64,000 bases of DNA from Natrinema mahii (GTDB lineage Archaea > Halobacteriota > Halobacteria > Halobacteriales > Natrialbaceae). Under the pieces are notes generated by a model that ran no database searches, had not been told where the DNA came from, and worked only from the letters and a program-made list of their open reading frames with translations. How positions within the stretch are numbered: position 1 is the stretch's first letter; every line of letters begins with the position of its first letter. Below are positions 1-64,000 of the stretch, piece by piece. The stretch spans positions 1 to 64,000 of the forward strand of contig JHUT02000008.1 of the NCBI GenBank assembly GCA_000690595.2, in the 5' to 3' direction. The position numbers were made by a program, and so were the translations under genes.

Positions 1-1328
1 GTGAGGTGGTTCTTGCGGCCCGAGCGACGCTTGGCCTCGAGGATGAGTTCCTCGACGGCGTCGTCGGTGAAGTGGGGCAGACGCCCGTCGCGTTCGACCT
101 CCTGAGCGATGAAGCGGGCGTACTTGCGCCGCATCTCGGGGGTGTCCTCGATGGTGTCGTCCATGTAGACCTCGTAGCCGTACCCTTTGATCCGGTTGCG
201 CAGCGCAGGGTGCATGTTCTCCATGGCGTCGAGGTTGCCCGCCGCGACCATGATGAAGTCACAGGGGACGGGCTCGGTCTGGACCATCGCGCCCGAGGAG
301 CGCTCGGACTGACCGGTGATCGCGAACTCGCCTTCCTGGATCGCCGTCATCAGCTTCTGCTGGGTGCGGATGTCGAGCGTGTTGATCTCGTCGAGGAACA
401 GCACGCCCTTGTTGGACTGATGGATCGACCCGGGTTCGACCCGCTCGTGGCTCGGCGTCCCCATGCCACCGGACTGGAAGGGGTCGTGGCGGACGTCGCC
501 CAGCAAGGCGCCGGCGTGGGCACCCGTCGCGTCCTCGAAGGGGGCGACGCGCTGATCGCCGTTGTTGACCAGCAGGTTCGGTACCATCGCGTCCGAGCCC
601 TGTCCCAGCGTCCGGAAGATGAACCAGATAACGCCCGCCGCGAGGAGGCCGAGCAGGAGCGAGGATCCCGACAGAATCGTGTAGGCGAGGATCGCCGCGA
701 TGACGACCCACATCAGGATCGATCGCATCCGGTTGCGCTTGCTGGCTTCCTCCTTGTGTGCGTCGACGATCTGATCGCCCTTGCCGGCGGGAACGGTCCG
801 GACCTTCGGCTCGTTCTCGTCGTCGGGGTTTGGATAGACCAGGACGTCCTGGAGGTCCTCCTTGGGCAGCAGTTGGCTCATCGCCTTGGCCAGCATCGAC
901 TTGCCGGTCCCGGGCGAGCCGATCATCATGACGTGACGGCGCTGCTTGGCCGCCTTGATGATGATGTCGCGTGCTTCGTCCTGGCCGATGACCTGATCGA
1001 CGAGTCGTTCCGGAACCTCGATGTCCTCGGTGGTATCGATCTTCAGCCCGCCCAGGAGGTCGTCCTCGGCGATCTCCTCGTCGACCTCGACGCCCGGATC
1101 GACCTCGACCGTGCTGCCGAGGTCCTCGACCGTCTCGAGGTCGTCGTCCTCGTCGGACGACGGCTCGACGTCGTCGATCGGATCGTCGAGGCCGTCACGA
1201 CGACCGCTCTCGTCCTCGGGCGACGACCGATCTCCCTGACGCTCGGCGGACTCCTCGGGCCGCTCGTCGGCCGGAGCGGTCCCGGGGGCGTCTTCGGGAG
1301 GATCGCCGCCGTTCGTATTGTCACTCAT
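1..1328 (-). CDS. lonB: ATP-dependent membrane protease LonB (5' part; runs off left edge)
   Basis: Archaeal LonB is a membrane-anchored AAA+ protease that degrades misfolded and regulatory proteins. About 442 residues are present, entering from the ATG at 1328. In order: a long acidic tail (about residues 1-90), Walker A GSPGTGKS near residue 136, two membrane segments inserted in the AAA module near residues 205-245 (the LonB hallmark, absent from bacterial LonA), Walker B VLFLDEIN near residue 311 and the following AAA sensor region. The Ser-Lys proteolytic domain lies outside the window, so catalytic competence cannot be checked. Nothing is seen downstream. A TATA-like TATACTTTC on the complementary strand lies near 1368-1378. 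Confidence 0.95.
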   Translation of the reverse strand, partial: MSDNTNGGDPPEDAPGTAPADERPEESAERQGDRSSPEDESGRRDGLDDPIDDVEPSSDEDDDLETVEDLGSTVEVDPGVEVDEEIAEDDLLGGLKIDTTEDIEVPERLVDQVIGQDEARDIIIKAAKQRRHVMMIGSPGTGKSMLAKAMSQLLPKEDLQDVLVYPNPDDENEPKVRTVPAGKGDQIVDAHKEEASKRNRMRSILMWVVIAAILAYTILSGSSLLLGLLAAGVIWFIFRTLGQGSDAMVPNLLVNNGDQRVAPFEDATGAHAGALLGDVRHDPFQSGGMGTPSHERVEPGSIHQSNKGVLFLDEINTLDIRTQQKLMTAIQEGEFAITGQSERSSGAMVQTEPVPCDFIMVAAGNLDAMENMHPALRNRIKGYGYEVYMDDTIEDTPEMRRKYARFIAQEVERDGRLPHFTDDAVEELILEAKRRSGRKNHL

Positions 1329-1645
1329 AAAACTCCGTTCAGTACCCGACTCGAGGGGACTGCGACTGATATACTTTCTCCACGGGACGGTTGCGGGCGA
1401 TCGCCCCGAAAAGCCGGTACGACGACGGTTGACGCCGGTTTCGGCGGAAGCGCCCCCGTTCCGCGCGGACGTCGGAGGGCCACGTTCTCCGAGCCTCGTC
1501 GACGAACGGGTCCGGCTGGGACGAGCGGAACCGTGGCCGCGCGCGAATCGGCCTGCTGGCGGACGGCGACGGCACGCGGCGGCGTCCGGTCGCGTGGCCG
1601 TACTGCTAACCGAACCGTTATGTCCCGTAATCTCCCAGGGCGGGT
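1329..1645. other. Divergent intergenic region between lonB and the LLM oxidoreductase
   Basis: This 317-bp gap holds two outward promoters. A TATA-like stretch near 1368-1378 serves lonB, and the segment around 1613-1622 (ACCGTTATG), about 27 bp before the ATG at 1646, can serve the oxidoreductase. I see no additional gene; the long plus-strand open frame crossing it is antisense to lonB and has no homology-like features. Confidence 0.5.
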
Positions 1646-2674
1646 ATGGAACTCTCCGCCGTAGACCTCTCTCCGGTTCCCGACGACGGTACCGCGACCG
1701 ACGCCTACGCGAACACCGTCGAGGTCGCTCGACAGGCCGAGCGGCTCGGCTACTCGCGGTTCTGGGTCGCCGAACACCACGGCATGGCGACCCGGATCGC
1801 GGGCACTGCACCCGAGGTATTGCTCGGCCACCTCGCCGCGGAGACCGACGCGATCCGCCTCGGCTCCGGGGCGGTCCTGCTCAACCACTACAGCCCCTTC
1901 AAGGTCGCCGAGCAGTTCGGCGCGCTGGACGCGCTCGCGCCGGGCCGTATCGACGCGGGCCTCGGGCGGGCGAACGGGTCGCCGGCCGCCGACCGCGCCC
2001 TCGGCACGGACCGACGCGTGCAGAACCCCGACGACGACCACGCCGAGAAGATCGAGGCCGTCGTCGATCATCTCTACGACGACTATCCCGAGGGCCACGC
2101 CTACGGCGACCTCGAGATCCCGCGCTCGGGCGACGACGAGCCGGTCCCGTGGGTCCTCGGCTCGAGTCCGTCCAGTGCGGCGATCGCGGGCGAACTCGGC
2201 CTGCGGTACTGTTTCGCGGCGTTCATTCGGCCACAGCTGGCCGCGCGCTCGTTCGAGGCCTACCGCGACCACTTCCAGTCGTCGCGGCTGGCCGACGGAC
2301 TCGACGAGCCACGGGGGATGCTCGCGGTGAACGCGGTCTGTGCCGAGACCGACGAGGCGGCGGCGCGGATCCGAGCGGTCGCCGAGGCGACGTACAAGCG
2401 GATGCAACGCGGCGAAATCGGGACGAGACCGTCCGTCGAGGACGCCGTCGACGAACTCGGCGGCGTGCCACAGCCGACGCCCGCGAGCCTCGACGCCGAC
2501 GAGTGGCCGCGTGCGATCTCCGGGAGTCCGGACACGCTTGCAGGCCTCCTAGAGCAACTCGCCGACCGCGTCGGCGTCGACGAGGTGATGATCCAGCACG
2601 TGGTCCCCGATCACGACATCGCGCTCCGGTCACACGAACTCCTGGCCGACGGCGTCGGCCTCACGGCGCGTTGA
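1646..2674 (+). CDS. LLM-class flavin-dependent oxidoreductase (luciferase-like, MsnO8 type)
   Basis: A 342-residue TIM-barrel protein of the bacterial luciferase-like family, which uses reduced FMN or F420 to oxidise small substrates. Recognisable family features are the N-terminal LSAVDLSPVP, FWVAEHHGM near residues 45-53, a GSGAVLLNHYSPFKVAEQF segment and the RIDAGLGRANG motif, all typical of the MsnO8 subgroup that carries no known pathway assignment. It is full length for the family. It is transcribed away from lonB and is followed by a separate promoter. The cofactor (FMN or F420) and the substrate cannot be told from sequence. Confidence 0.9.
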   Translation: MELSAVDLSPVPDDGTATDAYANTVEVARQAERLGYSRFWVAEHHGMATRIAGTAPEVLLGHLAAETDAIRLGSGAVLLNHYSPFKVAEQFGALDALAPGRIDAGLGRANGSPAADRALGTDRRVQNPDDDHAEKIEAVVDHLYDDYPEGHAYGDLEIPRSGDDEPVPWVLGSSPSSAAIAGELGLRYCFAAFIRPQLAARSFEAYRDHFQSSRLADGLDEPRGMLAVNAVCAETDEAAARIRAVAEATYKRMQRGEIGTRPSVEDAVDELGGVPQPTPASLDADEWPRAISGSPDTLAGLLEQLADRVGVDEVMIQHVVPDHDIALRSHELLADGVGLTAR

Positions 2675-2749
2675 GGGCCCTTCCGAACGGCCGTCGGGCC
2701 ACCCGCTCGAGCGGAACCACAGTTCGGCGGAAACGAAGACTTATGGGAT

Positions 2750-2764
2750 ACTGACCGGTTAGTA
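2750..2764. promoter_or_regulatory. Candidate operator (ACTGACCGGTTAGTA) at the 2770 promoter
   Basis: An imperfect inverted repeat, TACTGACC facing GGTTAGTA with one mismatch, lies just before the ATG at 2770 and therefore over the expected transcription start. The half site GGTTAGTA recurs at 3968-3975. A TetR gene lies next door at 3220-3816, which makes it the likely binding protein; that link is inference. Confidence 0.45.
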
Positions 2765-2769
2765 AGGGT

Positions 2770-3195
2770 ATGCCCAAGTCGATCTCGCAGAAGCGGCCGT
2801 GGCTCGCAGCACTGCTCGCAGCGCTCGCCACCGGGCTCGGGCACCTGTACCTCCGACGGCTGCGTCGCGCGCTCGGCTGGATCGTCGTTTCGTTCGCCGT
2901 GTCCGCCGCGTTCGTGGATCCGGCGGCCATCGACGAACTGCTGGCCGGGAACGGAACGCCGGGGACGCTGCTGGCGGTCGCACCGATGCTCCTCGTCGTG
3001 GGGCTCAGTACCGTCGACGCGTACCTGCTCGCTTCCACACAGCGGACGAGTACGCCCGCCTCAACGCCGTCAGAGACGGCGACGACCGACTGCCCCCACT
3101 GCGGCAACGAACTCGACCCGGACCTCGAGTTCTGTCACTGGTGTACGAGAGCGGTCGAGAACGCCGGTCGAGAGCCGACGACCGACGATAGCTGA
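2770..3195 (+). CDS. Small membrane protein with C-terminal zinc ribbon
   Basis: A 141-residue protein whose N-terminal half carries two to three hydrophobic segments (about residues 9-30, 35-50 and 65-85) after a basic start, and whose C-terminus has a CPHCGNEL...CHWCTRAV zinc ribbon (two CxxC knuckles, residues about 105-125). The layout is known in haloarchaeal families of unknown function. The ribbon presumably faces the cytoplasm. The start codon is only 6 bp downstream of a palindromic site shared with the 3961 promoter, so it may belong to the regulon of the adjacent TetR gene. No enzymatic function is suggested. Confidence 0.8.
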   Translation: MPKSISQKRPWLAALLAALATGLGHLYLRRLRRALGWIVVSFAVSAAFVDPAAIDELLAGNGTPGTLLAVAPMLLVVGLSTVDAYLLASTQRTSTPASTPSETATTDCPHCGNELDPDLEFCHWCTRAVENAGREPTTDDS

Positions 3196-3219
3196 CGGCG
3201 CGGATACCGACCGACGCGC

Positions 3220-3816
3220 TCAGTCTTCCAGGAGGACGCTCGTCACGTACTCGTCGGCCGTCCGTCTCGCCGTCGTGAGCGCGCAGTCCTCGTCCAGCAC
3301 GACCGCTCGAGTCCGGGCCCCATCGACGATCGTCATGAGCGCGCGTGCGACGTGTTCGGTGTCGACGTCGGCGAAGACCCCGTCCTGAATCCCCTGATCG
3401 ATCACCGTCCGAAGCAGGTACCGAACGTACTCGTCGTTCTGTCGAAACCGGTCGCTGAACCGGTCCTTGTACGGTGCCTGACTCCGCATCTCGAGGATGG
3501 CGACGAGTAAGTCCTGGTGGTCCTCGGGCTCGACGAGCAGTTTATCGAGCAGTTTGTCGAGTCGCCGTTCCGGATCCGTCGTTTCGACCTCGTGGACGGT
3601 GTCCTTGAACCGGTCGAGGACGTAGTCCAGAAACGCCGCGAGCAGGTCCTCTTTCGTGTCGTAATGGTAGTGGATCGCGGCCGTCGACTTCCCGTACTCG
3701 TCGGCGATCCGTTGGATCGTGAGATCGGCGTACCCGTGTTCGCGAAGCGCGCGATAGGTCGCACGCATGATCTCCTCGTTCGGGTCGGAGACCGGCTCGG
3801 TTGGCGACTCTGCCAT
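3220..3816 (-). CDS. TetR/AcrR-family transcriptional regulator
   Basis: A 198-residue regulator. The N-terminal helix-turn-helix (LTIQRIADEYGKSTAAIHYHY, residues about 35-55 by family alignment) is a textbook TetR DNA-binding domain, followed by KEDLLAAFLDYVLDRF and an all-helical ligand-binding domain. I chose the ATG at 3816 because the TetR domain begins there; the frame is open further upstream with no family similarity. The upstream DNA has ATAACAGTTAT (3842-3852), a possible autoregulatory site. TTAGTA-type palindromes lie at three neighbouring promoters (2770, 3995/4177, 5138), so it probably controls these. The ligand is unknown. Confidence 0.93.
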   Translation of the reverse strand: MAESPTEPVSDPNEEIMRATYRALREHGYADLTIQRIADEYGKSTAAIHYHYDTKEDLLAAFLDYVLDRFKDTVHEVETTDPERRLDKLLDKLLVEPEDHQDLLVAILEMRSQAPYKDRFSDRFRQNDEYVRYLLRTVIDQGIQDGVFADVDTEHVARALMTIVDGARTRAVVLDEDCALTTARRTADEYVTSVLLED

Positions 3817-3841
3817 TGTTCGGTTGTCGTCTGGACGGCGG

Positions 3842-3852
3842 ATAACAGTTAT
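3842..3852. promoter_or_regulatory. Small inverted repeat upstream of the TetR gene
   Basis: ATAAC-A-GTTAT, a perfect 5-bp inverted repeat, sits 26-36 bp before the TetR start codon, where the TATA box is expected. Its core AACxGTTA resembles the centre of the 3961 palindrome (AACTGGTTA), so it may be both TATA region and autoregulatory operator. Confidence 0.35.
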
Positions 3853-3960
3853 GACCTGCTCGGTAGCTCGTCTCGGGTCGGTTCGGCCGTCTCCCCTGAG
3901 TCCGTTGGACACCGGATCCGGACGGCGGTCTCGAGCCGATACCGTTCCCGAACGCTTTTG

Positions 3961-3974
3961 ACTAACTGGTTAGT
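3961..3974. promoter_or_regulatory. Candidate operator (ACTAACTGGTTAGT) at the 3995/4177 promoter
   Basis: A perfect 6-bp inverted repeat, ACTAAC and GTTAGT around a TG spacer, follows directly on a TATA-like GCTTTTGA (3954-3961). A repressor bound here would cover the transcription start. The right half is identical to that at 2757-2764. The TetR gene is 145 bp away and is read in the other direction. Confidence 0.5.
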
Positions 3975-3994
3975 ACACGTCGACACTGAACGAT

Positions 3995-4180
3995 ATGGTT
4001 CCCGATGCAGTGACCGAGCGGTCGCGCAGTACGCATCGAACGCGGGACGGGGTCGCGAGAGCGACGCCGTTCCCGCCGACTCGAGCGAGTGCCGTCGCAG
4101 TGGGATTCGCCGCCGGAACGGCCGTCAATGGTCCCGCTGCAACCGCGACCACGACTTGGTCGGAGAACTTCCGCCGATGA
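3995..4180 (+). CDS. Possible 61-residue leader protein overlapping the next gene
   Basis: An ATG 20 bp after the palindrome opens a 61-codon frame whose TGA overlaps the next ATG (ATGA, 4177-4180), the arrangement expected for translational coupling. The product has no recognisable motif, and third-position G+C is visibly lower than in the surrounding genes, which argues against it. It could be a small leader ORF or simply an untranslated leader of about 200 nt for the 4177 gene. No function is proposed. Confidence 0.3.
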   Translation: MVPDAVTERSRSTHRTRDGVARATPFPPTRASAVAVGFAAGTAVNGPAATATTTWSENFRR

Positions 4181-4989
4181 CCCGTGAACTCTCGCTCACC
4201 GAACGCCGGGACGCGATCGACGACCGGCTCGAGGCGGCGCTCGAAACCGCGTGTGGCGACTACCTGTTGCCGGCACGGACGACTGTCGTCGACCGGGACG
4301 ATCGGTGGTACGGCCAGCTCGTCGCGCTCGTCGCGAACTCGGCCGCGGACGCGCCGGACTCGCCGGCGATACTCCGGGCCGCGACCGCGATGGAACTGTT
4401 TCGGGGCTACTCGCACCTCCGGGAGCGGTTGCTGGCCCGACTCGACACCCCCGGCACCGAATCGGTAGCGTGGGAGTCGAACGCGGCGCTGCTGGCCGCC
4501 GACTACCTCCAGACCGCGGCGTATTCGATGCTCGGATCGCTCGAGGGAGCGGACGGACGGGCGTGTATCGAGCGCCTCACAACCGTTTCGGAGCGGATCG
4601 TCGAAACGCTCGCCGACGCAGATCTCGAGTCGCGCCCGACGCCGACGGCGTATCGGTCGTTCGTCGACGGGACGGCGGGGGCGCTCGGCGCCGGCGCGGC
4701 CGGAATCGGTGCGACGCTCGCGAGTGCCGATGACCGACAGCGCCGGCGCTTCGCGACGGTCGGGCGCGGCGGGAGCGTCGAACGGCGGATCCGAGCGGAC
4801 GTCGCGGCCGATACCGGGACGTCCCGTACCGACTCTCCGGTCCGCGACGACCGGCAACTGCGCCGGTACGCACGGGAGCAACAGGCCGACGCGACCCGCG
4901 CGCTCCGGTCTCTCTCGGCGACTGCAGATGTCGCCTCCCTTCGCGAATTTCTCGGACGGAGCGTTCCGAACGGCAGCGAACGCCGATGA
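4177..4989 (+). CDS. Degenerate polyprenyl-synthase-fold protein, probably non-catalytic
   Basis: A 270-residue helical protein. The order of segments follows trans-prenyltransferases: MELFRGYSHLRERLL (where helix D would carry DDxxD), ALLAADYLQTAAYSML (compare VGDYL in active enzymes) and YRSFVDGTAGALGAGAAG (compare the IEGKTA region). Both Asp-rich metal-binding motifs are missing, so prenyl transfer is unlikely, as in other degenerate haloarchaeal members. The start is the ATG overlapping the small ORF before it. It may act as a binding or regulatory protein in lipid or isoprenoid metabolism; this is inference. The palindrome at 3961 suggests control by the adjacent TetR protein. Confidence 0.65.
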   Translation: MTRELSLTERRDAIDDRLEAALETACGDYLLPARTTVVDRDDRWYGQLVALVANSAADAPDSPAILRAATAMELFRGYSHLRERLLARLDTPGTESVAWESNAALLAADYLQTAAYSMLGSLEGADGRACIERLTTVSERIVETLADADLESRPTPTAYRSFVDGTAGALGAGAAGIGATLASADDRQRRRFATVGRGGSVERRIRADVAADTGTSRTDSPVRDDRQLRRYAREQQADATRALRSLSATADVASLREFLGRSVPNGSERR

Positions 4990-5087
4990 CCGAGACCGTT
5001 TCCCGCCGCCGACGCTCGTGAGTCTCACGTCGGTCACGGCCCCACCCCGTCGGACACGGTCGGGTCGAACCCGTGCATTTTTCTCTC

Positions 5088-5107
5088 CTGATTTAGTAAT
5101 TAGTACG
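5088..5107 (+). promoter_or_regulatory. Promoter with tandem TTAGTA motifs before the 5138 gene
   Basis: The AT-rich segment carries TTAGTAA directly followed by TTAGTAC, a 7-bp direct repeat with the same TTAGTA core as the sites at 2750 and 3961. It is not an inverted repeat, so it may simply be a TATA-rich promoter, or a variant site of the same regulator. Confidence 0.35.
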
Positions 5108-5137
5108 TGTGAGGATCACTCCTTTACGGTCCGCACG

Positions 5138-5386
5138 ATGACCGGAACGCGAAATCCGCGACGAACGCTCCGGGAGTGGAACGAAAACGGGCGTCTCTAC
5201 CGCTGGGGAGGCGCGATCTCGGCTGTTATCTCGTGGCTTCTCGTTCCGCCGTTCGGACTCCTCGCAGTCGTTTGTGGCGTCAAACTGTACAGCGAGCACG
5301 CACGGACGACGAGTGCCGCGCTGATCGCGGGACTCGGCGGCACCGGCTTCGTCTCCTGGATCGTCATACTCGTACTGATTCTCTGA
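5138..5386 (+). CDS. Small membrane protein, two predicted membrane helices
   Basis: An 82-residue protein with a basic, polar N-terminus followed by two hydrophobic segments (about residues 25-47 and 58-82; the last ends in IVILVLIL). The start is the ATG at 5138, the first good codon after the TTAGTA-rich promoter; the frame is open upstream only because it overlaps the end of the previous gene in another frame. The middle segment (PFGLLAVVCGVKLYSEH) resembles small haloarchaeal membrane proteins of unknown role. It may be co-regulated with the 2770 and 4177 genes. Confidence 0.6.
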   Translation: MTGTRNPRRTLREWNENGRLYRWGGAISAVISWLLVPPFGLLAVVCGVKLYSEHARTTSAALIAGLGGTGFVSWIVILVLIL

Positions 5387-5638
5387 AACGGCGACTTCGT
5401 CGCAGCGTCGCCGACTGTTCTCCTCGCGGCCGTGCAACCCGCCGTTTTGCGCACCCGTGACGAAGTGTCAGGCTGGACCGGTATGTGACATCCCTGTCAG
5501 TGTGGGACCGAACGGCGACGCGAACCGACCGCGGTAGGTGCTGAGTGGAAATCGTCGACACCACACGGGACCGGTCCCGGCGGAGAACGGGCCGGGTCGA
5601 TCTCGGGGTTTATCGCCGACGAAACCATACGTAAACAC

Positions 5639-5971
5639 ATGGCATACCGATTCGTGCGGGCCCGGCCGAAGCGCGAGCGACTCCCCGAGTTACGCGAGCG
5701 ACTCGCGGACGGCGACATCGAGCAGTTGGACCCGTTCGGCCGCGCGATGACGACGGCCCTCGAGAACGCGCGCTTCGATCCGGCGACCGACGAGGCGGTG
5801 TGGATCGAGGAGGACTACTGCACGCCGCCGCTGGCGATGGAGCGAGACGCGGTCCTCGAGGACTACTTCGACGGGATCACCGTCGTTGCCGACGACGTCG
5901 ACGAGACGGCCGGCTGGCAACGCATCGACGACCTGCCCGGACTGTGGGAGCAGGTGCTGGACGGCGCGTAG
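5639..5971 (+). CDS. Conserved haloarchaeal protein of unknown function, 110 residues
   Basis: A soluble, acidic 110-residue protein beginning MAYRFVRARPKRERL. It has strong haloarchaeal composition (many Asp/Glu, third-position G+C bias), which supports a real gene. Visible features are an N-terminal basic helix, a central WIEEDYCTPPLAMERDAVLEDYF segment (shown here in part) and a Trp-rich C-terminal helix. I see no catalytic motif. It is monocistronic: 250 bp of empty sequence precede it and the convergent PadR gene follows. The upstream GGTTTATCGCC (5607-5617) is a plausible TATA region. Confidence 0.7.
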   Translation: MAYRFVRARPKRERLPELRERLADGDIEQLDPFGRAMTTALENARFDPATDEAVWIEEDYCTPPLAMERDAVLEDYFDGITVVADDVDETAGWQRIDDLPGLWEQVLDGA

Positions 5972-6031
5972 CTAAACCGTACGTCACGGCGGACCGGCCC
6001 GGTCGATCGGTCGCCGACGGTCGCCGGTCGA

Positions 6032-6325
6032 TTACTCCGACTCCGAGAGCTGGTCCCCGACGTACTGATCCTCCCACTCCCGTCGTGCCTCGAGTTCGCG
6101 TCGCCCGCGGGCGGTGATCGTGTAGTAATTCGTCCGCTGGTCGAGTTCGCCCTTCTCGACGAGGCCCTTCTCGACGATGTCGTCGAGGTTCGGATAGAGC
6201 CGGCCGTGATGGATCTCCTTCTCGTAATAGGTCTCGAGTTCCTCCTTGATCGCGAGGCCGTGCGGTTCGTCCTGTCCGGCGATCACGTACAGCAGGTCAC
6301 GCTGAAAGCCCGTGAGATCGTACAT
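6032..6325 (-). CDS. PadR-family winged-helix transcriptional regulator
   Basis: A 97-residue PadR protein without the long C-terminal dimerisation helix. The winged helix is clear: FQRDLLYVIAG, GLAIKEELE, the recognition-helix region HHGRLYPNLDDIVEKGLV and the wing YYTITARGRRELE. The ATG at 6325 begins the domain exactly; upstream codons belong to the promoter, which holds a TATA-like CTTATACGC (about 6344-6352 on the complementary strand). It is divergent from the CitE-like gene at 6516 and may regulate it or itself. Small PadR proteins are frequent in haloarchaea and their ligands are mostly unknown. Confidence 0.9.
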   Translation of the reverse strand: MYDLTGFQRDLLYVIAGQDEPHGLAIKEELETYYEKEIHHGRLYPNLDDIVEKGLVEKGELDQRTNYYTITARGRRELEARREWEDQYVGDQLSESE

Positions 6326-6467
6326 GTCCGGGCTTTGGTCGGGTTGCGTATAAGAACCGCGGAACGAGATACGGTGTGTCACGTTGGTACCGACCCGCAA
6401 CCGACGGGTCGGGCTGCTCGCGCGACCGGCGACCGAGCGGGCGGTGTCGGACGGCACTTCTCACCGT

Positions 6468-6493
6468 GGTGTGAAGAACCACACCGCTTAATC
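6468..6493 (+). promoter_or_regulatory. Promoter of the CitE-like gene with an abutting inverted repeat
   Basis: GGTGTG and CACACC (6468-6473, 6480-6485) flank a 6-bp spacer and end right at a TATA-like CTTAATC (about 6487-6493), which lies some 26 bp before the ATG at 6516. The spacing suggests a leaderless mRNA. The repeat covers the BRE position, so a bound protein could repress or activate. The divergent PadR protein is one candidate. Confidence 0.4.
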
Positions 6494-6515
6494 GGGAGAA
6501 CTACCAACGGAGAGT

Positions 6516-7343
6516 ATGGTTCGCCGAAGCGTTCTGTTCGCCCCGGGAGACGAGCCCGAGATCATGCGAAAAGCGGCCGCGAGCGAGGCTGACGTCGTCG
6601 TCTTCGACCTCGAGGACGCGGTCGCACCGTCCGACAAGGCGGCCGCGCGCGAGGCCGTTCGCGACGTCCTCGACGACGCCGCGGCCGAGCCCGAACGCTG
6701 TGTTCGCGTAAATCCGGTCGGCACGTCGGCCGCGACCGATCTCGAGGCGGTCCTCGAGGGACCCCGGCCGGACAGCGTGATGCTCCCGAAAACCGAGTCG
6801 GCGGCCGACGTCCGAACGGTCGAGCGCCTCCTCGAGGAGTCCGGCGTCGACCTCCCGGTCCTGTCGCTGATCGAGTCCGCCCCGGGCGTCCTCCGGGCCG
6901 ACGAGATCGCCGCGGCCGACGCGACCGACGCGCTCCTGTTCGGCGCCGAGGACCTCGCGGCGGACGTCGGCGCGACGCGGACGAGCGAGGGGACGGAGGT
7001 GTTGTACGCTCGGGAGCGGACCGTCCTCGCGGCCAGCGCCGCCGGCGTCGACGCCATCGATACCGTCTATACCGACTTCACGGACACGGACGGGCTCCGC
7101 GACGAAACGGCCTTCGCCGCAGGCCTCGGGTACGACGGGAAGATCGCGATCCATCCCGCGCAGGTCCCGGTCATCAACGACGCCTTCACGCCGAGTGACG
7201 ACGACGTCGAGTGGGCGACCCGCGTTCTCGACGCCCGGGACCGGACGGACGCGGGCGTGTTCGAAGTCGACGGCGAGATGATCGACGCGCCGCTTATCGC
7301 ACAGGCCGAACGCATCCTCGAGCGCGCCGAGCAGGCGGAGTGA
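6516..7343 (+). CDS. HpcH/HpaI aldolase / CitE-like CoA-ester lyase
   Basis: A 275-residue TIM-barrel lyase of the citrate-lyase beta family. Motifs seen: RRSVLFAPGDEPEIMRKA at the N-terminus, VVFDLEDAVAP (metal-ligand Asp/Glu), LPKTESAADV, LIESAPGVL and FGAEDLAADVG, then KIAIHPAQVP, all diagnostic of CitE/malyl-CoA lyase-type proteins. In haloarchaea such proteins act as malyl-CoA or beta-methylmalyl-CoA lyases or thioesterases in acetate assimilation (methylaspartate cycle), but sequence alone does not fix the substrate. It is full length. The downstream methyltransferase has its own start 48 bp later. Confidence 0.88.
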   Translation: MVRRSVLFAPGDEPEIMRKAAASEADVVVFDLEDAVAPSDKAAAREAVRDVLDDAAAEPERCVRVNPVGTSAATDLEAVLEGPRPDSVMLPKTESAADVRTVERLLEESGVDLPVLSLIESAPGVLRADEIAAADATDALLFGAEDLAADVGATRTSEGTEVLYARERTVLAASAAGVDAIDTVYTDFTDTDGLRDETAFAAGLGYDGKIAIHPAQVPVINDAFTPSDDDVEWATRVLDARDRTDAGVFEVDGEMIDAPLIAQAERILERAEQAE

Positions 7344-7391
7344 GCCGGCGACCGATAGGAATACGTACGCCGCCGCCGGTCGTTGCGACGT

Positions 7392-8114
7392 ATGAAGGCC
7401 GTCGTCCGGACGAACTTCGACGACAGCGTCTCCGCGTACGACGCCTACGAGCGACGCACTGGCCGGTTTACCGCACTCGCGAAGCTGTTGGCCGCCGAAC
7501 TGTCGGCTCGAGCGGACAGCCCCGTCGATACCGTCCTCGACGCCGGTGCGGGTACGGGCGTGAGTACGCGCGTCTTCGCCGAGCGGGCGCGGCGCACGGT
7601 CGCGCTGGACATCAGCCGTGAGATGCTACGCGAACTCGAGGGCGCGCCACGGATCGAGGGGGACTTCGATCACCTCCCCTTCGTCGAGGACTCGTTCGAC
7701 GCCGTCGCGTTTACCGCGTCGCTCTTTCTGGTCCCCGATCCCGCGGTCGCGACGGGGGAAGCCGCCCGCGTCCTGCGGCCGGGTGGAGTCGTCGGTGCCG
7801 TCGCGCCGCTCGGCTGGGTCGACGCCGACGGACGGGACGTCTTCGCGGCCCTCGAGCGGGAGTCGCGATCGCCGACGGGTGCCGACGCGGTCGAGGCGGC
7901 CCTCGCCGACGAGTTCACCGTGACGACGGGGACGTGGCGGTTCGCGACGACGGCGGCCGACGTGCGGCACTTTCACGCGATTCCGGCGATGGCGGCGCGG
8001 CTCTATCCGAAACTCGACGCCGACGAGCGCGTCGCGCGGGCCCGCGAGTTGCTCGCGGGCCTCGAGGGGACCGTCGAACAGCGGTGGCGCTGGATCGTCG
8101 GCGTCGTCGACTGA
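7392..8114 (+). CDS. SAM-dependent methyltransferase, class I
   Basis: A 240-residue Rossmann-fold methyltransferase of the UbiE/BioC type. Motif I is VLDAGAGTGVSTRVF (residues about 49-63), motif II ends in VALDIS, and the later FDHLPFVEDSFDAV and RVLRPGGVVG segments complete the SAM pocket. I chose ATG 7392; an in-frame codon 9 bp upstream has no better context. It lies 48 bp after the CitE-like gene and may be cotranscribed. The substrate is not predictable. A decayed MaoC 3' end follows it on the other strand. Confidence 0.88.
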   Translation: MKAVVRTNFDDSVSAYDAYERRTGRFTALAKLLAAELSARADSPVDTVLDAGAGTGVSTRVFAERARRTVALDISREMLRELEGAPRIEGDFDHLPFVEDSFDAVAFTASLFLVPDPAVATGEAARVLRPGGVVGAVAPLGWVDADGRDVFAALERESRSPTGADAVEAALADEFTVTTGTWRFATTAADVRHFHAIPAMAARLYPKLDADERVARARELLAGLEGTVEQRWRWIVGVVD

Positions 8115-8144
8115 TGGGTCCCCGACGTTTATGCCGAGGGGATA

Positions 8145-8229
8145 TCAGTCGTCGGACTCGCGTTTCAGCGAGAGCGCGGTCCGGTCGAACGCACAGACCA
8201 GCGGTTCCTCGGGAGCGGTCACTTTGCAT
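8145..8229 (-). pseudogene. 3' remnant of a second MaoC-like dehydratase gene
   Basis: Read on the minus strand this encodes PEEPLVCAFDRTALSLKRE followed by a stop, nearly the same as the C-terminus of the intact MaoC gene at 10328-10795. Over 73 aligned bases I count 61 identities. Before the conserved tail (above about 8229) the frame meets a TAA and similarity ends, so only the last ~25 codons survive. It marks the left edge of the AT-richer ABC-transporter cassette. Confidence 0.75.
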
Positions 8230-8300
8230 GGCTCCGTGTTCCCGGGTTACATTCCATGAATCAGAAAATATTTGCATTTTAATGTAGCAGCTCTAATACG

Positions 8301-9239
8301 ATGGCGACGATAGAGACGACCGACCTCACGAAGGAGTATCCGGGCGGCGTTCTCGCCGTCGATAGCCTCGACCTGCGGGTCGAAGAGGGTGAGATATTCG
8401 GCTTTCTCGGCCCGAACGGTGCCGGAAAGTCAACGACGATCAACATGCTCCTCGGGTACGTCTCCCCGACCGACGGACGCGCGACCGTTCTCGGGGACGA
8501 CGTTCGAGCGGACTTCGCCACGACCCGAAGCCGGATCGGCGTCCTTCCGGACGGCTATAGTCTGTACGACCGCTTGACGGCTCGCGAACACCTCGAGTGG
8601 GTCATCCGCACGAAGGACGCGGACGATGACCCCGACGCGATCCTCGAGCAAGTCGGCATCGCGGACGCAGCCGACCGGCGCACCGGCGGGTTCTCGAAGG
8701 GAATGAGCCAGCGGCTCGCGTTCGGCATGGCGCTTGTGGGCGATCCGGACCTCCTCGTACTGGACGAACCCTCCTCCGGACTCGACCCGACCGGCAAACA
8801 GGAACTGCGCGCGACGATCCGCGAGATAGCCAAGGCCGGGACGACGGTGTTTTTCTCGAGTCACATCCTTCCCGAGGTCGAAGCCGTTTGTGACCGCGTC
8901 GGCATCATGTCCGACGGGAACCTGGTCGCCGTCGACAGCATCGACGCGCTTCGTGAGGGACTCGACGGGGCGGCACACATCGACCTGACGCTCGAGTCGG
9001 TGCCGGACGATCTCGGTCTCGAACGGCTGAACGGCGTCGAGAGCGTTTCGATCGATGGGGTCAAGGTCAGCGTCGACTGTCGGCGCACCGCCGTCAAGGC
9101 CGACGTGGTGCGACACGTCGGCGAACGGGCGACGATCACCGATCTCGTTTCGGAAGACGCCTCGCTCGAGGACCTGTTCAACAGTTACACGGGCGAGACG
9201 TCGGACGACGAACGACAGGCCGCGGAGGTGATGGCATGA
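8301..9239 (+). CDS. ABC transporter ATP-binding protein
   Basis: A 312-residue ATPase that energises an ABC-2 exporter. Walker A is GPNGAGKST (residues about 37-45), the signature is the variant FSKGMSQRL, Walker B is LLVLDEPSSGLDP and the switch histidine is in FFSSHILPE; the ~90-residue C-terminal extension is typical of NatA/CcmA-type subunits. The TGA overlaps the next ATG (ATGA at 9236), so the permease is translationally coupled. The upstream DNA (8240-8300) is strikingly AT-rich for this chromosome. The substrate is unknown; NosF-, NatA- and antibiotic-export-type ATPases look alike. Confidence 0.93.
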   Translation: MATIETTDLTKEYPGGVLAVDSLDLRVEEGEIFGFLGPNGAGKSTTINMLLGYVSPTDGRATVLGDDVRADFATTRSRIGVLPDGYSLYDRLTAREHLEWVIRTKDADDDPDAILEQVGIADAADRRTGGFSKGMSQRLAFGMALVGDPDLLVLDEPSSGLDPTGKQELRATIREIAKAGTTVFFSSHILPEVEAVCDRVGIMSDGNLVAVDSIDALREGLDGAAHIDLTLESVPDDLGLERLNGVESVSIDGVKVSVDCRRTAVKADVVRHVGERATITDLVSEDASLEDLFNSYTGETSDDERQAAEVMA

Positions 9240-10075
9240 GTACGATGGACGTGGCTCGGAAGGATTTCCTAGATACCCGTCGCTCGAGAGTCGTCTGGCT
9301 CGTCATGTTCATCTACACTGGATTTGTGGCACTGCTCATGTTCATTCAACGGGATCAGTTGGAGTTTCACGATACGCTTCGGGAGGGTGTTATCTCGAAT
9401 CTCCGTCTCGTCGTCGTTGTCGGCGCACCGTTGGTCCCGATCGTTGCGCTCGTCGCAGCCTATCTCGCCATCGCCGGCGAGCGCGAGACCGGCAGCGCCA
9501 AGTTCCTTCTCGGACTACCGAATACGCGTCGGGACATCATCGTCGGGAAGTTCCTTAGCAGGAGTCTCGTGATCGCACTCGGTATTACGTGCGCATATCT
9601 CGTCGCCGCCGGACTGCTCGTGGCTGTTTATCCCCTTTTTCCGGTTACCCCGTTCGTCGTGATGTTCGGCATGATGTTTCTCTATGCGATCACTTACGTC
9701 GCGATCGCGATTGCCATCTCCGCGTCGGTAGCCAACAAGGCACGAGCCGCGGCCGTCGGATTCGGCCTGTACTTCGTCTTGAACGTACTCCCGCTTTTCA
9801 TGCCCCCCGGCGACATCGTTCGAAAGTTCCATACCGACGTACTCGGAGCTCCTGAATCGCCAGTTATCTATCACTTCGCCTCACAACTTGTGCCGGTCCA
9901 AGCGCTCACCCGCGGGATTAGCCCGGTCACCAACTATACCATGCCGGGTAGTTCCGTACCGGAAGACGCCCCGTTATACGTCCAGCCCGAGTTCATGCCC
10001 ATTGTCTTCTGTGTCTGGATCGTCGTTCCGCTCGTGATCGGTTACTACCGCTTTCGATCTGCCGACGTAAGCTGA
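9236..10075 (+). CDS. ABC-2 type transporter permease
   Basis: A 279-residue membrane protein with six predicted helices: one at residues about 20-37 (VWLVMFIYTGFVALLMF), then pairs between 60 and 180 and a last one near 255-272. The layout, with a conserved GERETGSAKFLLGLPNTRRD cytoplasmic stretch after helix 2, is that of ABC-2 permeases such as NosY. It overlaps the ATPase by 4 bp. Base composition is lower in G+C than in flanking genes (several AT-ending codons), in keeping with recent acquisition together with the ATPase. Confidence 0.92.
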   Translation: MSTMDVARKDFLDTRRSRVVWLVMFIYTGFVALLMFIQRDQLEFHDTLREGVISNLRLVVVVGAPLVPIVALVAAYLAIAGERETGSAKFLLGLPNTRRDIIVGKFLSRSLVIALGITCAYLVAAGLLVAVYPLFPVTPFVVMFGMMFLYAITYVAIAIAISASVANKARAAAVGFGLYFVLNVLPLFMPPGDIVRKFHTDVLGAPESPVIYHFASQLVPVQALTRGISPVTNYTMPGSSVPEDAPLYVQPEFMPIVFCVWIVVPLVIGYYRFRSADVS

Positions 10076-10327
10076 CCGATATTGGGAGCAGAATTCGAGA
10101 GTTTCATACCTCTATCACCTGTGTTTCGTTACTCACTCAACCCATCATTTATTTCCATTATATCTATAATATATTTTCTCCTATCAAACTCAATCAAGCA
10201 GACGAGCAACGCAACTGGATCACCAGTCTCCTACGGAAGAGCGAGCCCCATATCTGCTGTCGCGGACGAGATCGGGTCCTTGTTCCGGAGCAAACGATTG
10301 AACGCTCTCGAGCGACTCGTTGCGTGC
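10076..10327. other. AT-rich non-coding segment ending the ABC cassette
   Basis: This 252-bp stretch contains runs such as TTATATCTATAATATATTT near 10155-10175, unlike the rest of the window. No gene, RNA structure or terminal inverted repeat was recognised. Together with 8230-8300 it frames the ABC transporter genes and suggests a foreign segment. Confidence 0.5.
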
Positions 10328-10795
10328 TTAGCCCTCGGCGTACTCGCGTTTCAGCGAGAGCGCCGTGCGGTCGAATTCACACACCAGCGGTTCCTCCGGG
10401 TCGTTTACCTTGAACACTTCGACGTGCATGGTGACGATGCCGCGCTCGCCGTCGCTGGTCTCGTGCTTGTCGGTGACCGTCGACTGGACCCGGATCGTAT
10501 CGCCGTGATAGACCGGGGTCGGATGCTCGACGTTGTCGTACGAGAGGTTCGCGACGATCGTACCGTCGGTGGTGTCGGGGATCGTGAGTCCGACGGCCAG
10601 GCTCATCGTGTAGAGCCCGTTGACCAGCCGCCCGTCGAACTGCGTTTCCGCGGCGAACTCGGCGTCGAGATGCAGCGGCTGCTGGTTCATCGTCATATCG
10701 CAGAACTGCTGGTTGTCGCGCTCGCTGATCGTCCGTCGCTTCTCGTGTTCGATGGTCTCGCCGACCTCGAACTCCTCGTAGTAGCGTCCTGTCAT
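10328..10795 (-). CDS. MaoC-like (R)-hydratase / acyl-CoA dehydratase
   Basis: A 155-residue hot-dog-fold protein. The start at 10795 (MTGRYYEEFEVG) matches MaoC family N-termini; the hydratase motif is present as the segment around HLDAEFAAETQFDGRLVNG (Asp, His and Gly of the catalytic loop). Haloarchaeal members hydrate enoyl-CoA or mesaconyl-CoA-type esters. It is the last gene of the acyl-CoA operon, 31 bp after the carboxyltransferase, so the likely substrate is the product of that carboxylase (for example a glutaconyl- or crotonyl-type CoA). A truncated paralogue lies at 8145-8229. Confidence 0.87.
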   Translation of the reverse strand: MTGRYYEEFEVGETIEHEKRRTISERDNQQFCDMTMNQQPLHLDAEFAAETQFDGRLVNGLYTMSLAVGLTIPDTTDGTIVANLSYDNVEHPTPVYHGDTIRVQSTVTDKHETSDGERGIVTMHVEVFKVNDPEEPLVCEFDRTALSLKREYAEG

Positions 10796-10826
10796 GGCTG
10801 GTGTCAGTGTGTCGTTCGGCAGGCGG

Positions 10827-12581
10827 TCAGAGGACGGTGCCGTGTTTCTTGTCGGGCAGGTCCTTCTCGACGGTCTCGTAGAAGGCAAAGCGGGCCTCGA
10901 GTTCCTCCCGTAAGTCGCTCGGCGGGACGATCTCGTCGATGACGACCTCGCTGGCCATCCGGTGGACGTCGATGTCCTCGCGGTACTCCTCGCGGAGTTC
11001 CCGCTCCATCCGTTCGCGTTCGTCCTCGTCGTCGATCTCGGCGAGCTTGCGGGCGTAGACGGCGTTGATCGCCGCTTCGGGACCCATGATCGCGATCTCG
11101 CCGGAGGGGAGGCCGATGACGCTCTCGGGGTCGTAGGCGGGGCCGGACATCGCGTAGATGCCCGCGCCGTAGGCCTTGCGGACGACCACCGACTGTTTCG
11201 GCACCGTCGCCGAGGAGGTGGCGTAGATCAGCTTCTTGCCCTGCTCCAAGATCCCGTCTTTCTCGACCTGTGACCCGGCCATGAAGCCGGGCGTGTCACA
11301 GAGATAGAGCAAGGGGATGTCGTAGGCGTCACAGGTCCAGACGAACTCGGCGGCCTTCTCGGCGGCGTCGGGGAAGATCGCGCCCGCCCGGTGGGCCGGC
11401 TGGTTGGCGACGATCCCGATCGGCCGGCCGTCGATCCGGGCGAATGCGGTGACGATCTCCGGCCCGTACTCGGATCGCAACTCGAGCGTCGACCCCGCGT
11501 CGACGATCCGGTCGATGACGTCGAACATGTCGTAGCCCTTGTTGGGCTCTTGGGGAACGACGGCGTCGATCCCCTCGGGCGAGGCGGCGGGTGCCCGCCC
11601 GTCCGTTCGGGGCGGGGTCTCGTCGCTGTTGTTCGGGAGATAGCCGATGAGTTTCGCGACCAGTTTCCGGGCGTGTTCCTCGTCGTCGGCGATGAGGTCC
11701 GCGCTCCCGGAGTGGGCGGCGTGGACGTCCGGCCCGCCCAGTTCCTGGAGATCGATCTGCTCGCCGGTGACCATCTCGACCATGCGCGGGCTGGCGATGG
11801 CCATCGCGCTTACGTCCCGGACCATGACCGTAAAGTCCGCGAAGACGGGGGTGTAGGCCGCGCCGGCGATACAGGGGCCGTAGAGGACACAGATCTGGGG
11901 CACCCGACCCGAGAGCATCGAGTGGTTGTAGTAGTACTTCCCGATGCCCTCGCGGTTGGCGAAGAAGCCGGTCTGCTGGTCGATCCGCCCGCCCGAGGAG
12001 TCCATCAGGTACAACACCGGCTTCCCGGTCTTCAGGGCCCGCTGTTGCATCCGGAGGAACTTCTCGACGCCCTTCGCGGCCATGCTCCCGCGTTTGACCG
12101 TGTAGTCGTTGGCCATGAAGTGGACGTCTCGCCCCTCGAACTCGGCGGCGCCGGTGATCAGGCCGTCGGCCGGCAGCCGGTCGTCGTCGTCCGCGTCGGT
12201 GTTCGCACCGTCCGGATGCCAGTCGTCGAACGCCGCGAACTTCCCGTCCTCGAAGAGGAAGTCGTCGCCGAACCAGAGATCGATCCGGTCGCGGACGAAC
12301 AGCTTCCCCTGGTCGGGCAGCTGGTCCTTGTACTTCTCGGGGCCGCCCGCGAGGATCTCGTCGATCTCCGCCAGCAGCGCCTCCTCGCGGGCCGTCGGTC
12401 CGAGTTCCGGTTCCGGCTCGAGGTCGGCCGGTTCGTCGGCCCCGCCGTCGGCGGACGCACTGGCGAGTTCCGCACCGCCGTCGTCGACGACGGTGACGTC
12501 CTCCCGGTACTTCGACGCCATCGCTTCGGCGATGGCCCGCGCCTGTGCGTCGGTCGTCTCGCTTGCAATTTTGACTCGCAT
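10827..12581 (-). CDS. Acyl-CoA carboxylase, carboxyltransferase (beta) subunit with N-terminal extension
   Basis: A 584-residue carboxyltransferase that moves CO2 from biotin to an acyl-CoA. The two crotonase-like halves are clear: N-terminal region with FMANDYTVKRGSMAAKG and SSGGRIDQQTGFF, oxyanion segment GPCIAGAAYTP, and C-terminal half with IVANQPAHRAGAIFPDAAEK and FLCDTPGFMAGS-like LYLCDTPGFMAGS. The end KKHGTVL is typical of PccB/MccB. About 75 extra N-terminal residues precede the domain. I chose ATG 12581, preceded by GGAGTGAT, over an upstream GTG at 12590. Substrate (propionyl-, methylcrotonyl- or similar CoA) is undecided. Confidence 0.9.
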   Translation of the reverse strand: MRVKIASETTDAQARAIAEAMASKYREDVTVVDDGGAELASASADGGADEPADLEPEPELGPTAREEALLAEIDEILAGGPEKYKDQLPDQGKLFVRDRIDLWFGDDFLFEDGKFAAFDDWHPDGANTDADDDDRLPADGLITGAAEFEGRDVHFMANDYTVKRGSMAAKGVEKFLRMQQRALKTGKPVLYLMDSSGGRIDQQTGFFANREGIGKYYYNHSMLSGRVPQICVLYGPCIAGAAYTPVFADFTVMVRDVSAMAIASPRMVEMVTGEQIDLQELGGPDVHAAHSGSADLIADDEEHARKLVAKLIGYLPNNSDETPPRTDGRAPAASPEGIDAVVPQEPNKGYDMFDVIDRIVDAGSTLELRSEYGPEIVTAFARIDGRPIGIVANQPAHRAGAIFPDAAEKAAEFVWTCDAYDIPLLYLCDTPGFMAGSQVEKDGILEQGKKLIYATSSATVPKQSVVVRKAYGAGIYAMSGPAYDPESVIGLPSGEIAIMGPEAAINAVYARKLAEIDDEDERERMERELREEYREDIDVHRMASEVVIDEIVPPSDLREELEARFAFYETVEKDLPDKKHGTVL

Positions 12582-12586
12582 CGGTA

Positions 12587-14356
12587 TCACTCCAGCATCA
12601 CGAGGGTGTCGCCCATGTCGACGGAGTCGCCCGCCGAGATCGGCACCGACCGGACCGTCCCGCCGGTGCTGGCGACCACGTCGTTCTCCATCTTCATCGC
12701 CTCGAGAACGCAGAGGACGTCGCCGGCCGCGACCTCGTCGCCTTCCTCGACGGCGACCGAGAGGATGGTCCCCTGCATTTCGGCGGTGACGGCCCCGGCG
12801 GCGAGTTCGGCGTCGTCCCCGCCCGCGGCCCCGCCGCCGGCAGCGGCTCCCGTCTCAGTGCGGTCGGCCGTCGCCCGCGACGCGCCGTCCTCGATGACGA
12901 CGTCGAACCGCCGGCCGTCGACCTCGACGGTGACCTCGGTCGTCGCCGCCGTGGACCCGTTCCCGTCGGTTGCCGTCGCGGAACCCCAGCGATCGACGGC
13001 CGCCTCGAGCGCGTCGTTCTCGAGTTCCCGATCGAGATACGTCGTCGTGTGATCGCCGGCGACGAAGATCTCGTCGTCGAGCAGCAGCCGGTGGAACGGG
13101 ATCGTCGTGTGGACGCCGTCGACGGCGAAGTGCTCGAGCGCGCGTTTCGAGCGCTCGAGACAGTGCTCGCGGTCGTCGCCGCTGACGATCAGTTTCCCGA
13201 TCATCGAGTCGTAGTCGCCGCCGATCTCGTCGCCCTGCGCGACCGCGTGGTCGAGGCGGACGCCGATGCTCGCCGGTGGCCTGTAGGTCGTCAGCTTTCC
13301 GGGAGTCGGCGCGAAGTCGGCGGCCGGGTTCTCGGCGTTGATGCGGTACTCGACCGCGTGGCCGTCGATCTCGACGTCGGCCTGGTCGAAGGCGAGTGCC
13401 TCGCCGGCGGCGACCCGCAACTGCCACCGGACGATGTCGATTCCGGTTACTTCCTCGGTGACGGTGTGTTCGACCTGAATCCGCGTGTTCACCTCCATGA
13501 AGTAGAACTCGCCGTCCTCGACGAGGAACTCGACGGTTCCGGCGTTCGTGTAGCCGGCCTCGCTGACGCCCTGCCGGGCGGCCTCGCCGATTTCGTCGCG
13601 CAGGTCGTCGTCGAGCGCCGGACTGGGGGCCTCCTCGATGACCTTCTGGTGGCGGCGCTGCAGCGAACAGTCGCGCTCGCCGAGGTGCCGGACGTTGCCG
13701 TGCTGGTCCGCGAGCACCTGGACTTCGATGTGTTTGGGCGACTCGAGGTACTTCTCGACGTAGACCGAGTCGTTGTCGAAGTAGGCCTCGCCCTCGCGCC
13801 GGGCGCTCTCGAGGGCGTCGTCGACTTCGGCCTCGCTGCGGACGATCTTCATGCCGCGGCCGCCGCCGCCGCCTTCGGCCTTGATCGCGATGGGGTAGCC
13901 GTACTCCTCGCCCAGCGCCCGGACTTCGTCGGCGTCGGCGACGGGCTCGGTCGTTCCGGGGACGACTGGGACGCCGGCCGCCTGCATGGCGGTTCGGGCC
14001 TTCGTCTTTTCGCCGAGCGTCTCCATCGCATCGCTTGGCGGGCCGACCCACGTGAGCCCGTCGGTCGCTTCGACGCGACGGGCGAAGTCGGCGTTTTCCG
14101 CGAGGAAACCGTAGCCGGGGTGGATCGCGTCCGCGCCGGCCCGCTCGGCGACGTCGATAATCGTCTCCTGATCGAGGTACGACTCGCTGGCCGGTGCCGG
14201 GCCGACGTTGTACGCCTCGTCGGCGTACTCGACGTGGCCGGCGTCGCGGTCGGCGTCGCTGTAGACGGCGACCGTTCCGATACCGAGTTCTTCGCACGCT
14301 GCCATCACGCGGACCGCGATCTCGCCGCGATTGGCGACGAGGACGTTCTCGAACAT
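12587..14356 (-). CDS. Acyl-CoA carboxylase, biotin carboxylase + BCCP (alpha) subunit
   Basis: A 589-residue protein that carboxylates its own biotin using ATP and bicarbonate. The N-terminal biotin carboxylase starts [17 protein letters not shown], has the ATP-grasp glycine loop [12 protein letters not shown] and the [15 protein letters not shown] active-site segment; the C-terminal biotinyl domain has the lysine motif EAMKMEN about 35 residues from the end. A Gly/Ala-rich linker joins them. The start at 14356 is fixed by the family N-terminus. It is 2 bp from the dehydrogenase stop and 5 bp from the carboxyltransferase start, so the three are cotranscribed. Confidence 0.95.
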
Positions 14357-14358
14357 GG

Positions 14359-15525
14359 TCAGTAGGATTTGGGGAAGCCGAGTTCCTGGCCGATGTGGTT
14401 GTAGGCCATCTGCTGGGAGACCGGTGCGAGTCTCGTGAGGTTGATCTCGCGCCACCAGCGCTCGACGTCGTACTCTTTCGCGTAGCCCCAGCCGCCGAAC
14501 GCCTGCATCGACTGCTTGACGGCTTCGATGCCGGCCTCGACGGCCGTCGCCTTCGCGACGTTGGTCTCGTAGCCACACTCCTCGCCCTGATCGTAGAGCC
14601 AGGCGGCCTTCTCGCGCATGAGCGCGGCCGTTTCCATCCGCGCGTAGGCCTTGGTGATGGGGAACGAGACGGCCTGGTGGCTACCGACCGGGGCTCCGAA
14701 CACCTCGCGGTCGGTGGCGTACTCGATGGCGGTGTCGGCGGCCAGTTTTCCGATCCCCGTCCCGGCCGCGGCGAAGCCGAGGCGCTCGGGGTTCAGCATG
14801 TCGAGCAGCGCCCACCAGCCCTCGTCTTCCGCCCCGAGCAGGTTCTCCTCGGGGACGCGAACGTCCTCGATGAACACCTCACAGGAGTTCGAGTAGTTGA
14901 TGCCGTGTTTGGGGATCGGCGAGACGTCGATCCCGGGGTCGTCCATATCGACGATGAACAGGCTGATGCCGTCGGTGCCACGGTCGACGTCCGCCCGCGG
15001 GGTCGTCCGGGTGACGAGGATCATGTTGTCCGCCCGGTCGGCGAAGGTGATCCACGCCTTGTTGCCGTTGAGGACGTACTCGTCGCCGTCTTTCTCCGCG
15101 CGCGTGGCGACGTTCAGCGTATTCGTTCCCGCTTCGGGTTCGGTGATACCGATCGAGAAGTTTCGCTCGCCGGCGGCGATATCGGGTAAGTACCGCTCCT
15201 TCTGGGCCTCGGTCCCGTTCTCGCGGATGCCGACGGCGGCCATCCCTGCGGTAAGGACCAGATACCAGGTCCCGGCCATGCCACAACCCTCGGCACAGAG
15301 CGTCTCCATCGCCAGGCCCATCTCCTGCATCCCCATGCCGGCACCGTCGTACTCCTCCGGGACCAACAGGCCGTGGAACCCGGCCTCCGCGAGTTCGTCC
15401 CAGAACTCCTGTGCGAACTCGCCGTCCGCTTCTTTTTCTCGCCAGTACTCCCGTCCGTAGTCGGCCGCGACCGCCTCCGCGGTCGACCGGATCATCGCAC
15501 GTTCGTCAGTAGGTTCGAAATTCAT
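14359..15525 (-). CDS. Acyl-CoA dehydrogenase
   Basis: A 388-residue flavoenzyme that makes an alpha,beta-unsaturated acyl-CoA. Signature segments are present: [12 protein letters not shown] (FAD/substrate contact), [14 protein letters not shown], a [14 protein letters not shown] region and the C-terminal [22 protein letters not shown]. The catalytic Glu is presumably in the latter family segment. It stands between an acyl-CoA ligase and a biotin carboxylase, the order found in leucine-type (isovaleryl-CoA to methylcrotonyl-CoA) or similar branched-acid pathways. Substrate is inferred, not proven. A distant second copy is at 53127-54278. Confidence 0.93.
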
Positions 15526-15571
15526 GTCGTGGAATCGATTGTCGTAATCGGGCGTCTCGAGGACGAGTCGC

Positions 15572-17305
15572 TTACGGCGACGCCTCGGACTCTTCTTCCG
15601 CGTCGTCTTGCAGTTCCGTTCGCCGGATCTTCCCCGTGACCGTCTTCGGCAGTTCCTCGCGGAACTCGATCTCGCGGGGGTACTCGTGGGCCGAGAGTTC
15701 GTCGCGCACGTGGGTCCTGATGTCCTCTTTGAGGTCTTCGGACGGCGTCGTCCCCTCGCTCGGTACGACGTAGGCCTTCACGATGTTGCCCCGCTCCGTG
15801 TGGGGTTTGGGGACGACGGCCGCCTCGGCGACGGCCGCGTGTTCGCCCAGCGAACTCTCGACCTCGAACGGGCCGATGCGGTAGCCCGACGAGAGGATGA
15901 CGTCGTCGGCCCGCCCCTCGAACCAGAAGTAACCGTCCTCGTCCTTGTGTGCGAGGTCGCCCGAGAGGTACCACTCACCGCCAGACGTCTCGTCTGGCGA
16001 GGATCGCATCGCTTCGCTCTGCTCACCCCCGTCGGGGCCGTCGACGAAACACGACGCGGTCTTCTCGGGTTTGTTCCAGTACTCGGCGAAGAAACAGGGG
16101 TAGTCGCCGCGCTGGGCGATCTCACCCGTCTCGCCGGGCTCGAGGACGGCCCCGGTGTCGGGGTCGACGATGTCGGCCTCGATGCCCGGCAGGGGCTTGC
16201 CCATCGAGCCGGGCCGCAGCTCCATCGTCGGGTAGTTGTTGATGATCATGTTGCCCGTCTCCGTCTGGCCGTACGTGTCGAGGATGGTGACGCCGAGTTC
16301 GTCCTCGCCCCACTCGACGACGCCGGCGCTGAGCGGCTCGCCGATCGAGAGCGCGTGCCGCAGATCGAGATCGACGTCCGCCAGTAGCTCCTCCTTTTCG
16401 CGGAGCATCCGGTAGGCCGTCGGGACCGAGAACAGGACGGTGATCGGGTACTCGTCGAGCAGTTCGGCCCACTCCGCCGGGTCGAACTCGCCCTCGTAGG
16501 TGAACAGCGACGCGCCCCAGTACCAGGCCCCGAGCGTGTTGATCACGCCGGTCAGCCAGCCCAGGTCACCGGTACTCCAGTAGAGGTCGCCGGGCTGGAG
16601 GTCGACGGCGTACTTCTGGGTCGCCGCCACGCCGGCCACCCAGCGCTGTTTGTGTCGGACGCCCTTGGCCAGCCCGGTCGTCCCCGACGTGTAGTACAGC
16701 AAGGCGTCGTCCTCGCCGCCGGTGTCGGCGGGCTCGTAGTCCGTACTCGCGCCGTCGAGCGTCGGATTGAACACGACGTCGTCGGCGGGCGCGCCGCCGC
16801 CGCGGTCGACGGTGATGACGTGGTCGACCGACGGCGCGTCCTCGAGGGCGTCCGCGACCGTCTCGCGGTTGTCGGTCGTCGTCACGAGGACGTTCGCGTC
16901 GCAGTCGTCGAGTCGGTACGAGATCCCGTCCGGCCCGAAGCGTTCGTTGACGCTCCCCCAGACGGCCCCCCGTTTCAGCGTGCCGACCATCGCCACGTAG
17001 TGTTCCGGAATCCGCGGCATGTACGAGAACACGCGGTCGCCGCGCTCGACGCCGAGTTCCTCGAGGACGTTCGCGAACTGGCTCGAGCGGTCGGCCAGTT
17101 CCCAGAAGGTCGTCTTCGTGAGTTCGCCGTCGGTGTCGACCTGATAGAGCGCGACCGCCTCGCGGTCGGTGGCGTGTCGGTCGACGGTCTCGTGGGCGAT
17201 GTTCAGGTCCGTCGGTGCGTCCCAGTCGGCTTCCGCGTAGATCTCGTCCCACGAGAACTGGTCCCGTTCGTCCTCGTAGTCCGAGAGGTTGTGGCTGGAC
17301 ACCAT
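15572..17305 (-). CDS. Acyl-CoA synthetase (AMP-forming), medium/branched-chain type
   Basis: A 577-residue adenylate-forming ligase that activates a carboxylic acid with ATP and CoA. Core motifs: LLYYTSGTTGLAKGV (A3), TYGQTETGN (A5), the LSGDLAHKDEDGYFWFEGRADD region (A7-A8) and PKTVTGKIRRTEL with the A10 lysine. Similarity is to ACSM-type acyl-CoA ligases. The start is the ATG at 17305. It is first in the operon (46 bp before the dehydrogenase), with AT-rich promoter DNA (TATTATATC near 17326-17336, complementary strand). It presumably supplies the substrate to the genes after it. Confidence 0.93.
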   Translation of the reverse strand: MVSSHNLSDYEDERDQFSWDEIYAEADWDAPTDLNIAHETVDRHATDREAVALYQVDTDGELTKTTFWELADRSSQFANVLEELGVERGDRVFSYMPRIPEHYVAMVGTLKRGAVWGSVNERFGPDGISYRLDDCDANVLVTTTDNRETVADALEDAPSVDHVITVDRGGGAPADDVVFNPTLDGASTDYEPADTGGEDDALLYYTSGTTGLAKGVRHKQRWVAGVAATQKYAVDLQPGDLYWSTGDLGWLTGVINTLGAWYWGASLFTYEGEFDPAEWAELLDEYPITVLFSVPTAYRMLREKEELLADVDLDLRHALSIGEPLSAGVVEWGEDELGVTILDTYGQTETGNMIINNYPTMELRPGSMGKPLPGIEADIVDPDTGAVLEPGETGEIAQRGDYPCFFAEYWNKPEKTASCFVDGPDGGEQSEAMRSSPDETSGGEWYLSGDLAHKDEDGYFWFEGRADDVILSSGYRIGPFEVESSLGEHAAVAEAAVVPKPHTERGNIVKAYVVPSEGTTPSEDLKEDIRTHVRDELSAHEYPREIEFREELPKTVTGKIRRTELQDDAEEESEASP

Positions 17306-17432
17306 ACACCGCCCCGGATCCCGTTTCCCGATATAATAGTATCGGTAAATTATGCGCTACGACTAGCCACATTCTAGAGGAAACTATTGCTGTGACGTGA
17401 GTTTCATCGGTCCAGTCATGCGTAAACGGTTT

Positions 17433-17480
17433 CGTTTTCAGACCATCGAATACAATATGTTTTCTAAGCGACTGAAAACG
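17433..17480. promoter_or_regulatory. Inverted repeat CGTTTTCAG...CTGAAAACG in the synthetase/UbiD intergenic region
   Basis: Perfect 9-bp arms (17433-17441 and 17472-17480) separated by 30 bp lie between the 3' end of the UbiD-like gene (17492) and the synthetase promoter. It may be a transcription-termination hairpin for the UbiD operon or a binding site for a regulator of the acyl-CoA operon. Confidence 0.35.
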
Positions 17481-17491
17481 CGCTCCGCGTC

Positions 17492-18886
17492 CTACGCGTC
17501 GTCGCGGTTCCCGTCGGCGGACCCGCCGTGACGGGTCTCCCACAGCCGCCGGGCGTCGTCGCGAACGGATGCCGGGAACGATCGATCGAACGCGACTCGC
17601 GGCGCGATATACGCGTCGTCCCACCGCGGATCCCACGCCGCGTTCACGTACAGCCGGGAGCCGGTCTCCCCATCCCGGCGATACCGAGGCCGGTCCGCCA
17701 TCGGTGCCGACGGTTCGCTGAAGATCCAGTCTCGAGACGGATGTGCTTTGAGCCAGATATCGCCGAGGACGCGGCCGAGGTCCCGCGGCGAGACGTCGTC
17801 GTCGACGACGACGACCGTATCGAACAGCGACGAGAAGGCAAAGAGGATATTGGCGAGTTGCCACTCGAACCCGGCGTAGAGAACGTTCGTCGCGACGACA
17901 CAGATCCCGAGTTCGGCCGCCGCCGGGACCAGCACCCACTCGACGGGCGAGATCCCCCAGTAGTCGTCGATGCGGTCGTACAGCGTCGCCGCCGTCACCA
18001 GTCCCGTCAGCTGCAGGTCGTCGGAAAGCGGTCGCTCGAGCGGTGAAAAGGGAAGTACCGGGTCCTCGGTCGCGAGTATCCGTTCGATCGACAGCGCCAG
18101 CGACGTACTCTCGGTCCCGTACTCCCACGCTTCGCGCCGGTCCGACCGGGAGTCGGGATGGCGATCGTCGACCGTCGCCTCGATCACGACCTCGGTGGCG
18201 CTCGGGACGAGCCCCCCATTCGTCGGGACGAGGGGCACGCGCTCTGCGACGCCACAGGCCTGTACCGGGACCTCGAGGCGGTCCCTGACGGCGAGTAAGT
18301 AGGCCGCCGTCACGGCCGCCGGCGGGACGCCGAGGGCGACCGAGACCGTCCCGCCGTCCAGCAGCGACGACAGCGCCGCGGGCGTCCGGACCCGGAGCGT
18401 GTCGTCGCCGATGACGGCACCGTGAACCGGGGCCCAGTGGGTCCCCGCCGCCGTCGATACCGACGCGACGCCGAGCGTCAGGGCGGGCCAGACGTCGTCG
18501 GCGTCGCGCGGCAGCGCCAATTGCCGTATCCCGTCGATGGTGCGTGCGGCCGCCCGTCTGTCGTAGGTCGGCTCCGGCCGGTCGCCGGCCGGCCCCAACC
18601 GCGTGATCGTCTCGAGGACGGCGACGAACGACGCCTCGGGGTCCAGCCCGAGACCCAGCGCGAGCCGCGACCACGGCGCCGACTCGCGTCGCTGCAGTTG
18701 GTCGGGGCCGCTGAACGCGCCGCTGGTGAGATCGGCACCGTCGGTTCGGCCGTACCGGATCGCCGGGCCGCTGGCACGCAGTGCCTCCGCCGCGATGACG
18801 GGCGGCGGCACGTCGAACGGCCCCTCGAGCGTCAGCAACTCGTCGTTGCTCGCCAATCCCTGAACGTACTGTGCAAACGGGATCAT
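17492..18886 (-). CDS. Divergent UbiD-like protein (prFMN decarboxylase superfamily), likely partner subunit
   Basis: A 464-residue relative of UbiD decarboxylases. Retained features are the IPFAQYVQGLA start, the HWAPVHGAVIGDD region aligning with the UbiD TLHRH/prFMN segment, and the C-terminal LYAGFEWQLANILFAFSSLFDTVVVVDDDV segment (quoted in part) that matches the UbiD fold. It lacks the EGPFG/ExxxE catalytic segment present in its neighbour: the corresponding stretch (REAWEYGTES) has no such motif. It overlaps the catalytic UbiD by 4 bp (18883-18886). I infer a non-catalytic or altered-specificity subunit of a heteromer. Confidence 0.6.
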   Translation of the reverse strand: MIPFAQYVQGLASNDELLTLEGPFDVPPPVIAAEALRASGPAIRYGRTDGADLTSGAFSGPDQLQRRESAPWSRLALGLGLDPEASFVAVLETITRLGPAGDRPEPTYDRRAAARTIDGIRQLALPRDADDVWPALTLGVASVSTAAGTHWAPVHGAVIGDDTLRVRTPAALSSLLDGGTVSVALGVPPAAVTAAYLLAVRDRLEVPVQACGVAERVPLVPTNGGLVPSATEVVIEATVDDRHPDSRSDRREAWEYGTESTSLALSIERILATEDPVLPFSPLERPLSDDLQLTGLVTAATLYDRIDDYWGISPVEWVLVPAAAELGICVVATNVLYAGFEWQLANILFAFSSLFDTVVVVDDDVSPRDLGRVLGDIWLKAHPSRDWIFSEPSAPMADRPRYRRDGETGSRLYVNAAWDPRWDDAYIAPRVAFDRSFPASVRDDARRLWETRHGGSADGNRDDA

Positions 18887-20385
18887 CGCGCCTCGCCCTC
18901 CCCGTCGAGGAGATCGAACCGCGCCGCCGACATGCCCGCGGTGACGAGTCGCTCCTGGGCCCGTTTCCGACGGTCGTCGTCGGCCGTCTCGTTCGCCCGT
19001 TCCCCGTCACTGGTCGCATCGATGTACGCCTTCGCGGTCTTGGCTTTCGAGGTCCCCACGTCGGCGCTGCCTTTCTCCTCGGGCGTCTGGTAGATGTTGA
19101 GCGGGACCTTGGGCATCCGTTCGACGCCGAACTGGTGAAAGTCGGCATCCGGGTCGGCGTCCAGCGCGATCGCCGTCAGCACCGCCCGCGGGTCGAACGG
19201 GTCGACGTCTGCGTCGACGAACACGAAGAAATCGATGTGGAGCATTCCCCAGGTCGTAAACACGAAGTTGGCCAGTTGATGGAGGGAGCCCGGGTAGGGA
19301 CGGTCCGTCGCGATGACCCAGACGGTCCGGGAGGTAAAGCGCCACGGAACCGCCGCCTCGACGTCGAAGCCGGCGGCCTGCAGCCCGAGGGTCGCGTCCG
19401 GGCCGGCCGCGGCGAGCTGGAGCGTGCTGCTGGAGTTTCGCCCGTATCCGACGCCGGTCCCTTCGACGCAAAACGGGACTCGGGGCTCCGTCCGGCGTGT
19501 TATCGCGTCGATCGCGAACGCGGGCATCGATCGCCGCGGCCCGTTCATGTACCCGAAGTAATCGCCGAACGGCCCCTCGTCGAGCCGTTCGTTCGGGAGG
19601 ACGCGGCCCTCGAGGACGACCTCCGCCGTCGCCGGGACGTAGAGGTCGTTCGTCTCGCACGGGACGAGATCGACGGGTCGGTCTTTCATGCCGCCCGCGA
19701 AGGTGGCCTCGCTCCGCCCCGCCGGGATCCACATCTCCGTCGTCGACTGGACGACCGGTTCGGCACCGACGACGACCGCCACCGGCATCGGCTCCTCTCG
19801 CGGTTCGTAGTCGTAGTAATACCGGTTCGGGACCTGCTCGCCCGCCAGGAACAGCAGGCTGGCGAATGGCCCATCGTGGATCATCAGCCGATGGCTCGAC
19901 CAGCGGCCCCACCGCGTCTCCGGGTCCGGTGCGACGACGGTGTGGAGGTTCGAGTACCGCCCGCCGTCGCCCCGGTGGATGTACGGCCACGGGAGCGACA
20001 GCAGGTCGACGTCGTCGCCGGTCCGAACGACGTCCTTGCAGGGAGCTGCGTCGCGCTCGAGGACCCGCGGCTCTCGAGGTGATCGGAGCCGATCGATGAG
20101 CCGCTCGTAGTACGCCGCGCCGGACAGGCCGGTCGGCAACCCGATCGCCCGGGCGAGGTGATCCCACGGTCGACGTCGGGGGCCCCGGTACGGATCGCCG
20201 ACGAGCGACGCGTCGACGGCCGTCTCCGCGACCGACTCGAACACCGGCACGCTGCCGTCGGACCGGTTGGCGAGCGTCGTGACCGCGCTCGCCTCGAGGT
20301 CCCACGAGACGGGCTCGTCGAACGAGACGAGGGCGTCCGCCTCGTCGAGGCACTGGAGGAATCCCCGGAACGAATCCACCGTCAT
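18883..20385 (-). CDS. UbiD-family decarboxylase, catalytic type
   Basis: A 500-residue UbiD-family protein, which (de)carboxylates aromatic or alpha,beta-unsaturated acids using prenylated FMN. The prFMN/metal-binding region is seen as GGRYSNLHTVV (residues about 141-151, Asn146), RWSSHRLMIHDG follows, and the catalytic acid loop is DEGPFGDYFGYM (Glu near 270). Length is normal. It overlaps both neighbours by ATGA, indicating a tight operon 20382 to 17492. No ubiX (prenyltransferase for the cofactor) is in this window. Substrate unknown; the archaeal anhydromevalonate-phosphate type cannot be excluded. Confidence 0.85.
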   Translation of the reverse strand: MTVDSFRGFLQCLDEADALVSFDEPVSWDLEASAVTTLANRSDGSVPVFESVAETAVDASLVGDPYRGPRRRPWDHLARAIGLPTGLSGAAYYERLIDRLRSPREPRVLERDAAPCKDVVRTGDDVDLLSLPWPYIHRGDGGRYSNLHTVVAPDPETRWGRWSSHRLMIHDGPFASLLFLAGEQVPNRYYYDYEPREEPMPVAVVVGAEPVVQSTTEMWIPAGRSEATFAGGMKDRPVDLVPCETNDLYVPATAEVVLEGRVLPNERLDEGPFGDYFGYMNGPRRSMPAFAIDAITRRTEPRVPFCVEGTGVGYGRNSSSTLQLAAAGPDATLGLQAAGFDVEAAVPWRFTSRTVWVIATDRPYPGSLHQLANFVFTTWGMLHIDFFVFVDADVDPFDPRAVLTAIALDADPDADFHQFGVERMPKVPLNIYQTPEEKGSADVGTSKAKTAKAYIDATSDGERANETADDDRRKRAQERLVTAGMSAARFDLLDGEGEAR

Positions 20386-20879
20386 GGCTCGTTTTCCGAG
20401 CGGGCGCGGCGGAGCGGATCGTCCTCGAACTCGGTCCGGACGGTCTCGTAGGCGTCAAGTAACGCGGGGCGGTTCGCCGCGAGCTGCTGAAACGCCATCT
20501 CGCGAAGCGCCTCGGCGGTCGAGTCGTACTGGCCGGATTCGACGAGATACCGGAGAATGACGTTGAGGTCGTCGGACCGGGTGTTGACGATGTTCGAGGT
20601 CGACTCCTGGTCCGCCGCGAGCCGGCGCAGGAGGTCCTCGTTGATCCCCGCCGCGTCGATCTCGTCGATGAGTTCGACGTACCGTTGCTCGCTGACGCTC
20701 TCGTGTGGCCCGGCGACGACGGTCAGCGGCCGTGGATCCGTGAGTTCGTCGGGATCGTTTGCGATCCGGACTCGCGCCTCGAAGATCCGCTTCGTCTCCG
20801 CGTCGGTTATCTGGAGTGTCGTTTCCGTCCGCTCCTCGTCGGGCAGATGGTCCGCTGCCGTGATGTACTGGTTTGACAT
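20382..20879 (-). CDS. Unrecognised protein, first gene of the UbiD operon
   Basis: A 165-residue acidic protein starting MSNQYITAADHLPDEERT. The N-terminal half looks like a small alpha/beta domain (TTLQITDAETKRIFEARVRIA, shown in part), and the C-terminal ~60 residues are helical, including YDSTAEALREMAFQQLA, which resembles ribbon-helix-helix or ParD-type helices but lacks their beta strand. It is not matched to a family I know. It overlaps the UbiD start by 4 bp, so it is cotranscribed and probably functions with it, for instance as regulator or cofactor-handling subunit. Confidence 0.65.
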   Translation of the reverse strand: MSNQYITAADHLPDEERTETTLQITDAETKRIFEARVRIANDPDELTDPRPLTVVAGPHESVSEQRYVELIDEIDAAGINEDLLRRLAADQESTSNIVNTRSDDLNVILRYLVESGQYDSTAEALREMAFQQLAANRPALLDAYETVRTEFEDDPLRRARSENEP

Positions 20880-20919
20880 GGCCTCCCGTCGCGTATCGTT
20901 TCCACGACCCACGTTCGTA

Positions 20920-20939
20920 GGGCCACGGGCCAGTGGCCC
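20920..20939. promoter_or_regulatory. Palindrome GGGCCAC-N6-GTGGCCC at the UbiD operon promoter
   Basis: A perfect 7-bp inverted repeat with a 6-bp loop lies about 40-60 bp upstream of the operon's first ATG (20879) and directly after a TATA-like CATAAG (about 20941-20946, complementary strand). It thus sits over the start-site region: an operator, or a 5' hairpin in the mRNA. Confidence 0.5.
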
Positions 20940-21068
20940 TTATGCTCTTTCTCGTCCGCAGGCGACGAGTTCGGCGGGACGAGATGCGACGGTCGCGACG
21001 GGGGCTGCCCCTACTCGAGGGCGCGATCGGAGCGGCGCGTAACTGCAGGCGTCGCTCCGAACGGGACC

Positions 21069-21725
21069 TCAGTAGCCCAACTGCTCGCGGACCAGGACGA
21101 CGGTCGTCCGATCGTCCTCGAGTTCTTGTCGGAAGATGAGCTGCTTGGCGATGGCGGATTCGACGCCGTAGACCTCCTGTGCGCGTTCGTTCTCGAGGGG
21201 GTAGGCCACCGACTCGAGGCGGTCGAGCGCGTCCTCGAGCGTCGGCACGATCTTGTTGACGCCGCTGACGATCACGACGTTGCTCGCGGCGAAGGGGTAC
21301 GCGCCGATCCGGCTGCCAGAGCGGTCGGCCGCGACGAGTTCGCCGGTCTGGGCGATCGCGTTGATGCCGCCGAGGAAGTAGTCGGCGGTCTGAGACTCGC
21401 GGCGGGCCGCCTGCCGTTTCGCGTCGTCGTCGATGCTCCAGATCTCGTCGGCCAGACTCTCCCACTCGTGGTCGCCCGCCGAGAGGTAGTCGTCGAAGCC
21501 AATCTCCTCGAGCGTCGTGGAGTGGCCGTTCATCACCGACGCGCCGGCGGGGATCTGCGACTGGATCGTTTCGAGGGCCTCCGCGGCCGAGTCGGCCACG
21601 ACGACGTCGAAGCCGTTCGCCTCGAGGTTCTCGACGGTCGCCTCGATGGCCTCGTCGGGTGGCAGGTCGTCGAGCGTCGCGTCGATCTCGGCGTCGTCTA
21701 CGTAGTCCGATTTTTGTTGGGACAT
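21069..21725 (-). CDS. LUD-domain protein (LutC/YkgG-like, lactate utilisation type)
   Basis: A 218-residue LUD (LutC-like) domain protein. The LUD fold is indicated by the segment GASVMNGHSTTLEEIG, the ADYFLGGINAIAQTGELV strand-turn region, and SNVVIVSGVNKIVPTLEDAL. LutC is a subunit of the L-lactate oxidase complex LutABC, but standalone LUD proteins without LutAB neighbours, as here, have no assigned function. The start MSQQKSD at 21725 was chosen because earlier codons lie in the leader. It follows the palindromic UbiD promoter region and is separately promoted. Confidence 0.8.
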   Translation of the reverse strand: MSQQKSDYVDDAEIDATLDDLPPDEAIEATVENLEANGFDVVVADSAAEALETIQSQIPAGASVMNGHSTTLEEIGFDDYLSAGDHEWESLADEIWSIDDDAKRQAARRESQTADYFLGGINAIAQTGELVAADRSGSRIGAYPFAASNVVIVSGVNKIVPTLEDALDRLESVAYPLENERAQEVYGVESAIAKQLIFRQELEDDRTTVVLVREQLGY

Positions 21726-21920
21726 CTGCTGTTGCCGTACGTTGGTTGGGGCCGAGATCACCGTAAGTGTTCGCGGATACCGGTGTTAGCTGATTACACT
21801 GGTGTTACTCCCGCCGCTCGGCGAACTGGTCTCGCCGTCGGAGAATCGCCCCTCGTCGCTCGTGACTCCCCCTTGTTCCGCGAGCCAAACGACTAACACG
21901 TCGCCCGTGGTCGACGACGT

Positions 21921-22706
21921 ATGCGGGACTTTCACGTCCACTCGAACTACTCGGACGGCGAGTTCCTCCGGTCGATGGTCCGAGCGGCCGAGGCAGCCGG
22001 TCTCGAGGGCGTCGGCTTCGCCGACCACTGCAACGTGGCCTCGCGCGAGCGGCCCGAGTCGATGCGAGGGGTCTACGGCTTCAACCTCGATCTCACCTAC
22101 GAGCGCCGCCGTCGGGGGATCGAGCGGTTACGGAGCGACTTCGACCTCGAGATCTACGACGCCGTCGAGATGGACTACGATCCGCGCGACGAGGCGGCCA
22201 TCGACGCCTTCCTTTCGGAGGCGGGTTTCGAGTACGCGGTCGGCAGCGTCCACGACGTCGACGGACACAACGTCCAGGTCGCGTCCCACTTCGCGGCGAT
22301 GTCCGACGCCGAACGCGACGCAGTCGTCGACGAGTACTTCGATCGGCTGGTCGCGCTCGTCGAGTCGGAACTGTTCGACATCGCGGCCCACGTCGACCTG
22401 CTCGAGCGGACGCCGCCGCTGCGGGGGCGGGCGACCGAGGGTCACTACCGGCGCGTGGCGCGGGCGCTCGCCGACTCGCCGACGGTGCCGGAGGTAAACG
22501 CCGGCCGGGCGCTTTCCGACGCCGGCGTCGTTCACCCGGCCGAGCGGTTCCTCGAGGTCCTTCGCGACCACGACGTGACCGTCACCGTCGGCACCGACTC
22601 CCACCGCCCCGACGAACTCCCCGATCGGGCCGCCTTCCTCGAGGACTTCCTCGACGAGTGGGGGCTCGAGGCGGTCGACCCGGACGGGATCGCGGGCGGG
22701 CCGTGA
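21921..22706 (+). CDS. PHP-domain metal-dependent phosphoesterase
   Basis: A 261-residue PHP protein, similar to histidinol-phosphatase and to RNase/phosphatase YciV-type enzymes. It binds metals through HVHSNYSD at residues 5-12, GFADHCN (residues about 34-40), and later His/Asp segments FDIAAHVDLLE and VTVGTDSHRP. Full length. It is monocistronic, between the LUD gene and korA. No pathway partner adjacent helps choose between histidinol-phosphate and nucleotide substrates. Confidence 0.87.
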   Translation: MRDFHVHSNYSDGEFLRSMVRAAEAAGLEGVGFADHCNVASRERPESMRGVYGFNLDLTYERRRRGIERLRSDFDLEIYDAVEMDYDPRDEAAIDAFLSEAGFEYAVGSVHDVDGHNVQVASHFAAMSDAERDAVVDEYFDRLVALVESELFDIAAHVDLLERTPPLRGRATEGHYRRVARALADSPTVPEVNAGRALSDAGVVHPAERFLEVLRDHDVTVTVGTDSHRPDELPDRAAFLEDFLDEWGLEAVDPDGIAGGP

Positions 22707-22815
22707 GCCGCCCCGTTCGCAGCAACTCCGAGAAACCTGACAGTCGTTCCCGATCGAATGTGACGGGCGGGGACGAGTTCGGGGCTATCATAATGATCGA
22801 TCACACATATTCTTC

Positions 22816-22829
22816 AATGGATGTCCATT
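22816..22829. promoter_or_regulatory. Perfect inverted repeat AATGGA-TG-TCCATT upstream of korA
   Basis: A 6-bp perfect inverted repeat about 95 bp before korA, flanked on both sides by TTCTTC/CTTCAC. The rest of the 216-bp gap between the PHP gene and korA is AT-rich, and includes AATCTATAGCAAAGTC (22850s) that may be the core promoter. A second short palindrome, ATCATAATGAT, is at 22787-22797. These are candidate regulator sites; no protein is identified. Confidence 0.35.
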
Positions 22830-22922
22830 CTTCACGAAAGATCCTTGGTAATCTATAGCAAAGTCTTTAGGTCGCGTAGAGCAAACTCGAGCGTACGGTC
22901 GACCGTCGGCCACTGATCCACT

Positions 22923-24827
22923 ATGAGCGACGACGAACTCATCTGGCGAATCGCAGGCGGTTCCGGCGACGGGATCGACTCGACGAGCCAGAACTTCGCC
23001 AAGGCGCTGATGCGCTCGGGGCTCGACGTATTTACCCATCGGCACTACCCGTCGCGGATTCGCGGCGGCCACACCTACGTCGAGATCCGGGCCGCGGACC
23101 ACGAGGTACAGTCACGCGGCGACGGCTACAACTTCCTGCTCTCGCTGGGCGACTCCTTCGCCCGCAACCCGCAGGAAGAGGCCTACTACGGCAACGAGGA
23201 GATCAAGCCGCTCTCGGAGAACTTAGACGAGCTTCGCGAGGGCGGGATCATCGTCTACGACGAGGGCCTCATCAGCGAGGAAGACGTCGAAGCGATCGAC
23301 CTCCACGAGCGTGCCGCGGAAAACGATTGGCACGTCTTCCCGATGGACCTGCGCGGACTCGCGCGGGAACACGGCCGCGAGGTCATGCGCAACACCGCCG
23401 GCGTCGGCGTCACCGCCGCCCTGCTGGACATGGACCTCGAGCACATCGAGGACCTGATGTCCGACGCGATGGGCGGGGACGTTCTCGAGGCGAACCTCGA
23501 GATCCTCCACGAGGCCTACGAGACGACGCGGGAGGAGTACGAGTTCGAACACGACCTCCGTGCCCCCGACGGCTCTCACGACGCCGAGCAGGCGCTGCTG
23601 TCGGGTTCGAACGCGATCGCCTACGGCGCGATCGACGCCGGCTGTCGGTTCATCGCCGGCTATCCGATGACGCCGTGGACGGACGTGTTCACGATCCTCA
23701 CGCAGAACTTCCCCGACATGGGCGGGGTCTCCGAGCAGGTCGAGGACGAGATCGCCGCGGCCGCGCTGGCCGTCGGCGCGAGCCACGCCGGCGTCAAGGC
23801 CATGTCCGGCTCCTCCGGCGGCGGCTTCGCGCTGATGAGCGAACCGCTCGGGCTCGCCGAGATGACCGAGACGCCGGTCGTCCTCGTCGAGTCGATGCGG
23901 GCCGGCCCCTCGACCGGGATGCCGACCAAGCCCGAACAGGCCGACCTCGAACACGTCCTCTACACGAGCCAGGGCGACTCCCAGCGGGTCGTCTTCGCGC
24001 CCGGCACCATCGAGGAGGCCTACGAACAGACCCGGTTGGCCTTCGACATCGCCTGGGACTACCAGATCCCGGCGATCGTCATCTACGACCAGAAACTCTC
24101 CGGCGAGAACACCAACGTCGACGTCGACTTCTTCGACCGCGAGGTGTCGCCGGATCTGGGCTCGACGCTGACCGAGGACGAACTCCGGGAGGCCGCCCAC
24201 GACAACTCCGGGAAGTTCAAGCGGTTCGACTACGAGAACGCCGAAAACGGCGTCGCATCGCGGTCGATCCCCGGCCAGAAGGGCGGGCGTTTCCTCGCGA
24301 CCGGCAACGAACACAGCCCGGTCGGCCACATCAGCGAGGACCCCGACAACCGCGTCGCCCAGATGGACCGCCGCCTCGAGAAACTCGAGTCCATCCGCGC
24401 TGAACTCGACGAAGAGCGTGAGTCCACCCAGACCTACTTCGGCGACGAGACGGCCGACTACGGCGTCATCACGTGGGGCTCCTCACAGGGTGCGGTCGAG
24501 GAGGCCATCGAGCGGCTCAACGCGAACGGCCACTCGGTAAAGGGGCTCAGCGTCTCCGACATGATGCCGTTCCCCGAGCAAGAGGTGACCGAGTTCCTCG
24601 AGAGCGTCGACGAGGCGATGGTCGTCGAGATGAACGCCACGGCGCAGTTCCGCGGCCTGCTCCAGAAGGAACTGGGCCGGTTCGGCGAGAAGCTCACGAG
24701 CCTACTGAAGTACAACGGCAACCCCTTCGAGCCCGCGGAGATCGTCGAGGGCTACGAGGTCAACGTCGCCGAGGAGGACCGCGAGCCGACCGCACAGGTA
24801 CGAATCGAACCCGCTGCAGGTGACTGA
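22923..24827 (+). CDS. korA: 2-oxoacid:ferredoxin oxidoreductase, alpha subunit with fused gamma domain (KorA type)
   Basis: A 634-residue subunit of the CoA-acylating 2-oxoacid oxidoreductase that reduces ferredoxin in the TCA cycle. The N-terminal ~180 residues are a gamma domain (RIAGGSGDGIDS, RGGHTYVEIR); from ~215 the alpha domain follows with GYPMTPWTD and GASHAGVKAMSGSSGGGFALM (pyrimidine/TPP contacts) and a C-terminal transketolase domain. Domain order gamma-alpha is the haloarchaeal Kor/Por layout. 2-Oxoglutarate is favoured over pyruvate on haloarchaeal precedent only. It is 2 bp from korB. Confidence 0.85.
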   Translation: MSDDELIWRIAGGSGDGIDSTSQNFAKALMRSGLDVFTHRHYPSRIRGGHTYVEIRAADHEVQSRGDGYNFLLSLGDSFARNPQEEAYYGNEEIKPLSENLDELREGGIIVYDEGLISEEDVEAIDLHERAAENDWHVFPMDLRGLAREHGREVMRNTAGVGVTAALLDMDLEHIEDLMSDAMGGDVLEANLEILHEAYETTREEYEFEHDLRAPDGSHDAEQALLSGSNAIAYGAIDAGCRFIAGYPMTPWTDVFTILTQNFPDMGGVSEQVEDEIAAAALAVGASHAGVKAMSGSSGGGFALMSEPLGLAEMTETPVVLVESMRAGPSTGMPTKPEQADLEHVLYTSQGDSQRVVFAPGTIEEAYEQTRLAFDIAWDYQIPAIVIYDQKLSGENTNVDVDFFDREVSPDLGSTLTEDELREAAHDNSGKFKRFDYENAENGVASRSIPGQKGGRFLATGNEHSPVGHISEDPDNRVAQMDRRLEKLESIRAELDEERESTQTYFGDETADYGVITWGSSQGAVEEAIERLNANGHSVKGLSVSDMMPFPEQEVTEFLESVDEAMVVEMNATAQFRGLLQKELGRFGEKLTSLLKYNGNPFEPAEIVEGYEVNVAEEDREPTAQVRIEPAAGD

Positions 24828-24829
24828 CA

Positions 24830-25765
24830 ATGAGCGCATTCAACGCGATCGGTGAGGAGCGAGAGATCGACCGGGACGAGTTCACCCCCGGTGTCGAACC
24901 GCAGCCGACGTGGTGTCCGGGCTGTGGCGACTTCGGCGTCCTGAAGTCCCTGAAACAGGCGCTGCCGGAGGTCGGCAAGACCCCCGAGGAAGTGCTGACC
25001 GTCACCGGGATCGGCTGTTCGGGCAAGCTGAACAGCTACCTCGACACGTACGGCTTCCACACCATCCACGGCCGCTCGCTGCCGGTCGCCCGCGCGGCCA
25101 AGCTGGCGAATCCGGAACTCGAGGTCATCGCCGCCGGCGGTGACGGCGACGGCTACGGGATCGGCGGCAACCACTTCATCCACACGGCCCGGGAGAACCA
25201 CGACATGACCTACATCGTGTTCAACAACGAGATCTTCGGGCTGACGAAGGGCCAGACCTCGCCGACGAGCCCGAAGGGTCACAAGTCGAAAACCCAGCCC
25301 TCGGGCAGCGCGAAGACGCCGATCCGGCCGCTCTCGCAGTCGCTGACCGCCGGCGCGAGCTACGTTGCCCGCACCGCCGCGGTCAACCCCAACCAGGCGA
25401 AAGAGATCATCGCCGAGGCCATCGAACACGACGGCTTCGCCCACGTCGACTTCCTGACCCAGTGTCCGACCTGGAACAAGGACGCCCGCCAGTACGTCCC
25501 CTACATCGACGTCCAGGAATCCGACGACTACGAGTTCGACGTCACCGACCGCGCGGAAGCCGCCGAGATGATGCGCGAGACCGAGGACGTCTTAAACGAG
25601 GGGACCGTCCTCACGGGCCGGTATTACGTCGACGAGGACCGGCCGTCCTACACCGAGGAGAAGGCGGCCGTCGGCGAGTTGCCCGACCAGCCGCTCGCGG
25701 AACGGTACTTCGACGACGACGCCGAGTGGGAACGCAGCTACGACCTCCTCGAGCGCCACACCTGA
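24830..25765 (+). CDS. korB: 2-oxoacid:ferredoxin oxidoreductase, beta subunit (KorB type)
   Basis: A 311-residue subunit carrying the thiamine-diphosphate site: TWCPGCGDFGVL (Fe-S ligand Cys pair), GIGCSGKLNSY and the TPP motif GGDGDGYGIGGNHFIH. EIFGLTKGQTSPTSPKG is highly typical of archaeal beta subunits. Translation start is 2 bp after korA, so the subunits are cotranscribed and stoichiometric. No separate delta ferredoxin subunit is present, as in other haloarchaea that use an external [2Fe-2S] ferredoxin. Confidence 0.88.
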   Translation: MSAFNAIGEEREIDRDEFTPGVEPQPTWCPGCGDFGVLKSLKQALPEVGKTPEEVLTVTGIGCSGKLNSYLDTYGFHTIHGRSLPVARAAKLANPELEVIAAGGDGDGYGIGGNHFIHTARENHDMTYIVFNNEIFGLTKGQTSPTSPKGHKSKTQPSGSAKTPIRPLSQSLTAGASYVARTAAVNPNQAKEIIAEAIEHDGFAHVDFLTQCPTWNKDARQYVPYIDVQESDDYEFDVTDRAEAAEMMRETEDVLNEGTVLTGRYYVDEDRPSYTEEKAAVGELPDQPLAERYFDDDAEWERSYDLLERHT

Positions 25766-25853
25766 GGACGGGGACGAGCACCCCGCGGACCGACCGGGTC
25801 CCCGTTTTGTTTTCTTCGCGAGAGTCGTCGGCGTAAGGCCGTCTCCGCCGGTC

Positions 25854-26171
25854 TCAGTCGCCGCCGGCACCGAACCCGCCGGCGAACAGCTTCGAGACGT
25901 AGCTCAGTACCAACAGGGCGACGATGAGGCCGGCGAGCAGGCGCGAATCGAAGCCGTACAGCGCTTCGCGGACGCCGTAGCCGACGACCAGGATCCCCAT
26001 CAGCAGTGCCGTCCCGCCGGCCCACCGCGAGGCGTACGCGGGATCGACCGATTCGTCGTAGTTAGCGTGGAGGTCCACCCGCCCGCGAACGGCGATGAGC
26101 CACGCCAGGCCGAGGATCGCGAGCCCACAGCCGATCCAGACGACGCCGCTGATGAGAGTCGGAGCGACCAC
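25854..26171 (-). CDS. Small membrane protein, three hydrophobic segments
   Basis: A 105-residue protein with hydrophobic segments at about 6-25 (GVVWIGCGLAILGLAWLIAV), 48-65 and 72-92 and a Gly-rich tail. I chose the GTG at 26171 because the DNA 27-32 bp upstream reads TTTATT, the haloarchaeal TATA position for a leaderless transcript; an earlier in-frame GTG at 26207 would lie upstream of that box. No family-specific motif. It is convergent with korB. Confidence 0.6.
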   Translation of the reverse strand: MVAPTLISGVVWIGCGLAILGLAWLIAVRGRVDLHANYDESVDPAYASRWAGGTALLMGILVVGYGVREALYGFDSRLLAGLIVALLVLSYVSKLFAGGFGAGGD

Positions 26172-26255
26172 GATGGTCGCTTTGGGCCGACCGCGGGAAT
26201 AAATCACGCGGTTCCGGGCCTCGAGGCGGCCGTCTCACCGCGTCTTCCGTTCGGA

Positions 26256-26274
26256 TATACGTCGTTTTCGTATA
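26256..26274. promoter_or_regulatory. Inverted repeat TATACG-N7-CGTATA before the lrp gene
   Basis: Perfect 6-bp arms end about 10 bp upstream of the TATA-like GATATTTTT (26281-26289), itself ~27 bp before the Lrp start. Lrp proteins commonly bind near their own promoters, so autoregulation is likely. Confidence 0.4.
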
Positions 26275-26311
26275 CAAAAGATATTTTTCCGCCGGAGCAA
26301 AACGTACGCTC

Positions 26312-26740
26312 ATGAGTACGCAGGCGACGGAAGATCGTATCCTCGAGGTCCTCGAGGAGGACGCTCAGGCGTCCTACGCAGAGATCGCCGATCGGGCGAA
26401 CGTCTCGAAGCCCACGGTACGAAAGTACATCAACCAACTCGAGGAGGAGGGGGTGATCGTCGGCTACTCGGCCGACATCGATCCGAAGAAGCTCTCGAGC
26501 CAGACGATCGCGATGGTCGGACTCGACGTGGCCAGCGAACGCTACGTCGAAGCGACGAAGGCGATCAAGGATCTCGAGGAGGTCGAGGCGCTGTACAGTT
26601 CGAGTGGCGACCACATGCTGATGGCCGAGGTGCGCGCCGAGGACGGCGACGCCTTAGGCGAGATCATCTCCGAGGACCTCCTCGAGATCGACGGCGTGAC
26701 CGCGGCCCATCCCTCGTTTCTTCAGGAGCGTCTCAAGTAA
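26312..26740 (+). CDS. Lrp/AsnC-family transcriptional regulator
   Basis: A 142-residue regulator. The N-terminal helix-turn-helix is seen as YAEIADRANVSKPTVRKYINQL (residues about 21-42), and the C-terminal RAM domain as VGLDVASERYVEATKAI...SSGDHMLMAEVRAEDGDALG (in part). Such Lrp proteins respond to amino acids and regulate nitrogen metabolism or transport. The TATA box about 27 bp upstream indicates a leaderless mRNA. The IR at 26256 is a candidate operator. Confidence 0.93.
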   Translation: MSTQATEDRILEVLEEDAQASYAEIADRANVSKPTVRKYINQLEEEGVIVGYSADIDPKKLSSQTIAMVGLDVASERYVEATKAIKDLEEVEALYSSSGDHMLMAEVRAEDGDALGEIISEDLLEIDGVTAAHPSFLQERLK

Positions 26741-26812
26741 CGCGCGTCGCCGTTCGTCGCCGGTCGTTGGGACCGACGTTTTCCCCGTGGCCGCCCTAGT
26801 AGTCACCGAGCG

Positions 26813-27292
26813 ATGCCTACCTACGAACGCGAGACGACCGTTCGATCGCCCTTCGAGGACGTCTGGGCCTTCCACTCGCAGATCTCCGGCCTCGAGGAGC
26901 TGACGCCCGACTGGATGAACCTGCGCGTCGAGCGCGTGATCGGGCCCGACGGGGAACCGGACCCGAACGTCCTCGAGCCCGGCTCCGAGATCGCGCTCTC
27001 GATGCGTCCCGTCGGCGTCGGGCCGCGCCAGCACTGGACGTCGGTGATCACGGCGCGCGAGCGCGAGGACGGCTCGGCGTACTTCCGGGACGAGATGGTC
27101 CACGGCCCCTTCGACCGCTGGGAACACACCCACTCGTTCTACGCCGACGGCCGTCGAACCCGGATCCGGGACCGGGTCACCTACGAACTCCCGCTTGGCG
27201 GCCTCGGGGACGCGATCGGGCCGCTCTCGAATCTGGGTTTCGAGGCCATGTTCCGGACGCGCCATCGGCTGGCGAAGGCTCGGCTCGAGTGA
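26813..27292 (+). CDS. SRPBCC-family protein (START-like)
   Basis: A 159-residue helix-grip protein starting MPTYERETTVRSPFEDVWAFH, the typical SRPBCC start, with RVERVIGPDGEPDPN and a C-terminal amphipathic helix. These proteins bind hydrophobic ligands or act as cyclases and in co-chaperones; nothing specifies the role here. It stands 72 bp downstream of the Lrp gene and 67 bp before the NosL gene, with no sign of a shared operon beyond orientation. Confidence 0.75.
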   Translation: MPTYERETTVRSPFEDVWAFHSQISGLEELTPDWMNLRVERVIGPDGEPDPNVLEPGSEIALSMRPVGVGPRQHWTSVITAREREDGSAYFRDEMVHGPFDRWEHTHSFYADGRRTRIRDRVTYELPLGGLGDAIGPLSNLGFEAMFRTRHRLAKARLE

Positions 27293-27359
27293 GCGAGCCA
27301 CGGTCGGATTCGACACCCGAACCAGTCCCGTTTTGCCCGTCGCCGGCGTACCGGGGAGT

Positions 27360-27950
27360 ATGACCGACGAGGGGGTCGACCGGCGGCGATTCATCGGCGC
27401 GCTCGCGGCGGGAGCAGGCGCTGGCATCGCGGGCTGTCTCGGCGGGAACGACGCCGACGACGGCGCCGGCTCCCCCGCGCAGGTGTACGAACCCTCGCTC
27501 GAGGGCATCGAGGACGGGCCGTTCGAGTACCCCGAGGGGATGTCCTGTGCGGTCTGTGGGATGACCGCCGCGGACTTTCCCGAATCGAGCCAACTCCGCC
27601 ACGAGAACGGGCAGGCGGCCGTGTTCGAGTCGCCGGGGTGTCTGTTCACGTACGTGGTCTCGTCGACGCCGGACTCGCCGATCGACGGCGCGTGGACGGT
27701 CGATCGCAAAACCGGCGAGCAGATCGACGCGACCGAGGCCCACTACGTCCTCATCACCGACGAGCGGGCGGTCGACGATCCGATGGGAATCGACCCCAAA
27801 GCGTTCGCCGACCGCGAGGACGCCCTGGGCTACCTCGAGGCGTGGGAGGCCGAGGACCTCTCGCCCGAGGACGACATCATCACCGGACTCGAGCCGGTCG
27901 ACCGCGAGATCGCGGCGATCTACCGCCCGTATAGGGTACCAAACGAGTAG
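27360..27950 (+). CDS. NosL-family copper-binding lipoprotein, Tat-exported
   Basis: A 196-residue protein. The N-terminal RRRFIGALAAGAGAGIAGC is a Tat signal with a lipobox (IAGC), so it is exported folded and lipid-anchored. The NosL domain has MSCAVCGMTAADFPES near residues 60-75, the CxxCxM copper site, and the SPGCLFTYV region. NosL delivers copper to nitrous-oxide reductase, but no nos genes are seen here; haloarchaeal orphan NosL proteins exist. ATG at 27360 fits the signal peptide. Confidence 0.88.
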   Translation: MTDEGVDRRRFIGALAAGAGAGIAGCLGGNDADDGAGSPAQVYEPSLEGIEDGPFEYPEGMSCAVCGMTAADFPESSQLRHENGQAAVFESPGCLFTYVVSSTPDSPIDGAWTVDRKTGEQIDATEAHYVLITDERAVDDPMGIDPKAFADREDALGYLEAWEAEDLSPEDDIITGLEPVDREIAAIYRPYRVPNE

Positions 27951-28012
27951 TCCGTGTTTGCGACGCGACCGGTTCCGGAAGCCGTTTGTGGGGTCGCACG
28001 GGAGCAGTTGAC

Positions 28013-28915
28013 GTGCGCGTCGATCGCGATCCGACACCGCTGCTCGCCCTCGGAGTCGCGGTAGCCGCGACGAGTACCAGCGCGGTCCTCGTCCGCTGGA
28101 GTGCGGCCCCGAGTTCGGTCGCGGCGTTCTACCGCGTTCTCTTCACGACGGTCCTGGTCGTGCCCGTCGCCGCGACCCGCCACCGCGGGGCATTCGCGCG
28201 ACTCTCCGCCCGGGACCTCGCGGGCGCGATCGTCGCCGGCATCGCGCTGGCGATCCACTTTGCCGCGTGGTTCGAGAGCCTCGCACACACCAGCGTCGCC
28301 GCCAGCGTCACGCTCGTCCAGAGCCAGCCGGTCTTCGTCGCGCTGGGGGCGTGGCTGGTCCTCGGCGAGCGACTCACGCGAGCGACGGCCGCCGGAATCG
28401 CCGTCGCGCTCGCGGGGGCGACGGCGATGTCGCTCGGCGACGCCGGCGGGTCGGCCCTCTCCGGAACGACGACGTACGGCAACGCCCTCGCACTGCTCGG
28501 CGCGGTGACCGTCGCCGGCTACGTGCTGGCCGGCCGCTCGATCCGCCAGCGGGTCCCGCTCTTTCCCTACGTCACCGTCGTCTACGGGGTCTGTGCAGTC
28601 GCGCTCTTCGCCCTCGTGGGCGTGCAGGGCCACGCCTACGTCGGCTATCCGCCCCGCGAGTGGGGACTCTTTCTCGCGCTGGCCGTCGGCCCCGGCCTTC
28701 TCGGCCACACGGTGAGCAACTGGGCGCTTGCCCACCTCGAGTCGGTCGTCGTCAGCGTCGCCTGGCTCGGCGAACCGGTCGGTGCGACGCTGCTCGCGCT
28801 CGCCCTGCTGGGTGAGGTCCCGGCCCCGGTCACGATTGCCGGGGGCCTCGTCGTGATCGCCGGCGTCGCGGTGACGGCGCTCGAGCGGGACCGGCGCGCC
28901 GATGCGGCGGGCTGA
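28013..28915 (+). CDS. EamA/DMT-family exporter, ten-helix type
   Basis: A 300-residue drug/metabolite transporter with two EamA repeats and about ten hydrophobic segments; conserved WFESLAHTSVAASVTLVQSQP (first repeat, quoted to 21; the family element is SVAASVTL) and VSNWALAHLESVVVSVAWL (second). Start GTG at 28013 was chosen as the best fit before the first helix (MRVDRDPTPLLALG); an earlier GTG at 27986 is possible. It follows nosL by about 60 bp. A 7-bp hairpin terminator follows its stop. Confidence 0.85.
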   Translation: MRVDRDPTPLLALGVAVAATSTSAVLVRWSAAPSSVAAFYRVLFTTVLVVPVAATRHRGAFARLSARDLAGAIVAGIALAIHFAAWFESLAHTSVAASVTLVQSQPVFVALGAWLVLGERLTRATAAGIAVALAGATAMSLGDAGGSALSGTTTYGNALALLGAVTVAGYVLAGRSIRQRVPLFPYVTVVYGVCAVALFALVGVQGHAYVGYPPREWGLFLALAVGPGLLGHTVSNWALAHLESVVVSVAWLGEPVGATLLALALLGEVPAPVTIAGGLVVIAGVAVTALERDRRADAAG

Positions 28916-28916
28916 A

Positions 28917-28942
28917 GCTGGCGTGAATTCGAACCCGCCAGC
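28917..28942. terminator. Hairpin directly after the DMT exporter stop
   Basis: GCTGGCG and CGCCAGC pair perfectly around a 12-nt loop and begin 1 bp after the stop codon. No T-run follows, so it may act as an RNA-stabilising 3' hairpin rather than an intrinsic terminator. Confidence 0.45.
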
Positions 28943-29103
28943 GCCGCGACTACTGCTGTCGGCGGCCCCGCGTCGCGATTCGATCGGTCTGCGAAGACTG
29001 TGACCGACCGCTCGTCGAACTGGCCGTCGCCGAATCGGCGGCCCACCCGTGGCTCGAGGTGGCCGGCGTCGCGCTCGCGGACGAGTCGCCGTCCGACTCG
29101 TAA
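28927..29103 (+). pseudogene. Startless open frame with a CxxC motif, possible gene remnant
   Basis: A 58-codon frame ends at TAA 29101-29103 and reads SVCEDCDRPLVELAVAE then a plausible acidic tail. The CxxC looks like a zinc-ribbon half. It has no usable ATG, GTG or TTG near its beginning, a TGA precedes it at 28924-28926, and it sits in the gap before the FDH stop. It may be a truncated remnant or chance. Confidence 0.25.
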
Positions 29104-29121
29104 GCCCGTTCACACGCCGTT

Positions 29122-31263
29122 TCAGTCGTCGTCGGCCGCCGAATCGGCGGTCTCGCCGAGCGGTTCGATGTCGACGTCGATCTCCGCGGCCGCGGCCTTG
29201 TACTCGGGGATCTTCGCGCGCTCGTCGAGGACGTGATTCGTCAGCTTGTTCGCCGACGCGGCGGCGAAATGCGGCGTCGTCCAGACGACGCCCTCCTTGG
29301 TGTCGTCGGTGACGCGGGCCTCGAGCGTGATCTCTCCCCGCCGGGAGCGCAGGCGGACGTACTCGCCGTCCTCGATGCCGTACCGCTCTGCGTCCGCGGG
29401 GTGAACGTCCACGAAGTTCTCCGGCGTCTGCTTGTTCAGCGTCGGCGAGCGGGTACTCATCGTCCCGGTGTTGTAGTGTTCCTCGAGGCGGGCGGTCGTG
29501 AGGATCAGCGGGTACTCGTCGTCGGGAGTCTCCGCGGGCGGGGTGTGTTCGACGCCCTCGATGTGGCCCCGGCCGCTTTCGGTCTCGAACTCGTCCTCGT
29601 AGAGGAACGGGTCGCCCTCGTCGCCGGGCTCGTAGCAGGGCCAGTGCAGTCCCTCCTCGCCGAGCAGGTCGTAGGTCATCCCGTGGTAGCTGGGACAGAC
29701 CTGCCGGAGTTCCTCGAAGATCGCCTCGGGATCGTCGAAGTCAAAGCCCGCATCGAACAGCCGCGTCCCGATCTCGGTCAGGATCTCCCGGTCGTGTCTC
29801 GTGTTCTCGTGGACCCGTCCGACGCCGCGCATCCGCTGGACCCGCCGGTCGGTGTTGGTGACGGTCCCGCCGCGTTCCGCCCACGTCGTCGCCGGGAGGA
29901 TCACGTCGGCGTAGTCCGCCGTCTCGGTGTGGAAGATGTCCTGGACGACGGTGAACTCGAGGTCCCCCAACCGCTCGGCGACGGCGTTGGCGTCGGGCTC
30001 GCTCATGACGGGGTTCTCGCCCATGACGTAGAGGCCCTTGATCGAGTCGCCCGCCTCGTAGGAAATCTCGACGTTCGTCAGCCCGGGCTCGTCGGGGATC
30101 TCGAAGCCCCAGACGTCTTCGACCGACTCGCGGGCCTCGTCGTCGTCGACCAGCTGGTAGCCCGGCAAGACGTTGGGCATCGCGCCGACGTCACAGGTCC
30201 CCTGGACGTTGTTCTGGCCCCGCAGCGGGTTGACGCCGGTCCCGGGCCGCCCGAGGTTGCCGGTGAGCAGCGCCAGATTGATCTCGTTTTGCACGTTGTC
30301 GACGCCGCAGGCGTGCTGGCTCATCCCCATCCCGGTGAAGATGGCCGCGTTGTCGGCCGTCGCGTACTTCTCGGCGGCCAGTTCGATCGCCTCGAGCTGG
30401 ACGCCACACTCCTCGGCCGCGGCGTCTTTGTCGAAGCCCTCGAGCGTCGCTTGCAGGTCCGCGAACCCCTCGGTCCGCTCGTCGACGAACGCCTCGTCGA
30501 TCCAGCCGTCCTCGGGGCGTTCCTCGTGATGCTCGAGGATCGTCTTCAGGACGATATTGAGCAACGGGATGTCGGTGCCGGGGTTCAACTGGAGGTGCTG
30601 GTGGCGCTCCGTGTCGTCAATCTGGAACGACCGCGTCGTCTTGTTCGCGTGGGGGTCGACTTGGACGACCGTCGCGCCCTCCAGCACCGCCTGCCGGAAG
30701 TACTGGCTGTTGGCGATTGGGTGTTGCTCGCCCGGATTGGCCCCCTGGATCCAGAACAGGTCACACTCCTCGCGGAGGTCGCGCATGCTGTTTGTCATCG
30801 CCCCCGCGCCGAGGCTGGTCCGCAGCGCCCAGACCGTCGAGGCGTGGCACATCCGCGTGCAGTTGTCGACGTTGTTGGTGCCGTACCGGCGGGCCAGCTT
30901 CTGGAGGAGGTAGTTCTCCTCGTTCATCACCTTCGAGGAGCCGAAAAACCCCATCGCGTCCGGGCCGTACGCCTCGCGGATCCGCTCGAGTTCGTCGACG
31001 ACGTACTCGTAGGCCTCCTCCCAGGAGGCCTCGCGGAACTCGCCGTCCTCCTTGATCCGCGGCTCGGTGAGCCGGTCCTCGTGGTTGACCACCTCCGTCG
31101 CCGCGCCGCCTTTGATGCAGATCCGGCCCTCGTTGACCGGTGCCTCGCCCCAGGGCATGAACCGGACGTCGCCGGGCTCCTCGCCCGGCTGTACGTTGAT
31201 CCCGCAGCCGACGCCGCAGTACGGACAGATCGTCTTGACTGGTTCCTGTTGATCGCTGGCCAT
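29122..31263 (-). CDS. Formate dehydrogenase-like molybdopterin oxidoreductase, Cys type
   Basis: A 713-residue Mo/W-bisPGD enzyme of the FdhF/NarB family, reducing or oxidising formate or related substrates. The N-terminal [4Fe-4S] site is CPYCGVGCGINV followed by GRICIKGG; the active-site segment VDNCTRMCHAST (near residue 138) has Cys where E. coli FdhF has Sec. The C-terminal MopB fold has GQNNVQGTCDVGAMP and NTGTMSTRSPTLNKQTPENF (cofactor binding). Start ATG 31263, not the ATG 48 bp earlier. No neighbouring FdhB or maturation subunit is adjacent; MobA is 3 kb away. Its mRNA would converge on the DMT gene. Confidence 0.92.
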   Translation of the reverse strand: MASDQQEPVKTICPYCGVGCGINVQPGEEPGDVRFMPWGEAPVNEGRICIKGGAATEVVNHEDRLTEPRIKEDGEFREASWEEAYEYVVDELERIREAYGPDAMGFFGSSKVMNEENYLLQKLARRYGTNNVDNCTRMCHASTVWALRTSLGAGAMTNSMRDLREECDLFWIQGANPGEQHPIANSQYFRQAVLEGATVVQVDPHANKTTRSFQIDDTERHQHLQLNPGTDIPLLNIVLKTILEHHEERPEDGWIDEAFVDERTEGFADLQATLEGFDKDAAAEECGVQLEAIELAAEKYATADNAAIFTGMGMSQHACGVDNVQNEINLALLTGNLGRPGTGVNPLRGQNNVQGTCDVGAMPNVLPGYQLVDDDEARESVEDVWGFEIPDEPGLTNVEISYEAGDSIKGLYVMGENPVMSEPDANAVAERLGDLEFTVVQDIFHTETADYADVILPATTWAERGGTVTNTDRRVQRMRGVGRVHENTRHDREILTEIGTRLFDAGFDFDDPEAIFEELRQVCPSYHGMTYDLLGEEGLHWPCYEPGDEGDPFLYEDEFETESGRGHIEGVEHTPPAETPDDEYPLILTTARLEEHYNTGTMSTRSPTLNKQTPENFVDVHPADAERYGIEDGEYVRLRSRRGEITLEARVTDDTKEGVVWTTPHFAAASANKLTNHVLDERAKIPEYKAAAAEIDVDIEPLGETADSAADDD

Positions 31264-31462
31264 CGTGGGTACACCCGTTGGCCGACCAGTCCACACCCAC
31301 GTGCATGACACTTTCTACCATTCAGGTGGTATGTGACTACTGATCGATAGTAGCGGCCGTTCGGTATTCGAACTGCCAGTGAAATCCGACCCAGTACAGC
31401 GACGTGTTCCCGAGATGCCCCCTCGTTCACAGGCGGTACGAGGCGGATGCCCCGACCCTTGA

Positions 31463-31714
31463 GACGAGGACTTCGAGTTTCGGATGGCCCACCTGCAGTA
31501 CCGCGACGGTGACTGGAATCTCCACGCTTCGATGCAGAAGGTCGAAGCAGACGAGGAATCGTCCGAATCCGAGTCCAAGCACAGAACAGTCCTTGATGTG
31601 GATTTGGGCGTCAACAACCTCGCGGTCGCTTCGACGGGGCGATTTTGGTCGGCAAACGAGTTTAACCACTGCCGTCGCAGCTCGAAGAGAATCACCGGAC
31701 AGAGACGACTCTGA
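31463..31714 (+). pseudogene. Fragment of an IS200/IS605-type TnpB transposase gene
   Basis: The frame reads FRMAHLQYRDGDWNLHASM and then LDVDLGVNNLAVASTG, the RuvC-like core start of haloarchaeal TnpB (DLGVNNLA with catalytic Asp). It stops after RRSSKRITGQRRL, so the rest of the RuvC domain, and the zinc finger, are missing; a TGA (31460-31462) precedes it. No terminal repeats or tnpA were seen. It lies between the FDH and KhtT genes. Base composition is less G+C-rich than in the neighbours. Confidence 0.85.
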
Positions 31715-31764
31715 TCGATCAACGGGACACGCCATTTATTATCGCGCCCTCGCTTTGATGACGT

Positions 31765-32259
31765 ATGACCGTCTACGAGAGCGACCTTCCCGGCGTCGGA
31801 AAAAAGTTCGAAATCGAACTCGATGACGGGGAGCGCCTCGTCATCGTGACACACAACACGGGGAAACGGGAGGTGTACCTGAAAGCGGACGCGGACGCGG
31901 ACAGCGAGAAGGTGTTCGAGGCGTCGGATCGCCTGGCCCGAAAGATCGGCACGATTCTGGAAGGGGCGTACTTCCAGCCGGTCCAGGCCGAACAGGTGGA
32001 GACGATGCTCGCCGACGACACCTACCTCGAGTGGTACGGCGTCTCCGAGACCGCCGAGGTCGCCGGCCAGACCCTCGCTGAGGCGAACATCCGCGACGAG
32101 ACCGGCGTCTCCGTCGTCGCCATTCAGCGCGGCGAGGAGTTGATTTCGCCGCCGACGCCGGAGACGGTCCTCGAGGTGGGTGATACGCTGGTCGTCATCG
32201 GTGACCGCGAGGACTGCGCCCAGTTCGAGGAACTGCTCGGGGCCGGACTCGACGAGTGA
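31765..32259 (+). CDS. khtT: K+/H+ antiporter regulatory subunit, KhtT-like (TrkA-C domain)
   Basis: A 164-residue protein whose C-terminal TrkA-C domain (VVAIQRGEELISPPTPETVLEVGDTLVVIGD, quoted as segments VAIQRGEELISPPTP and GDTLVVIGD) binds nucleotides or K+. The N-terminal MTVYESDLPGVGKKFEIELDDG matches KhtT. It regulates the KhtU-type antiporter encoded next (start 35 bp later). A TATA-like TTTATTAT (31734-31741) lies 27 bp before the ATG, indicating a leaderless start. Together they export K+ in exchange for H+. Confidence 0.88.
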   Translation: MTVYESDLPGVGKKFEIELDDGERLVIVTHNTGKREVYLKADADADSEKVFEASDRLARKIGTILEGAYFQPVQAEQVETMLADDTYLEWYGVSETAEVAGQTLAEANIRDETGVSVVAIQRGEELISPPTPETVLEVGDTLVVIGDREDCAQFEELLGAGLDE

Positions 32260-32293
32260 GCGCGACGACCCTTCCCGCGCGAGGTGAGCGCTA

Positions 32294-33625
32294 GTGGCGA
32301 CCGAAACGGCGCTCGTCGACGTCGGCATCCTCTTTACCGCGGTCGCGCTCGCTGGCGTCTGCTCGAGTCGAATCGATCAGTCGGTCATCCCGTTTTATAT
32401 CATCGTCGGCATCTTGGTGGGATCGAACGTACTGGGGGAACTCCCCGCGCTCGCCGGCAGCGAGGTCGGGATCGGTGGGGTCGCCGTCACTGTTCCCGAG
32501 GTCACTGTCGGGGGCGTCGATCTCCTGAGCGCGGTCGGTGGACTCGCACTCGGCGAAACCGACTTCATCGTCGTCGGCGCGGAGATCGGGATCGTCCTCC
32601 TCCTGTTCTTCCTCGGTCTCGAGTTCAATTTGAGCCGGTTGATCGCGAGCAAGGACCGGATTGGCAAAGCGGGGGCCGTCGATCTCGTCACCAACTTCGG
32701 TATCGGTTTGGTGTTCGGCTATCTCGTCTTCGGAACCTTCCTCGCGGCCTTCCTGACGGCGGGCATCGTCTACATCTCCTCGAGTGCGATCATCACCAAA
32801 TCGCTGCTCGATCTGGGCTGGATCGCCAACGACGAGTCCGAACCGATGCTCGGCACGCTCGTCTTCGAGGATCTGTTCATTGCCGTCTATCTGGCGATCG
32901 CGTCCGCACTGGTACTGGGCGGCGGTGACATCGGGGAAGCCGCGGGACAGATCGGGATCGCGATCGCGGTCATCGTCGCCCTGCTCGGGCTCGTCACCTA
33001 CGGCACCGGCTTCTTCCAGCGGTTCCTCGAGGTCGACAGCAACGAGTTCCTCGTCGTCCGCGCGCTCGGCGTCACGATCCTTGTGGCCGGTATCGCGTAC
33101 GCGCTGGGGGTCAGCGAGGCCGTCGCCGCTTTCTTCGTCGGGATGGCCTTCTCCGCGACCGATCACGTCCACGACCTAGAGCAGCTGCTCGAGCCGCTGC
33201 GAGACGCGTTCGCAGCGATCTTCTTCTTCTGGATCGGGCTCGTCACCGATCCGGGACTGTTCACGCTCTCGATTCTCGGGATGATCGTCGCCGCCGTGAT
33301 CGTGACGACGCCGACGAAGGTCGTGAGCGGCTACCTCGGTGGACGGCTGTACGGCCTCGACGATCGCCGATCGCTCCGGGTCGGCTTCGGAATGACGACC
33401 CGCGGCGAGTTCTCGCTGATCATCGCGAGCCTTGCGCTCTCCGGGGCCGGAAACAGCATGGCAACGGAGACGGCTCAGACCATCTACGCCTTTACTGTCG
33501 GCTACGTCCTCGTTATGAGCATTCTTGGCACCTCGCTTATGCAGTACTCGAGCCGGATTGAACCCATCGCCATCTCGCTGTTCGAACGGGCCCGCAGCGA
33601 AACGACACGGCCGACCGATCGATGA
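32294..33625 (+). CDS. khtU: K+/H+ antiporter, KhtU / CPA2 family
   Basis: A 443-residue monovalent cation:proton antiporter-2 protein with about 12 hydrophobic segments. The N-terminus (TALVDVGILFTAVALAGVCSS) and the FFLGLEFNLSRL segment match KefB/KhtU, and the charged EDLFIAVYLAIAS element is typical of CPA2. It lacks a C-terminal RCK domain, which here is supplied by KhtT. GTG 32294 is used. Downstream there is 230 bp without genes. Confidence 0.88.
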   Translation: MATETALVDVGILFTAVALAGVCSSRIDQSVIPFYIIVGILVGSNVLGELPALAGSEVGIGGVAVTVPEVTVGGVDLLSAVGGLALGETDFIVVGAEIGIVLLLFFLGLEFNLSRLIASKDRIGKAGAVDLVTNFGIGLVFGYLVFGTFLAAFLTAGIVYISSSAIITKSLLDLGWIANDESEPMLGTLVFEDLFIAVYLAIASALVLGGGDIGEAAGQIGIAIAVIVALLGLVTYGTGFFQRFLEVDSNEFLVVRALGVTILVAGIAYALGVSEAVAAFFVGMAFSATDHVHDLEQLLEPLRDAFAAIFFFWIGLVTDPGLFTLSILGMIVAAVIVTTPTKVVSGYLGGRLYGLDDRRSLRVGFGMTTRGEFSLIIASLALSGAGNSMATETAQTIYAFTVGYVLVMSILGTSLMQYSSRIEPIAISLFERARSETTRPTDR

Positions 33626-33854
33626 GAGTCGATCGACGATCTCGAGGGTGCAGTAAGGACGGCCACCGCTGTTACCGGCGGCATCGGCGAGCGTCGCAGA
33701 CGCTCGTTTATCGCCTTCCGTTCACGCAGACGTACGTACCGGTCGGTACCGTTCTATCGTGGAGAAATCGAACCCCGGTCCACCAACGCGCGGCGGTCCC
33801 GTCTCGAGACCACCGGGGCAACGCCTACGGGCCACCGTATCAAACGCGTTCACG

Positions 33855-34409
33855 ATGGACCTCACCGCCTCGCTCGTCGCCGCGAGGGCCCGCGAGTACC
33901 GCGAGCGGGAGCCGCTGTACGCCGTCGAGGCCGAACAGCTCGAGACGCTGCCGGCCGCCTTCGCGGCCGGCGAGTACGGCCGCCGAGACGCGGTCTGGGT
34001 CGTCCGGTGGTACTACCGGCGCTTTCTCGGCGACTACCCCGACGCCGACCGCCGCGCGGCCGAGGATCGCTTCCGGGACAACGACTTCGACGCCGTCCGC
34101 GACGCCATCGCCGACGCCGTCGCGGCGCGTGACGCCGTGGCGGCGGTCGACGCGCTGACCCACCTCGAGGCCGTCGACGTCCCCGTCGCCGCGGCGTTTT
34201 GTATGTTTCTCGACCCGGACGAGTACGTCGCCGTCGGTCCCCGCGAGTGGGCGACGCTCCGCGAGGCCGGCGAACTCGAGCGGCCCTACCCCGATCCGCC
34301 GTCGGTGGCCGACTACGAACGCTACCGCGAGCGCTGCCGGACCCTCGCCGAGCGGTTCGACTGCGACCTCTGGACGCTGTACCGCGCGCTCTGGCGGCTC
34401 GCCGACTGA
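33855..34409 (+). CDS. Unrecognised haloarchaeal protein, 184 residues
   Basis: A 184-residue acidic, mainly helical protein with segments VVRWYYRRFLGDYPDADRR and DVPVAAAFCMFLDPDEYVAVG. No catalytic motif was recognised. I used ATG 33855, where good coding composition begins; upstream frame is open without haloarchaeal composition. It sits between khtU and mobA, each with its own promoter region. It may be a haloarchaeal conserved protein; function unknown. Confidence 0.65.
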   Translation: MDLTASLVAARAREYREREPLYAVEAEQLETLPAAFAAGEYGRRDAVWVVRWYYRRFLGDYPDADRRAAEDRFRDNDFDAVRDAIADAVAARDAVAAVDALTHLEAVDVPVAAAFCMFLDPDEYVAVGPREWATLREAGELERPYPDPPSVADYERYRERCRTLAERFDCDLWTLYRALWRLAD

Positions 34410-34506
34410 GTACCGACTCCGTCTCGACCGCCCTGCCCCAGCCCCCGTCACTGGGATCGTTCCCGTCGGCGGGGCACTTTTGCCATCGCTGGACGAACGC
34501 TCGGCT

Positions 34507-35139
34507 ATGTCCCTCGAGTCCGACCGGTCGACCGTCGTCCTCGCGGGCGGGGGCTCGACCCGCTTCGGCGACGCGGACAAGGCCGTCGCCGACCTCGCGG
34601 GCACGCCGATGCTCCGCCGGGTGGTCGACCGCCTCGAGCCGGTCGTCGACGAGGTCGTCGTCAACTGCCGCGAGGAACAGGTGCCGGCGATCGAGGACGC
34701 GCTCGCGGGCGGCCCCGAGGCGACGGTCGCCGTCGACCCGGTCCCGGACCGCGGCCCGATGGCGGGCATCATGACCGGCCTCCGGGACGCGACCGGGAAG
34801 TACGCCGCCGTCGTCGCCTGCGACATGCCCTTCGTCGACCCGGCGCTGATCGCCCGCCTCTTCGAGCAGGCCGCCGGCCGCGAGGCCGCGGTGCCCCGCG
34901 TCGACGACCAGTGGTTTCAGACCACGCAGGCCGTCTACCGAACCGATCCGATGATCGCCGCCTGCGAGCGCGCCCTGGAGCGGGGCGACCGCCGGATCGT
35001 CGAACCGCTGTCGGACCTCGACTACGCCGTCGTCGACGAGGACGAGGTCCGCGAGTACGCGTCGCTCGAGACCTTCGAGAACGTAAACACCCGCGAGGAG
35101 TTCGACGCGGCGGCCGAGCGGCTCGCGGCCAACACCTGA
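34507..35139 (+). CDS. mobA: Molybdenum cofactor guanylyltransferase
   Basis: A 210-residue nucleotidyltransferase that attaches GMP to molybdopterin to make the bis-MGD cofactor used by DMSO-reductase-family enzymes such as the FDH-like enzyme at 29122. N-terminal VVLAGGGSTRFGDADKAVADL carries the GxxxRxG(x)6K loop, and later GPMAGIMTGLRDATGKYAAVVACDMPF (in part) has the DMPF signature. ATG 34507 begins the family domain. Its stop (35137-35139) abuts the stop of yqeC on the other strand. Confidence 0.88.
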   Translation: MSLESDRSTVVLAGGGSTRFGDADKAVADLAGTPMLRRVVDRLEPVVDEVVVNCREEQVPAIEDALAGGPEATVAVDPVPDRGPMAGIMTGLRDATGKYAAVVACDMPFVDPALIARLFEQAAGREAAVPRVDDQWFQTTQAVYRTDPMIAACERALERGDRRIVEPLSDLDYAVVDEDEVREYASLETFENVNTREEFDAAAERLAANT

Positions 35140-35889
35140 TCAGCGCTCGAGGACGTCGACGATCGGCTCGTCGTCGATCATCCGCGCCAGGACGACCCGG
35201 GAGACGGCCGGCGCTCGCTCGAGCAGCTCCCGGCCGATCGCCGTGGCGGTCTCGCGCAGTTCCGGCCCGTCGACCTTGTTGAGCAGCGGGACGACCGTCG
35301 AACCCTCGGGGACGCCTCGCAGCCCGCCGCGGTCGCTCGCGAGGACCCGGGCCACGTCGACGGGGCGGATCGCGTCGCCGCGATCGAGGCCGGTGATCGC
35401 GGCCACCCGCTCGGGCCGGTGGACCGTCCCGGTCGCGAGCGGTTCTCCGACGGCCCGGACGCTCGCGATCGGAACCACGGTGTCGACGCTCGCGGGGAGC
35501 TGGGGCTCGCGGTCGTTCGGGGCCTTGAACTCCCGGGTCCGCGCGCCGTCGGCCTTGACGAGGACGAGGTCGGCAGCGTCGGCCGCCGCGAGGTCGTCGA
35601 CGACCGCGGGATCGTAGCCCGCGTAGCGGTCCTCGCCCTCCCGTTCGGCGACGACCCCGATCGGCCACGATTTGGCGCGCTCGAGCGCCGCTGCGGGGTC
35701 GTCCGTGACGGTGACGCGCTCGACGCGGCGGTCGAAGATGGGGATCCGGACCGTCGCGGTCACGGCCGTCCGGAGCGACCGCTCGCGGGCGGCTCGGGCC
35801 GCCAGCGCGTACAGCGTCGTCTTCTTTCCGCCCGCGCCGACGACCGCGACGAGGCCGGACTCCGCCCGGAGCGCCTCGAGGGGATCCAT
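35140..35889 (-). CDS. YqeC-like molybdenum-hydroxylase accessory protein (putative)
   Basis: A 249-residue P-loop-type protein; the N-terminal ESGLVAVVGAGGKKTTLYALA is the YqeC glycine loop, and KADGARTREFKAPNDREPQLP matches a conserved region of that family. YqeC is associated with selenium-dependent molybdenum hydroxylases in bacteria; in haloarchaea the role is unknown. It is convergent with mobA without any gap, which hints at shared molybdenum metabolism. Whether selenium is involved is not supported by anything seen. Confidence 0.8.
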   Translation of the reverse strand: MDPLEALRAESGLVAVVGAGGKKTTLYALAARAARERSLRTAVTATVRIPIFDRRVERVTVTDDPAAALERAKSWPIGVVAEREGEDRYAGYDPAVVDDLAAADAADLVLVKADGARTREFKAPNDREPQLPASVDTVVPIASVRAVGEPLATGTVHRPERVAAITGLDRGDAIRPVDVARVLASDRGGLRGVPEGSTVVPLLNKVDGPELRETATAIGRELLERAPAVSRVVLARMIDDEPIVDVLER

Positions 35890-36059
35890 ACCGGGGGTAC
35901 GACGGACGCCGGCTAATCGTTTGGGTCCGGGGTGGTGCGCCGAGCGGCGGGCCCTACGACCCTTTATCGGTCACCCGTGCCTGCGCCGGCGTCGCAGCCG
36001 CCTGCGGGCGGATCGCCGCTGCTCGCGCTTTTAACACCGGCCAGTTCGTATGGGTGTCC

Positions 36060-37286
36060 ATGACACTGTCCGACGCGAGCGGCCGCGACCCGGCGTTCCG
36101 ATTCGACTACCAGCCTCCGACGATCCGGTTCGGATCCGGCTGCGTCGACGACCTCGCGGCCGAACTCGAGGCGCTGGGCCTCGAGCGGGCGCTGGTCGTC
36201 TGTGGCTCGACCGTCGGGAGTACGCCCGCGGTCATCGACCCCGTCAGGGAGGGGCTCGGCGACCGACTGGCGGGTGTCTTCGCCGAGACGACGCCGGAAA
36301 AGCGGCTCGCGACGGCCCTCGAGGGACGCGAGCGACTGCGGGCCGCGGACGCCGACGCGCTCGTGGCGCTGGGCGGCGGCAGCAGCCTCGACGTGGCGAC
36401 GGTTAGCAGCGTTCTCGCCGCCGGCGATCGCTCGCACGCGGACGTGGCGGCCGAGTTCGCCGAGACGGGGACGATCGCGGTGCCCGACGAGGGGCTGGTA
36501 CCGATCGTCACGGTCCCGACCACGCTGGCCGGGGCCGACCTCTCGATGGTCGCGGGCGTCACCGCCGCGTCCGACTCGAGTCCGGTCGACGAGGAGATCG
36601 GCGGCGGGCTCTCGGATCCCGATCTGATGCCCGCGGCGGCGGTCTACGACCCGGAACTGGTCGCGACCACGCCCGACTCGATCCTGGCCGGCTCGGCCAT
36701 GAACGGCTTCGATAAGGGGCTCGAGACGCTGTACGCGAGCAACGCGACCCCGATTACCGATGCGACGGCCCAGCGCGGCCTCGAGACGCTTGCGGCCGGT
36801 CTCCGGGCGTTCGGCGACGGCGACCGGTCGGTCGAGACGTTCGAGACGGTTCTCGAGGGGATCGTCCTCGTCCAGTACGGTATCTCCCGGCCCGGCGAGA
36901 CGACGGCCTCGATCGTCCACGCCTTCGGCCACGCCCTCACCCGGACCCACGCGGTCCAGCAGGGCGCGGCCCACGGCGTCGTCGTCCCACACGTCCTCGC
37001 GTACATCTTCGAACAGGACGGGGTCGACGCGCGGGCTGACATGCTCGCGGCCGCACTCGGTGTCGACGACACGGCGGACCGCGAGGCCGCGGTCGTCGAG
37101 GCAGTCACCGAGATCCGGGACGCGCTCGAGTTGCCCGCGCGGCTCCGGGACGTCGACGGTCCCGAGCCCGAGGAGTTCACGGCGATCGCCGAAGCGGTGC
37201 TCGCGGACCCGTTCATGGCCAACGCACCGCCGGGACTCGAGCCGACCGTCGAGGAAATCGAGGGCATCCTCGAGGCGGCGTGGTAG
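36060..37286 (+). CDS. Iron-containing alcohol dehydrogenase family protein
   Basis: A 408-residue member of the Fe-ADH / glycerol-1-phosphate-dehydrogenase superfamily. NAD-binding loop GGGSSLDVAT (residues about 100-110) and PTTLAGADLSMV, plus metal-binding FDKGLET... and HAFGHALTRTHAVQQGAAHGVVVPHV (His ligands, in part) are present. The start ATG at 36060 is used over GTG 36054. The alcohol or polyol substrate is unknown; the protein is longer than EgsA. It is preceded by a clear 150-bp gap. Confidence 0.85.
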   Translation: MTLSDASGRDPAFRFDYQPPTIRFGSGCVDDLAAELEALGLERALVVCGSTVGSTPAVIDPVREGLGDRLAGVFAETTPEKRLATALEGRERLRAADADALVALGGGSSLDVATVSSVLAAGDRSHADVAAEFAETGTIAVPDEGLVPIVTVPTTLAGADLSMVAGVTAASDSSPVDEEIGGGLSDPDLMPAAAVYDPELVATTPDSILAGSAMNGFDKGLETLYASNATPITDATAQRGLETLAAGLRAFGDGDRSVETFETVLEGIVLVQYGISRPGETTASIVHAFGHALTRTHAVQQGAAHGVVVPHVLAYIFEQDGVDARADMLAAALGVDDTADREAAVVEAVTEIRDALELPARLRDVDGPEPEEFTAIAEAVLADPFMANAPPGLEPTVEEIEGILEAAW

Positions 37287-37293
37287 AGCGGTC

Positions 37294-37776
37294 TCAGCCG
37301 TTGGCTTCGCTCCCCTGGCCGTCGACGGCCGTCGGCGGTTCGACGCCGCGGCGGGGCGGCTCGAAGCCGCGGTGGAACGGCGAGGCCAGTCTGACGAGAT
37401 AGATCGACAGGACCGTACATCCCGCGGCGAGGAGCAGGGTGACGAACGGGTCGGCCAGTTGGACGATCTCGAGGAGATCGAGTCCGATCCCGCCGACCAG
37501 AAGCGAGAGGAGTTGACTGGCGGGTGCCCAGTCGGGAAGTCGGTCGGTGACGCGGTCCCGATAGGGGGTCGTGTAGGCGAATCCGCAGGACGCACCGAGC
37601 AACACCGCGGGCCAGTAGTCGACGACGGCGGGCAGTCCGATATAGAAATCGGCGGCCCAGGCGTACAGCGGCAGTCCGACGAGCAACGCCACGAACTCGC
37701 CGCGACGGCCCTCGGGAACCTGCCAGTCCCCGTCGTCGTCCCGGAACCACTCGCGGAGCCGTTCCCGCCGTGCCAT
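37294..37776 (-). CDS. Hypothetical membrane protein, four hydrophobic segments
   Basis: A 160-residue protein with hydrophobic segments near residues 28-45, 55-70, 88-105 and 110-128 and polar ends. It begins MARRERLREWFRDDDGDW, a typical basic-acidic start. No motif is recognised. It is convergent with the alcohol dehydrogenase by 7 bp and is followed upstream by queC on the same strand (stop 37817), which leaves 40 bp between start and queC end; it may be the last gene of that operon. Confidence 0.65.
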   Translation of the reverse strand: MARRERLREWFRDDDGDWQVPEGRRGEFVALLVGLPLYAWAADFYIGLPAVVDYWPAVLLGASCGFAYTTPYRDRVTDRLPDWAPASQLLSLLVGGIGLDLLEIVQLADPFVTLLLAAGCTVLSIYLVRLASPFHRGFEPPRRGVEPPTAVDGQGSEANG

Positions 37777-37816
37777 CGACCGTTCGATTCACCGCAATCG
37801 ACTGTGAACCTTTCTA

Positions 37817-38548
37817 TCACGCCTCGTCGGCGTAGGACGGCCGCTCGGCGTACGCGATCGGGTCGCGAACGCCGATGTTCTGGAACGCCTGGAGCCGGAA
37901 CGCGCAAGCGTCACAGGTGCCACAGGCGGGTTCGTTCTCCCGGTAGCAGCTCCAGGTGTGTTCGTAGGGGACCTCGAGTTCGACGCCGCGCTCGGCGATG
38001 TCGGTCTTCGAGTGCTCGACGAACGGCGCTTCGACCGAGATCTCGGTCTCGGGTTTGGTCCCGATGTCGACCACGTCCTCGAACGCCTCGAAGAACGCGG
38101 GGCGGCAGTCGGGATACCCCGAGAAGTCCTCGCTGTGGGCCCCGATGAAGACCGCCTCGCAGTCGTTGGCCTCGGCGTAGGAGACGGCCATCGCGAGCAG
38201 GTTGGCGTTCCGGAAGGGAACGTAGGAGGTCGGGATCTCGTCGCTCTCCATGTCGGCATCCGCGACCGCCATCTCGTCGTCGGTGAGACTCGAGGCACCG
38301 ATCGCCGCGAGGTGGTCGGTCTCGAGTCGCAGGAAGTCGGCCGCGTCGAACTCGTCGGCCAGCCGGCGGGCACACTCGAGTTCCCGATCTTCAGTACGCT
38401 GGCCGTAGGAGGTATGCAGGGCGTAGATCTCGTAGCCCCGGTCGCGGGCGACGGCGGCGGCGGTGGCGCTGTCCATCCCCCCCGAGAGGAGGACAACGGC
38501 GCGTTTTGCTGACGGTTCGTCGGTCGTGGTGTGGGTATCGTCGGTCAT
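37817..38548 (-). CDS. queC: 7-cyano-7-deazaguanine (preQ0) synthase QueC
   Basis: A 243-residue ATP-dependent enzyme that converts CDG to preQ0, the precursor of archaeosine in archaeal tRNA. LLSGGMDSATAAA is the PP-loop (SGGxDS), the CYRENEPACGTCDAC segment binds zinc, and VPFRNANLLA is typical. It is the last of queD-queE-queC; 29 bp separate it from queE. Confidence 0.95.
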   Translation of the reverse strand: MTDDTHTTTDEPSAKRAVVLLSGGMDSATAAAVARDRGYEIYALHTSYGQRTEDRELECARRLADEFDAADFLRLETDHLAAIGASSLTDDEMAVADADMESDEIPTSYVPFRNANLLAMAVSYAEANDCEAVFIGAHSEDFSGYPDCRPAFFEAFEDVVDIGTKPETEISVEAPFVEHSKTDIAERGVELEVPYEHTWSCYRENEPACGTCDACAFRLQAFQNIGVRDPIAYAERPSYADEA

Positions 38549-38577
38549 GCGTGTCTCGAGCGGTCGATCGGTCGGCG

Positions 38578-39366
38578 TTACGTCTCGGGGGCGTCGTTCC
38601 AGAGGTCGACGTGGAGTCGGGGCGTGTACCGAAAGCCGTACTCCATCGCGAGGTCGGCGACCCGGGTTCGGGTCTCCGCGAGGCGCTCGCGGGTCGCGCC
38701 TTCGGGCATCAGGAGGACGTCGTCGTCGCCGATCGGCACGTCGGCGGCGTCGCGGAGGTCGCCGAGTAGTTCGAGGATCTCCGGCATGTCGTCGCCGTCG
38801 GTCACGACGAACTTCAGCTGGACATCGTAGGCCTCCACGAGTCTGGCGAGCGCGTCCATATCGATCCGGTCGCGTTCGTGGCGCTGCTCCCACTCGTCCG
38901 CGTCGGCGTCCGCCGGCGCGCGCTCCGGCGTCGGCGTACTGCTCGCGAGCTTCGGGCTGATCGAGGCGAGGTCGATCGGCGCGTCCCGGTAGATCGTCCC
39001 GTTGGTCTCGACCGTGGTGTGATACCCCCGCTCGGCGAGGGCCTCGAGCAGGTCGACGCTCTCCGCGTGAAGCAGCGGTTCGCCGCCGGTCAGGACGACG
39101 TGTTCGGCGTCGCGAGCCTCGATCTCGGCGAGGAGCTCCTCGAGACCGAGCCACGCGTGGGTGGGCTCCCAGGAGGTGTGATAGGAGTCACAGAACCAAC
39201 ACCGGAGGTTACAGCCGCTCGTGCGGACGAACGTCGACGGGACGCCGGCGAGGGTGCCCTCCCCCTGCAGGGAGTGAAACAGCTCGTTGATCGGCAGGCC
39301 GTCCGGCGTCTCTTCGTCGCCGGTTTCCGTGCCGGACTCGAGATCGACGGAGTCGGAGACCGGCAT
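38578..39366 (-). CDS. queE: 7-carboxy-7-deazaguanine synthase QueE
   Basis: A 262-residue radical-SAM enzyme that makes CDG from carboxytetrahydropterin. RTSGCNLRCWFCDSYHTSW holds the CxxxCxxC [4Fe-4S] site, unlike most radical-SAM enzymes with CxxxCxxC variants of longer spacing only slightly; LFHSLQGEG and VLTGGEPLLH are further family motifs. It starts 1 bp after queD and is cotranscribed. Confidence 0.94.
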   Translation of the reverse strand: MPVSDSVDLESGTETGDEETPDGLPINELFHSLQGEGTLAGVPSTFVRTSGCNLRCWFCDSYHTSWEPTHAWLGLEELLAEIEARDAEHVVLTGGEPLLHAESVDLLEALAERGYHTTVETNGTIYRDAPIDLASISPKLASSTPTPERAPADADADEWEQRHERDRIDMDALARLVEAYDVQLKFVVTDGDDMPEILELLGDLRDAADVPIGDDDVLLMPEGATRERLAETRTRVADLAMEYGFRYTPRLHVDLWNDAPET

Positions 39367-39367
39367 T

Positions 39368-39847
39368 TCAGAACCCGCTCCCCCCGCAGAGTTCGCTCGT
39401 CTCGCTGACCCGCACGGCGACGTCGGTGACCGTCTCGGGCAGGGCCGCCGCGAGCTTTCGCTCGAGGACGACGCTCATCACCTCCGCCGTCGGCGGGTTC
39501 TCGAGGACGACGACGCCGTCCCCGTCGCCGGCCGCCTCGAAGGCCTCGATCAGGGGATCGCCGGCCTCGAGCAGGAACCGGTGGTCCCAGTCCGATATTA
39601 CGTCGGTAATATCTCCTTTGTCGGCGATCCATCCCTCCTCGGTGAGTCGGCCGGTGACGGTGACGGCGATCTCGTAGTTGTGGCCGTGCGGGCGGGCACA
39701 CTTGCCGTCGTGGTGGCGTATCCGGTGGCCGGTGCTGATCCGGATCGGCCGGTCACGGCCGACGTGGAGGGTGCGGCGCGCCCCGACGATCGCGTCGTCG
39801 GTCACCGCGTCGGAGCCGCGCTCGCGTGAATCGGCGGAATCGGTCAT
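39368..39847 (-). CDS. queD: 6-carboxy-5,6,7,8-tetrahydropterin synthase QueD
   Basis: A 159-residue pterin-binding enzyme of the 6-pyruvoyl-tetrahydropterin synthase family. Zinc ligands and catalytic residues occur in ISTGHRIRHHDGKCARPHGHNYEIAV (in part: GHRIRHH and CARPHGHNY), and later EDE-like acidic residues. It makes the QueE substrate from dihydroneopterin triphosphate. First gene of the preQ0 operon; promoter has a palindrome at 39855-39870. Confidence 0.93.
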   Translation of the reverse strand: MTDSADSRERGSDAVTDDAIVGARRTLHVGRDRPIRISTGHRIRHHDGKCARPHGHNYEIAVTVTGRLTEEGWIADKGDITDVISDWDHRFLLEAGDPLIEAFEAAGDGDGVVVLENPPTAEVMSVVLERKLAAALPETVTDVAVRVSETSELCGGSGF

Positions 39848-39854
39848 ATCTTGC

Positions 39855-39877
39855 TATTCTCTCGAGAATACTTAAGG
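39855..39877 (-). promoter_or_regulatory. queDEC promoter with operator-like palindrome
   Basis: A TATA-like CTTAAG (39871-39876, complementary strand) lies ~26 bp before the ATG (39847), so the mRNA would be leaderless. Between them is TATTCTC-TC-GAGAATA (39855-39870), a perfect 7-bp inverted repeat, exactly where a repressor would block RNA polymerase. The regulator is not identified. Confidence 0.55.
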
Positions 39878-39972
39878 ATGGCCGAACGGCCGCCGCGCTG
39901 GGACCGGGGTCCGTGCTCCGAACAGGAAACGCTGGTCGGTCCACCCACCGTCGGCTCCGACGGGTCGCGGCC

Positions 39973-40329
39973 TCAGTCCTCGAGTTTGTCCTGAAGCCTG
40001 TTTTTCGCCTCCGTCCGGCGCTTGCGGGAGAACTCGGGGCCGTCGCTCGAGAAGTCGATCTCGATCTCGTCGAGCGTCCGTCGGTAGATGTTGGTCCGTC
40101 GCCCCTCGTCGGAGAGCTGTCGACCTTCGCAGGTCAACAGTCCGGCGTCGACGAGTTCTTCGATTCGGCGGTAACAGGTCGCGATGGGGATCTCGATGTC
40201 CTCGCTGAGCGCCTGCGCTGATTTCGGCGTGCCGGCCGCACAGAGGATTTCCGCGCTGTATTTGCTCCCCAGCGCGGACAGCACTGCAGCCGAGTCCGCC
40301 TCCGTTCGTTCCGTCCGACTCCGAGACAT
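39973..40329 (-). CDS. Winged-helix transcriptional regulator (ArsR-like)
   Basis: A 118-residue winged-helix protein: PKSAQALSEDIEIPIATCYRRIEEL (helices 2-3, in part), the wing with LTCEGRQLSDEGRRTNIYRRTL and a basic C-terminal helix. It begins MSRSRTERTEADSA and matches haloarchaeal winged-helix regulators. A purine-rich GTAAGGAGGG lies before the ATG. Its position upstream of queD (125 bp away, same strand) makes it a possible regulator of the archaeosine operon, but this is inference. Confidence 0.85.
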   Translation of the reverse strand: MSRSRTERTEADSAAVLSALGSKYSAEILCAAGTPKSAQALSEDIEIPIATCYRRIEELVDAGLLTCEGRQLSDEGRRTNIYRRTLDEIEIDFSSDGPEFSRKRRTEAKNRLQDKLED

Positions 40330-40467
40330 AGTACCCTCCTTACTAAGTATCAGGATTGAATCTTGTGGTTACCGTGAGTACTACTTTATCGGACATATAG
40401 GGGGGGCCGCGGGCGGCGATCGGTCGCGGGCGAGACGCATTTGGGGGCCCGGCCCGAACGACGGGGT

Positions 40468-41151
40468 ATGAACGTCGCGGTCGTAACGGTCGGGGACGAA
40501 CTGCTCGCCGGACGAACGACGGACACGAACGCCACGTGGCTCTGTTCGGAACTCGACGACCGCGGCGTCACCGTCGGCCGGGTGACCACGGTCCCCGATC
40601 GCGTGGCCGACATCGCCCGCGTGGTCAACGAGTACCGCGCGGAGTACGACGCCGTCATCGTCACCGGGGGGCTGGGCCCGACCCACGACGATCTCACCAT
40701 GGAAGGCGTCGCGGCCGCCCTCGGGCGCGAGGTCGATGAACACGACGCTGCACTGGCCTGGCTCGAGGAGGACGGCTACACCCGCGACGACCTCGCGGCC
40801 GGCACGGCCGATTTACCCGCCGGCGCGCGGGCCCTGCACAACGACGCGGGCGTCGCTCCCGGCGCGGCCCTCGAAGGGGTCTACGTCCTTCCGGGCGTCC
40901 CGGCGGAGATGAAGGCGATGTTCGAGTCGATCGCCGACGAGTTCGCGGGGACCCCGACCTACCGCGAGACGGTCGTCGCCGACGAGGCCGAGAGCGCTCT
41001 GCTCGATCGAATCGCCGACGTCCGCGAGCGGTTCGACGTGTCGGTGGGGAGCTATCCCGGCGAGTCGGTCAGGATCGAACTGACCGGGGCCGACGAGGCG
41101 ACGGTCGCCGACGCCGCCGGCTGGCTCCGCGAGCGGGTCGATTTACCGTAA
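40468..41151 (+). CDS. CinA-like molybdopterin-binding domain protein
   Basis: A 227-residue protein with the MoCF_biosynth/CinA N-terminal fold: VAVVTVGDELLAGRTTDTNA and VTGGLGPTHDDLT (cofactor-binding) plus LPGVPAEMKAMF. Bacterial CinA is NMN deamidase/competence-linked; archaeal members with this domain only, as here, lack the C-terminal PncC domain. The role in haloarchaea is unknown, though NAD or molybdopterin metabolism is possible. ATG 40468 is the family start. Confidence 0.87.
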   Translation: MNVAVVTVGDELLAGRTTDTNATWLCSELDDRGVTVGRVTTVPDRVADIARVVNEYRAEYDAVIVTGGLGPTHDDLTMEGVAAALGREVDEHDAALAWLEEDGYTRDDLAAGTADLPAGARALHNDAGVAPGAALEGVYVLPGVPAEMKAMFESIADEFAGTPTYRETVVADEAESALLDRIADVRERFDVSVGSYPGESVRIELTGADEATVADAAGWLRERVDLP

Positions 41152-41153
41152 TC

Positions 41154-41288
41154 TCAGCGGTAGAAAGACACCATCCAGGCGATCGTCACCAGCAGGCCGA
41201 GCGCGAGCGCGCCCCAGCCGACGATCTCCATCGGTAGTTTCGGTTCCGTTTCCGTCGCGAGAACGGCGGCCTCGATCAGTGCAGACAT
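41154..41288 (-). CDS. 44-residue single-helix membrane protein
   Basis: A short frame starting ATG at 41288 gives a protein with a hydrophobic helix VGWGALALGLLVTIAWMV (residues 23-40), an acidic front TETEPKLPME and a C-terminal SFYR. It is convergent with the CinA gene (stop 2 bp away). Its haloarchaeal codon bias and clear topology suggest a real small gene, though it is below usual annotation lengths. Upstream on the plus strand is the 200-bp gap before the NAD-kinase gene. Confidence 0.6.
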   Translation of the reverse strand: MSALIEAAVLATETEPKLPMEIVGWGALALGLLVTIAWMVSFYR

Positions 41289-41498
41289 GGTCGGCGATCG
41301 GTACCCATCCCCCTTAATTGTTCAGAAACCGAGCGCGTCGACCGCGGATCCCCGCGTCCGGCCGATCGGGCGGGCCCGGTTCGTGGTCGACTCGATCCCG
41401 GTGTCTCGAGACGCCGTCCGCCGGTGAGCCGGCGAAAGCGGACCGTCCGCCCGCAGCGACACGATACGGATTTCCGGCTGGCGTCCCCAAACCGCGGT

Positions 41499-42650
41499 AT
41501 GGAGGCCATCGGCGTCGTCGTCAACCCGATCGCGGGGATGGGCGGTCGGGTCGGACTGAAAGGGACCGACGGGAAACTCGAGGAGGCGCGCCGCCGCGGT
41601 GCCGAGCCGCGCGCGCCGGACCGGGCCCGCGAGGCGTTGCGGTCGCTCCATCGCCGCGCGCCCGACCTCGCGGTCTACACGGCCGCGGGCGTCATGGGCG
41701 AACGCGCGGTCCGGGACGCCGGCTACGAACCCGAACTCGTCTACGACCCGGCCGACGCCGCCGGCGCGACCGACGGCCCGGCGCGGGTCGCCGATCCCGA
41801 GACGGCCGAGACATCGGCCGACGACACGCGTGCGGCCGTCCGAGCCCTGCTCGCGGCCGACGTCGATCTCGTCTTTTTCGTCGGCGGCGACGGCACCGCC
41901 GTCGACGTCGCCGAGACGCTCGAAGAAGCCGACGGGGAGACGCCGATGCTGGGCGTGCCGGCCGGGGTCAAGATCTACTCGTCGGTCTTCGGCGTGACGC
42001 CGGCCGACGCCGGCCGGATCGCCGCCGAGTTCGACCGCGTCGAGCGCCGCGAGGTCAACGACATCGACGAGGACGCCTACCGCGAGGGAGCGGTCCGCAC
42101 GGAACTCAAAGCGATCGTCCCGGTCCCCGTCGCGCCCGAGGTCCAGTCGGGCAAGCAGGTCTCGAGCGGGAGCGTCGACTCGCTGGCGGCGGGGTTCGCC
42201 CGCGAGGTCGAGCCCGGGCGGACCTACGTCTTCGGTCCCGGCAGCACCGTCGGCGCGATCGAGACGGAGCTGGGGATCGATCCCTCGCCGCTGGGCGTCG
42301 ACGTCTGGCGTGCCGGCGCTGGCGAGGACGACTCGGCGGCCGAGCGCGGCGAGTTGCTGGCCCGCGACGCCGGCGAATCGGCGATCCTCGAGGCGCTGGC
42401 GACGCCGGTCACGATCGTCGTCTCGCCGATCGGCGGCCAGGGATTCGTTTTCGGCCGCGGCAACCACCAGATCTCGCCGGCCGTGATCCGACGCGCCGAG
42501 GAGATCGAGGTCGTCGCGTCCGACGAGAAACTCGACGACCTCGACTCGCTGCGCGTCGACACCGACGACGAGGAGATCGACGAGCGGCTCCGCGGGTGGG
42601 TACAGGTCCGGACCGGCCGGTTCACGACGCGGCTGATCAACGTCGTCTAG
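41499..42650 (+). CDS. ATP-NAD kinase-like protein
   Basis: A 383-residue protein of the NAD kinase superfamily (AcoX-type). GIVVNPIAGMGGRVGLKG-like start (VVVNPIAGMGGRVGLKGTDG, residues 6-25) and the FFVGGDGTAVDVAE signature (GGDGT) for ATP are present; VPAGVKIYSSVFG follows. True haloarchaeal NAD kinase is shorter and lies elsewhere in typical genomes, so this may be a related kinase with a different substrate. Start ATG 41499 matches the family. Confidence 0.85.
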   Translation: MEAIGVVVNPIAGMGGRVGLKGTDGKLEEARRRGAEPRAPDRAREALRSLHRRAPDLAVYTAAGVMGERAVRDAGYEPELVYDPADAAGATDGPARVADPETAETSADDTRAAVRALLAADVDLVFFVGGDGTAVDVAETLEEADGETPMLGVPAGVKIYSSVFGVTPADAGRIAAEFDRVERREVNDIDEDAYREGAVRTELKAIVPVPVAPEVQSGKQVSSGSVDSLAAGFAREVEPGRTYVFGPGSTVGAIETELGIDPSPLGVDVWRAGAGEDDSAAERGELLARDAGESAILEALATPVTIVVSPIGGQGFVFGRGNHQISPAVIRRAEEIEVVASDEKLDDLDSLRVDTDDEEIDERLRGWVQVRTGRFTTRLINVV

Positions 42651-42704
42651 CTCCCGCCGGCTCGAATTGTATAAGGGCATACCCGAAACGTTCGCTGAAA
42701 TCAA

Positions 42705-42741
42705 CCATATAACGATGCGGCTCCATATAATGACCATATAG
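42705..42741 (+). promoter_or_regulatory. Three CCATATA repeats upstream of the AbrB-PhoU gene
   Basis: CCATATAA at 42705-42712 and 42723-42730 and CCATATAG at 42734-42741 lie 36-72 bp before the ATG at 42777. Start-to-start spacings are 18 and 11 bp. They may be regulator sites or alternative TATA boxes. A core promoter ending near 42750 is plausible. Confidence 0.4.
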
Positions 42742-42776
42742 TCAAGATTAAGGTCAAGTCCCGCCTAGGGGCCCGT

Positions 42777-43808
42777 ATGGAAACGCGGAAAGTTCAACGA
42801 CTCGGGCCGTCGACGCTGGCGATGACGCTCCCGGCCGAGTGGGCGTCCGAACACGGCGTCGAGAAAGGCGACGAGGTCTCGCTGCGCACCAGCGGCAAGG
42901 GCACCCTGACCGTGATGCCCGAGTCGGCGAGCTCGGAGGAGACGGAAGCGATCATCCACACCGACGATCTCGACGCCGACGCCGTCGAGCGCGCGATCGT
43001 CGCGCAGTACGTCCTCGGCCGCCGCATCATTCGCATCGAGCGCGAGGACGGCGCGCTCGAGTCCGCCCACATCAACGCGGTCTACCAGGCCGAGACCCAA
43101 CTGATGGGGCTGGGCGTCATCGAGGAGACCCCCGAGAGCATCTCGATCCGCTGTTCGGTCGACCCCGAGGACTTCACGCTCGACAACCTCCTCGAGCGCT
43201 TAGAGCGGACCGGCCAGACGATGCGCGGCGAGGGGATCAAAGCGCTGGCTCACGGCAACCCCGATCTGGCCCAGCGCGCGCTCAACCGGGAGCGCCAGGC
43301 GAACAAGATCTTCGTCCTCCTCCTGCGACTGATCTTTACGGCCTACCAGAACCCCAACCTCGCGCGGGCGGTCGGCCTGAACACCGGCTTCCCGCTGATC
43401 GGCTACCGCTCGATCGCGAAGAACCTCGAGCTGACCGCCGACAACGGTGAGGACATCGCCGACATCGTCATCGAGACGGAAGGCCACACGCTGAACGTCG
43501 AGAGCGCCGTGATGCGCGAGATCCGGGAACTGAACGAGCTGGTCGACGAGATCACGACCAAGTCGGTCGAGGCGGCCGTCGAGCGCGACTACGACAAGTC
43601 CAACGAGGTCCGCGGGCTCTTCCACGAAATCTCCGCTCGCGAGGACGAGATCCTCACGGGGCTGCCGGAGATGGACAACGCCGACCTGCTCCGAGTGCGG
43701 GAGGTCCTCGTCAGCCTCGAGCAGACCGCCCAGTACGCGGCCCGAAACGGGGAGATCGCGGCCAACCTCGCGCTCAACGAGGAGTCCGAACACACGACGA
43801 TCAAGTGA
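42777..43808 (+). CDS. PhoU-domain regulator with N-terminal SpoVT-AbrB domain
   Basis: A 343-residue haloarchaeal regulator: N-terminal AbrB-like swapped hairpin (RKVQRLGPSTLAMTLPAEWA, residues 4-23) which binds DNA, then two PhoU helical repeats (LDNLLERLERTGQTM; KSVEAAVERDYDKSNEVRGL). AbrB-PhoU fusions are known in haloarchaea as phosphate uptake regulators. No pst transport genes are next to it, so any phosphate link is indirect. The triple CCATATA repeats may be its own operator. Confidence 0.88.
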   Translation: METRKVQRLGPSTLAMTLPAEWASEHGVEKGDEVSLRTSGKGTLTVMPESASSEETEAIIHTDDLDADAVERAIVAQYVLGRRIIRIEREDGALESAHINAVYQAETQLMGLGVIEETPESISIRCSVDPEDFTLDNLLERLERTGQTMRGEGIKALAHGNPDLAQRALNRERQANKIFVLLLRLIFTAYQNPNLARAVGLNTGFPLIGYRSIAKNLELTADNGEDIADIVIETEGHTLNVESAVMREIRELNELVDEITTKSVEAAVERDYDKSNEVRGLFHEISAREDEILTGLPEMDNADLLRVREVLVSLEQTAQYAARNGEIAANLALNEESEHTTIK

Positions 43809-43952
43809 CGCGGTCGTCGCGCCGGCGACGTTTCGATGCGAAGTCGTTCAGTCGACTTTCCGCGCATCGGCCGCCAAGCGGCCGGTGTCGGTCGGCGCGT
43901 CGATCCGTCAGGAATGGGTGAAGTTAAGGGACCCCACACGCAACCCCCGAGC

Positions 43953-44138
43953 ATGGCTACGCAATCCGAAACGACGGACAAAGGCGTTGGACTGGCGCTC
44001 GCACTGGGCGCGCTCGCGGTGATCGGCGCGTTGCTGATGCTCGTCGGCGCACCGGAGATAACGGCGGCCTGGGGCTTCGCCGCGGCCGTTCTCTTTAGCT
44101 CGCTGGCGGTCGTCGGGATCCACCTCTTTTCCTACTGA
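43953..44138 (+). CDS. Small membrane protein, two helices
   Basis: A 61-residue protein with helices at about 12-31 (VGLALALGALAVIGALLMLV) and 39-58. It begins MATQSETTDKG. Such small two-helix proteins are conserved in haloarchaea; function unknown. ATG 43953 lies 145 bp after the AbrB-PhoU gene and about 32 bp after GAAGTTAAGGG (43919-43929), a plausible TATA region. Confidence 0.65.
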   Translation: MATQSETTDKGVGLALALGALAVIGALLMLVGAPEITAAWGFAAAVLFSSLAVVGIHLFSY

Positions 44139-44254
44139 GGCCGTCGGGCCCCGGTCGCATGCCCGCAGGCCCGCAGTGTCGACCGCTCGCTTTGTCTCGC
44201 GGGCCGTGCCGTTAACAGTTAAGAGCGCTGCCCCCCTAGCGGGACGTACGGACG

Positions 44255-44479
44255 ATGACGGACTACTCCGACGAAGAGCAACGGATCCTCTCGTACCTCC
44301 GCGAGAGCGCGGCCCGCGGCGAACAGTATTTCCGGGCGAAGAACATCGCGGACGCGATCGGACTCTCGTCGAAACAGGTCGGCGCTCGGCTCCCGCACCT
44401 CGCGGAGAAAGCCGACGAGGTCGACATCGAGAAGTGGGGTCGTGCCCGGTCGACGACCTGGCGGGTCACCACCAGTTGA
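44255..44479 (+). CDS. Small winged-helix protein, 74 residues
   Basis: A 74-residue protein, MTDYSDEEQRILSYLRESAARGEQ start, with an apparent helix-turn-helix (RAKNIADAIGLSSKQVGARLP) and a C-terminal wing strand STTWRVTT. It is a small DNA-binding-like protein conserved in haloarchaea, of unknown target. Promoter-like GTTAAGAGCG lies at about 44219. Confidence 0.75.
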   Translation: MTDYSDEEQRILSYLRESAARGEQYFRAKNIADAIGLSSKQVGARLPHLAEKADEVDIEKWGRARSTTWRVTTS

Positions 44480-44582
44480 CCGGCGGCTCCGGACCGCCGC
44501 GGCGACGGCCCGATGCGAGCCCGGTCGTGTCGCCGCCGATCGGTCCACGGCCTTTTTATCCGACAATCGCAGAGGTACGGGC

Positions 44583-45017
44583 ATGACTGTACGTGTCGAC
44601 CGGTCGTTCGACGTGCCCGCCTCGCCCGAGCGGGTCTGGGAGTTCATCGCCGACCCGTCGAACCGCGCCCGGGCGATCAGCGTCGTCGAGGAGTACACCG
44701 TCGACGACGCGGACGGCCGACGCGTGACCTGGCAGGTGTCGCTGCCCATTCCGCTCGTTCGCAAGACCGTGACGGTCAACACCGAGGACGTCACTCGGCG
44801 ACCCCCTGAGTACGTCAAGTTCGTCGGCAAATCGAAGGTGCTGGAGGTCACCGGCGAACACGAGATCGTCGAAACCGACGACGGGACGCGCCTCGAGAAC
44901 CACTTCGTCGTCGACGGCAAGCTCCCCGGCGTCGAGAAGTTCTTCAAGCGCAACCTCGATTCCGAACTGCGGAACCTCCAGCGCGCGCTCGAGCGGGACC
45001 TGCAGACGACACAGTAA
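44583..45017 (+). CDS. SRPBCC-family protein
   Basis: A 144-residue polyketide-cyclase/START-like protein: MTVRVDRSFDVPASPERVWEFI is the usual family start, with LENHFVVDGKLPGVEKFFKR near the end forming the long C-terminal helix. It stands 27 bp before the nitrilase gene, so the two may be cotranscribed. Ligand unknown. Distinct from the SRPBCC gene at 26813. Confidence 0.82.
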   Translation: MTVRVDRSFDVPASPERVWEFIADPSNRARAISVVEEYTVDDADGRRVTWQVSLPIPLVRKTVTVNTEDVTRRPPEYVKFVGKSKVLEVTGEHEIVETDDGTRLENHFVVDGKLPGVEKFFKRNLDSELRNLQRALERDLQTTQ

Positions 45018-45044
45018 CGGTGGTGGGGCCGCCACGGTCGAGAT

Positions 45045-45899
45045 ATGAGCAACGAGACCGAGGCCGACCGCGACGGCGGTGAGTCCGGGGACTCGCTGTC
45101 GATCGCGCTCGCACAGATTCGCGTCGAGGCGGGCGAGGTCGAGGCCAACGTCGACCGCGCGCTGGCGGCGATCGCTCGCGCCGCCGACCGCGGCGCGGAC
45201 CTCGTGGCCCTGCCGGAACTGTTCTCCGTGGGCTACTTCGCGTTCGACCTCTACGCGCGCACCGCCGAGCCGTTCGCGGGCGAGACGTTCGGCCGGCTCC
45301 GCGAGGCTGCAGCCGACCACGGCGTCGCCATCCTCGCGGGGACCATCGTCGAGGATCTCGCCGCGACCGACAGCGTCCCGACGCCGGCCGACGACGGGCT
45401 GGCGAACACCGCCGCGCTGTTCGATTCCGACGGCGACCTGCGACTGGTCTACCGGAAACACCATCTCTTTGGCTACGAGTCGGCCGAATCCGAACTGCTG
45501 GTCCCCGGCGAGCGCCTCGAGACGGCGACGATCGGCGGCCTGACCGTCGGCGTGACGACCTGTTACGACCTGCGGTTCCCGGAACTCTACCGGCGGCTGG
45601 TCGACGACGGCGTCGAGTTGGTGCTGGTCCCCAGCGCGTGGCCCTACCCCCGCATCGAACACTGGCAGACGCTCTCGCGGGCCCGCGCCATCGAGAACCA
45701 GGCCTACGTCGCGACGATCAACGGAGCCGGCGAGTTCGACGACGCGACCTTGCTCGGGCGCTCGAGCGTCTACGATCCCTGGGGCGTCGCGCTTTCCTCG
45801 AGCGGGGACGAGCCGGCGCTGGTCACGGCCGAGATCGATCCGGCGACGGTCGCGTCGGTCCGCGAGGAGTTCCCCGCGTTGCGGGACCGACGGCTGTGA
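45045..45899 (+). CDS. Carbon-nitrogen hydrolase (nitrilase superfamily)
   Basis: A 284-residue amidohydrolase of the nitrilase/omega-amidase type. The Glu-Lys-Cys triad sits in LVALPELFSVGYF, YRKHHLFGYE and VGVTTCYDLRFPELYR. Substrate groups such as omega-amidase or N-carbamoyl hydrolase cannot be decided. ATG 45045 is used; 27 bp after the SRPBCC stop. Confidence 0.9.
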   Translation: MSNETEADRDGGESGDSLSIALAQIRVEAGEVEANVDRALAAIARAADRGADLVALPELFSVGYFAFDLYARTAEPFAGETFGRLREAAADHGVAILAGTIVEDLAATDSVPTPADDGLANTAALFDSDGDLRLVYRKHHLFGYESAESELLVPGERLETATIGGLTVGVTTCYDLRFPELYRRLVDDGVELVLVPSAWPYPRIEHWQTLSRARAIENQAYVATINGAGEFDDATLLGRSSVYDPWGVALSSSGDEPALVTAEIDPATVASVREEFPALRDRRL

Positions 45900-46420
45900 C
45901 GGGGCTGGACCAGCGGCTGTAACGGGCCCGGACCGACGACCGTGACCGCAGGCCGGACACGGGTTCGCCGACCGCTGACTTTTTACTTTCCCACGCCATT
46001 TGTTTGGCTGCCGGCACAGACGCTTTTCACGTCTACCCGGCATTGCGCGTCGCTCCGGCCCGTCGCGCGCTCGGGTCCCGGGGCCCGAGCGTTACACCGC
46101 GCCCGCCTCCTCGTCCACCCTTTCGCCTCTCGCTTTCAGCCCGATCGCTTGGAAGCAACGTCTCGAGGTCAAATATCGTACTCGCGAGAGGGCCGTGAAT
46201 TATCGGAGTTGAATCGCCCGAGCGGAACGGAGCGTCCTGCTACCGTGGCTGCAGTGAGTAGCCACGCCCTCCCCAGCCGATTCGTTCGTTCCCTCCGGTC
46301 ACTCACTCATCCCTCGCGCAGCGTCGTCGATCCGCCCTCACTGTCGTTCGGACGGATAAACAGCGCGCGCCACCGCGGGCGAACGGCCAGTTCGGAACGA
46401 GCGGCTGCGACCCGGTCGAG
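45900..46420. other. Gene-poor region with dispersed repeat copy
   Basis: The 521-bp stretch has open frames without haloarchaeal protein features. It carries one copy of a repeat (46223-46288) that recurs inverted at 50553-50618, and the surrounding TCACTCATCCCTCGC-like sequence. No gene or RNA could be supported. Confidence 0.5.
46223..46288 (+). repeat. Dispersed repeat, copy A
   Basis: CGGAACGGAGCGTCCTGCTA followed by CGTGGCTGCAGTGAGTAGCC and ACGCCCTCCCCAGCCGATTC: a 66-bp unit almost repeated, inverted, at 50553-50618. CGTGGCT and AGCCACG can form a 7-bp stem around a 9-nt loop. The centre CACGCCCTCCCCA is the best conserved part. Confidence 0.6.
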
Positions 46421-47179
46421 TCAGAACGGGAAGCCGCCGTAGCGCAGGTACACCATATCGAGGATGAGAAGCAACTGAAAAACACCCTGGACGCCGCCGA
46501 GCATCGCGTTTTGCTTGCCGATCCCGGCGATGATCGACGGATCGGGTTCGGCCGAGCGCATCTCGCGATACATCCGGATCTCGCCGGGCAACAGGAAGCC
46601 AAAACCCTGTACCGAGAGGACCGTGACGAGGACAAGCGCCACCGCGACGGTCGGTTCGGTCATCGCGAAGCCGTCGATCGTCAGGGCGACCCAAGCCAGC
46701 GAGCCGACCGTCGCGACGGCGAATGGAATCTGCCAGCGGCGGTCGTCCCAGGCGTCCAATCGCCAGCCCAGCAGGAGCAGGATCGGAATCAGGTTCACCG
46801 CGGTAAACAGCGCTAGCCACGCGTCGGCGTGGGGAAAGAGCCCGATCCGCTGGGCCAGCGTGATCCCGCCCGCGATGGTGACAAAGGCCAACGACGGGAG
46901 CAGAAACGCCGTCTTCGGCGTGAGCCGCTGGAACACCGCCGAACTCTCCTCGTCGTCCAAGCCGCCGATGACCGGGCCGAGGACCGCACCCATGAAGACG
47001 TCGATCCCCGTCCAGAGAACCCCCGCCATCACGTGTACGTAGGTATGTTGCTGGACCGTCGCGACCGTCACCGCATAGCCCAGCGCGGCCAGCGGAATCA
47101 GTATCACCGCGACCGCGAAGGCCGGATTCGCTCGCTGCCCCATCCCCCTGATCGTACCGCGAACCGTCGCCGTCGACAT
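46421..47179 (-). CDS. Integral membrane protein, about eight hydrophobic segments
   Basis: A 252-residue membrane protein. His residues in the segment TYVHVMAGVLWTGIDVFMGA and the GPVIGGLDDEESSAVFQRLTPKT loop resemble CopD-/DUF2269-like membrane proteins that may bind heme or metal, but the match is weak. ATG 47179 is followed by basic residues and the first helix. No operon partner; it is downstream of the nucleotidyltransferase in the same direction with 100 bp between. Confidence 0.7.
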   Translation of the reverse strand: MSTATVRGTIRGMGQRANPAFAVAVILIPLAALGYAVTVATVQQHTYVHVMAGVLWTGIDVFMGAVLGPVIGGLDDEESSAVFQRLTPKTAFLLPSLAFVTIAGGITLAQRIGLFPHADAWLALFTAVNLIPILLLLGWRLDAWDDRRWQIPFAVATVGSLAWVALTIDGFAMTEPTVAVALVLVTVLSVQGFGFLLPGEIRMYREMRSAEPDPSIIAGIGKQNAMLGGVQGVFQLLLILDMVYLRYGGFPF

Positions 47180-47281
47180 GTGCGGGAGAAATCACTAATC
47201 CCCCATAAACGATGTTGCCGACGCAACGCTGTCCGAGGGGGTAGCCGCCGCGTCGACGCGCGACTCGAGCGCGCCGCCGGA

Positions 47282-48472
47282 CTACCGATCGCGCTCGACC
47301 GTTTCCCCGGGCCGCGTGGTCGCGCCGCCCGCGAGTTTCAGCCCCGGCGTGAGGCTCGTGTTGATGCCGGTCTTGACGCCGTCGCCGGCGACGACGCCGA
47401 ACTTCCGGCGGCCAGTCGAGACGCGCTCCCCCTTGACGGTGAACCGGATATCGGCGTCGTCGTGGCGCAGGTTGGCGACGTTCGTCCCCGCGCCGACGTT
47501 GACGTTTCGCCCGAGGACGCTGTCGCCGACGTAGGAGAGGTGGCTAACCGAGGTGCCCCGGGAGACGACGCTGTTTTTCACTTCGACCGCGTGCCCGATT
47601 TCGGCGTCCCGGCCGATCAGCGTCGCGCCGCGGACGTAGGCGTTGGGTCCCACTTCGGCACCCTCGCGGATCAGTGCCGGCCCTTCGATCACGACGCCCG
47701 GCTCGACCGTCGCACCGTCCTCGACGACGACCGATCCCTCGAGGGTGGCGTCGTCGCTCACGTCGCCGTCGATCCGGCGCTCGAGGGCGGCGAGTTTCCA
47801 CTCGTTGGCCTCAAGCAGTTCCCACGGGCGGCCGACGTCGAGCCACCGCTCCAAGGTGATCGGCGTCACGTCGAACGCCTCGATCACCCGCGCGACGACG
47901 TCGGTGATCTCGTGTTCGCCCCGTTCGCTGGCGGGGACCTCGAGCCACTCGCGCGCTTCGGCGGGGAAGGCGTAGGCCCCGGCGTTGGCGAGGTTCGTCG
48001 GCGGCTCGGCGGGCTTCTCGACGATCTCGGTGACGCGACCGTCGTGGCCGGGCTCGGTACTCAAGACGCCGTAGTTGGACGGCTCCGCGACCTCGATGGC
48101 ACAGACGGCCGGACAGGCGTCGAACAGCCGGTCGATCGCCGCCGGATCGTAGAGGTTGTCGCCGTTGAGGACGGCGAAGGGGCCCTCGAGGTGGTCTCGA
48201 GCGGCGTTGACGGCGTCGGCGGTCCCGGCCTGTCGCTCCTGAACGGCGTAGGAGACGGGGACGCCGCGGTACTCGGGGCCGAAGTAGTCCCGGACGGTCT
48301 CGCCCTCGTAGCCGATCACGAGGACGATCTCGTCGGCACCGGCCTCGATCGCCGCGTCGACAGTGTGTGCCGCGAGCGGGCGGTCCGCAACCGGCAGCAT
48401 CGGCTTCGGCACCGATTCCGACAGCGGTCGCATTCGCGTTCCTTGACCCGCCGCAAGAACGACAGCCTTCAT
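47282..48472 (-). CDS. Bifunctional sugar-1-phosphate nucleotidyltransferase / acyltransferase-like protein
   Basis: A 396-residue protein: N-terminal nucleotidyltransferase (VVLAAGQGTRMRPLSESVPK, residues 4-23; FAVLNGDNLYDPA) and a C-terminal left-handed beta-helix (repeats such as SVVVEDGATVEPGVVIEGPAL). Archaeal homologues activate glucosamine- or glucose-1-phosphate and acetylate it for surface glycans. ATG 48472 fits the domain; upstream in-frame codons do not. The exact sugar is not determined. Confidence 0.88.
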   Translation of the reverse strand: MKAVVLAAGQGTRMRPLSESVPKPMLPVADRPLAAHTVDAAIEAGADEIVLVIGYEGETVRDYFGPEYRGVPVSYAVQERQAGTADAVNAARDHLEGPFAVLNGDNLYDPAAIDRLFDACPAVCAIEVAEPSNYGVLSTEPGHDGRVTEIVEKPAEPPTNLANAGAYAFPAEAREWLEVPASERGEHEITDVVARVIEAFDVTPITLERWLDVGRPWELLEANEWKLAALERRIDGDVSDDATLEGSVVVEDGATVEPGVVIEGPALIREGAEVGPNAYVRGATLIGRDAEIGHAVEVKNSVVSRGTSVSHLSYVGDSVLGRNVNVGAGTNVANLRHDDADIRFTVKGERVSTGRRKFGVVAGDGVKTGINTSLTPGLKLAGGATTRPGETVERDR

Positions 48473-48606
48473 GTCCGGCCCTTCAATGAATCCCCGGATA
48501 AGCGATTCGTTCGCGAGTAGAATCTGAGACGCAAGCCGGTCGTTGATAGGGCGGGGAGTCGGAACGGGGCCCCAGCCGCACCGGGGACCCATTACAGCGA
48601 ACCGGC

Positions 48607-50139
48607 TCAGTCCTCGGAAGTCTTGATATCGGCCGACAGCCCCTGTGCCATCTCGATCTCGTCGGCGTTGTTCATCGTCCAGGCGGTGCGTTCGGTGACG
48701 GCTTCGATCGCCTCGCGGGCGCTCGGGTAGCCGTTGCCGGATTTCTTGACGCCGCCAAACGGCAACTGGACCTCCGCGCCGATACACGGCAGGTTCGCGT
48801 ACGCGAGTCCGATATCGGCGTGGTCGCGGAAGTAGTTGAGTTGGCGGTAGTCCTCCGAGATGATCGCTCCCGCCAGCCCGTAGGGCGTATCGTTGTGGAT
48901 CTCGACTGCATCCTCGATATCACCCGAGTACTCGAGCAAGGCGACGTGGGGGCCGAAACACTCCTCGTTGAGACAGCGCAGGTCCGACTCGTAGTCGATC
49001 TCGTAGACGAAGGGGCCGACCCAGTGGCCCTCCGCGTGGCCCTCGGGGATCTCCTCGGCCTCGAGTTCGAATCGGTCGACGAGGACGTTCGCGCCCTCCT
49101 CGCGCGCCAGTTCGTTGTGCCGGCGGATCTTCTCGACGTGGTCGGCCTCGATCGCCGGCCCCATGAACGTCGACTCCTCAAGCGGGTCGCCGACGGCGAT
49201 CGATTCCGCGACGTCGACGAACCGTTCCTTGAACTCCTCGTAGACCTCTTCGTGGACGATCAGGCGCTCGGAGGAGACACAGCGCTGGCCGGTCGTCTTG
49301 AAGCTGGACATGACCGCGGAGTGAACCGCGGTGTCCATATCCGCGTGTTCCGTGACGACGATCCCGTTCTTGCCGCCCATCTCGCAGGCCGCGAGCTTGC
49401 CGGGTTCGCCGCCGACTTTGTCGGCGATTCCGTGGCCGACCTCGGCCGAACCGGTAAAGAGGACGGTGTCGACGCGCTCGTCGTCGGTGATCGCCGCGCC
49501 GGCGTCGCCAAAGCCTTGGACCATATTGAAGACGCCGTCGGGAATCCCGCTGTCCTCGAACATCTCGGCGATGATCTGGGCACACCACGGCGTCTGTTCG
49601 GCGGGCTTCCAGACGACCGTGTTGCCCTCGACCAGTGCGATGGCCATGTGCCAGAACGGGATCGCGACCGGGAAGTTCCACGGCGTGATACAGCCGACGA
49701 CGCCCCGGGGCTTGCGCCGCATGTAGGAGTCCTTGCCCGCGACCTCCGAGGGGACGACATCGCCGTGGGGATGGCGCGCGTTGCCCGCCGCCCACTCGAC
49801 CATGTGCCAGGCCTCGGTCACGTCCGCCTTTCCTTCCGAAATCTCCTTGCCGCACTCCTTGGTGACGATCTCCCCGAGTTCCTCGTGGCGGTCCCGAAGC
49901 TCGTGGTAGATGTCCCACAGGTACTCCGCCCGATCGATGTAGGACAGCTCGCGCCACTCCTCGAAGGCCTCGTCCGCCGCCTCGAGCGCCCGATCGACCT
50001 CGGCCGCCGTGCCTCGCCGGAACGTCGCCAGCGTCTCGCCGGTCGCGGGGTTCTCGCTCGCGAAGGTATCGCCCGAGCCCTCCGTCCACTCGCCGCCGAT
50101 GTAGTGGCCGTGTACCTGTTCAGTGGCTTGCTGGCTCAT
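48607..50139 (-). CDS. Aldehyde dehydrogenase family protein (NAD(P)-dependent)
   Basis: A 510-residue ALDH. Catalytic Cys in TGQRCVSSERLIVHE, the catalytic Glu in AACEMGGKNGIV, and NAD-binding TGSAEVGHGIADKVGG are all seen, plus the C-terminal PFGGVKKSGNGYPSA. It may be a 2,5-dioxovalerate- or glyceraldehyde-type ALDH; substrate unknown. ATG 50139. It is 135 bp from the nucleotidyltransferase, with which it is unlikely to be functionally linked. Confidence 0.9.
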   Translation of the reverse strand: MSQQATEQVHGHYIGGEWTEGSGDTFASENPATGETLATFRRGTAAEVDRALEAADEAFEEWRELSYIDRAEYLWDIYHELRDRHEELGEIVTKECGKEISEGKADVTEAWHMVEWAAGNARHPHGDVVPSEVAGKDSYMRRKPRGVVGCITPWNFPVAIPFWHMAIALVEGNTVVWKPAEQTPWCAQIIAEMFEDSGIPDGVFNMVQGFGDAGAAITDDERVDTVLFTGSAEVGHGIADKVGGEPGKLAACEMGGKNGIVVTEHADMDTAVHSAVMSSFKTTGQRCVSSERLIVHEEVYEEFKERFVDVAESIAVGDPLEESTFMGPAIEADHVEKIRRHNELAREEGANVLVDRFELEAEEIPEGHAEGHWVGPFVYEIDYESDLRCLNEECFGPHVALLEYSGDIEDAVEIHNDTPYGLAGAIISEDYRQLNYFRDHADIGLAYANLPCIGAEVQLPFGGVKKSGNGYPSAREAIEAVTERTAWTMNNADEIEMAQGLSADIKTSED

Positions 50140-50901
50140 ACCACTGCCTACGACCGGCGCGGCCAAAATCCTGCTGGTTGTTCACATGCAACGAGTCGAT
50201 CGTGGGCTTTTCGAGCGAAAACAGCGGCTACCGTCGACTCGAGCCCGCTCTCAGCCGACGGACTGACAATCGCTCGTATCGGTGGCAGTCTCGTTTCACC
50301 CTGATCATCCGCCCTGCAGTGGCGCGCGCTGTCGGCCGTCCGAGCCAAGCGAGGCCGGCCGTCGATACCGTGCGAGGTCTTCGCGAACGGAGTGAGCGAA
50401 CGGCTCGGAAGACGCTCCGCGTCTTCCGGTGGATGAGCGAGCGAACGAAGTGAGAGAGCGTTAGCGCGGAACCGGCGGTTCCGCGAACGGGCAGTGGGTG
50501 GCGCGACGCGCCGCGACTGTCGGGACGGCTGCGTCGTCCCGTGGCGCCCGTGAGCAGCAATCGGTTGGGGAGGGCGTGATCACTCCGTGTTGCCACGATA
50601 GCAGGCCGCTTCGTTCCGGTCCGCCGACTCGAGTACGGCGCTCGAAGACGGAGTCGTCTATCGGTCCGCTTCCTCGCCGCGCTCCTCGGTGACGGTCCGT
50701 TCCCTTCCGGTGGCGCGTCCGCCATGTCCGGGTGCGCTCCGCACCGGCCTCCGTCATCCCCTCGTCCGAGCCGAGGGCTCGAGGCCCTCACCGGTCCGTC
50801 CTTCCTGGGTGACTCGTTTCAACAGCGACGATAGCGCGACGCCCGGAAAACCCCATCGTGCCTGCAGCCGCCTGTGGTCGGGGCGGGACCGGCCCTTGCC
50901 G
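50140..50901. other. Gene-poor region with dispersed repeat copy
   Basis: 762 bp without a credible gene. Parts read GAACGGAGTGAGCGAACGG and GAACGAAGTGAGAGAGCG near 50385-50460, echoing TCACTCACTC in 46300s, and the inverted repeat copy at 50553-50618 lies in the middle. An open frame on the minus strand across it is Arg/Ser-rich and shows only shadow features. Confidence 0.5.
50553..50618 (-). repeat. Dispersed repeat, copy B (inverted relative to copy A)
   Basis: On the minus strand this reads CGGAACGAAGCGGCCTGCTA, CGTGGCAACACGGAGTGATC, ACGCCCTCCCCAACCGATTG: the same frame of conserved words as copy A at 46223. The stem is weaker here (CGTG/CACG only). It lies in the 762-bp gap between the ALDH and RIO-like genes. 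Confidence 0.6.
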
Positions 50902-51711
50902 TCACGCCCCGCCTAACTCGGCCGCCTTCTCGAGTTCGCTGCGCAGCGTCGTCGAGTCGAACTCGTGGTCGGGCCGGAGCCGGACGAAATCCAGAAACTC
51001 CCGCGCGGCGAGCAAGGTGTCGGGTCCGTAGGCCGTTGCAGCGGCGTCGACGGCCGCTCGAGGCCCGATCCGGGGCTCGAGGACCGCGAGCGCACAGGCC
51101 AGATCGTAGGCGGTCGTCTCGTCGACGCGGTCGTCGTGGACGCTGGTCGCGTCGATGAAATAAAAGTCATCGTCACACAGCAGGATGTTCTCGGCCCGCA
51201 AATCGCCGTGGGCCAGCCCGTGGTCGTGCAGCGTCGCGAGCATGGCGAACAGTTCCGGCGCGCGCTCGGCGACGGCGTCGTCGGCCACGTCGTCGAGCGA
51301 CCGGAACTCCGGGAGGTACTCGAGGACGAGGACGCCCAGCCCGTTGACCTCGAAGGCGTCGATCGGCTGGGGGGCGTTGATACCGATCTCACGCATCCGG
51401 AGCGTGGCCTCGTACTCGTGTTCGACCATCTCTCGAGGGGTGTCGAACCGATCGAAAAAGCCCTCGGTACCGGAGGAGAACGCGCCGACGTTCCGGCCGG
51501 TCGTCAACACCGCATGCACCAGCGCGTTCTGCCGGGAGACGATCTTGACGAACCACTCGTCGTCGATCACGCAGGGCGTCGACAGCCAGTTGTCCGCCTC
51601 GAGGAACTCGACGCGGACCGACTCGCGGTCGTAGCGATCCGCCAGCGTGCGGACGACACGCTCGATGCGGCTCCACTCGACGGTCCCTCGTGCGAGCCGG
51701 CGGATGTCCAT
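50902..51711 (-). CDS. RIO/Bud32-like serine/threonine protein kinase
   Basis: A 269-residue kinase-like protein. Lys of the ATP site is in DEWFVKIVSRQ (residues about 51-60), the catalytic loop is LAHGDLRAENILLCDDD and the metal-binding Asp is in FYFIDATS (replacing DFG, as in RIO/Bud32-type kinases). The N-terminal ~45 residues form an extra helical region. Archaeal RIO kinases act in ribosome assembly; this one is divergent and target unknown. It is divergent from the 51838 gene. Confidence 0.85.
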   Translation of the reverse strand: MDIRRLARGTVEWSRIERVVRTLADRYDRESVRVEFLEADNWLSTPCVIDDEWFVKIVSRQNALVHAVLTTGRNVGAFSSGTEGFFDRFDTPREMVEHEYEATLRMREIGINAPQPIDAFEVNGLGVLVLEYLPEFRSLDDVADDAVAERAPELFAMLATLHDHGLAHGDLRAENILLCDDDFYFIDATSVHDDRVDETTAYDLACALAVLEPRIGPRAAVDAAATAYGPDTLLAAREFLDFVRLRPDHEFDSTTLRSELEKAAELGGA

Positions 51712-51837
51712 ACCGCCAGTCAGGTGCGGCGGCGTTAAATGCGTCCCGAAGTGTTATCGGTGGAAGGTGTCGCTGACGGCGGGGAACCAGAAGTTGGAAC
51801 GCTAACACTATGAGTCGGGACGTTCTACTCGTCGCCA

Positions 51838-53058
51838 ATGTATGCGCTCGACGACCTCAGCGACGCGATCGATGTCACCCGCGAGTTCCTGACGCCGATC
51901 CGTCCCTGGATGTGGCTCAAGCTCGCCTTGCTACTCTTTTTCATCGGCGGCGTCGGGTTCGGCAACCCCGTCTTTTCCGGCGGTGGTGGCGGCGTCAGCG
52001 ACGAGGGAACGACGGTCGATCCGGGCACCGTCGACGTCGGCGAGTGGCTCCCGATACTCGTCCTCGTCACCGTCGCCGTCCTCCTCGTCGGACTCGCGTT
52101 CCTGCTGCTCGGATCGATATTCGAGTTCACGTTCCTCGAGTCGCTGCGCACCGGGGAGGTACACGTCCGTCGGTACACGAAGCGCAACCTCGGGCACGGC
52201 GTTCAACTGTTCGGGTTTCGGGTCGTCCTCGGGCTGATCGCGCTCGCAGCGATCGGGCTCCCGGTGGCCGCAGTTTTCCTCTCGGGGTCGGATGCCGTCT
52301 CGCTGGCGATGATCGGCATCGTGATCCTCGTTGCGATCCCCGTGGTGCTGGCCTACGCGATCATCAGCCGGTTCACGACGGTCTTTGTCGCGCCGACGAT
52401 GCTACGGGAAGACCTCGGCGTCGTCGCCGCCTGGAAGCGGTTCTGGCCGACGCTGTCGGACAACTGGGCGGAGTACATCGTCTATTTCCTGCTGGTCTGG
52501 CTCCTGCAACTGGTCTTTGCCTTTGCAATCGGTATCGCGCTGTTCATCCTGGCGATTCCGATCGTGATCGTCCTGTTCGTTCTCCTGTTCATTCCGTTTC
52601 TGAACCTGCTCGTCCTGCTGGTCGCGATTCCGCTGCTCGTAGTACTCGTCCTGTTGGTCCAGGTACCGGTCGTCGTCTACCTGCGCTACTACGCCCTGCT
52701 CTTGCTCGGTGATACCGACGCGGACCTCGATCTGATCCCCGACCGACGGGCGGCGGTCCGCGGCGGCGGCCCGGGTGCCGGCGGCTCCTGGGAGACGCCC
52801 GACTCTCGAGCCGACGACGAACGCCGGGACGAGCGCGACGACCGCGGGCCCGCCGACGACGATCTCTGGGGCGACGACTCCGACTCGTTCGACAGCCGCT
52901 GGGACGAACCGGAGTCCGACGACTCGAGTGGCTGGGGCGACCGAGACGAGTCGGACGGCGGAGACGACGGCGGCGAATCCGACGATGGCGGCACCGGCTG
53001 GGGTGACTCGAGCGGATCGGACGGTGACGACGATCGGGACGACCGCGGCGGCTGGTAG
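51838..53058 (+). CDS. Multi-span membrane protein with Trp-punctuated acidic tail
   Basis: A 406-residue protein: about seven hydrophobic segments up to residue ~290, including a Gly-rich loop (VFSGGGGGVSDEG), then a 110-residue hydrophilic tail of Asp/Ser with repeated Trp-Gly-Asp (SSGWGDRDESD, GTGWGDSSGSD). Similar haloarchaeal membrane proteins with such tails are of unknown function; the tail is likely cytoplasmic or extracellular and disordered. ATG 51838 precedes the first helix directly. Confidence 0.75.
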   Translation: MYALDDLSDAIDVTREFLTPIRPWMWLKLALLLFFIGGVGFGNPVFSGGGGGVSDEGTTVDPGTVDVGEWLPILVLVTVAVLLVGLAFLLLGSIFEFTFLESLRTGEVHVRRYTKRNLGHGVQLFGFRVVLGLIALAAIGLPVAAVFLSGSDAVSLAMIGIVILVAIPVVLAYAIISRFTTVFVAPTMLREDLGVVAAWKRFWPTLSDNWAEYIVYFLLVWLLQLVFAFAIGIALFILAIPIVIVLFVLLFIPFLNLLVLLVAIPLLVVLVLLVQVPVVVYLRYYALLLLGDTDADLDLIPDRRAAVRGGGPGAGGSWETPDSRADDERRDERDDRGPADDDLWGDDSDSFDSRWDEPESDDSSGWGDRDESDGGDDGGESDDGGTGWGDSSGSDGDDDRDDRGGW

Positions 53059-53126
53059 GGTTGCCCTTCTTGCCTGCACCCCACAGGCGCCGGTGTGTTT
53101 ATTCCGATTCTCGGCAAGTATTGCGT

Positions 53127-54278
53127 ATGGCCGCCGATCTGCCCGACGAACACCGGATGATCCGGGAGACCGTCAGGGACTTCTGCAAAAGCGAGATCGA
53201 GCCGATCGCACAGGAGATCGAGGACGAGCATCGATTCCCGTCCGAGGTCTTCGACCAGTTGGCCGCGCTCGATATGATGGGGGTGCCGATCGACGAGGAC
53301 TACGGGGGGCTCGGCGGCGACACGCTGATGTACGCGCTGGTCGCGGAGGAACTGGGGCGGGTCTCCGGGGCCGTCGGCCTCTCCTACGTCGCGCACACGT
53401 CGCTGGCCTCCAAACCCATCGAGCAGTTCGGGACCGAGGCCCAGAAGGAACGCTGGCTGCGGCCGCTGGCCGAGGGCGAGTCCCTTGGCGGCTGGGCGCT
53501 GACCGAACCCGAGAGCGGTTCAGATGCGTCGGACATGGACACCCGGGCTCGGAGCGAAGGCGACGAGTGGGTGCTAAACGGGACCAAGCAGTTCATCACG
53601 AACGCCTCCGAGGCCGGATCGATCCTCGTCAAGGCCGTCACGGATCCCGACGCGGGCTACGACGGCATCTCGACGTTCATCGTCGACCCCGACGACGACG
53701 GCTTCGAGGTGACGACCGTCTGGGAGAAGCTGGGACTCAACGCTTCCCCGACCTGCGAGATCGCGTTCGACGACGTGCGCCTCCCCGCGGACCGGCTGCT
53801 CGGCGAGGTGGGCGACGGCTGGGACCAGACCAAGCAGACCTTAGACGGCGGCCGCATCTCGATCGCCGCGCTCTCGACCGGGCTCGCACAGGGGGCCTAC
53901 GAACACGCGAAGACCTACAGCCAGGAGCGCGAGCAGTTCGGCCAGCCGATCTGCGAGTTCGACGCGATCCGGGACACGATCGTCGACATGCACCGCAAGA
54001 CGGAACGGTCGCGACTCCTGACCCGACAGGCTGCCCGGACGTACGACCGGGACGAGCCCGTCACCAGGGAGTCGGCCCTCGCGAAACTCGAGGCCAGCGA
54101 GGCCGCCCGCGAGGTCGCCGAGGACGCCGTGCAGGTGCTGGGCGGCTACGGCTACACGACCGACTTCGCCCCCCAGCGGTTCTATCGGGACGCGAAGCTC
54201 ATGGAGATCGGGGAGGGAACCAGCGAGATTCAGCACCTGGTGATCGGGCGCGAACTCGGGCTGTCGGGTCCACAGTGA
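53127..54278 (+). CDS. Acyl-CoA dehydrogenase
   Basis: A 383-residue FAD enzyme. ALTEPESGSDASDMDTRA, NGTKQFITNASEAG and the C-terminal VQVLGGYGYTTDFAPQRFYRDAKLMEIGEGTSE (in part) are the ACAD signatures, including the conserved EGTSEIQ motif with R/E of dimer contacts. Typical of short/branched-chain acyl-CoA dehydrogenases. ATG 53127 is used; earlier codons are in the preceding gene's 3' region. It is separate from the acyl-CoA operon at 10-17 kb. Confidence 0.92.
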   Translation: MAADLPDEHRMIRETVRDFCKSEIEPIAQEIEDEHRFPSEVFDQLAALDMMGVPIDEDYGGLGGDTLMYALVAEELGRVSGAVGLSYVAHTSLASKPIEQFGTEAQKERWLRPLAEGESLGGWALTEPESGSDASDMDTRARSEGDEWVLNGTKQFITNASEAGSILVKAVTDPDAGYDGISTFIVDPDDDGFEVTTVWEKLGLNASPTCEIAFDDVRLPADRLLGEVGDGWDQTKQTLDGGRISIAALSTGLAQGAYEHAKTYSQEREQFGQPICEFDAIRDTIVDMHRKTERSRLLTRQAARTYDRDEPVTRESALAKLEASEAAREVAEDAVQVLGGYGYTTDFAPQRFYRDAKLMEIGEGTSEIQHLVIGRELGLSGPQ

Positions 54279-54329
54279 CCGGCGCCTCGAGCCGCGGATC
54301 GTCGTTCGACCGAGAGAAAAGCCGGTCGG

Positions 54330-55076
54330 TCAGCCGAGGATGCCGTCGTCGCTGTCGTTGTCGCTGCTGTCGTTGCCGTCGCTCGTCGAGCCGTTTTCGG
54401 CGTCGGAATCGGAGTCGGCGCCGCCGCTCGAGGCGTCCTCGTCGACGTCGGTGGTCACCGCCTCGGTGAGCGTCGCCACGTTCGGCGCTTCCTGCCCGTG
54501 GAGGGGCTCGGGATAGACCCCGATCGTCACGAGCAGGTCGTCGTCGGCCTCGACGGCCTCGGTGATGTGAACGTCGACCGCGACGTCTCGGCCGTCGAAT
54601 TCAGCGTCCGCGCTGTACCGCGACTTGGTCGTCGACTCCCCGAGGATCGTGACGGTGGCGTCCTCGTCGTGAGAGACGTTATCGATGCCGTCGTAGTTGC
54701 TCCTGACGAGGTCGATGAGTTCCTCGGTCGACATCTCCTCGACGGGGTTGAGTTCCCGCCCGAGGATGCTGACCTGCGGGGTCGTCAACACGTTGAAGAC
54801 GGCCGCGCGGCGCTCGCCGAGCCCCTGAATCCCCACCTGCTTCTCGTGTTTGGTCATGTAGTTCGTGACCGTGACGGTCTCGTTGGTGGGACCGACGTCC
54901 CGTTCGATCTCGAGGGGCTCGATGGCCGTCTGTTCGTAGCCGGTCTCCGCGCGGGCCTCGCTCGTGACGCCCGCGGGCGACGATTCGTGTTCGTCCATGC
55001 CCAGTAAGCCCAGACAGCCCGACAGGCCGGCCAGTCCCGTCGCACCGAGTCCCGCGATGACGGTTCGTCGATTCAT
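54330..55076 (-). CDS. Tat-exported lipoprotein, unknown function
   Basis: A 248-residue protein with a Tat signal MNRRTVIAGLGATGLAGLSGC, lipobox LSGC, so it is lipid-anchored outside the cell. The mature part (EIERDVGPTNETVTVTNYMTKH, in part) is acidic; it ends in a Ser/Asp-rich disordered tail (SDSDAENGSTSDGNDSSD). Of the DUF6517-like type by overall look only. It is convergent with the acyl-CoA dehydrogenase. ATG 55076 chosen over one 6 bp upstream. Confidence 0.75.
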   Translation of the reverse strand: MNRRTVIAGLGATGLAGLSGCLGLLGMDEHESSPAGVTSEARAETGYEQTAIEPLEIERDVGPTNETVTVTNYMTKHEKQVGIQGLGERRAAVFNVLTTPQVSILGRELNPVEEMSTEELIDLVRSNYDGIDNVSHDEDATVTILGESTTKSRYSADAEFDGRDVAVDVHITEAVEADDDLLVTIGVYPEPLHGQEAPNVATLTEAVTTDVDEDASSGGADSDSDAENGSTSDGNDSSDNDSDDGILG

Positions 55077-55187
55077 TTCCATGCAGATGGCGGCCCAGGT
55101 GGTAAGTGTTTACTGAAATCCTAACAGTGTGTCACTCGGGAAATAGGTATCTGCTGAATCGCACCGGCTACGGCAAGCGACCGTCGA

Positions 55188-56444
55188 TCAGGGCCAGGTC
55201 CCGGCTTCCTCGAAGGCGTCGGCGACCCGCTGGACCGCGACGACGTAGGCCGCGGTTCGGGGGTTCTCGAGGTCGTGTTCCTCGTAGGTCTCGACCAGTG
55301 CGTCGAAGGCATCGACGATGACCCCCTCGAGTTCCTCGTTGACCCGCTGCTCGGACCAGTAGAAGCGCTGGCGGTTTTGGACCCACTCGAAGTAGGAGAC
55401 GGTGACACCGCCGGCGTTCGCGAGGATGTCCGGGATGACGAACACGTCCTTGTCCTCGAGGACTTCGTCGGCCGCGGGCGTCAGCGGCCCGTTGGCGGCC
55501 TCCGAGATGACGTCGGCCTCGACGGCTTCCGCGAGGTCGGCGTCGATCGCGTTCTCGAGGGCCGCGGGGATCAGCAGATCGACGTCGAGGGTGAGGACCT
55601 CGTCGTTAGTGATCTCCTCCTCGCCGCCCTCGAAGCCGACAACGCTGCCGGTCTCGTTTTTGTGATCCTTGGCCGCGACCGGGTCGAAGCCGTCGGGGTT
55701 GTAGATCCCGCCGCTCGAGTCGCTGGCGGCGACGACGGTCGCGCCCATCTCGTCGATGAGTCGGGCGGCGATCCAGCCGGCGTTCCCGTAGCCCTGAACG
55801 GCCACGGTCGCCCCTTCGAGGTCCTTATCGAGGTAGTCGAAGGCCTCGCGGGCGGCGATGACCGTCGAGCGCCCGGTCGCGTCGACGCGGCCCTCGCTGC
55901 CGCCCGAATCCAGCGCCTTCCCGGTCACGACGCCCGGCTCCGACGTGTTCTCGAGGGTCTCGTAGGTGTCTTTGATCCAGTTCATCTCCCGCTGGCCCGT
56001 GTTCACGTCGGGCGCGGGCACGTCGCGGTCCTCGCCGACCATGGGCCGAAGTTCCTTCGCGAACGACCGAGTGAGCCGCTCGAGTTCGCCCTCGGAGTAG
56101 TCGTCCGGGTCGACGATGATGCCGCCTTTCCCGCCGCCGAGGGGGATGTCGACGATCGCGGTCTTGTAGGTCATCCAGCCCGACAGGGCCTTGACCTCGT
56201 CGCGGGAGACGCCCGGGTGATAGCGGATGCCGCCCTTGTAGGGCCCGCGGTCGCCGTTGAACTGCGAGCGGAATGCCTTGAATCGCTCCAGATCGCCGTC
56301 GTCGCGTTCGATCGTGAGGTTCGTCTCGAGAACTCGCTCGGGGTGTTTGAGTCGCTCGATCACGTCGTCGCCGACGTCGAGATACGCCGCCGCGTCGTCG
56401 ATCTGTGATTGCAGGCTTTCGAACGGGTTTGTCTCTTCGCTCAT
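55188..56444 (-). CDS. gdhB: Glutamate dehydrogenase
   Basis: A 418-residue NAD(P)-dependent enzyme that interconverts glutamate and 2-oxoglutarate plus ammonia. Substrate-binding [21 protein letters not shown], catalytic lysine in PLGGGKGGI, and NAD-binding [15 protein letters not shown] are conserved. It is transcribed away from the replication origin, with its start 290 bp from the first ORB. Several glutamate dehydrogenases occur in haloarchaea; which paralogue this is cannot be fixed. Confidence 0.94.
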
Positions 56445-56731
56445 ACGCGGGGGGTTTCGGAGACCAAGGGATAAGCGTAGCGAATATCTATCATGGAAAG
56501 AGATGTACGTTCTCCAAGGCTGACCTAAGTCCCCTATATATTGACCGTTCAGTCGGTTTCGCCGGTTGCTCCGGCCGGATCACGACGCCGTCGACGCGGG
56601 TCCCGTTGGGGGCAACCGCGCCCCTCGAGGTCGAACACGGTCGCGCCCGCACTCGAGCGGATGGGCAATCGGTCAGTTCTCTACCGCCCGTTTCGGGGCC
56701 CGGTCTCGAGCGCGGGCCGATACCCCGGTGG

Positions 56732-56754
56732 CACACTCCTCGTTCAGAGTGAAA
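56732..56754 (+). repeat. ORB element 1
   Basis: CACACTCCTCGTTCAGAGTG followed by AAA, 23 bp. It matches the archaeal origin-recognition-box consensus seen at 56822 and, inverted, at 58720. This is the element nearest gdhB. Confidence 0.85.
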
Positions 56755-56821
56755 AGCCGGGCGGTGTCGCCGGGTGTTCGGAAGCATCCCGGCGATCGAC
56801 GGATCACGATCGATGGGGAGT

Positions 56822-56844
56822 CACACCCCTCGTTCAGAGTGAAA
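56822..56844 (+). repeat. ORB element 2 (closest to consensus)
   Basis: CACACCCCTCGTTCAGAGTG then AAA; the reference copy in this origin. Same orientation as element 1. Confidence 0.88.
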
Positions 56845-56869
56845 CGGGATCGTGAGGGAATGGCCGGGG

Positions 56870-56893
56870 TCACTCTGAACGGCGGGGGGATCC
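56870..56893 (-). repeat. ORB-like element 3, opposite orientation
   Basis: On the plus strand TCACTCTGAACGGCGGGGGG, i.e. the inverted ORB with GGCGGGG replacing AGGGGTG. A degenerate copy facing elements 1 and 2. Confidence 0.65.
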
Positions 56894-56936
56894 GATCGAA
56901 CGCGGTCGGACGGTTTGCGATTCGTAGTACCGGACC

Positions 56937-56958
56937 CACACCCCCCATTCAGAGTGAA
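56937..56958 (+). repeat. ORB element 4
   Basis: CACACCCCCCATTCAGAGTG then AA: a clear ORB, same orientation as elements 1 and 2, left of the AT-rich stretch. Confidence 0.8.
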
Positions 56959-57039
56959 TACCGGGTGAGCGGTACCCGGTTGTGACCGCCGGAACCGATC
57001 CACGGGGGACACAAGCGATTGTTGCGATTTGGTACTACA

Positions 57040-57112
57040 AGGCGCCGCAACTATTTCCGATACCGTAAGGTATAATCTTACTTCTAGGTGGAGGAGGGGG
57101 AGAGAGAGAGAC
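57040..57112. other. Candidate unwinding element and purine tract
   Basis: AACTATTTCCGATACCGTAA and GGTATAATCTTACTTC (about 57049-57085) is the most AT-rich DNA of the origin and lies between left- and right-facing ORBs; a G/A tract follows. Position fits the duplex-unwinding element. No independent test is possible from sequence. Confidence 0.55.
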
Positions 57113-57198
57113 GGTCCGGAAACCTGCATCCGTCGCACTCTCGACGTTCCACGCGATTTCGGTGTACATTCCGGTTGGCGACGACGGCTTATTGACTG

Positions 57199-57222
57199 CT
57201 TTCAGTCTGAACGGGGTGTGGG
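57199..57222 (-). repeat. ORB-like element 5, opposite orientation
   Basis: CTTTCAGTCTGAACGGGGTG then TGGG on the plus strand: an inverted ORB with one internal difference (AGTCTG for CTCTG). It lies right of the AT-rich segment. Confidence 0.7.
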
Positions 57223-57327
57223 CCTGTTCTCGACGGGCGTTCACAGTTCAGTCTGCACCCGGCAGCGAGTACGGATACTCCGAAACAGCCTTCAATAGAC
57301 GGTAACAGTTCTATCTCTGTTCACTAT

Positions 57328-57347
57328 CAGTCTGAACGGGCTTCCAC
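57328..57347 (-). repeat. ORB-like element 6 next to the cdc6 promoter
   Basis: CAGTCTGAACGGGCTTCCAC, a weaker inverted ORB that ends 4 bp before the TATA-like TTTATAAT (57351-57358), itself 28 bp before the initiator ATG. Binding here would repress or autoregulate orc1/cdc6. Confidence 0.55.
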
Positions 57348-57379
57348 AGCTTTATAATGTCCGTCTCCAGATCTGAACT

Positions 57380-58666
57380 ATGGCCGAGCAGACCGGTGGG
57401 GACCCGCTCTTCGAATCTCACGATCCCATCTTCGATCGGAAGGAACTCCTCCACGTCGGTCACGTTCCCGACGAGGACCGCATCGTCGGGCGCGACGACG
57501 AGATCCAGTCCGTCGCCGCCGAAGTCGGTGCGATCACGCGCGGTGATCCGCCGAACAACGTGATGATCTACGGCAAAACGGGAACCGGGAAGAGCCTGAT
57601 CTCCCGACACGTCGCGACGCGAGCGCAGGACGCCGCCCGCGGCAACGACATCGATTGTGCCGTTCTCTATGTCGACTGCTCCGAAGCGAACACCGAGACC
57701 CGCGCGACCCGGCAGTTGGCGCTCAGTCTGAAAGACCAGACCGACTACCAGCAGAACATCCCGCTTCGGGGGGTCGGAACGATGGAATACTACCAGCACA
57801 TCTGGGGGATTCTCGAGGACTGTTTCGACGCCGTTATCGTCATCTTAGACGAGATCGACAAACTGGACAACAGCAACATTCTGATGCAACTCTCGCGCGC
57901 TCGAGAGGCCCGAAAGACCGACGCCTACATCGGCGTGATCGGGATCAGCAACAAGGTCCAGTACCGGGAGACCCTCGACGAGCGGATCGACAGCAGCTTC
58001 GGCCACCGGGAGCTGTTCTTCCATCCGTACGACGCCTCCCAGCTCCGCGAAATCATGCGCAATCGCGAGGACGCCTTCCAGCCCGACGTCCTCGAGGACG
58101 GGACGATCGAACTCTGTGCCGCCCTCGCGGCCAAGAAACACGGCGACGCGCGGAAGGCCATCGAGATCCTCAAGGAAGCCGGCGAACTCGCCCGCCGCAC
58201 CGACAGCGAGACGGTTTCGGAGACTCACATTCAGCAGGCTCAGGAGGTCGCCGAGATCAACCGTATCGAGGAACTCACGAGCGGCGCGACCGTTCACGCG
58301 AAACTCGCCCTCTATGCCCTCGCCAGCTGTATCATCACGGGCGATCGGGAGACGTACAAGACCCGGGAGGTGTACGAACGCTACGTCGGGATCTGTGAAC
58401 TGGTCGCGACCGATCCGATCACCGAGAACGGCCTCTATCGCCAACTCAAAGAGCAGGCGTTTCTCGGCGTCATCGAGTCCGAGAAGACCGGCGGTGGTCG
58501 GTCACAGGGGAGTTACCTCCTGCACCGGCTTGTCACCGACCCGAAACACATCGTCAAGGCAGTCCGTCGCGACGCCTCGCTCGAGGACCTGCCGACGTAC
58601 GACCGACTTCAGGAGACGGGACCGTCGACGGGGAATCGCGACGCCGACCTCGAGTCCTTTTCTTGA
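57380..58666 (+). CDS. orc1: Orc1/Cdc6 replication initiator
   Basis: A 428-residue AAA+ initiator that binds ORBs and loads MCM at the origin. Walker A MIYGKTGTGKSLISRHV (residues about 61-77), Walker B VIVILDEIDKLDN, and a C-terminal winged-helix region (GLYRQLKEQAFLGVIESEKTGGGRSQG, in part) are evident. The start ATG 57380 is 28 bp after a TATA-like sequence, indicating a leaderless mRNA. It is flanked on both sides by ORBs, the usual sign that it is the cognate initiator of this origin. Confidence 0.95.
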   Translation: MAEQTGGDPLFESHDPIFDRKELLHVGHVPDEDRIVGRDDEIQSVAAEVGAITRGDPPNNVMIYGKTGTGKSLISRHVATRAQDAARGNDIDCAVLYVDCSEANTETRATRQLALSLKDQTDYQQNIPLRGVGTMEYYQHIWGILEDCFDAVIVILDEIDKLDNSNILMQLSRAREARKTDAYIGVIGISNKVQYRETLDERIDSSFGHRELFFHPYDASQLREIMRNREDAFQPDVLEDGTIELCAALAAKKHGDARKAIEILKEAGELARRTDSETVSETHIQQAQEVAEINRIEELTSGATVHAKLALYALASCIITGDRETYKTREVYERYVGICELVATDPITENGLYRQLKEQAFLGVIESEKTGGGRSQGSYLLHRLVTDPKHIVKAVRRDASLEDLPTYDRLQETGPSTGNRDADLESFS

Positions 58667-58719
58667 TCCGTCGGAACCGATCGGTCGCTCGCGTCCGACG
58701 TCCACCCCTTCGAACACCG

Positions 58720-58744
58720 TTTCACTCTGAACGAGGGGTGTGGG
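58720..58744 (-). repeat. ORB element 7, downstream of orc1
   Basis: TTTCACTCTGAACGAGGGGT then GTGGG, an inverted copy equal to the consensus. Located 53 bp after the initiator stop codon, mirroring elements 1-2 on the other side of the gene. Confidence 0.85.
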
Positions 58745-58760
58745 ACCGTCCTCCGGTCCC
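58742..58760. terminator. Hairpin downstream of orc1
   Basis: GGGACC and GGTCCC pair around GTCCTCC, directly after ORB 7. A short T-poor tail follows, so its activity as terminator is uncertain. Confidence 0.45.
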
Positions 58761-58765
58761 CCGCT

Positions 58766-58952
58766 CTATAGTAGCCGCTGAAAGTCATTGCACACCTAAT
58801 CGAACGACGGCGTTGCGATCAGTGTGTGAATCGTTTCAGCGGCTACTATAGTAACCGCTGACCGTCATTGCAACCTGATCGGATGACAGCTTGCGATCAT
58901 GATCGGACGACAGCTTGCAATCAGTATGTAATCGTTTCAGCGGCTACTATAG
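58766..58952. mobile_element. Two tandem MITE-like palindromic elements sharing one end
   Basis: Element 1 (58766-58851) and element 2 (58846-58952) share the central CTATAG. Each is bounded by CTATAGTAGCCGCTGA-type ends (CTATAGTAACCGCTGA for the left of element 2; right ends TTTCAGCGGCTACTATAG). Inside, element 2 carries a 24-bp tandem duplication (GATCGGATGACAGCTTGCGA and GATCGGACGACAGCTTGCAA at 58877 and 58901), which explains its greater length. Transposase-free, palindromic: a miniature inverted-repeat element. It supplies the last codons of the 58937 gene. Confidence 0.75.
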
Positions 58953-59161
58953 ACCGCTTCCACGGTCTCGTGCCGGTGTCTTGATCGACGGTCGACGACC
59001 CAGCCACAGTCGACGCAGACGAGCAGTCGCTCGTCGCCGGCCGTCACGGTCTCCCAGTCGCCGGTAACCGGACTCTCGTGGCCACAGTCCGGACAGAACA
59101 GGACGGTCTTCCGTTCCTCGGGTGGCGGTTCGAAACTGTCGTGGGACGTATCGGTTGACAT
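58937..59161 (-). CDS. Zinc-ribbon protein, 74 residues, ending in a MITE-like repeat
   Basis: Two CxxC pairs (LFCPDCGHE and VCVDCGWVV) form a zinc ribbon; MSTDTSHDSFEPPPEE is the start. The last codons, YSSR and the TGA, are encoded by CTATAGTAGCCGCTGA, the repeat end (58937-58952), so the natural C-terminus was probably replaced by insertion of the element. Function unknown; the ribbon half is intact. The upstream gap to 59261 holds no other gene. Confidence 0.75.
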   Translation of the reverse strand: MSTDTSHDSFEPPPEERKTVLFCPDCGHESPVTGDWETVTAGDERLLVCVDCGWVVDRRSRHRHETVEAVYSSR

Positions 59162-59260
59162 GGTCGTTCGTAGGGATTCGACGGGGATAGAGGTTGTGTG
59201 GGACGAACGACCGTGACGGACCGACCCACTATTGGTTGGCAGCCCGGCGTACTAAGCGGG

Positions 59261-59623
59261 TCAGTGGCTACTAGAGAGTACCATCGAGATCGTATACATG
59301 TTGACGACCGCGGCGGCCAGCCACGGCACCGCGAGGCCGGCCGGCACGATCGCTCGGTACTCCCGCTCGAGGAGGGGCCGGCAGGCGAGCGCGACGCCGA
59401 CCGCGAACGCCTTCAGCCCGAGCATGCCGACGACGCCGTAGCTCTCGATCGCGCCGCGAGCCGCGGGGTTGGACTCGGCCAACCCGAGGTTGAGCCCGAC
59501 GAACGTCGTCACGACGTCGGCAACCAGCGAGAGCGCGACCAGCGCCCAGCACAGTCGCTCGAGGTCGACGGGCGTCACGTCGCCCGGCAGCCACCGGTGC
59601 AGGGCCGCGCGCTCGGAACTCAT
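59261..59623 (-). CDS. Small membrane protein, DUF5658-like
   Basis: A 120-residue protein with three to four hydrophobic segments (about residues 22-42, 62-82 and 95-117), starting MSSERAALHRWLPGDVTPVD. The segment SLVADVVTTFVGLNLGLAESNPAAR is typical of the haloarchaeal DUF5658 group. The mRNA leader contains two hairpins (59629-59690). GGGGAG just before the ATG could also serve as ribosome-binding site. Confidence 0.7.
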   Translation of the reverse strand: MSSERAALHRWLPGDVTPVDLERLCWALVALSLVADVVTTFVGLNLGLAESNPAARGAIESYGVVGMLGLKAFAVGVALACRPLLEREYRAIVPAGLAVPWLAAAVVNMYTISMVLSSSH

Positions 59624-60255
59624 AGGCTCCCCGCCGGAGTCGAACCGGCCGCCGCCGTCGGGAGGTACGAACCCGTACCAGCACGCGGGGTATTGTTATG
59701 GCAGGCGTAGGGGATCGGCGTCGCTGGTAATCGCTCACAACCGACGGCGACGCCTCGAGTCGGCGACGGCCGACCGATCGGCCGCCCGTTCAGGCGTCGA
59801 CCGCGACGGTTTCGGGGTCGTAATCGGGTCGTAATTCGACGGCGCTCGCCCCAGTGATACGGTAACGTGAAAATAGGCGTCCCGACATCGACTTCCGGTG
59901 TGACCAGCGGCCGATTCGCGTGGTCGTACGGCCCGATCAACTGGACGGCGGCGGAGAAGGGAGAGACGGGGTCACGCCGGCAGATCACCACTGATCGCGT
60001 GGAACTCGCCGCGAGGGGACGGACGGTCGGCGTGTGGCGCGCCCCGATCGAGAGTGCGTGGTGCCTCCGTGGTCACCAGCACGGAGACACCGTACACTGT
60101 CGGGCCCCGTGACACGAACGCTCGCGTTCAGTCGTCCACTCATTACGTGGGGATGTCCGGCGGCAACTGCAGGCAGCACGGCTTTCCGTCGAATCGCCGT
60201 TCGTTTCGACGATTAGCGCTCCGTTCCGGTAGTGCGGAGCGGGGTAGATAGCGAT
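59624..60255. other. Non-coding region between the DUF5658-like and protease genes
   Basis: 632 bp without a supported gene. It holds the T-arm-like structure at its left end, a 7-bp hairpin CTCCGTG...CACGGAG (60065-60086), and the protease promoter near 60220. The short plus-strand frame 59867-60112 lacks coding features. Confidence 0.45.
59629..59690 (-). ncRNA. tRNA-like folded leader (candidate)
   Basis: On the minus strand CCCC (59690-59687) and GGGG (59632-59629) can close a multibranch loop that holds GGTACG-GGTT-CGTACC and GCCGG-TTCGACT-CCGGC (59649-59633). The last is a perfect T-arm in stem length and loop sequence. A D arm and anticodon are absent. It may be a leader structure of the 59261 gene; if the TATA-like CATAACAATA (about 59691-59700) is its promoter, only the 3' part is transcribed. 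Confidence 0.35.
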
Positions 60256-61428
60256 ATGTCGGAGGCACACACCGAGCGTTCGGACCAACGGGCAGCGACG
60301 CTTCGCGACCGGATCGGCCGGGGACTCGACCGGCGCGAGTTCCTGCGGACCGTCGCCGGCGGCGGCTACGCCCTCGGACTGGCCCACTGGCTCGGCGTCG
60401 ACGACTTCCTCGCCGTCGACGACGGCGAGGTCCCCGTCGTCACCGCCCTCGTCAGAGACGATCCGGCCGACCCGTGGTCGATCCGGGAGCGAACGGAACG
60501 CGTCCCCGCGGCGTGGTACGCCGCCGTCGAGAAGGCGTTCGAACTCAACGACCTTCTGGCGCGGGTCGGCTTCACCGGCTACCTCGGCAGCGCCGTCGTC
60601 CCCGGCGACTTCGACAGCGGGACCGCCACCGTCTCCGTCGGCGTTTCGAGCGAGGGACAGTCCGTGAACGAACTGCTCGGCGAACTCGCCGAGGGCGTCG
60701 AGATCGACGTGGAGACGTTCATCGACGTCGACGACAGCGGAGCCGACACCGAGGCGCGCGAACCCCGGCTGGGGTATCCCGGCGCGGACGGCCGGATCCC
60801 CAGCGGGGTCGCCTGCGAGACGCCGACGAGCCTGGCGACGCTCGGCCCGGCGCTGTATCACCCCGACGGGGAACGGCGGTTCTTCGTGACGGCCGACCAC
60901 GCCTTCGACGGGGTCGCGGCGTCGACCGACGAGTCCCTGTCGCTGCCCGTCGGGGACGGCGACGCGGCCGAACTGGGGACCGTCGCGCGACACCATCCGG
61001 TCGCCGACGTCGCGGCCGTCCGGCCGACCGGCGGCATCGAACCGACGAGCAGGATCGACGCTCCCTCGAGCCCGCGGGTGCGGGGCCAGTTCACCAAGTT
61101 CGGCCTCGCGACGCTCGTCGCACGCGACGCCGAACTCGAGAAGGTCGGTGCCATGACCGGTCACACGGTGGGAACGGTACAGGGGATCGACGCCGTGACC
61201 TGTTTCACGGACGACTTCTGCCGGCGCGGGCAGCTCCGCTGGGGCGGCGAGATGGACCTCACGGATGGCGACAGCGGCTCCGTGAGCTACCACCGCGATC
61301 CCGAGGGCGGGCCCGACGACGTCCTCATCGCCGGCTTCAACAACGCCCGGACCTGGTGGCCCGGCCAGAGCTACGTCTGGGGCGTGGGGGCCTATCGACT
61401 GACTGAAACACATGGGTATCACTTCTGA
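60256..61428 (+). CDS. Tat-exported trypsin-fold serine protease (S1 family)
   Basis: A 390-residue protein with a Tat-type signal (DRREFLRTVAGGGYALGLA, no lipobox Cys) and a chymotrypsin-like domain near the C-terminus: FFVTADHAFDG (His ~214), RHHPVADVAAV (Asp ~250) and DLTDGDSGSVSYH (Ser ~338). The 160-residue front part is unrecognised and could be a prodomain. Secreted into the medium or attached; physiological role unknown. ATG 60256 fits the signal. Confidence 0.75.
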   Translation: MSEAHTERSDQRAATLRDRIGRGLDRREFLRTVAGGGYALGLAHWLGVDDFLAVDDGEVPVVTALVRDDPADPWSIRERTERVPAAWYAAVEKAFELNDLLARVGFTGYLGSAVVPGDFDSGTATVSVGVSSEGQSVNELLGELAEGVEIDVETFIDVDDSGADTEAREPRLGYPGADGRIPSGVACETPTSLATLGPALYHPDGERRFFVTADHAFDGVAASTDESLSLPVGDGDAAELGTVARHHPVADVAAVRPTGGIEPTSRIDAPSSPRVRGQFTKFGLATLVARDAELEKVGAMTGHTVGTVQGIDAVTCFTDDFCRRGQLRWGGEMDLTDGDSGSVSYHRDPEGGPDDVLIAGFNNARTWWPGQSYVWGVGAYRLTETHGYHF

Positions 61429-61517
61429 GCGACGACCGCCCCGGAGCCGAACTGACGGCCCACGCGTGCCAGCGGGCCGAATCGACGACCGACTGGTGCC
61501 ACGGGGGTCGAACCGCG

Positions 61518-61742
61518 ATGAGTAACGATACCGGGCGGTCCGAAAACGCCGCGTCCGGGCCCGTCGGAACGGTCGTCCGGACGCTCGGTCGCGCACTCGG
61601 CGATCTGATCGCCCTCTCGCTGTGGGTCCTGGTTCTCACCCTGCTGTTCCTCGAGACCGGCTGGCCCCGCTGGGCGTTCTACGCGCTGTTGCTCGCCGGC
61701 GTCGGCGTCTACGTGGCCGTGACGGCCGCCTGGATCGACTGA
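61518..61742 (+). CDS. Small membrane protein, two helices
   Basis: A 74-residue protein with helices near 30-48 (LIALSLWVLVLTLLFLETG, in part) and 53-71 after a polar, Gly-rich head. ATG 61518 lies 89 bp after the protease stop. It is convergent with FBPase. No motif; function unknown. Confidence 0.65.
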   Translation: MSNDTGRSENAASGPVGTVVRTLGRALGDLIALSLWVLVLTLLFLETGWPRWAFYALLLAGVGVYVAVTAAWID

Positions 61743-61766
61743 CGATACAAAAAACGGAGCGGCGGG

Positions 61767-62636
61767 TTACGCGAGGGCTGCCTCGAGGCGCTCGATCAGT
61801 TCGTCGTTGCCGACGTGGACCGGCGTCCGGTCGTGGAGCCCGTCGGGTTCGACGGCGAGTAGCGAGCGGTCCCCGTTCGAGGAGCGCCCGCCGGCCCGTT
61901 CGACGACGTAGCCGATCGGGTTCCCCTCGAACTGCAGGCGGAGTTTGCCCTCGGGCCGGGACTCGAGGGCGGGGTAGCCGAAGGTCCCGCCGTAGGTCAG
62001 CACCTGGTTGACGTCGCCGATCAGCGCGCCGCCGTAGCGGAGTTTGAGTTCGTCCTCGATCTCGCGGGCATAGGCGTGGAAGTCGTCGGGCCAATCGGGG
62101 ACGCGACCGCCAAAGCCGTAGACGACCGGCTCGTCGGGCAGGGTCACGTCGCGGTCGACGATCGTCCGCTCGCCGCCGGAGAGTTCGTACTCGGTGACGG
62201 TTTCCTCGGTGGCGATCAGCATCGTCGTGATCGGCCCGTAGAGGACGAAGCCGGCCGCGACGAGGGTCTCACCGCGAGCCGGGAGGGCGGCGTCGTAGAC
62301 GCCGAAGATCGTCCCCATTGTGTTGTTGGACTTGAGGTTCGAAGAGCCGTCGAGCGGGTCCACCGCGACGGCGTAGGCGTCGCTCTCGGCGGGGTCGGCA
62401 CCGCAGTCGACGACCTCGGCGCGTTCCTCGCTGGCGTACTGACCGACGCCGTCGATCCCGACGAGCCGGTCGCCGAGCAGGTCGTCCGCCCAGACGTCGG
62501 CCTCGGCCTGGGTCTCGCCGCTTGGGTTTTCCTCGTCGACCGTGCCGCGGCGGCCGATCAGCCCCTGTCGGATCTCGGTCGCCGAGCGACCGATCGTCGC
62601 CACGACGGCCTCGACGACCGGGTCTGACACCGTCAT
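61767..62636 (-). CDS. fbp: Fructose-1,6-bisphosphatase, class I
   Basis: A 289-residue gluconeogenic enzyme converting FBP to F6P. Metal/phosphate motifs: AVDPLDGSSNLKSNN (DPLDGSSN signature) and EERAEVVD; the FEGNPIGYVVERAGG stretch binds the sugar phosphate. It begins directly after the aldolase stop (62637-62639), so the two are cotranslated as a gluconeogenesis pair. Confidence 0.94.
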   Translation of the reverse strand: MTVSDPVVEAVVATIGRSATEIRQGLIGRRGTVDEENPSGETQAEADVWADDLLGDRLVGIDGVGQYASEERAEVVDCGADPAESDAYAVAVDPLDGSSNLKSNNTMGTIFGVYDAALPARGETLVAAGFVLYGPITTMLIATEETVTEYELSGGERTIVDRDVTLPDEPVVYGFGGRVPDWPDDFHAYAREIEDELKLRYGGALIGDVNQVLTYGGTFGYPALESRPEGKLRLQFEGNPIGYVVERAGGRSSNGDRSLLAVEPDGLHDRTPVHVGNDELIERLEAALA

Positions 62637-63431
62637 CTATTCGGTGGCCTCGAGCGCGGCGTCGGCCGTCTCCTCCTCGTAGATGACCTTCTCGAGGGCG
62701 TCGAGAAGCCGCGTCGGGTCCTCGCGCTGCCAGACGTTGCGACCGACGGCCAGCCCCTTCGCGCCGGCGTCGATGACCGCCTCGACCTGCGAGAGGAACT
62801 CGTAGTCGGAGGTCTTGGACCCGCCCGACATGATGACCTTCATGTCGCCGGCACAGTCGACGGCGTGGGACATCGCGTCCGGGCTGCCGGGGTACTTGAC
62901 CTTCGCGATGTCGGCACCCAGCTCGAGGGCCAGCCGCGTCGCGTAGGAGATGGTGCTGGGCTTGGTGTCGTTTTTCAGTCCCTGGCCCCGCGGGTAGGAC
63001 CACATGACCATCGGGAGGTCGTATTCGCGGCCCTTCTCCTGGGCGTCGCGGAACTCCTCGACCATCTCGATCTCGTGGTTCGAGCCGCCGTAGACGGTAA
63101 AACCGAGAGCGTCGGCACCCAGTTCGGCGGCGTAGTCGACCGAGCAGTTGACCGCCGAGTCGGGCTCGCCCATCCAGAGGTTCGAGGTGCCGTTGAGCTT
63201 CAACAGGAGATTGACGTCGTCCTCGTAGCTGGGGTAGTAGCCCTCGGCGATCCCCTTCTGGACGGCCATCGCGGTGACGGCGTCGTGGGTCGCCGTCTCG
63301 AAGACCGTCGACGGATCGAGCTTCTCGGGGACGTCCTCGAAGTCGACGGGTCCGTGTTCTAAGCCGTGGTCCATCGCAAGAATCAGTGATTTGCCATCGC
63401 GGACGATCGGGGAATCGTCGATCGGAATCAT
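62637..63431 (-). CDS. Fructose-bisphosphate aldolase, class I (archaeal FbaB/DhnA type)
   Basis: A 264-residue (beta/alpha)8 aldolase making FBP from triose phosphates. The Schiff-base lysine is in ADIAKVKYPGSPDA, with SLILAMDHGLEHGP and KVIMSGGSKTSDYEFL completing the active site. The archaeal class differs from the classical class I and II. It is the first gene of the aldolase-FBPase operon; upstream 150 bp carry the promoter. Confidence 0.92.
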   Translation of the reverse strand: MIPIDDSPIVRDGKSLILAMDHGLEHGPVDFEDVPEKLDPSTVFETATHDAVTAMAVQKGIAEGYYPSYEDDVNLLLKLNGTSNLWMGEPDSAVNCSVDYAAELGADALGFTVYGGSNHEIEMVEEFRDAQEKGREYDLPMVMWSYPRGQGLKNDTKPSTISYATRLALELGADIAKVKYPGSPDAMSHAVDCAGDMKVIMSGGSKTSDYEFLSQVEAVIDAGAKGLAVGRNVWQREDPTRLLDALEKVIYEEETADAALEATE

Positions 63432-63582
63432 CTGTTAGACGGTCCAACAGTGCGCTATAAATCTCTGATGGTCCTGATTATCGAGATTGAGTACTAGTGT
63501 AGTAATTGATCCGTCTCGAGCCGCGCGACGTGACGGCGATTCGACTCGTCGGGCGCTCCGGACGGGATCGAAGTCGACTCCG

Positions 63583-64000
63583 TCACTCGAGCAGTTCGCG
63601 GGCGTTGTGTCGCCACGTGCGGACGTGCAGGACGTTCAGGTCAAGCGCCGTGGCGACGGTCATCGCGTCGACCGTCGCCAACCGCTCGGCCGACTGGATC
63701 CCAGCCTCGGCCAGCCGGTCGGCGTCGTCGGGGCCGACCCCGGTGACGGCGGCCACCGGCGTCGGCTTCGGATACGGCCGTTCGTCGGGCCGCTCCCGAC
63801 CGACCGCGACGCCTTCCTCGTCGTACTCGAATGCCTGCCAGTCCGCGTCGTCGCTGACCGCGATCCACTCGCGTTCGGCCGCGCCCAGCCCGCGGACTTC
63901 GCTCGAGCGCCGTTGGAGGTCGCCGTCGGATTCGAACGACCACGGCAGCGAGAAGCGCCTGCGGAGGGCGGCCGCGACGTCCTCGTCGACCCCGTCCTCG
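63583..64000 (-). CDS. Helix-hairpin-helix domain protein (partial, enters from right edge)
   Basis: The 3' part (139 codons) of a larger gene. The final ~65 residues hold a Rad51/HhH-like repeat: AAVTGVGPDDADRLAEAGI and a second turn ERLATVDAMTVATALDLN, of the DUF4332 type. The visible N-terminal portion (ALRRRFSLPWSFESDGDLQR) is unrecognised. The HhH fold may bind DNA or protein; whether the missing N-terminus is a nuclease or other domain cannot be told. Confidence 0.7.
   Translation of the reverse strand, partial: EDGVDEDVAAALRRRFSLPWSFESDGDLQRRSSEVRGLGAAEREWIAVSDDADWQAFEYDEEGVAVGRERPDERPYPKPTPVAAVTGVGPDDADRLAEAGIQSAERLATVDAMTVATALDLNVLHVRTWRHNARELLE

Follow-up and report, generated by a model that had tools for sequence, protein, structure and literature searches.

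The inverted pair of repeats in the window (the whole 64,000-nucleotide stretch of Natrinema mahii DNA analysed here) was found to belong to a family of dispersed, intergenic elements whose conserved core of about 147 nt carries a covarying single-strand fold. Within one genus the copy number of this element swings widely, and at orthologous sites its interior differs between species. These elements are probably non-autonomous, transposase-free dispersed repeats of one haloarchaeal order, similar to REPINs and SMRs, which would be moved by a factor acting in trans.

The initial annotation had placed an inverted pair of a hairpin-bearing repeat at 46223-46288 and 50553-50618. This pair is real and corresponds to the longest inverted repeat of the window (46204-46282 and 50559-50637; 79 nt, 77% complementary). 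The 66-bp unit described there does recur throughout the genome but is too short, as it forms the 5' part of the core or of a long form of about 300 nt (Table 1), and flank alignment of the own-genome copies showed the unit to continue past 66 bp. Copy 1 lies in a convergent gap, where the flanking genes were called to end at 45899 (+) and 46421 (-). Copy 2 has the same ends as copy 1 and is flanked by genes at 48607-50139 (-) and 50902-51711 (-); the G028 genome carries a short form at this site. The description of both gaps as otherwise empty has to be modified for the second one, where the stretch 50640-50840 appears to be left over from a gene for a small acidic protein (C-terminus ...TVTEERGEEEDR), which has a longer form in the relative G004. 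Copy 2 sits just past the 3' end of this remnant.

Table 1. Coordinates of the two element copies in the window and of their parts
Feature	Position	Strand	Remarks
Element copy 1, short-form core of ~147 nt	46231..46379	+	matched by R1 at 145.2 bits, E 2.6e-36
Closing helix P1, 5' arm	46238..46249	+	TGC 46238-46240, GTGGC 46245-46249
Most conserved block CACGCCCTCCCCAGCCGATT (opposite strand AATCGGCTGGGGAGGGCGTG)	46263..46282	+	kept across families
Hairpin P2	46279..46311	+	2-bp covarying steps with TC/TC between; tandem G.A mismatches on minus strand
Hairpin P3	46325..46362 (limits approximate)	+	strong covariation; different sequences at orthologous sites
Closing helix P1, 3' arm	46369..46377	+	GCCAC ... 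GCG
Element copy 2, long form of ~300 nt	about 50315..50610	-	full span; matched by R1 in two parts, 50610-50535 and 50411-50324
Extra hairpin modules nested in copy 2, such as GCGGAACCGCCGGTTCCGC	50412..50558	-	missing from short forms

Long forms such as copy 2 contain extra hairpins nested within the element. Near-perfect hairpin modules of the GCGGAACC..GGTTCCGC and GGGACGGC..GCCGTCCC types were observed in the long form of the window and in those at L018, L045 and L036. These modules are common to distant sites and may represent a separate nested repeat.

Genome-wide searches of the 3.79-Mb own assembly confirmed the proposal of a dispersed repeat, with the unit found at 44-46 places. The 20-mer CACGCCCTCCCCANCCGATT occurs 44 times at up to two mismatches, as compared with zero occurrences of a reversed control pattern, and blastn with a 97-bp query gave 46 places. 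The covariance model R1 gave 56 matches at E<=1, which correspond to about 45 elements because long forms are split into two R1 matches each. The own-genome copies are divergent among themselves. The relatives of this assembly are Natrinema, among them N. thermotolerans, N. zhouii and N. salsiterrestre. In 28 other Natrinema genomes, 0-104 matches per genome were found at E<=1e-4, where four genomes have none, five have one or two and the top ones have 86-104. Matches are patchily distributed over the order, occurring in 65 of the 146 genomes and 30 of the 56 genera sampled; per-genome counts in this sample come from up to 21 listed matches and are to be read as "at least". In other families the core is preserved and the outer sequence is different. 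No matches were found outside this one haloarchaeal order in a phylum-wide sample, nor in phage records and IMG/VR, and the only plasmid records with matches are seven haloarchaeal ones. Another dispersed repeat, about 87 bp long and matching itself on both strands, was also noticed (L192 1627-1712 and 11239-11324, on G000:C4); it has many matches in G004, G006, G008 and G028 and is by position unrelated to the folded-repeat family. In G009 (L094, about 1650-1800), a short tandem repeat with a unit like CTACTGGGACTGTGTGGGGCTGGTT adjoins an element copy.

On the strand read by the initial annotation, the core runs in the order AGCGTCCTGCTATCGTGGCAACA...CACGCCCTCCCCARCCGATT, P2, TCATCCCTCGCRCA, P3 and CAGCGCGCGCCACCGCA. 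The stem CGTGGCT/AGCCACG that had been suggested was not borne out, since its pairing is no better than column composition predicts, with one double change in 26 copies. Covariance modelling, which had been recommended as a check, revealed very strong covariation in P2 and P3, both within the genus and across families. As an example, compensatory changes were observed at 11 of the 12 pairs of P3 among the 26 own copies, and RNAalifold further predicts P2, in which the 2-bp steps change together. The covariation score of 104 matches, most of which come from relatives, was 0.382 as compared with 0.139 +/- 0.005 after shuffling and at most 0.055 after sliding, and across families it was 0.426 versus 0.121; both alignments were fitted to the model structure, so that the counts lean towards it, and the copies share kinship, so that the shuffle comparison is no probability. 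Alignment A1, made with MAFFT and free of any fitting to the model, already displays the covariation, and when all column pairs are scanned, the same pairs come out first. Helix P1 was found to be mostly invariant or to show one-sided changes, with its outer pair varying with compensation across families. The copies are thus neither few nor devoid of covariation, the outcome that the initial annotation had set against its own proposal. No match to the element was found with the Rfam 15 covariance models, the one sub-threshold match being located off the element.

The strand that folds is indicated by the internal composition of P2. Copy 1 was written on the plus strand, where TC is present on both sides between the 2-bp steps. 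Across 58 copies, which include other families, the outer two TC/TC positions hardly vary, and the surrounding pairs co-change. On the opposite strand these positions become tandem G.A mismatches in a YGAR context, and tandem G.A mismatches in this context form stable sheared pairs. In addition, hairpin cells that break Watson-Crick pairing, when read on the opposite strand, were observed to be of the G.T type in 63 cases and of the A.C type in 25, counts that come from related copies and are hence non-independent. RNA folding of the opposite strand alone regenerates the P2 ladder; with DNA folding parameters P3 is recovered and the ladder is absent. Because of the G.A steps, the excess of G.T-type cells and the ladder obtained by RNA folding, the minus strand of copy 1 is likely to be the one that folds, as RNA or single-stranded DNA alike.

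No overlap with called genes was found in 120 copies, using an in-house codon-usage caller that was checked on the window. Single copies are enriched in convergent gaps (32 of 67, as compared with 53 of 288 gaps; p 2e-6), avoid divergent gaps (4 of 67; p 2e-4) and show no orientation bias in tandem-gene gaps (12 versus 19; p 0.28), where the sample size is overstated in these tests as some copies are orthologous. The flanking genes are ordinary ones with no recurrent neighbour, no Pfam family being present in more than three of the 104 genes considered. Most copies in the own genome are single, and the remainder include eight close pairs, all of them head-to-head and 31-169 bp apart.

The site of copy 1 is also occupied in G006, G004, G028 (a long form), G036, G010, G026 and G027, and the element is missing there in G035, G034, G030, G008 and G002. 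Between G000 and G004 the flanks of this site are 90-94% identical and P3 is 74% identical. At a second site, compared between G000 and G028, one flank is 95% identical and P3 only 56%, and both hairpins still fold. The interiors are thus exchanged or fast-evolving, with pairing retained. Many copies occupy orthologous places in related species and therefore do not demonstrate recent movement. No clean empty site was found, the flanks being too diverged or rearranged to define the ends of the element.

Of the three explanations offered by the initial annotation, the selfish element is the best supported because of the copy-number swings, the exclusively intergenic positions, the avoidance of divergent gaps, the lack of a partner gene and the head-to-head pairs. 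The structured-RNA option is borne out in so far as a covarying single-strand fold exists, but this fold is made of other hairpins on the opposite strand and may be one of RNA or of single-stranded DNA. A structured non-coding RNA from the folding strand, which would act in trans or on the 3' ends of mRNAs and which the host would maintain in many copies, could account for the strong covariation, for the tandem G.A steps with a G.U-over-A.C preference on one strand, for the ladder regenerated by RNA folding and for a core that is conserved between families when the outer sequence is not. A host function would likewise agree with a core that is kept from one family to another. We nevertheless judge such an RNA to be unlikely, as some relatives have 0-2 copies, a cis-acting mRNA element would be expected to show an orientation bias in tandem-gene gaps, the copies lack a neighbour gene in common and the fold energy of copy 1 barely beats that of shuffles (z -1.5). 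A double-stranded chromosome-organising or protein-binding site would fit the dispersed, intergenic and highly conserved block. This explanation is highly improbable because the number of copies ranges from 0-2 in some Natrinema species to about 100 in others, and the covariation and the TC-opposite-TC positions fit a folded strand rather than a dyad-symmetric duplex.

A classical MITE of about 250 bp, in which a DDE transposase would recognise CGTTCRATAG-like terminal inverted repeats and the folded core would be cargo, appears less probable than the RNA. Its ends are suggested by a CGTTCRATAG-like motif which clusters 57-66 nt before the core in 12 of 91 copies, with controls being scattered, and which occurs inverted 45-50 nt after the core in eight copies. 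In better-preserved copies this weak inverted end motif keeps fixed distances, about 60 nt ahead of the core and 48 nt past it, which may point to a unit of some 250 bp; the outer sequences are also partly conserved in high-copy genomes. However, both ends are jointly convincing in few copies only, and the ends vary between families whereas the core is kept. Long terminal inverted repeats showed no excess over shuffled partners, a control that retains any shared consensus, and no target-site duplication beyond that of permuted pairs was found at the core ends, where the test was placed, the true ends being uncertain.

Under the preferred reading of a transposase-free mobile repeat, the conserved core would be the fold of one single strand, opposite to the one read by the initial annotation, in the order closing helix P1, P3, segment GCGAGGGATGA, P2 with its G.A-separated 2-bp steps and segment AATCGGYTGGGGAGGGYGTGG. 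A factor supplied in trans would recognise this fold, as single-stranded DNA or RNA, and would copy or move the element into intergenic gaps, with selection removing those insertions that land in genes and promoters. The head-to-head pairs are possibly one form of the moving unit. Among candidate movers, a Y1/RAYT transposase was rejected, as PF01797 is absent from G000, G005, G007, G027, G030 and G036, which have 26-104 matches, and so was a reverse-transcriptase route, as RVT_1 is absent from all 29 of the 29 Natrinema genomes searched. The element may have a lost or unrecognised enzyme.

The closest known systems are the REP/BIME/REPIN repeats of bacteria, with their GTAG and CGTC families (PMC3116915, PMC3733652), and the small mobile repeats SMR-A and SMR-B of Haloquadratum (PMC3119063). 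The former are likewise dispersed, intergenic, palindromic, unevenly distributed between species and often paired head-to-head, the CGTC REPs being also without an assigned transposase, and REPIN-type inverted doublets of the element are present in the own genome. However, they are single palindromes of 20-40 bp, whereas the element has a core of ~147 nt with two hairpins, a closing helix, a G.A ladder and conserved single-strand blocks; a short GTAG- or CGTC-tagged palindrome does not define its unit, though in many copies P1 is preceded by CGTC. GTAG REPs accompany RAYT genes, and several high-copy genomes of the element are without a Y1 transposase. The SMRs are also haloarchaeal, short (80-110 bp) and transposase-free, with no target duplication and an unexplained mobilisation. 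By their description, they have prominent terminal inverted repeats, show more than 95% similarity between copies and insert into other mobile elements; the present element is set apart from this description by ends that are weak at most, divergent copies and ordinary intergenic sites. Palindrome-associated elements (PATEs; PMC3119063) and IS200/IS605 ends share palindromes and the lack of both target duplication and an own transposase gene, but PATE palindromes match IS605-type transposon ends and no such link was found here. MITEs are similarly short, non-coding and multi-copy, and differ in that no target duplication was found at the core ends of the element and its inverted ends are weak at most. 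The element therefore resembles REPINs or SMRs and is filed as neither, since it lacks the RAYT association, the short palindrome and the homogeneous copies.

In the literature searched, in which few subscription papers were covered, no description of the sequence or of such a family was found. It is possible, and we put it forward tentatively, that this is an order-wide, so far undescribed class of single-strand element in haloarchaea, and that a conserved haloarchaeal factor reads its G.A-ladder hairpin; it would be either a new kind of mobile repeat that spreads with no recognisable transposase or a widespread structured RNA domesticated from such a repeat. It would be a large archaeal family of folded dispersed repeats with a structure conserved across the families of one order and no identifiable transposase. 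The G.A-ladder hairpin would provide a concrete bait for the factor that moves or reads the element, and the question of the mover is one that would be shared with the CGTC REPs and the SMRs of Haloquadratum.
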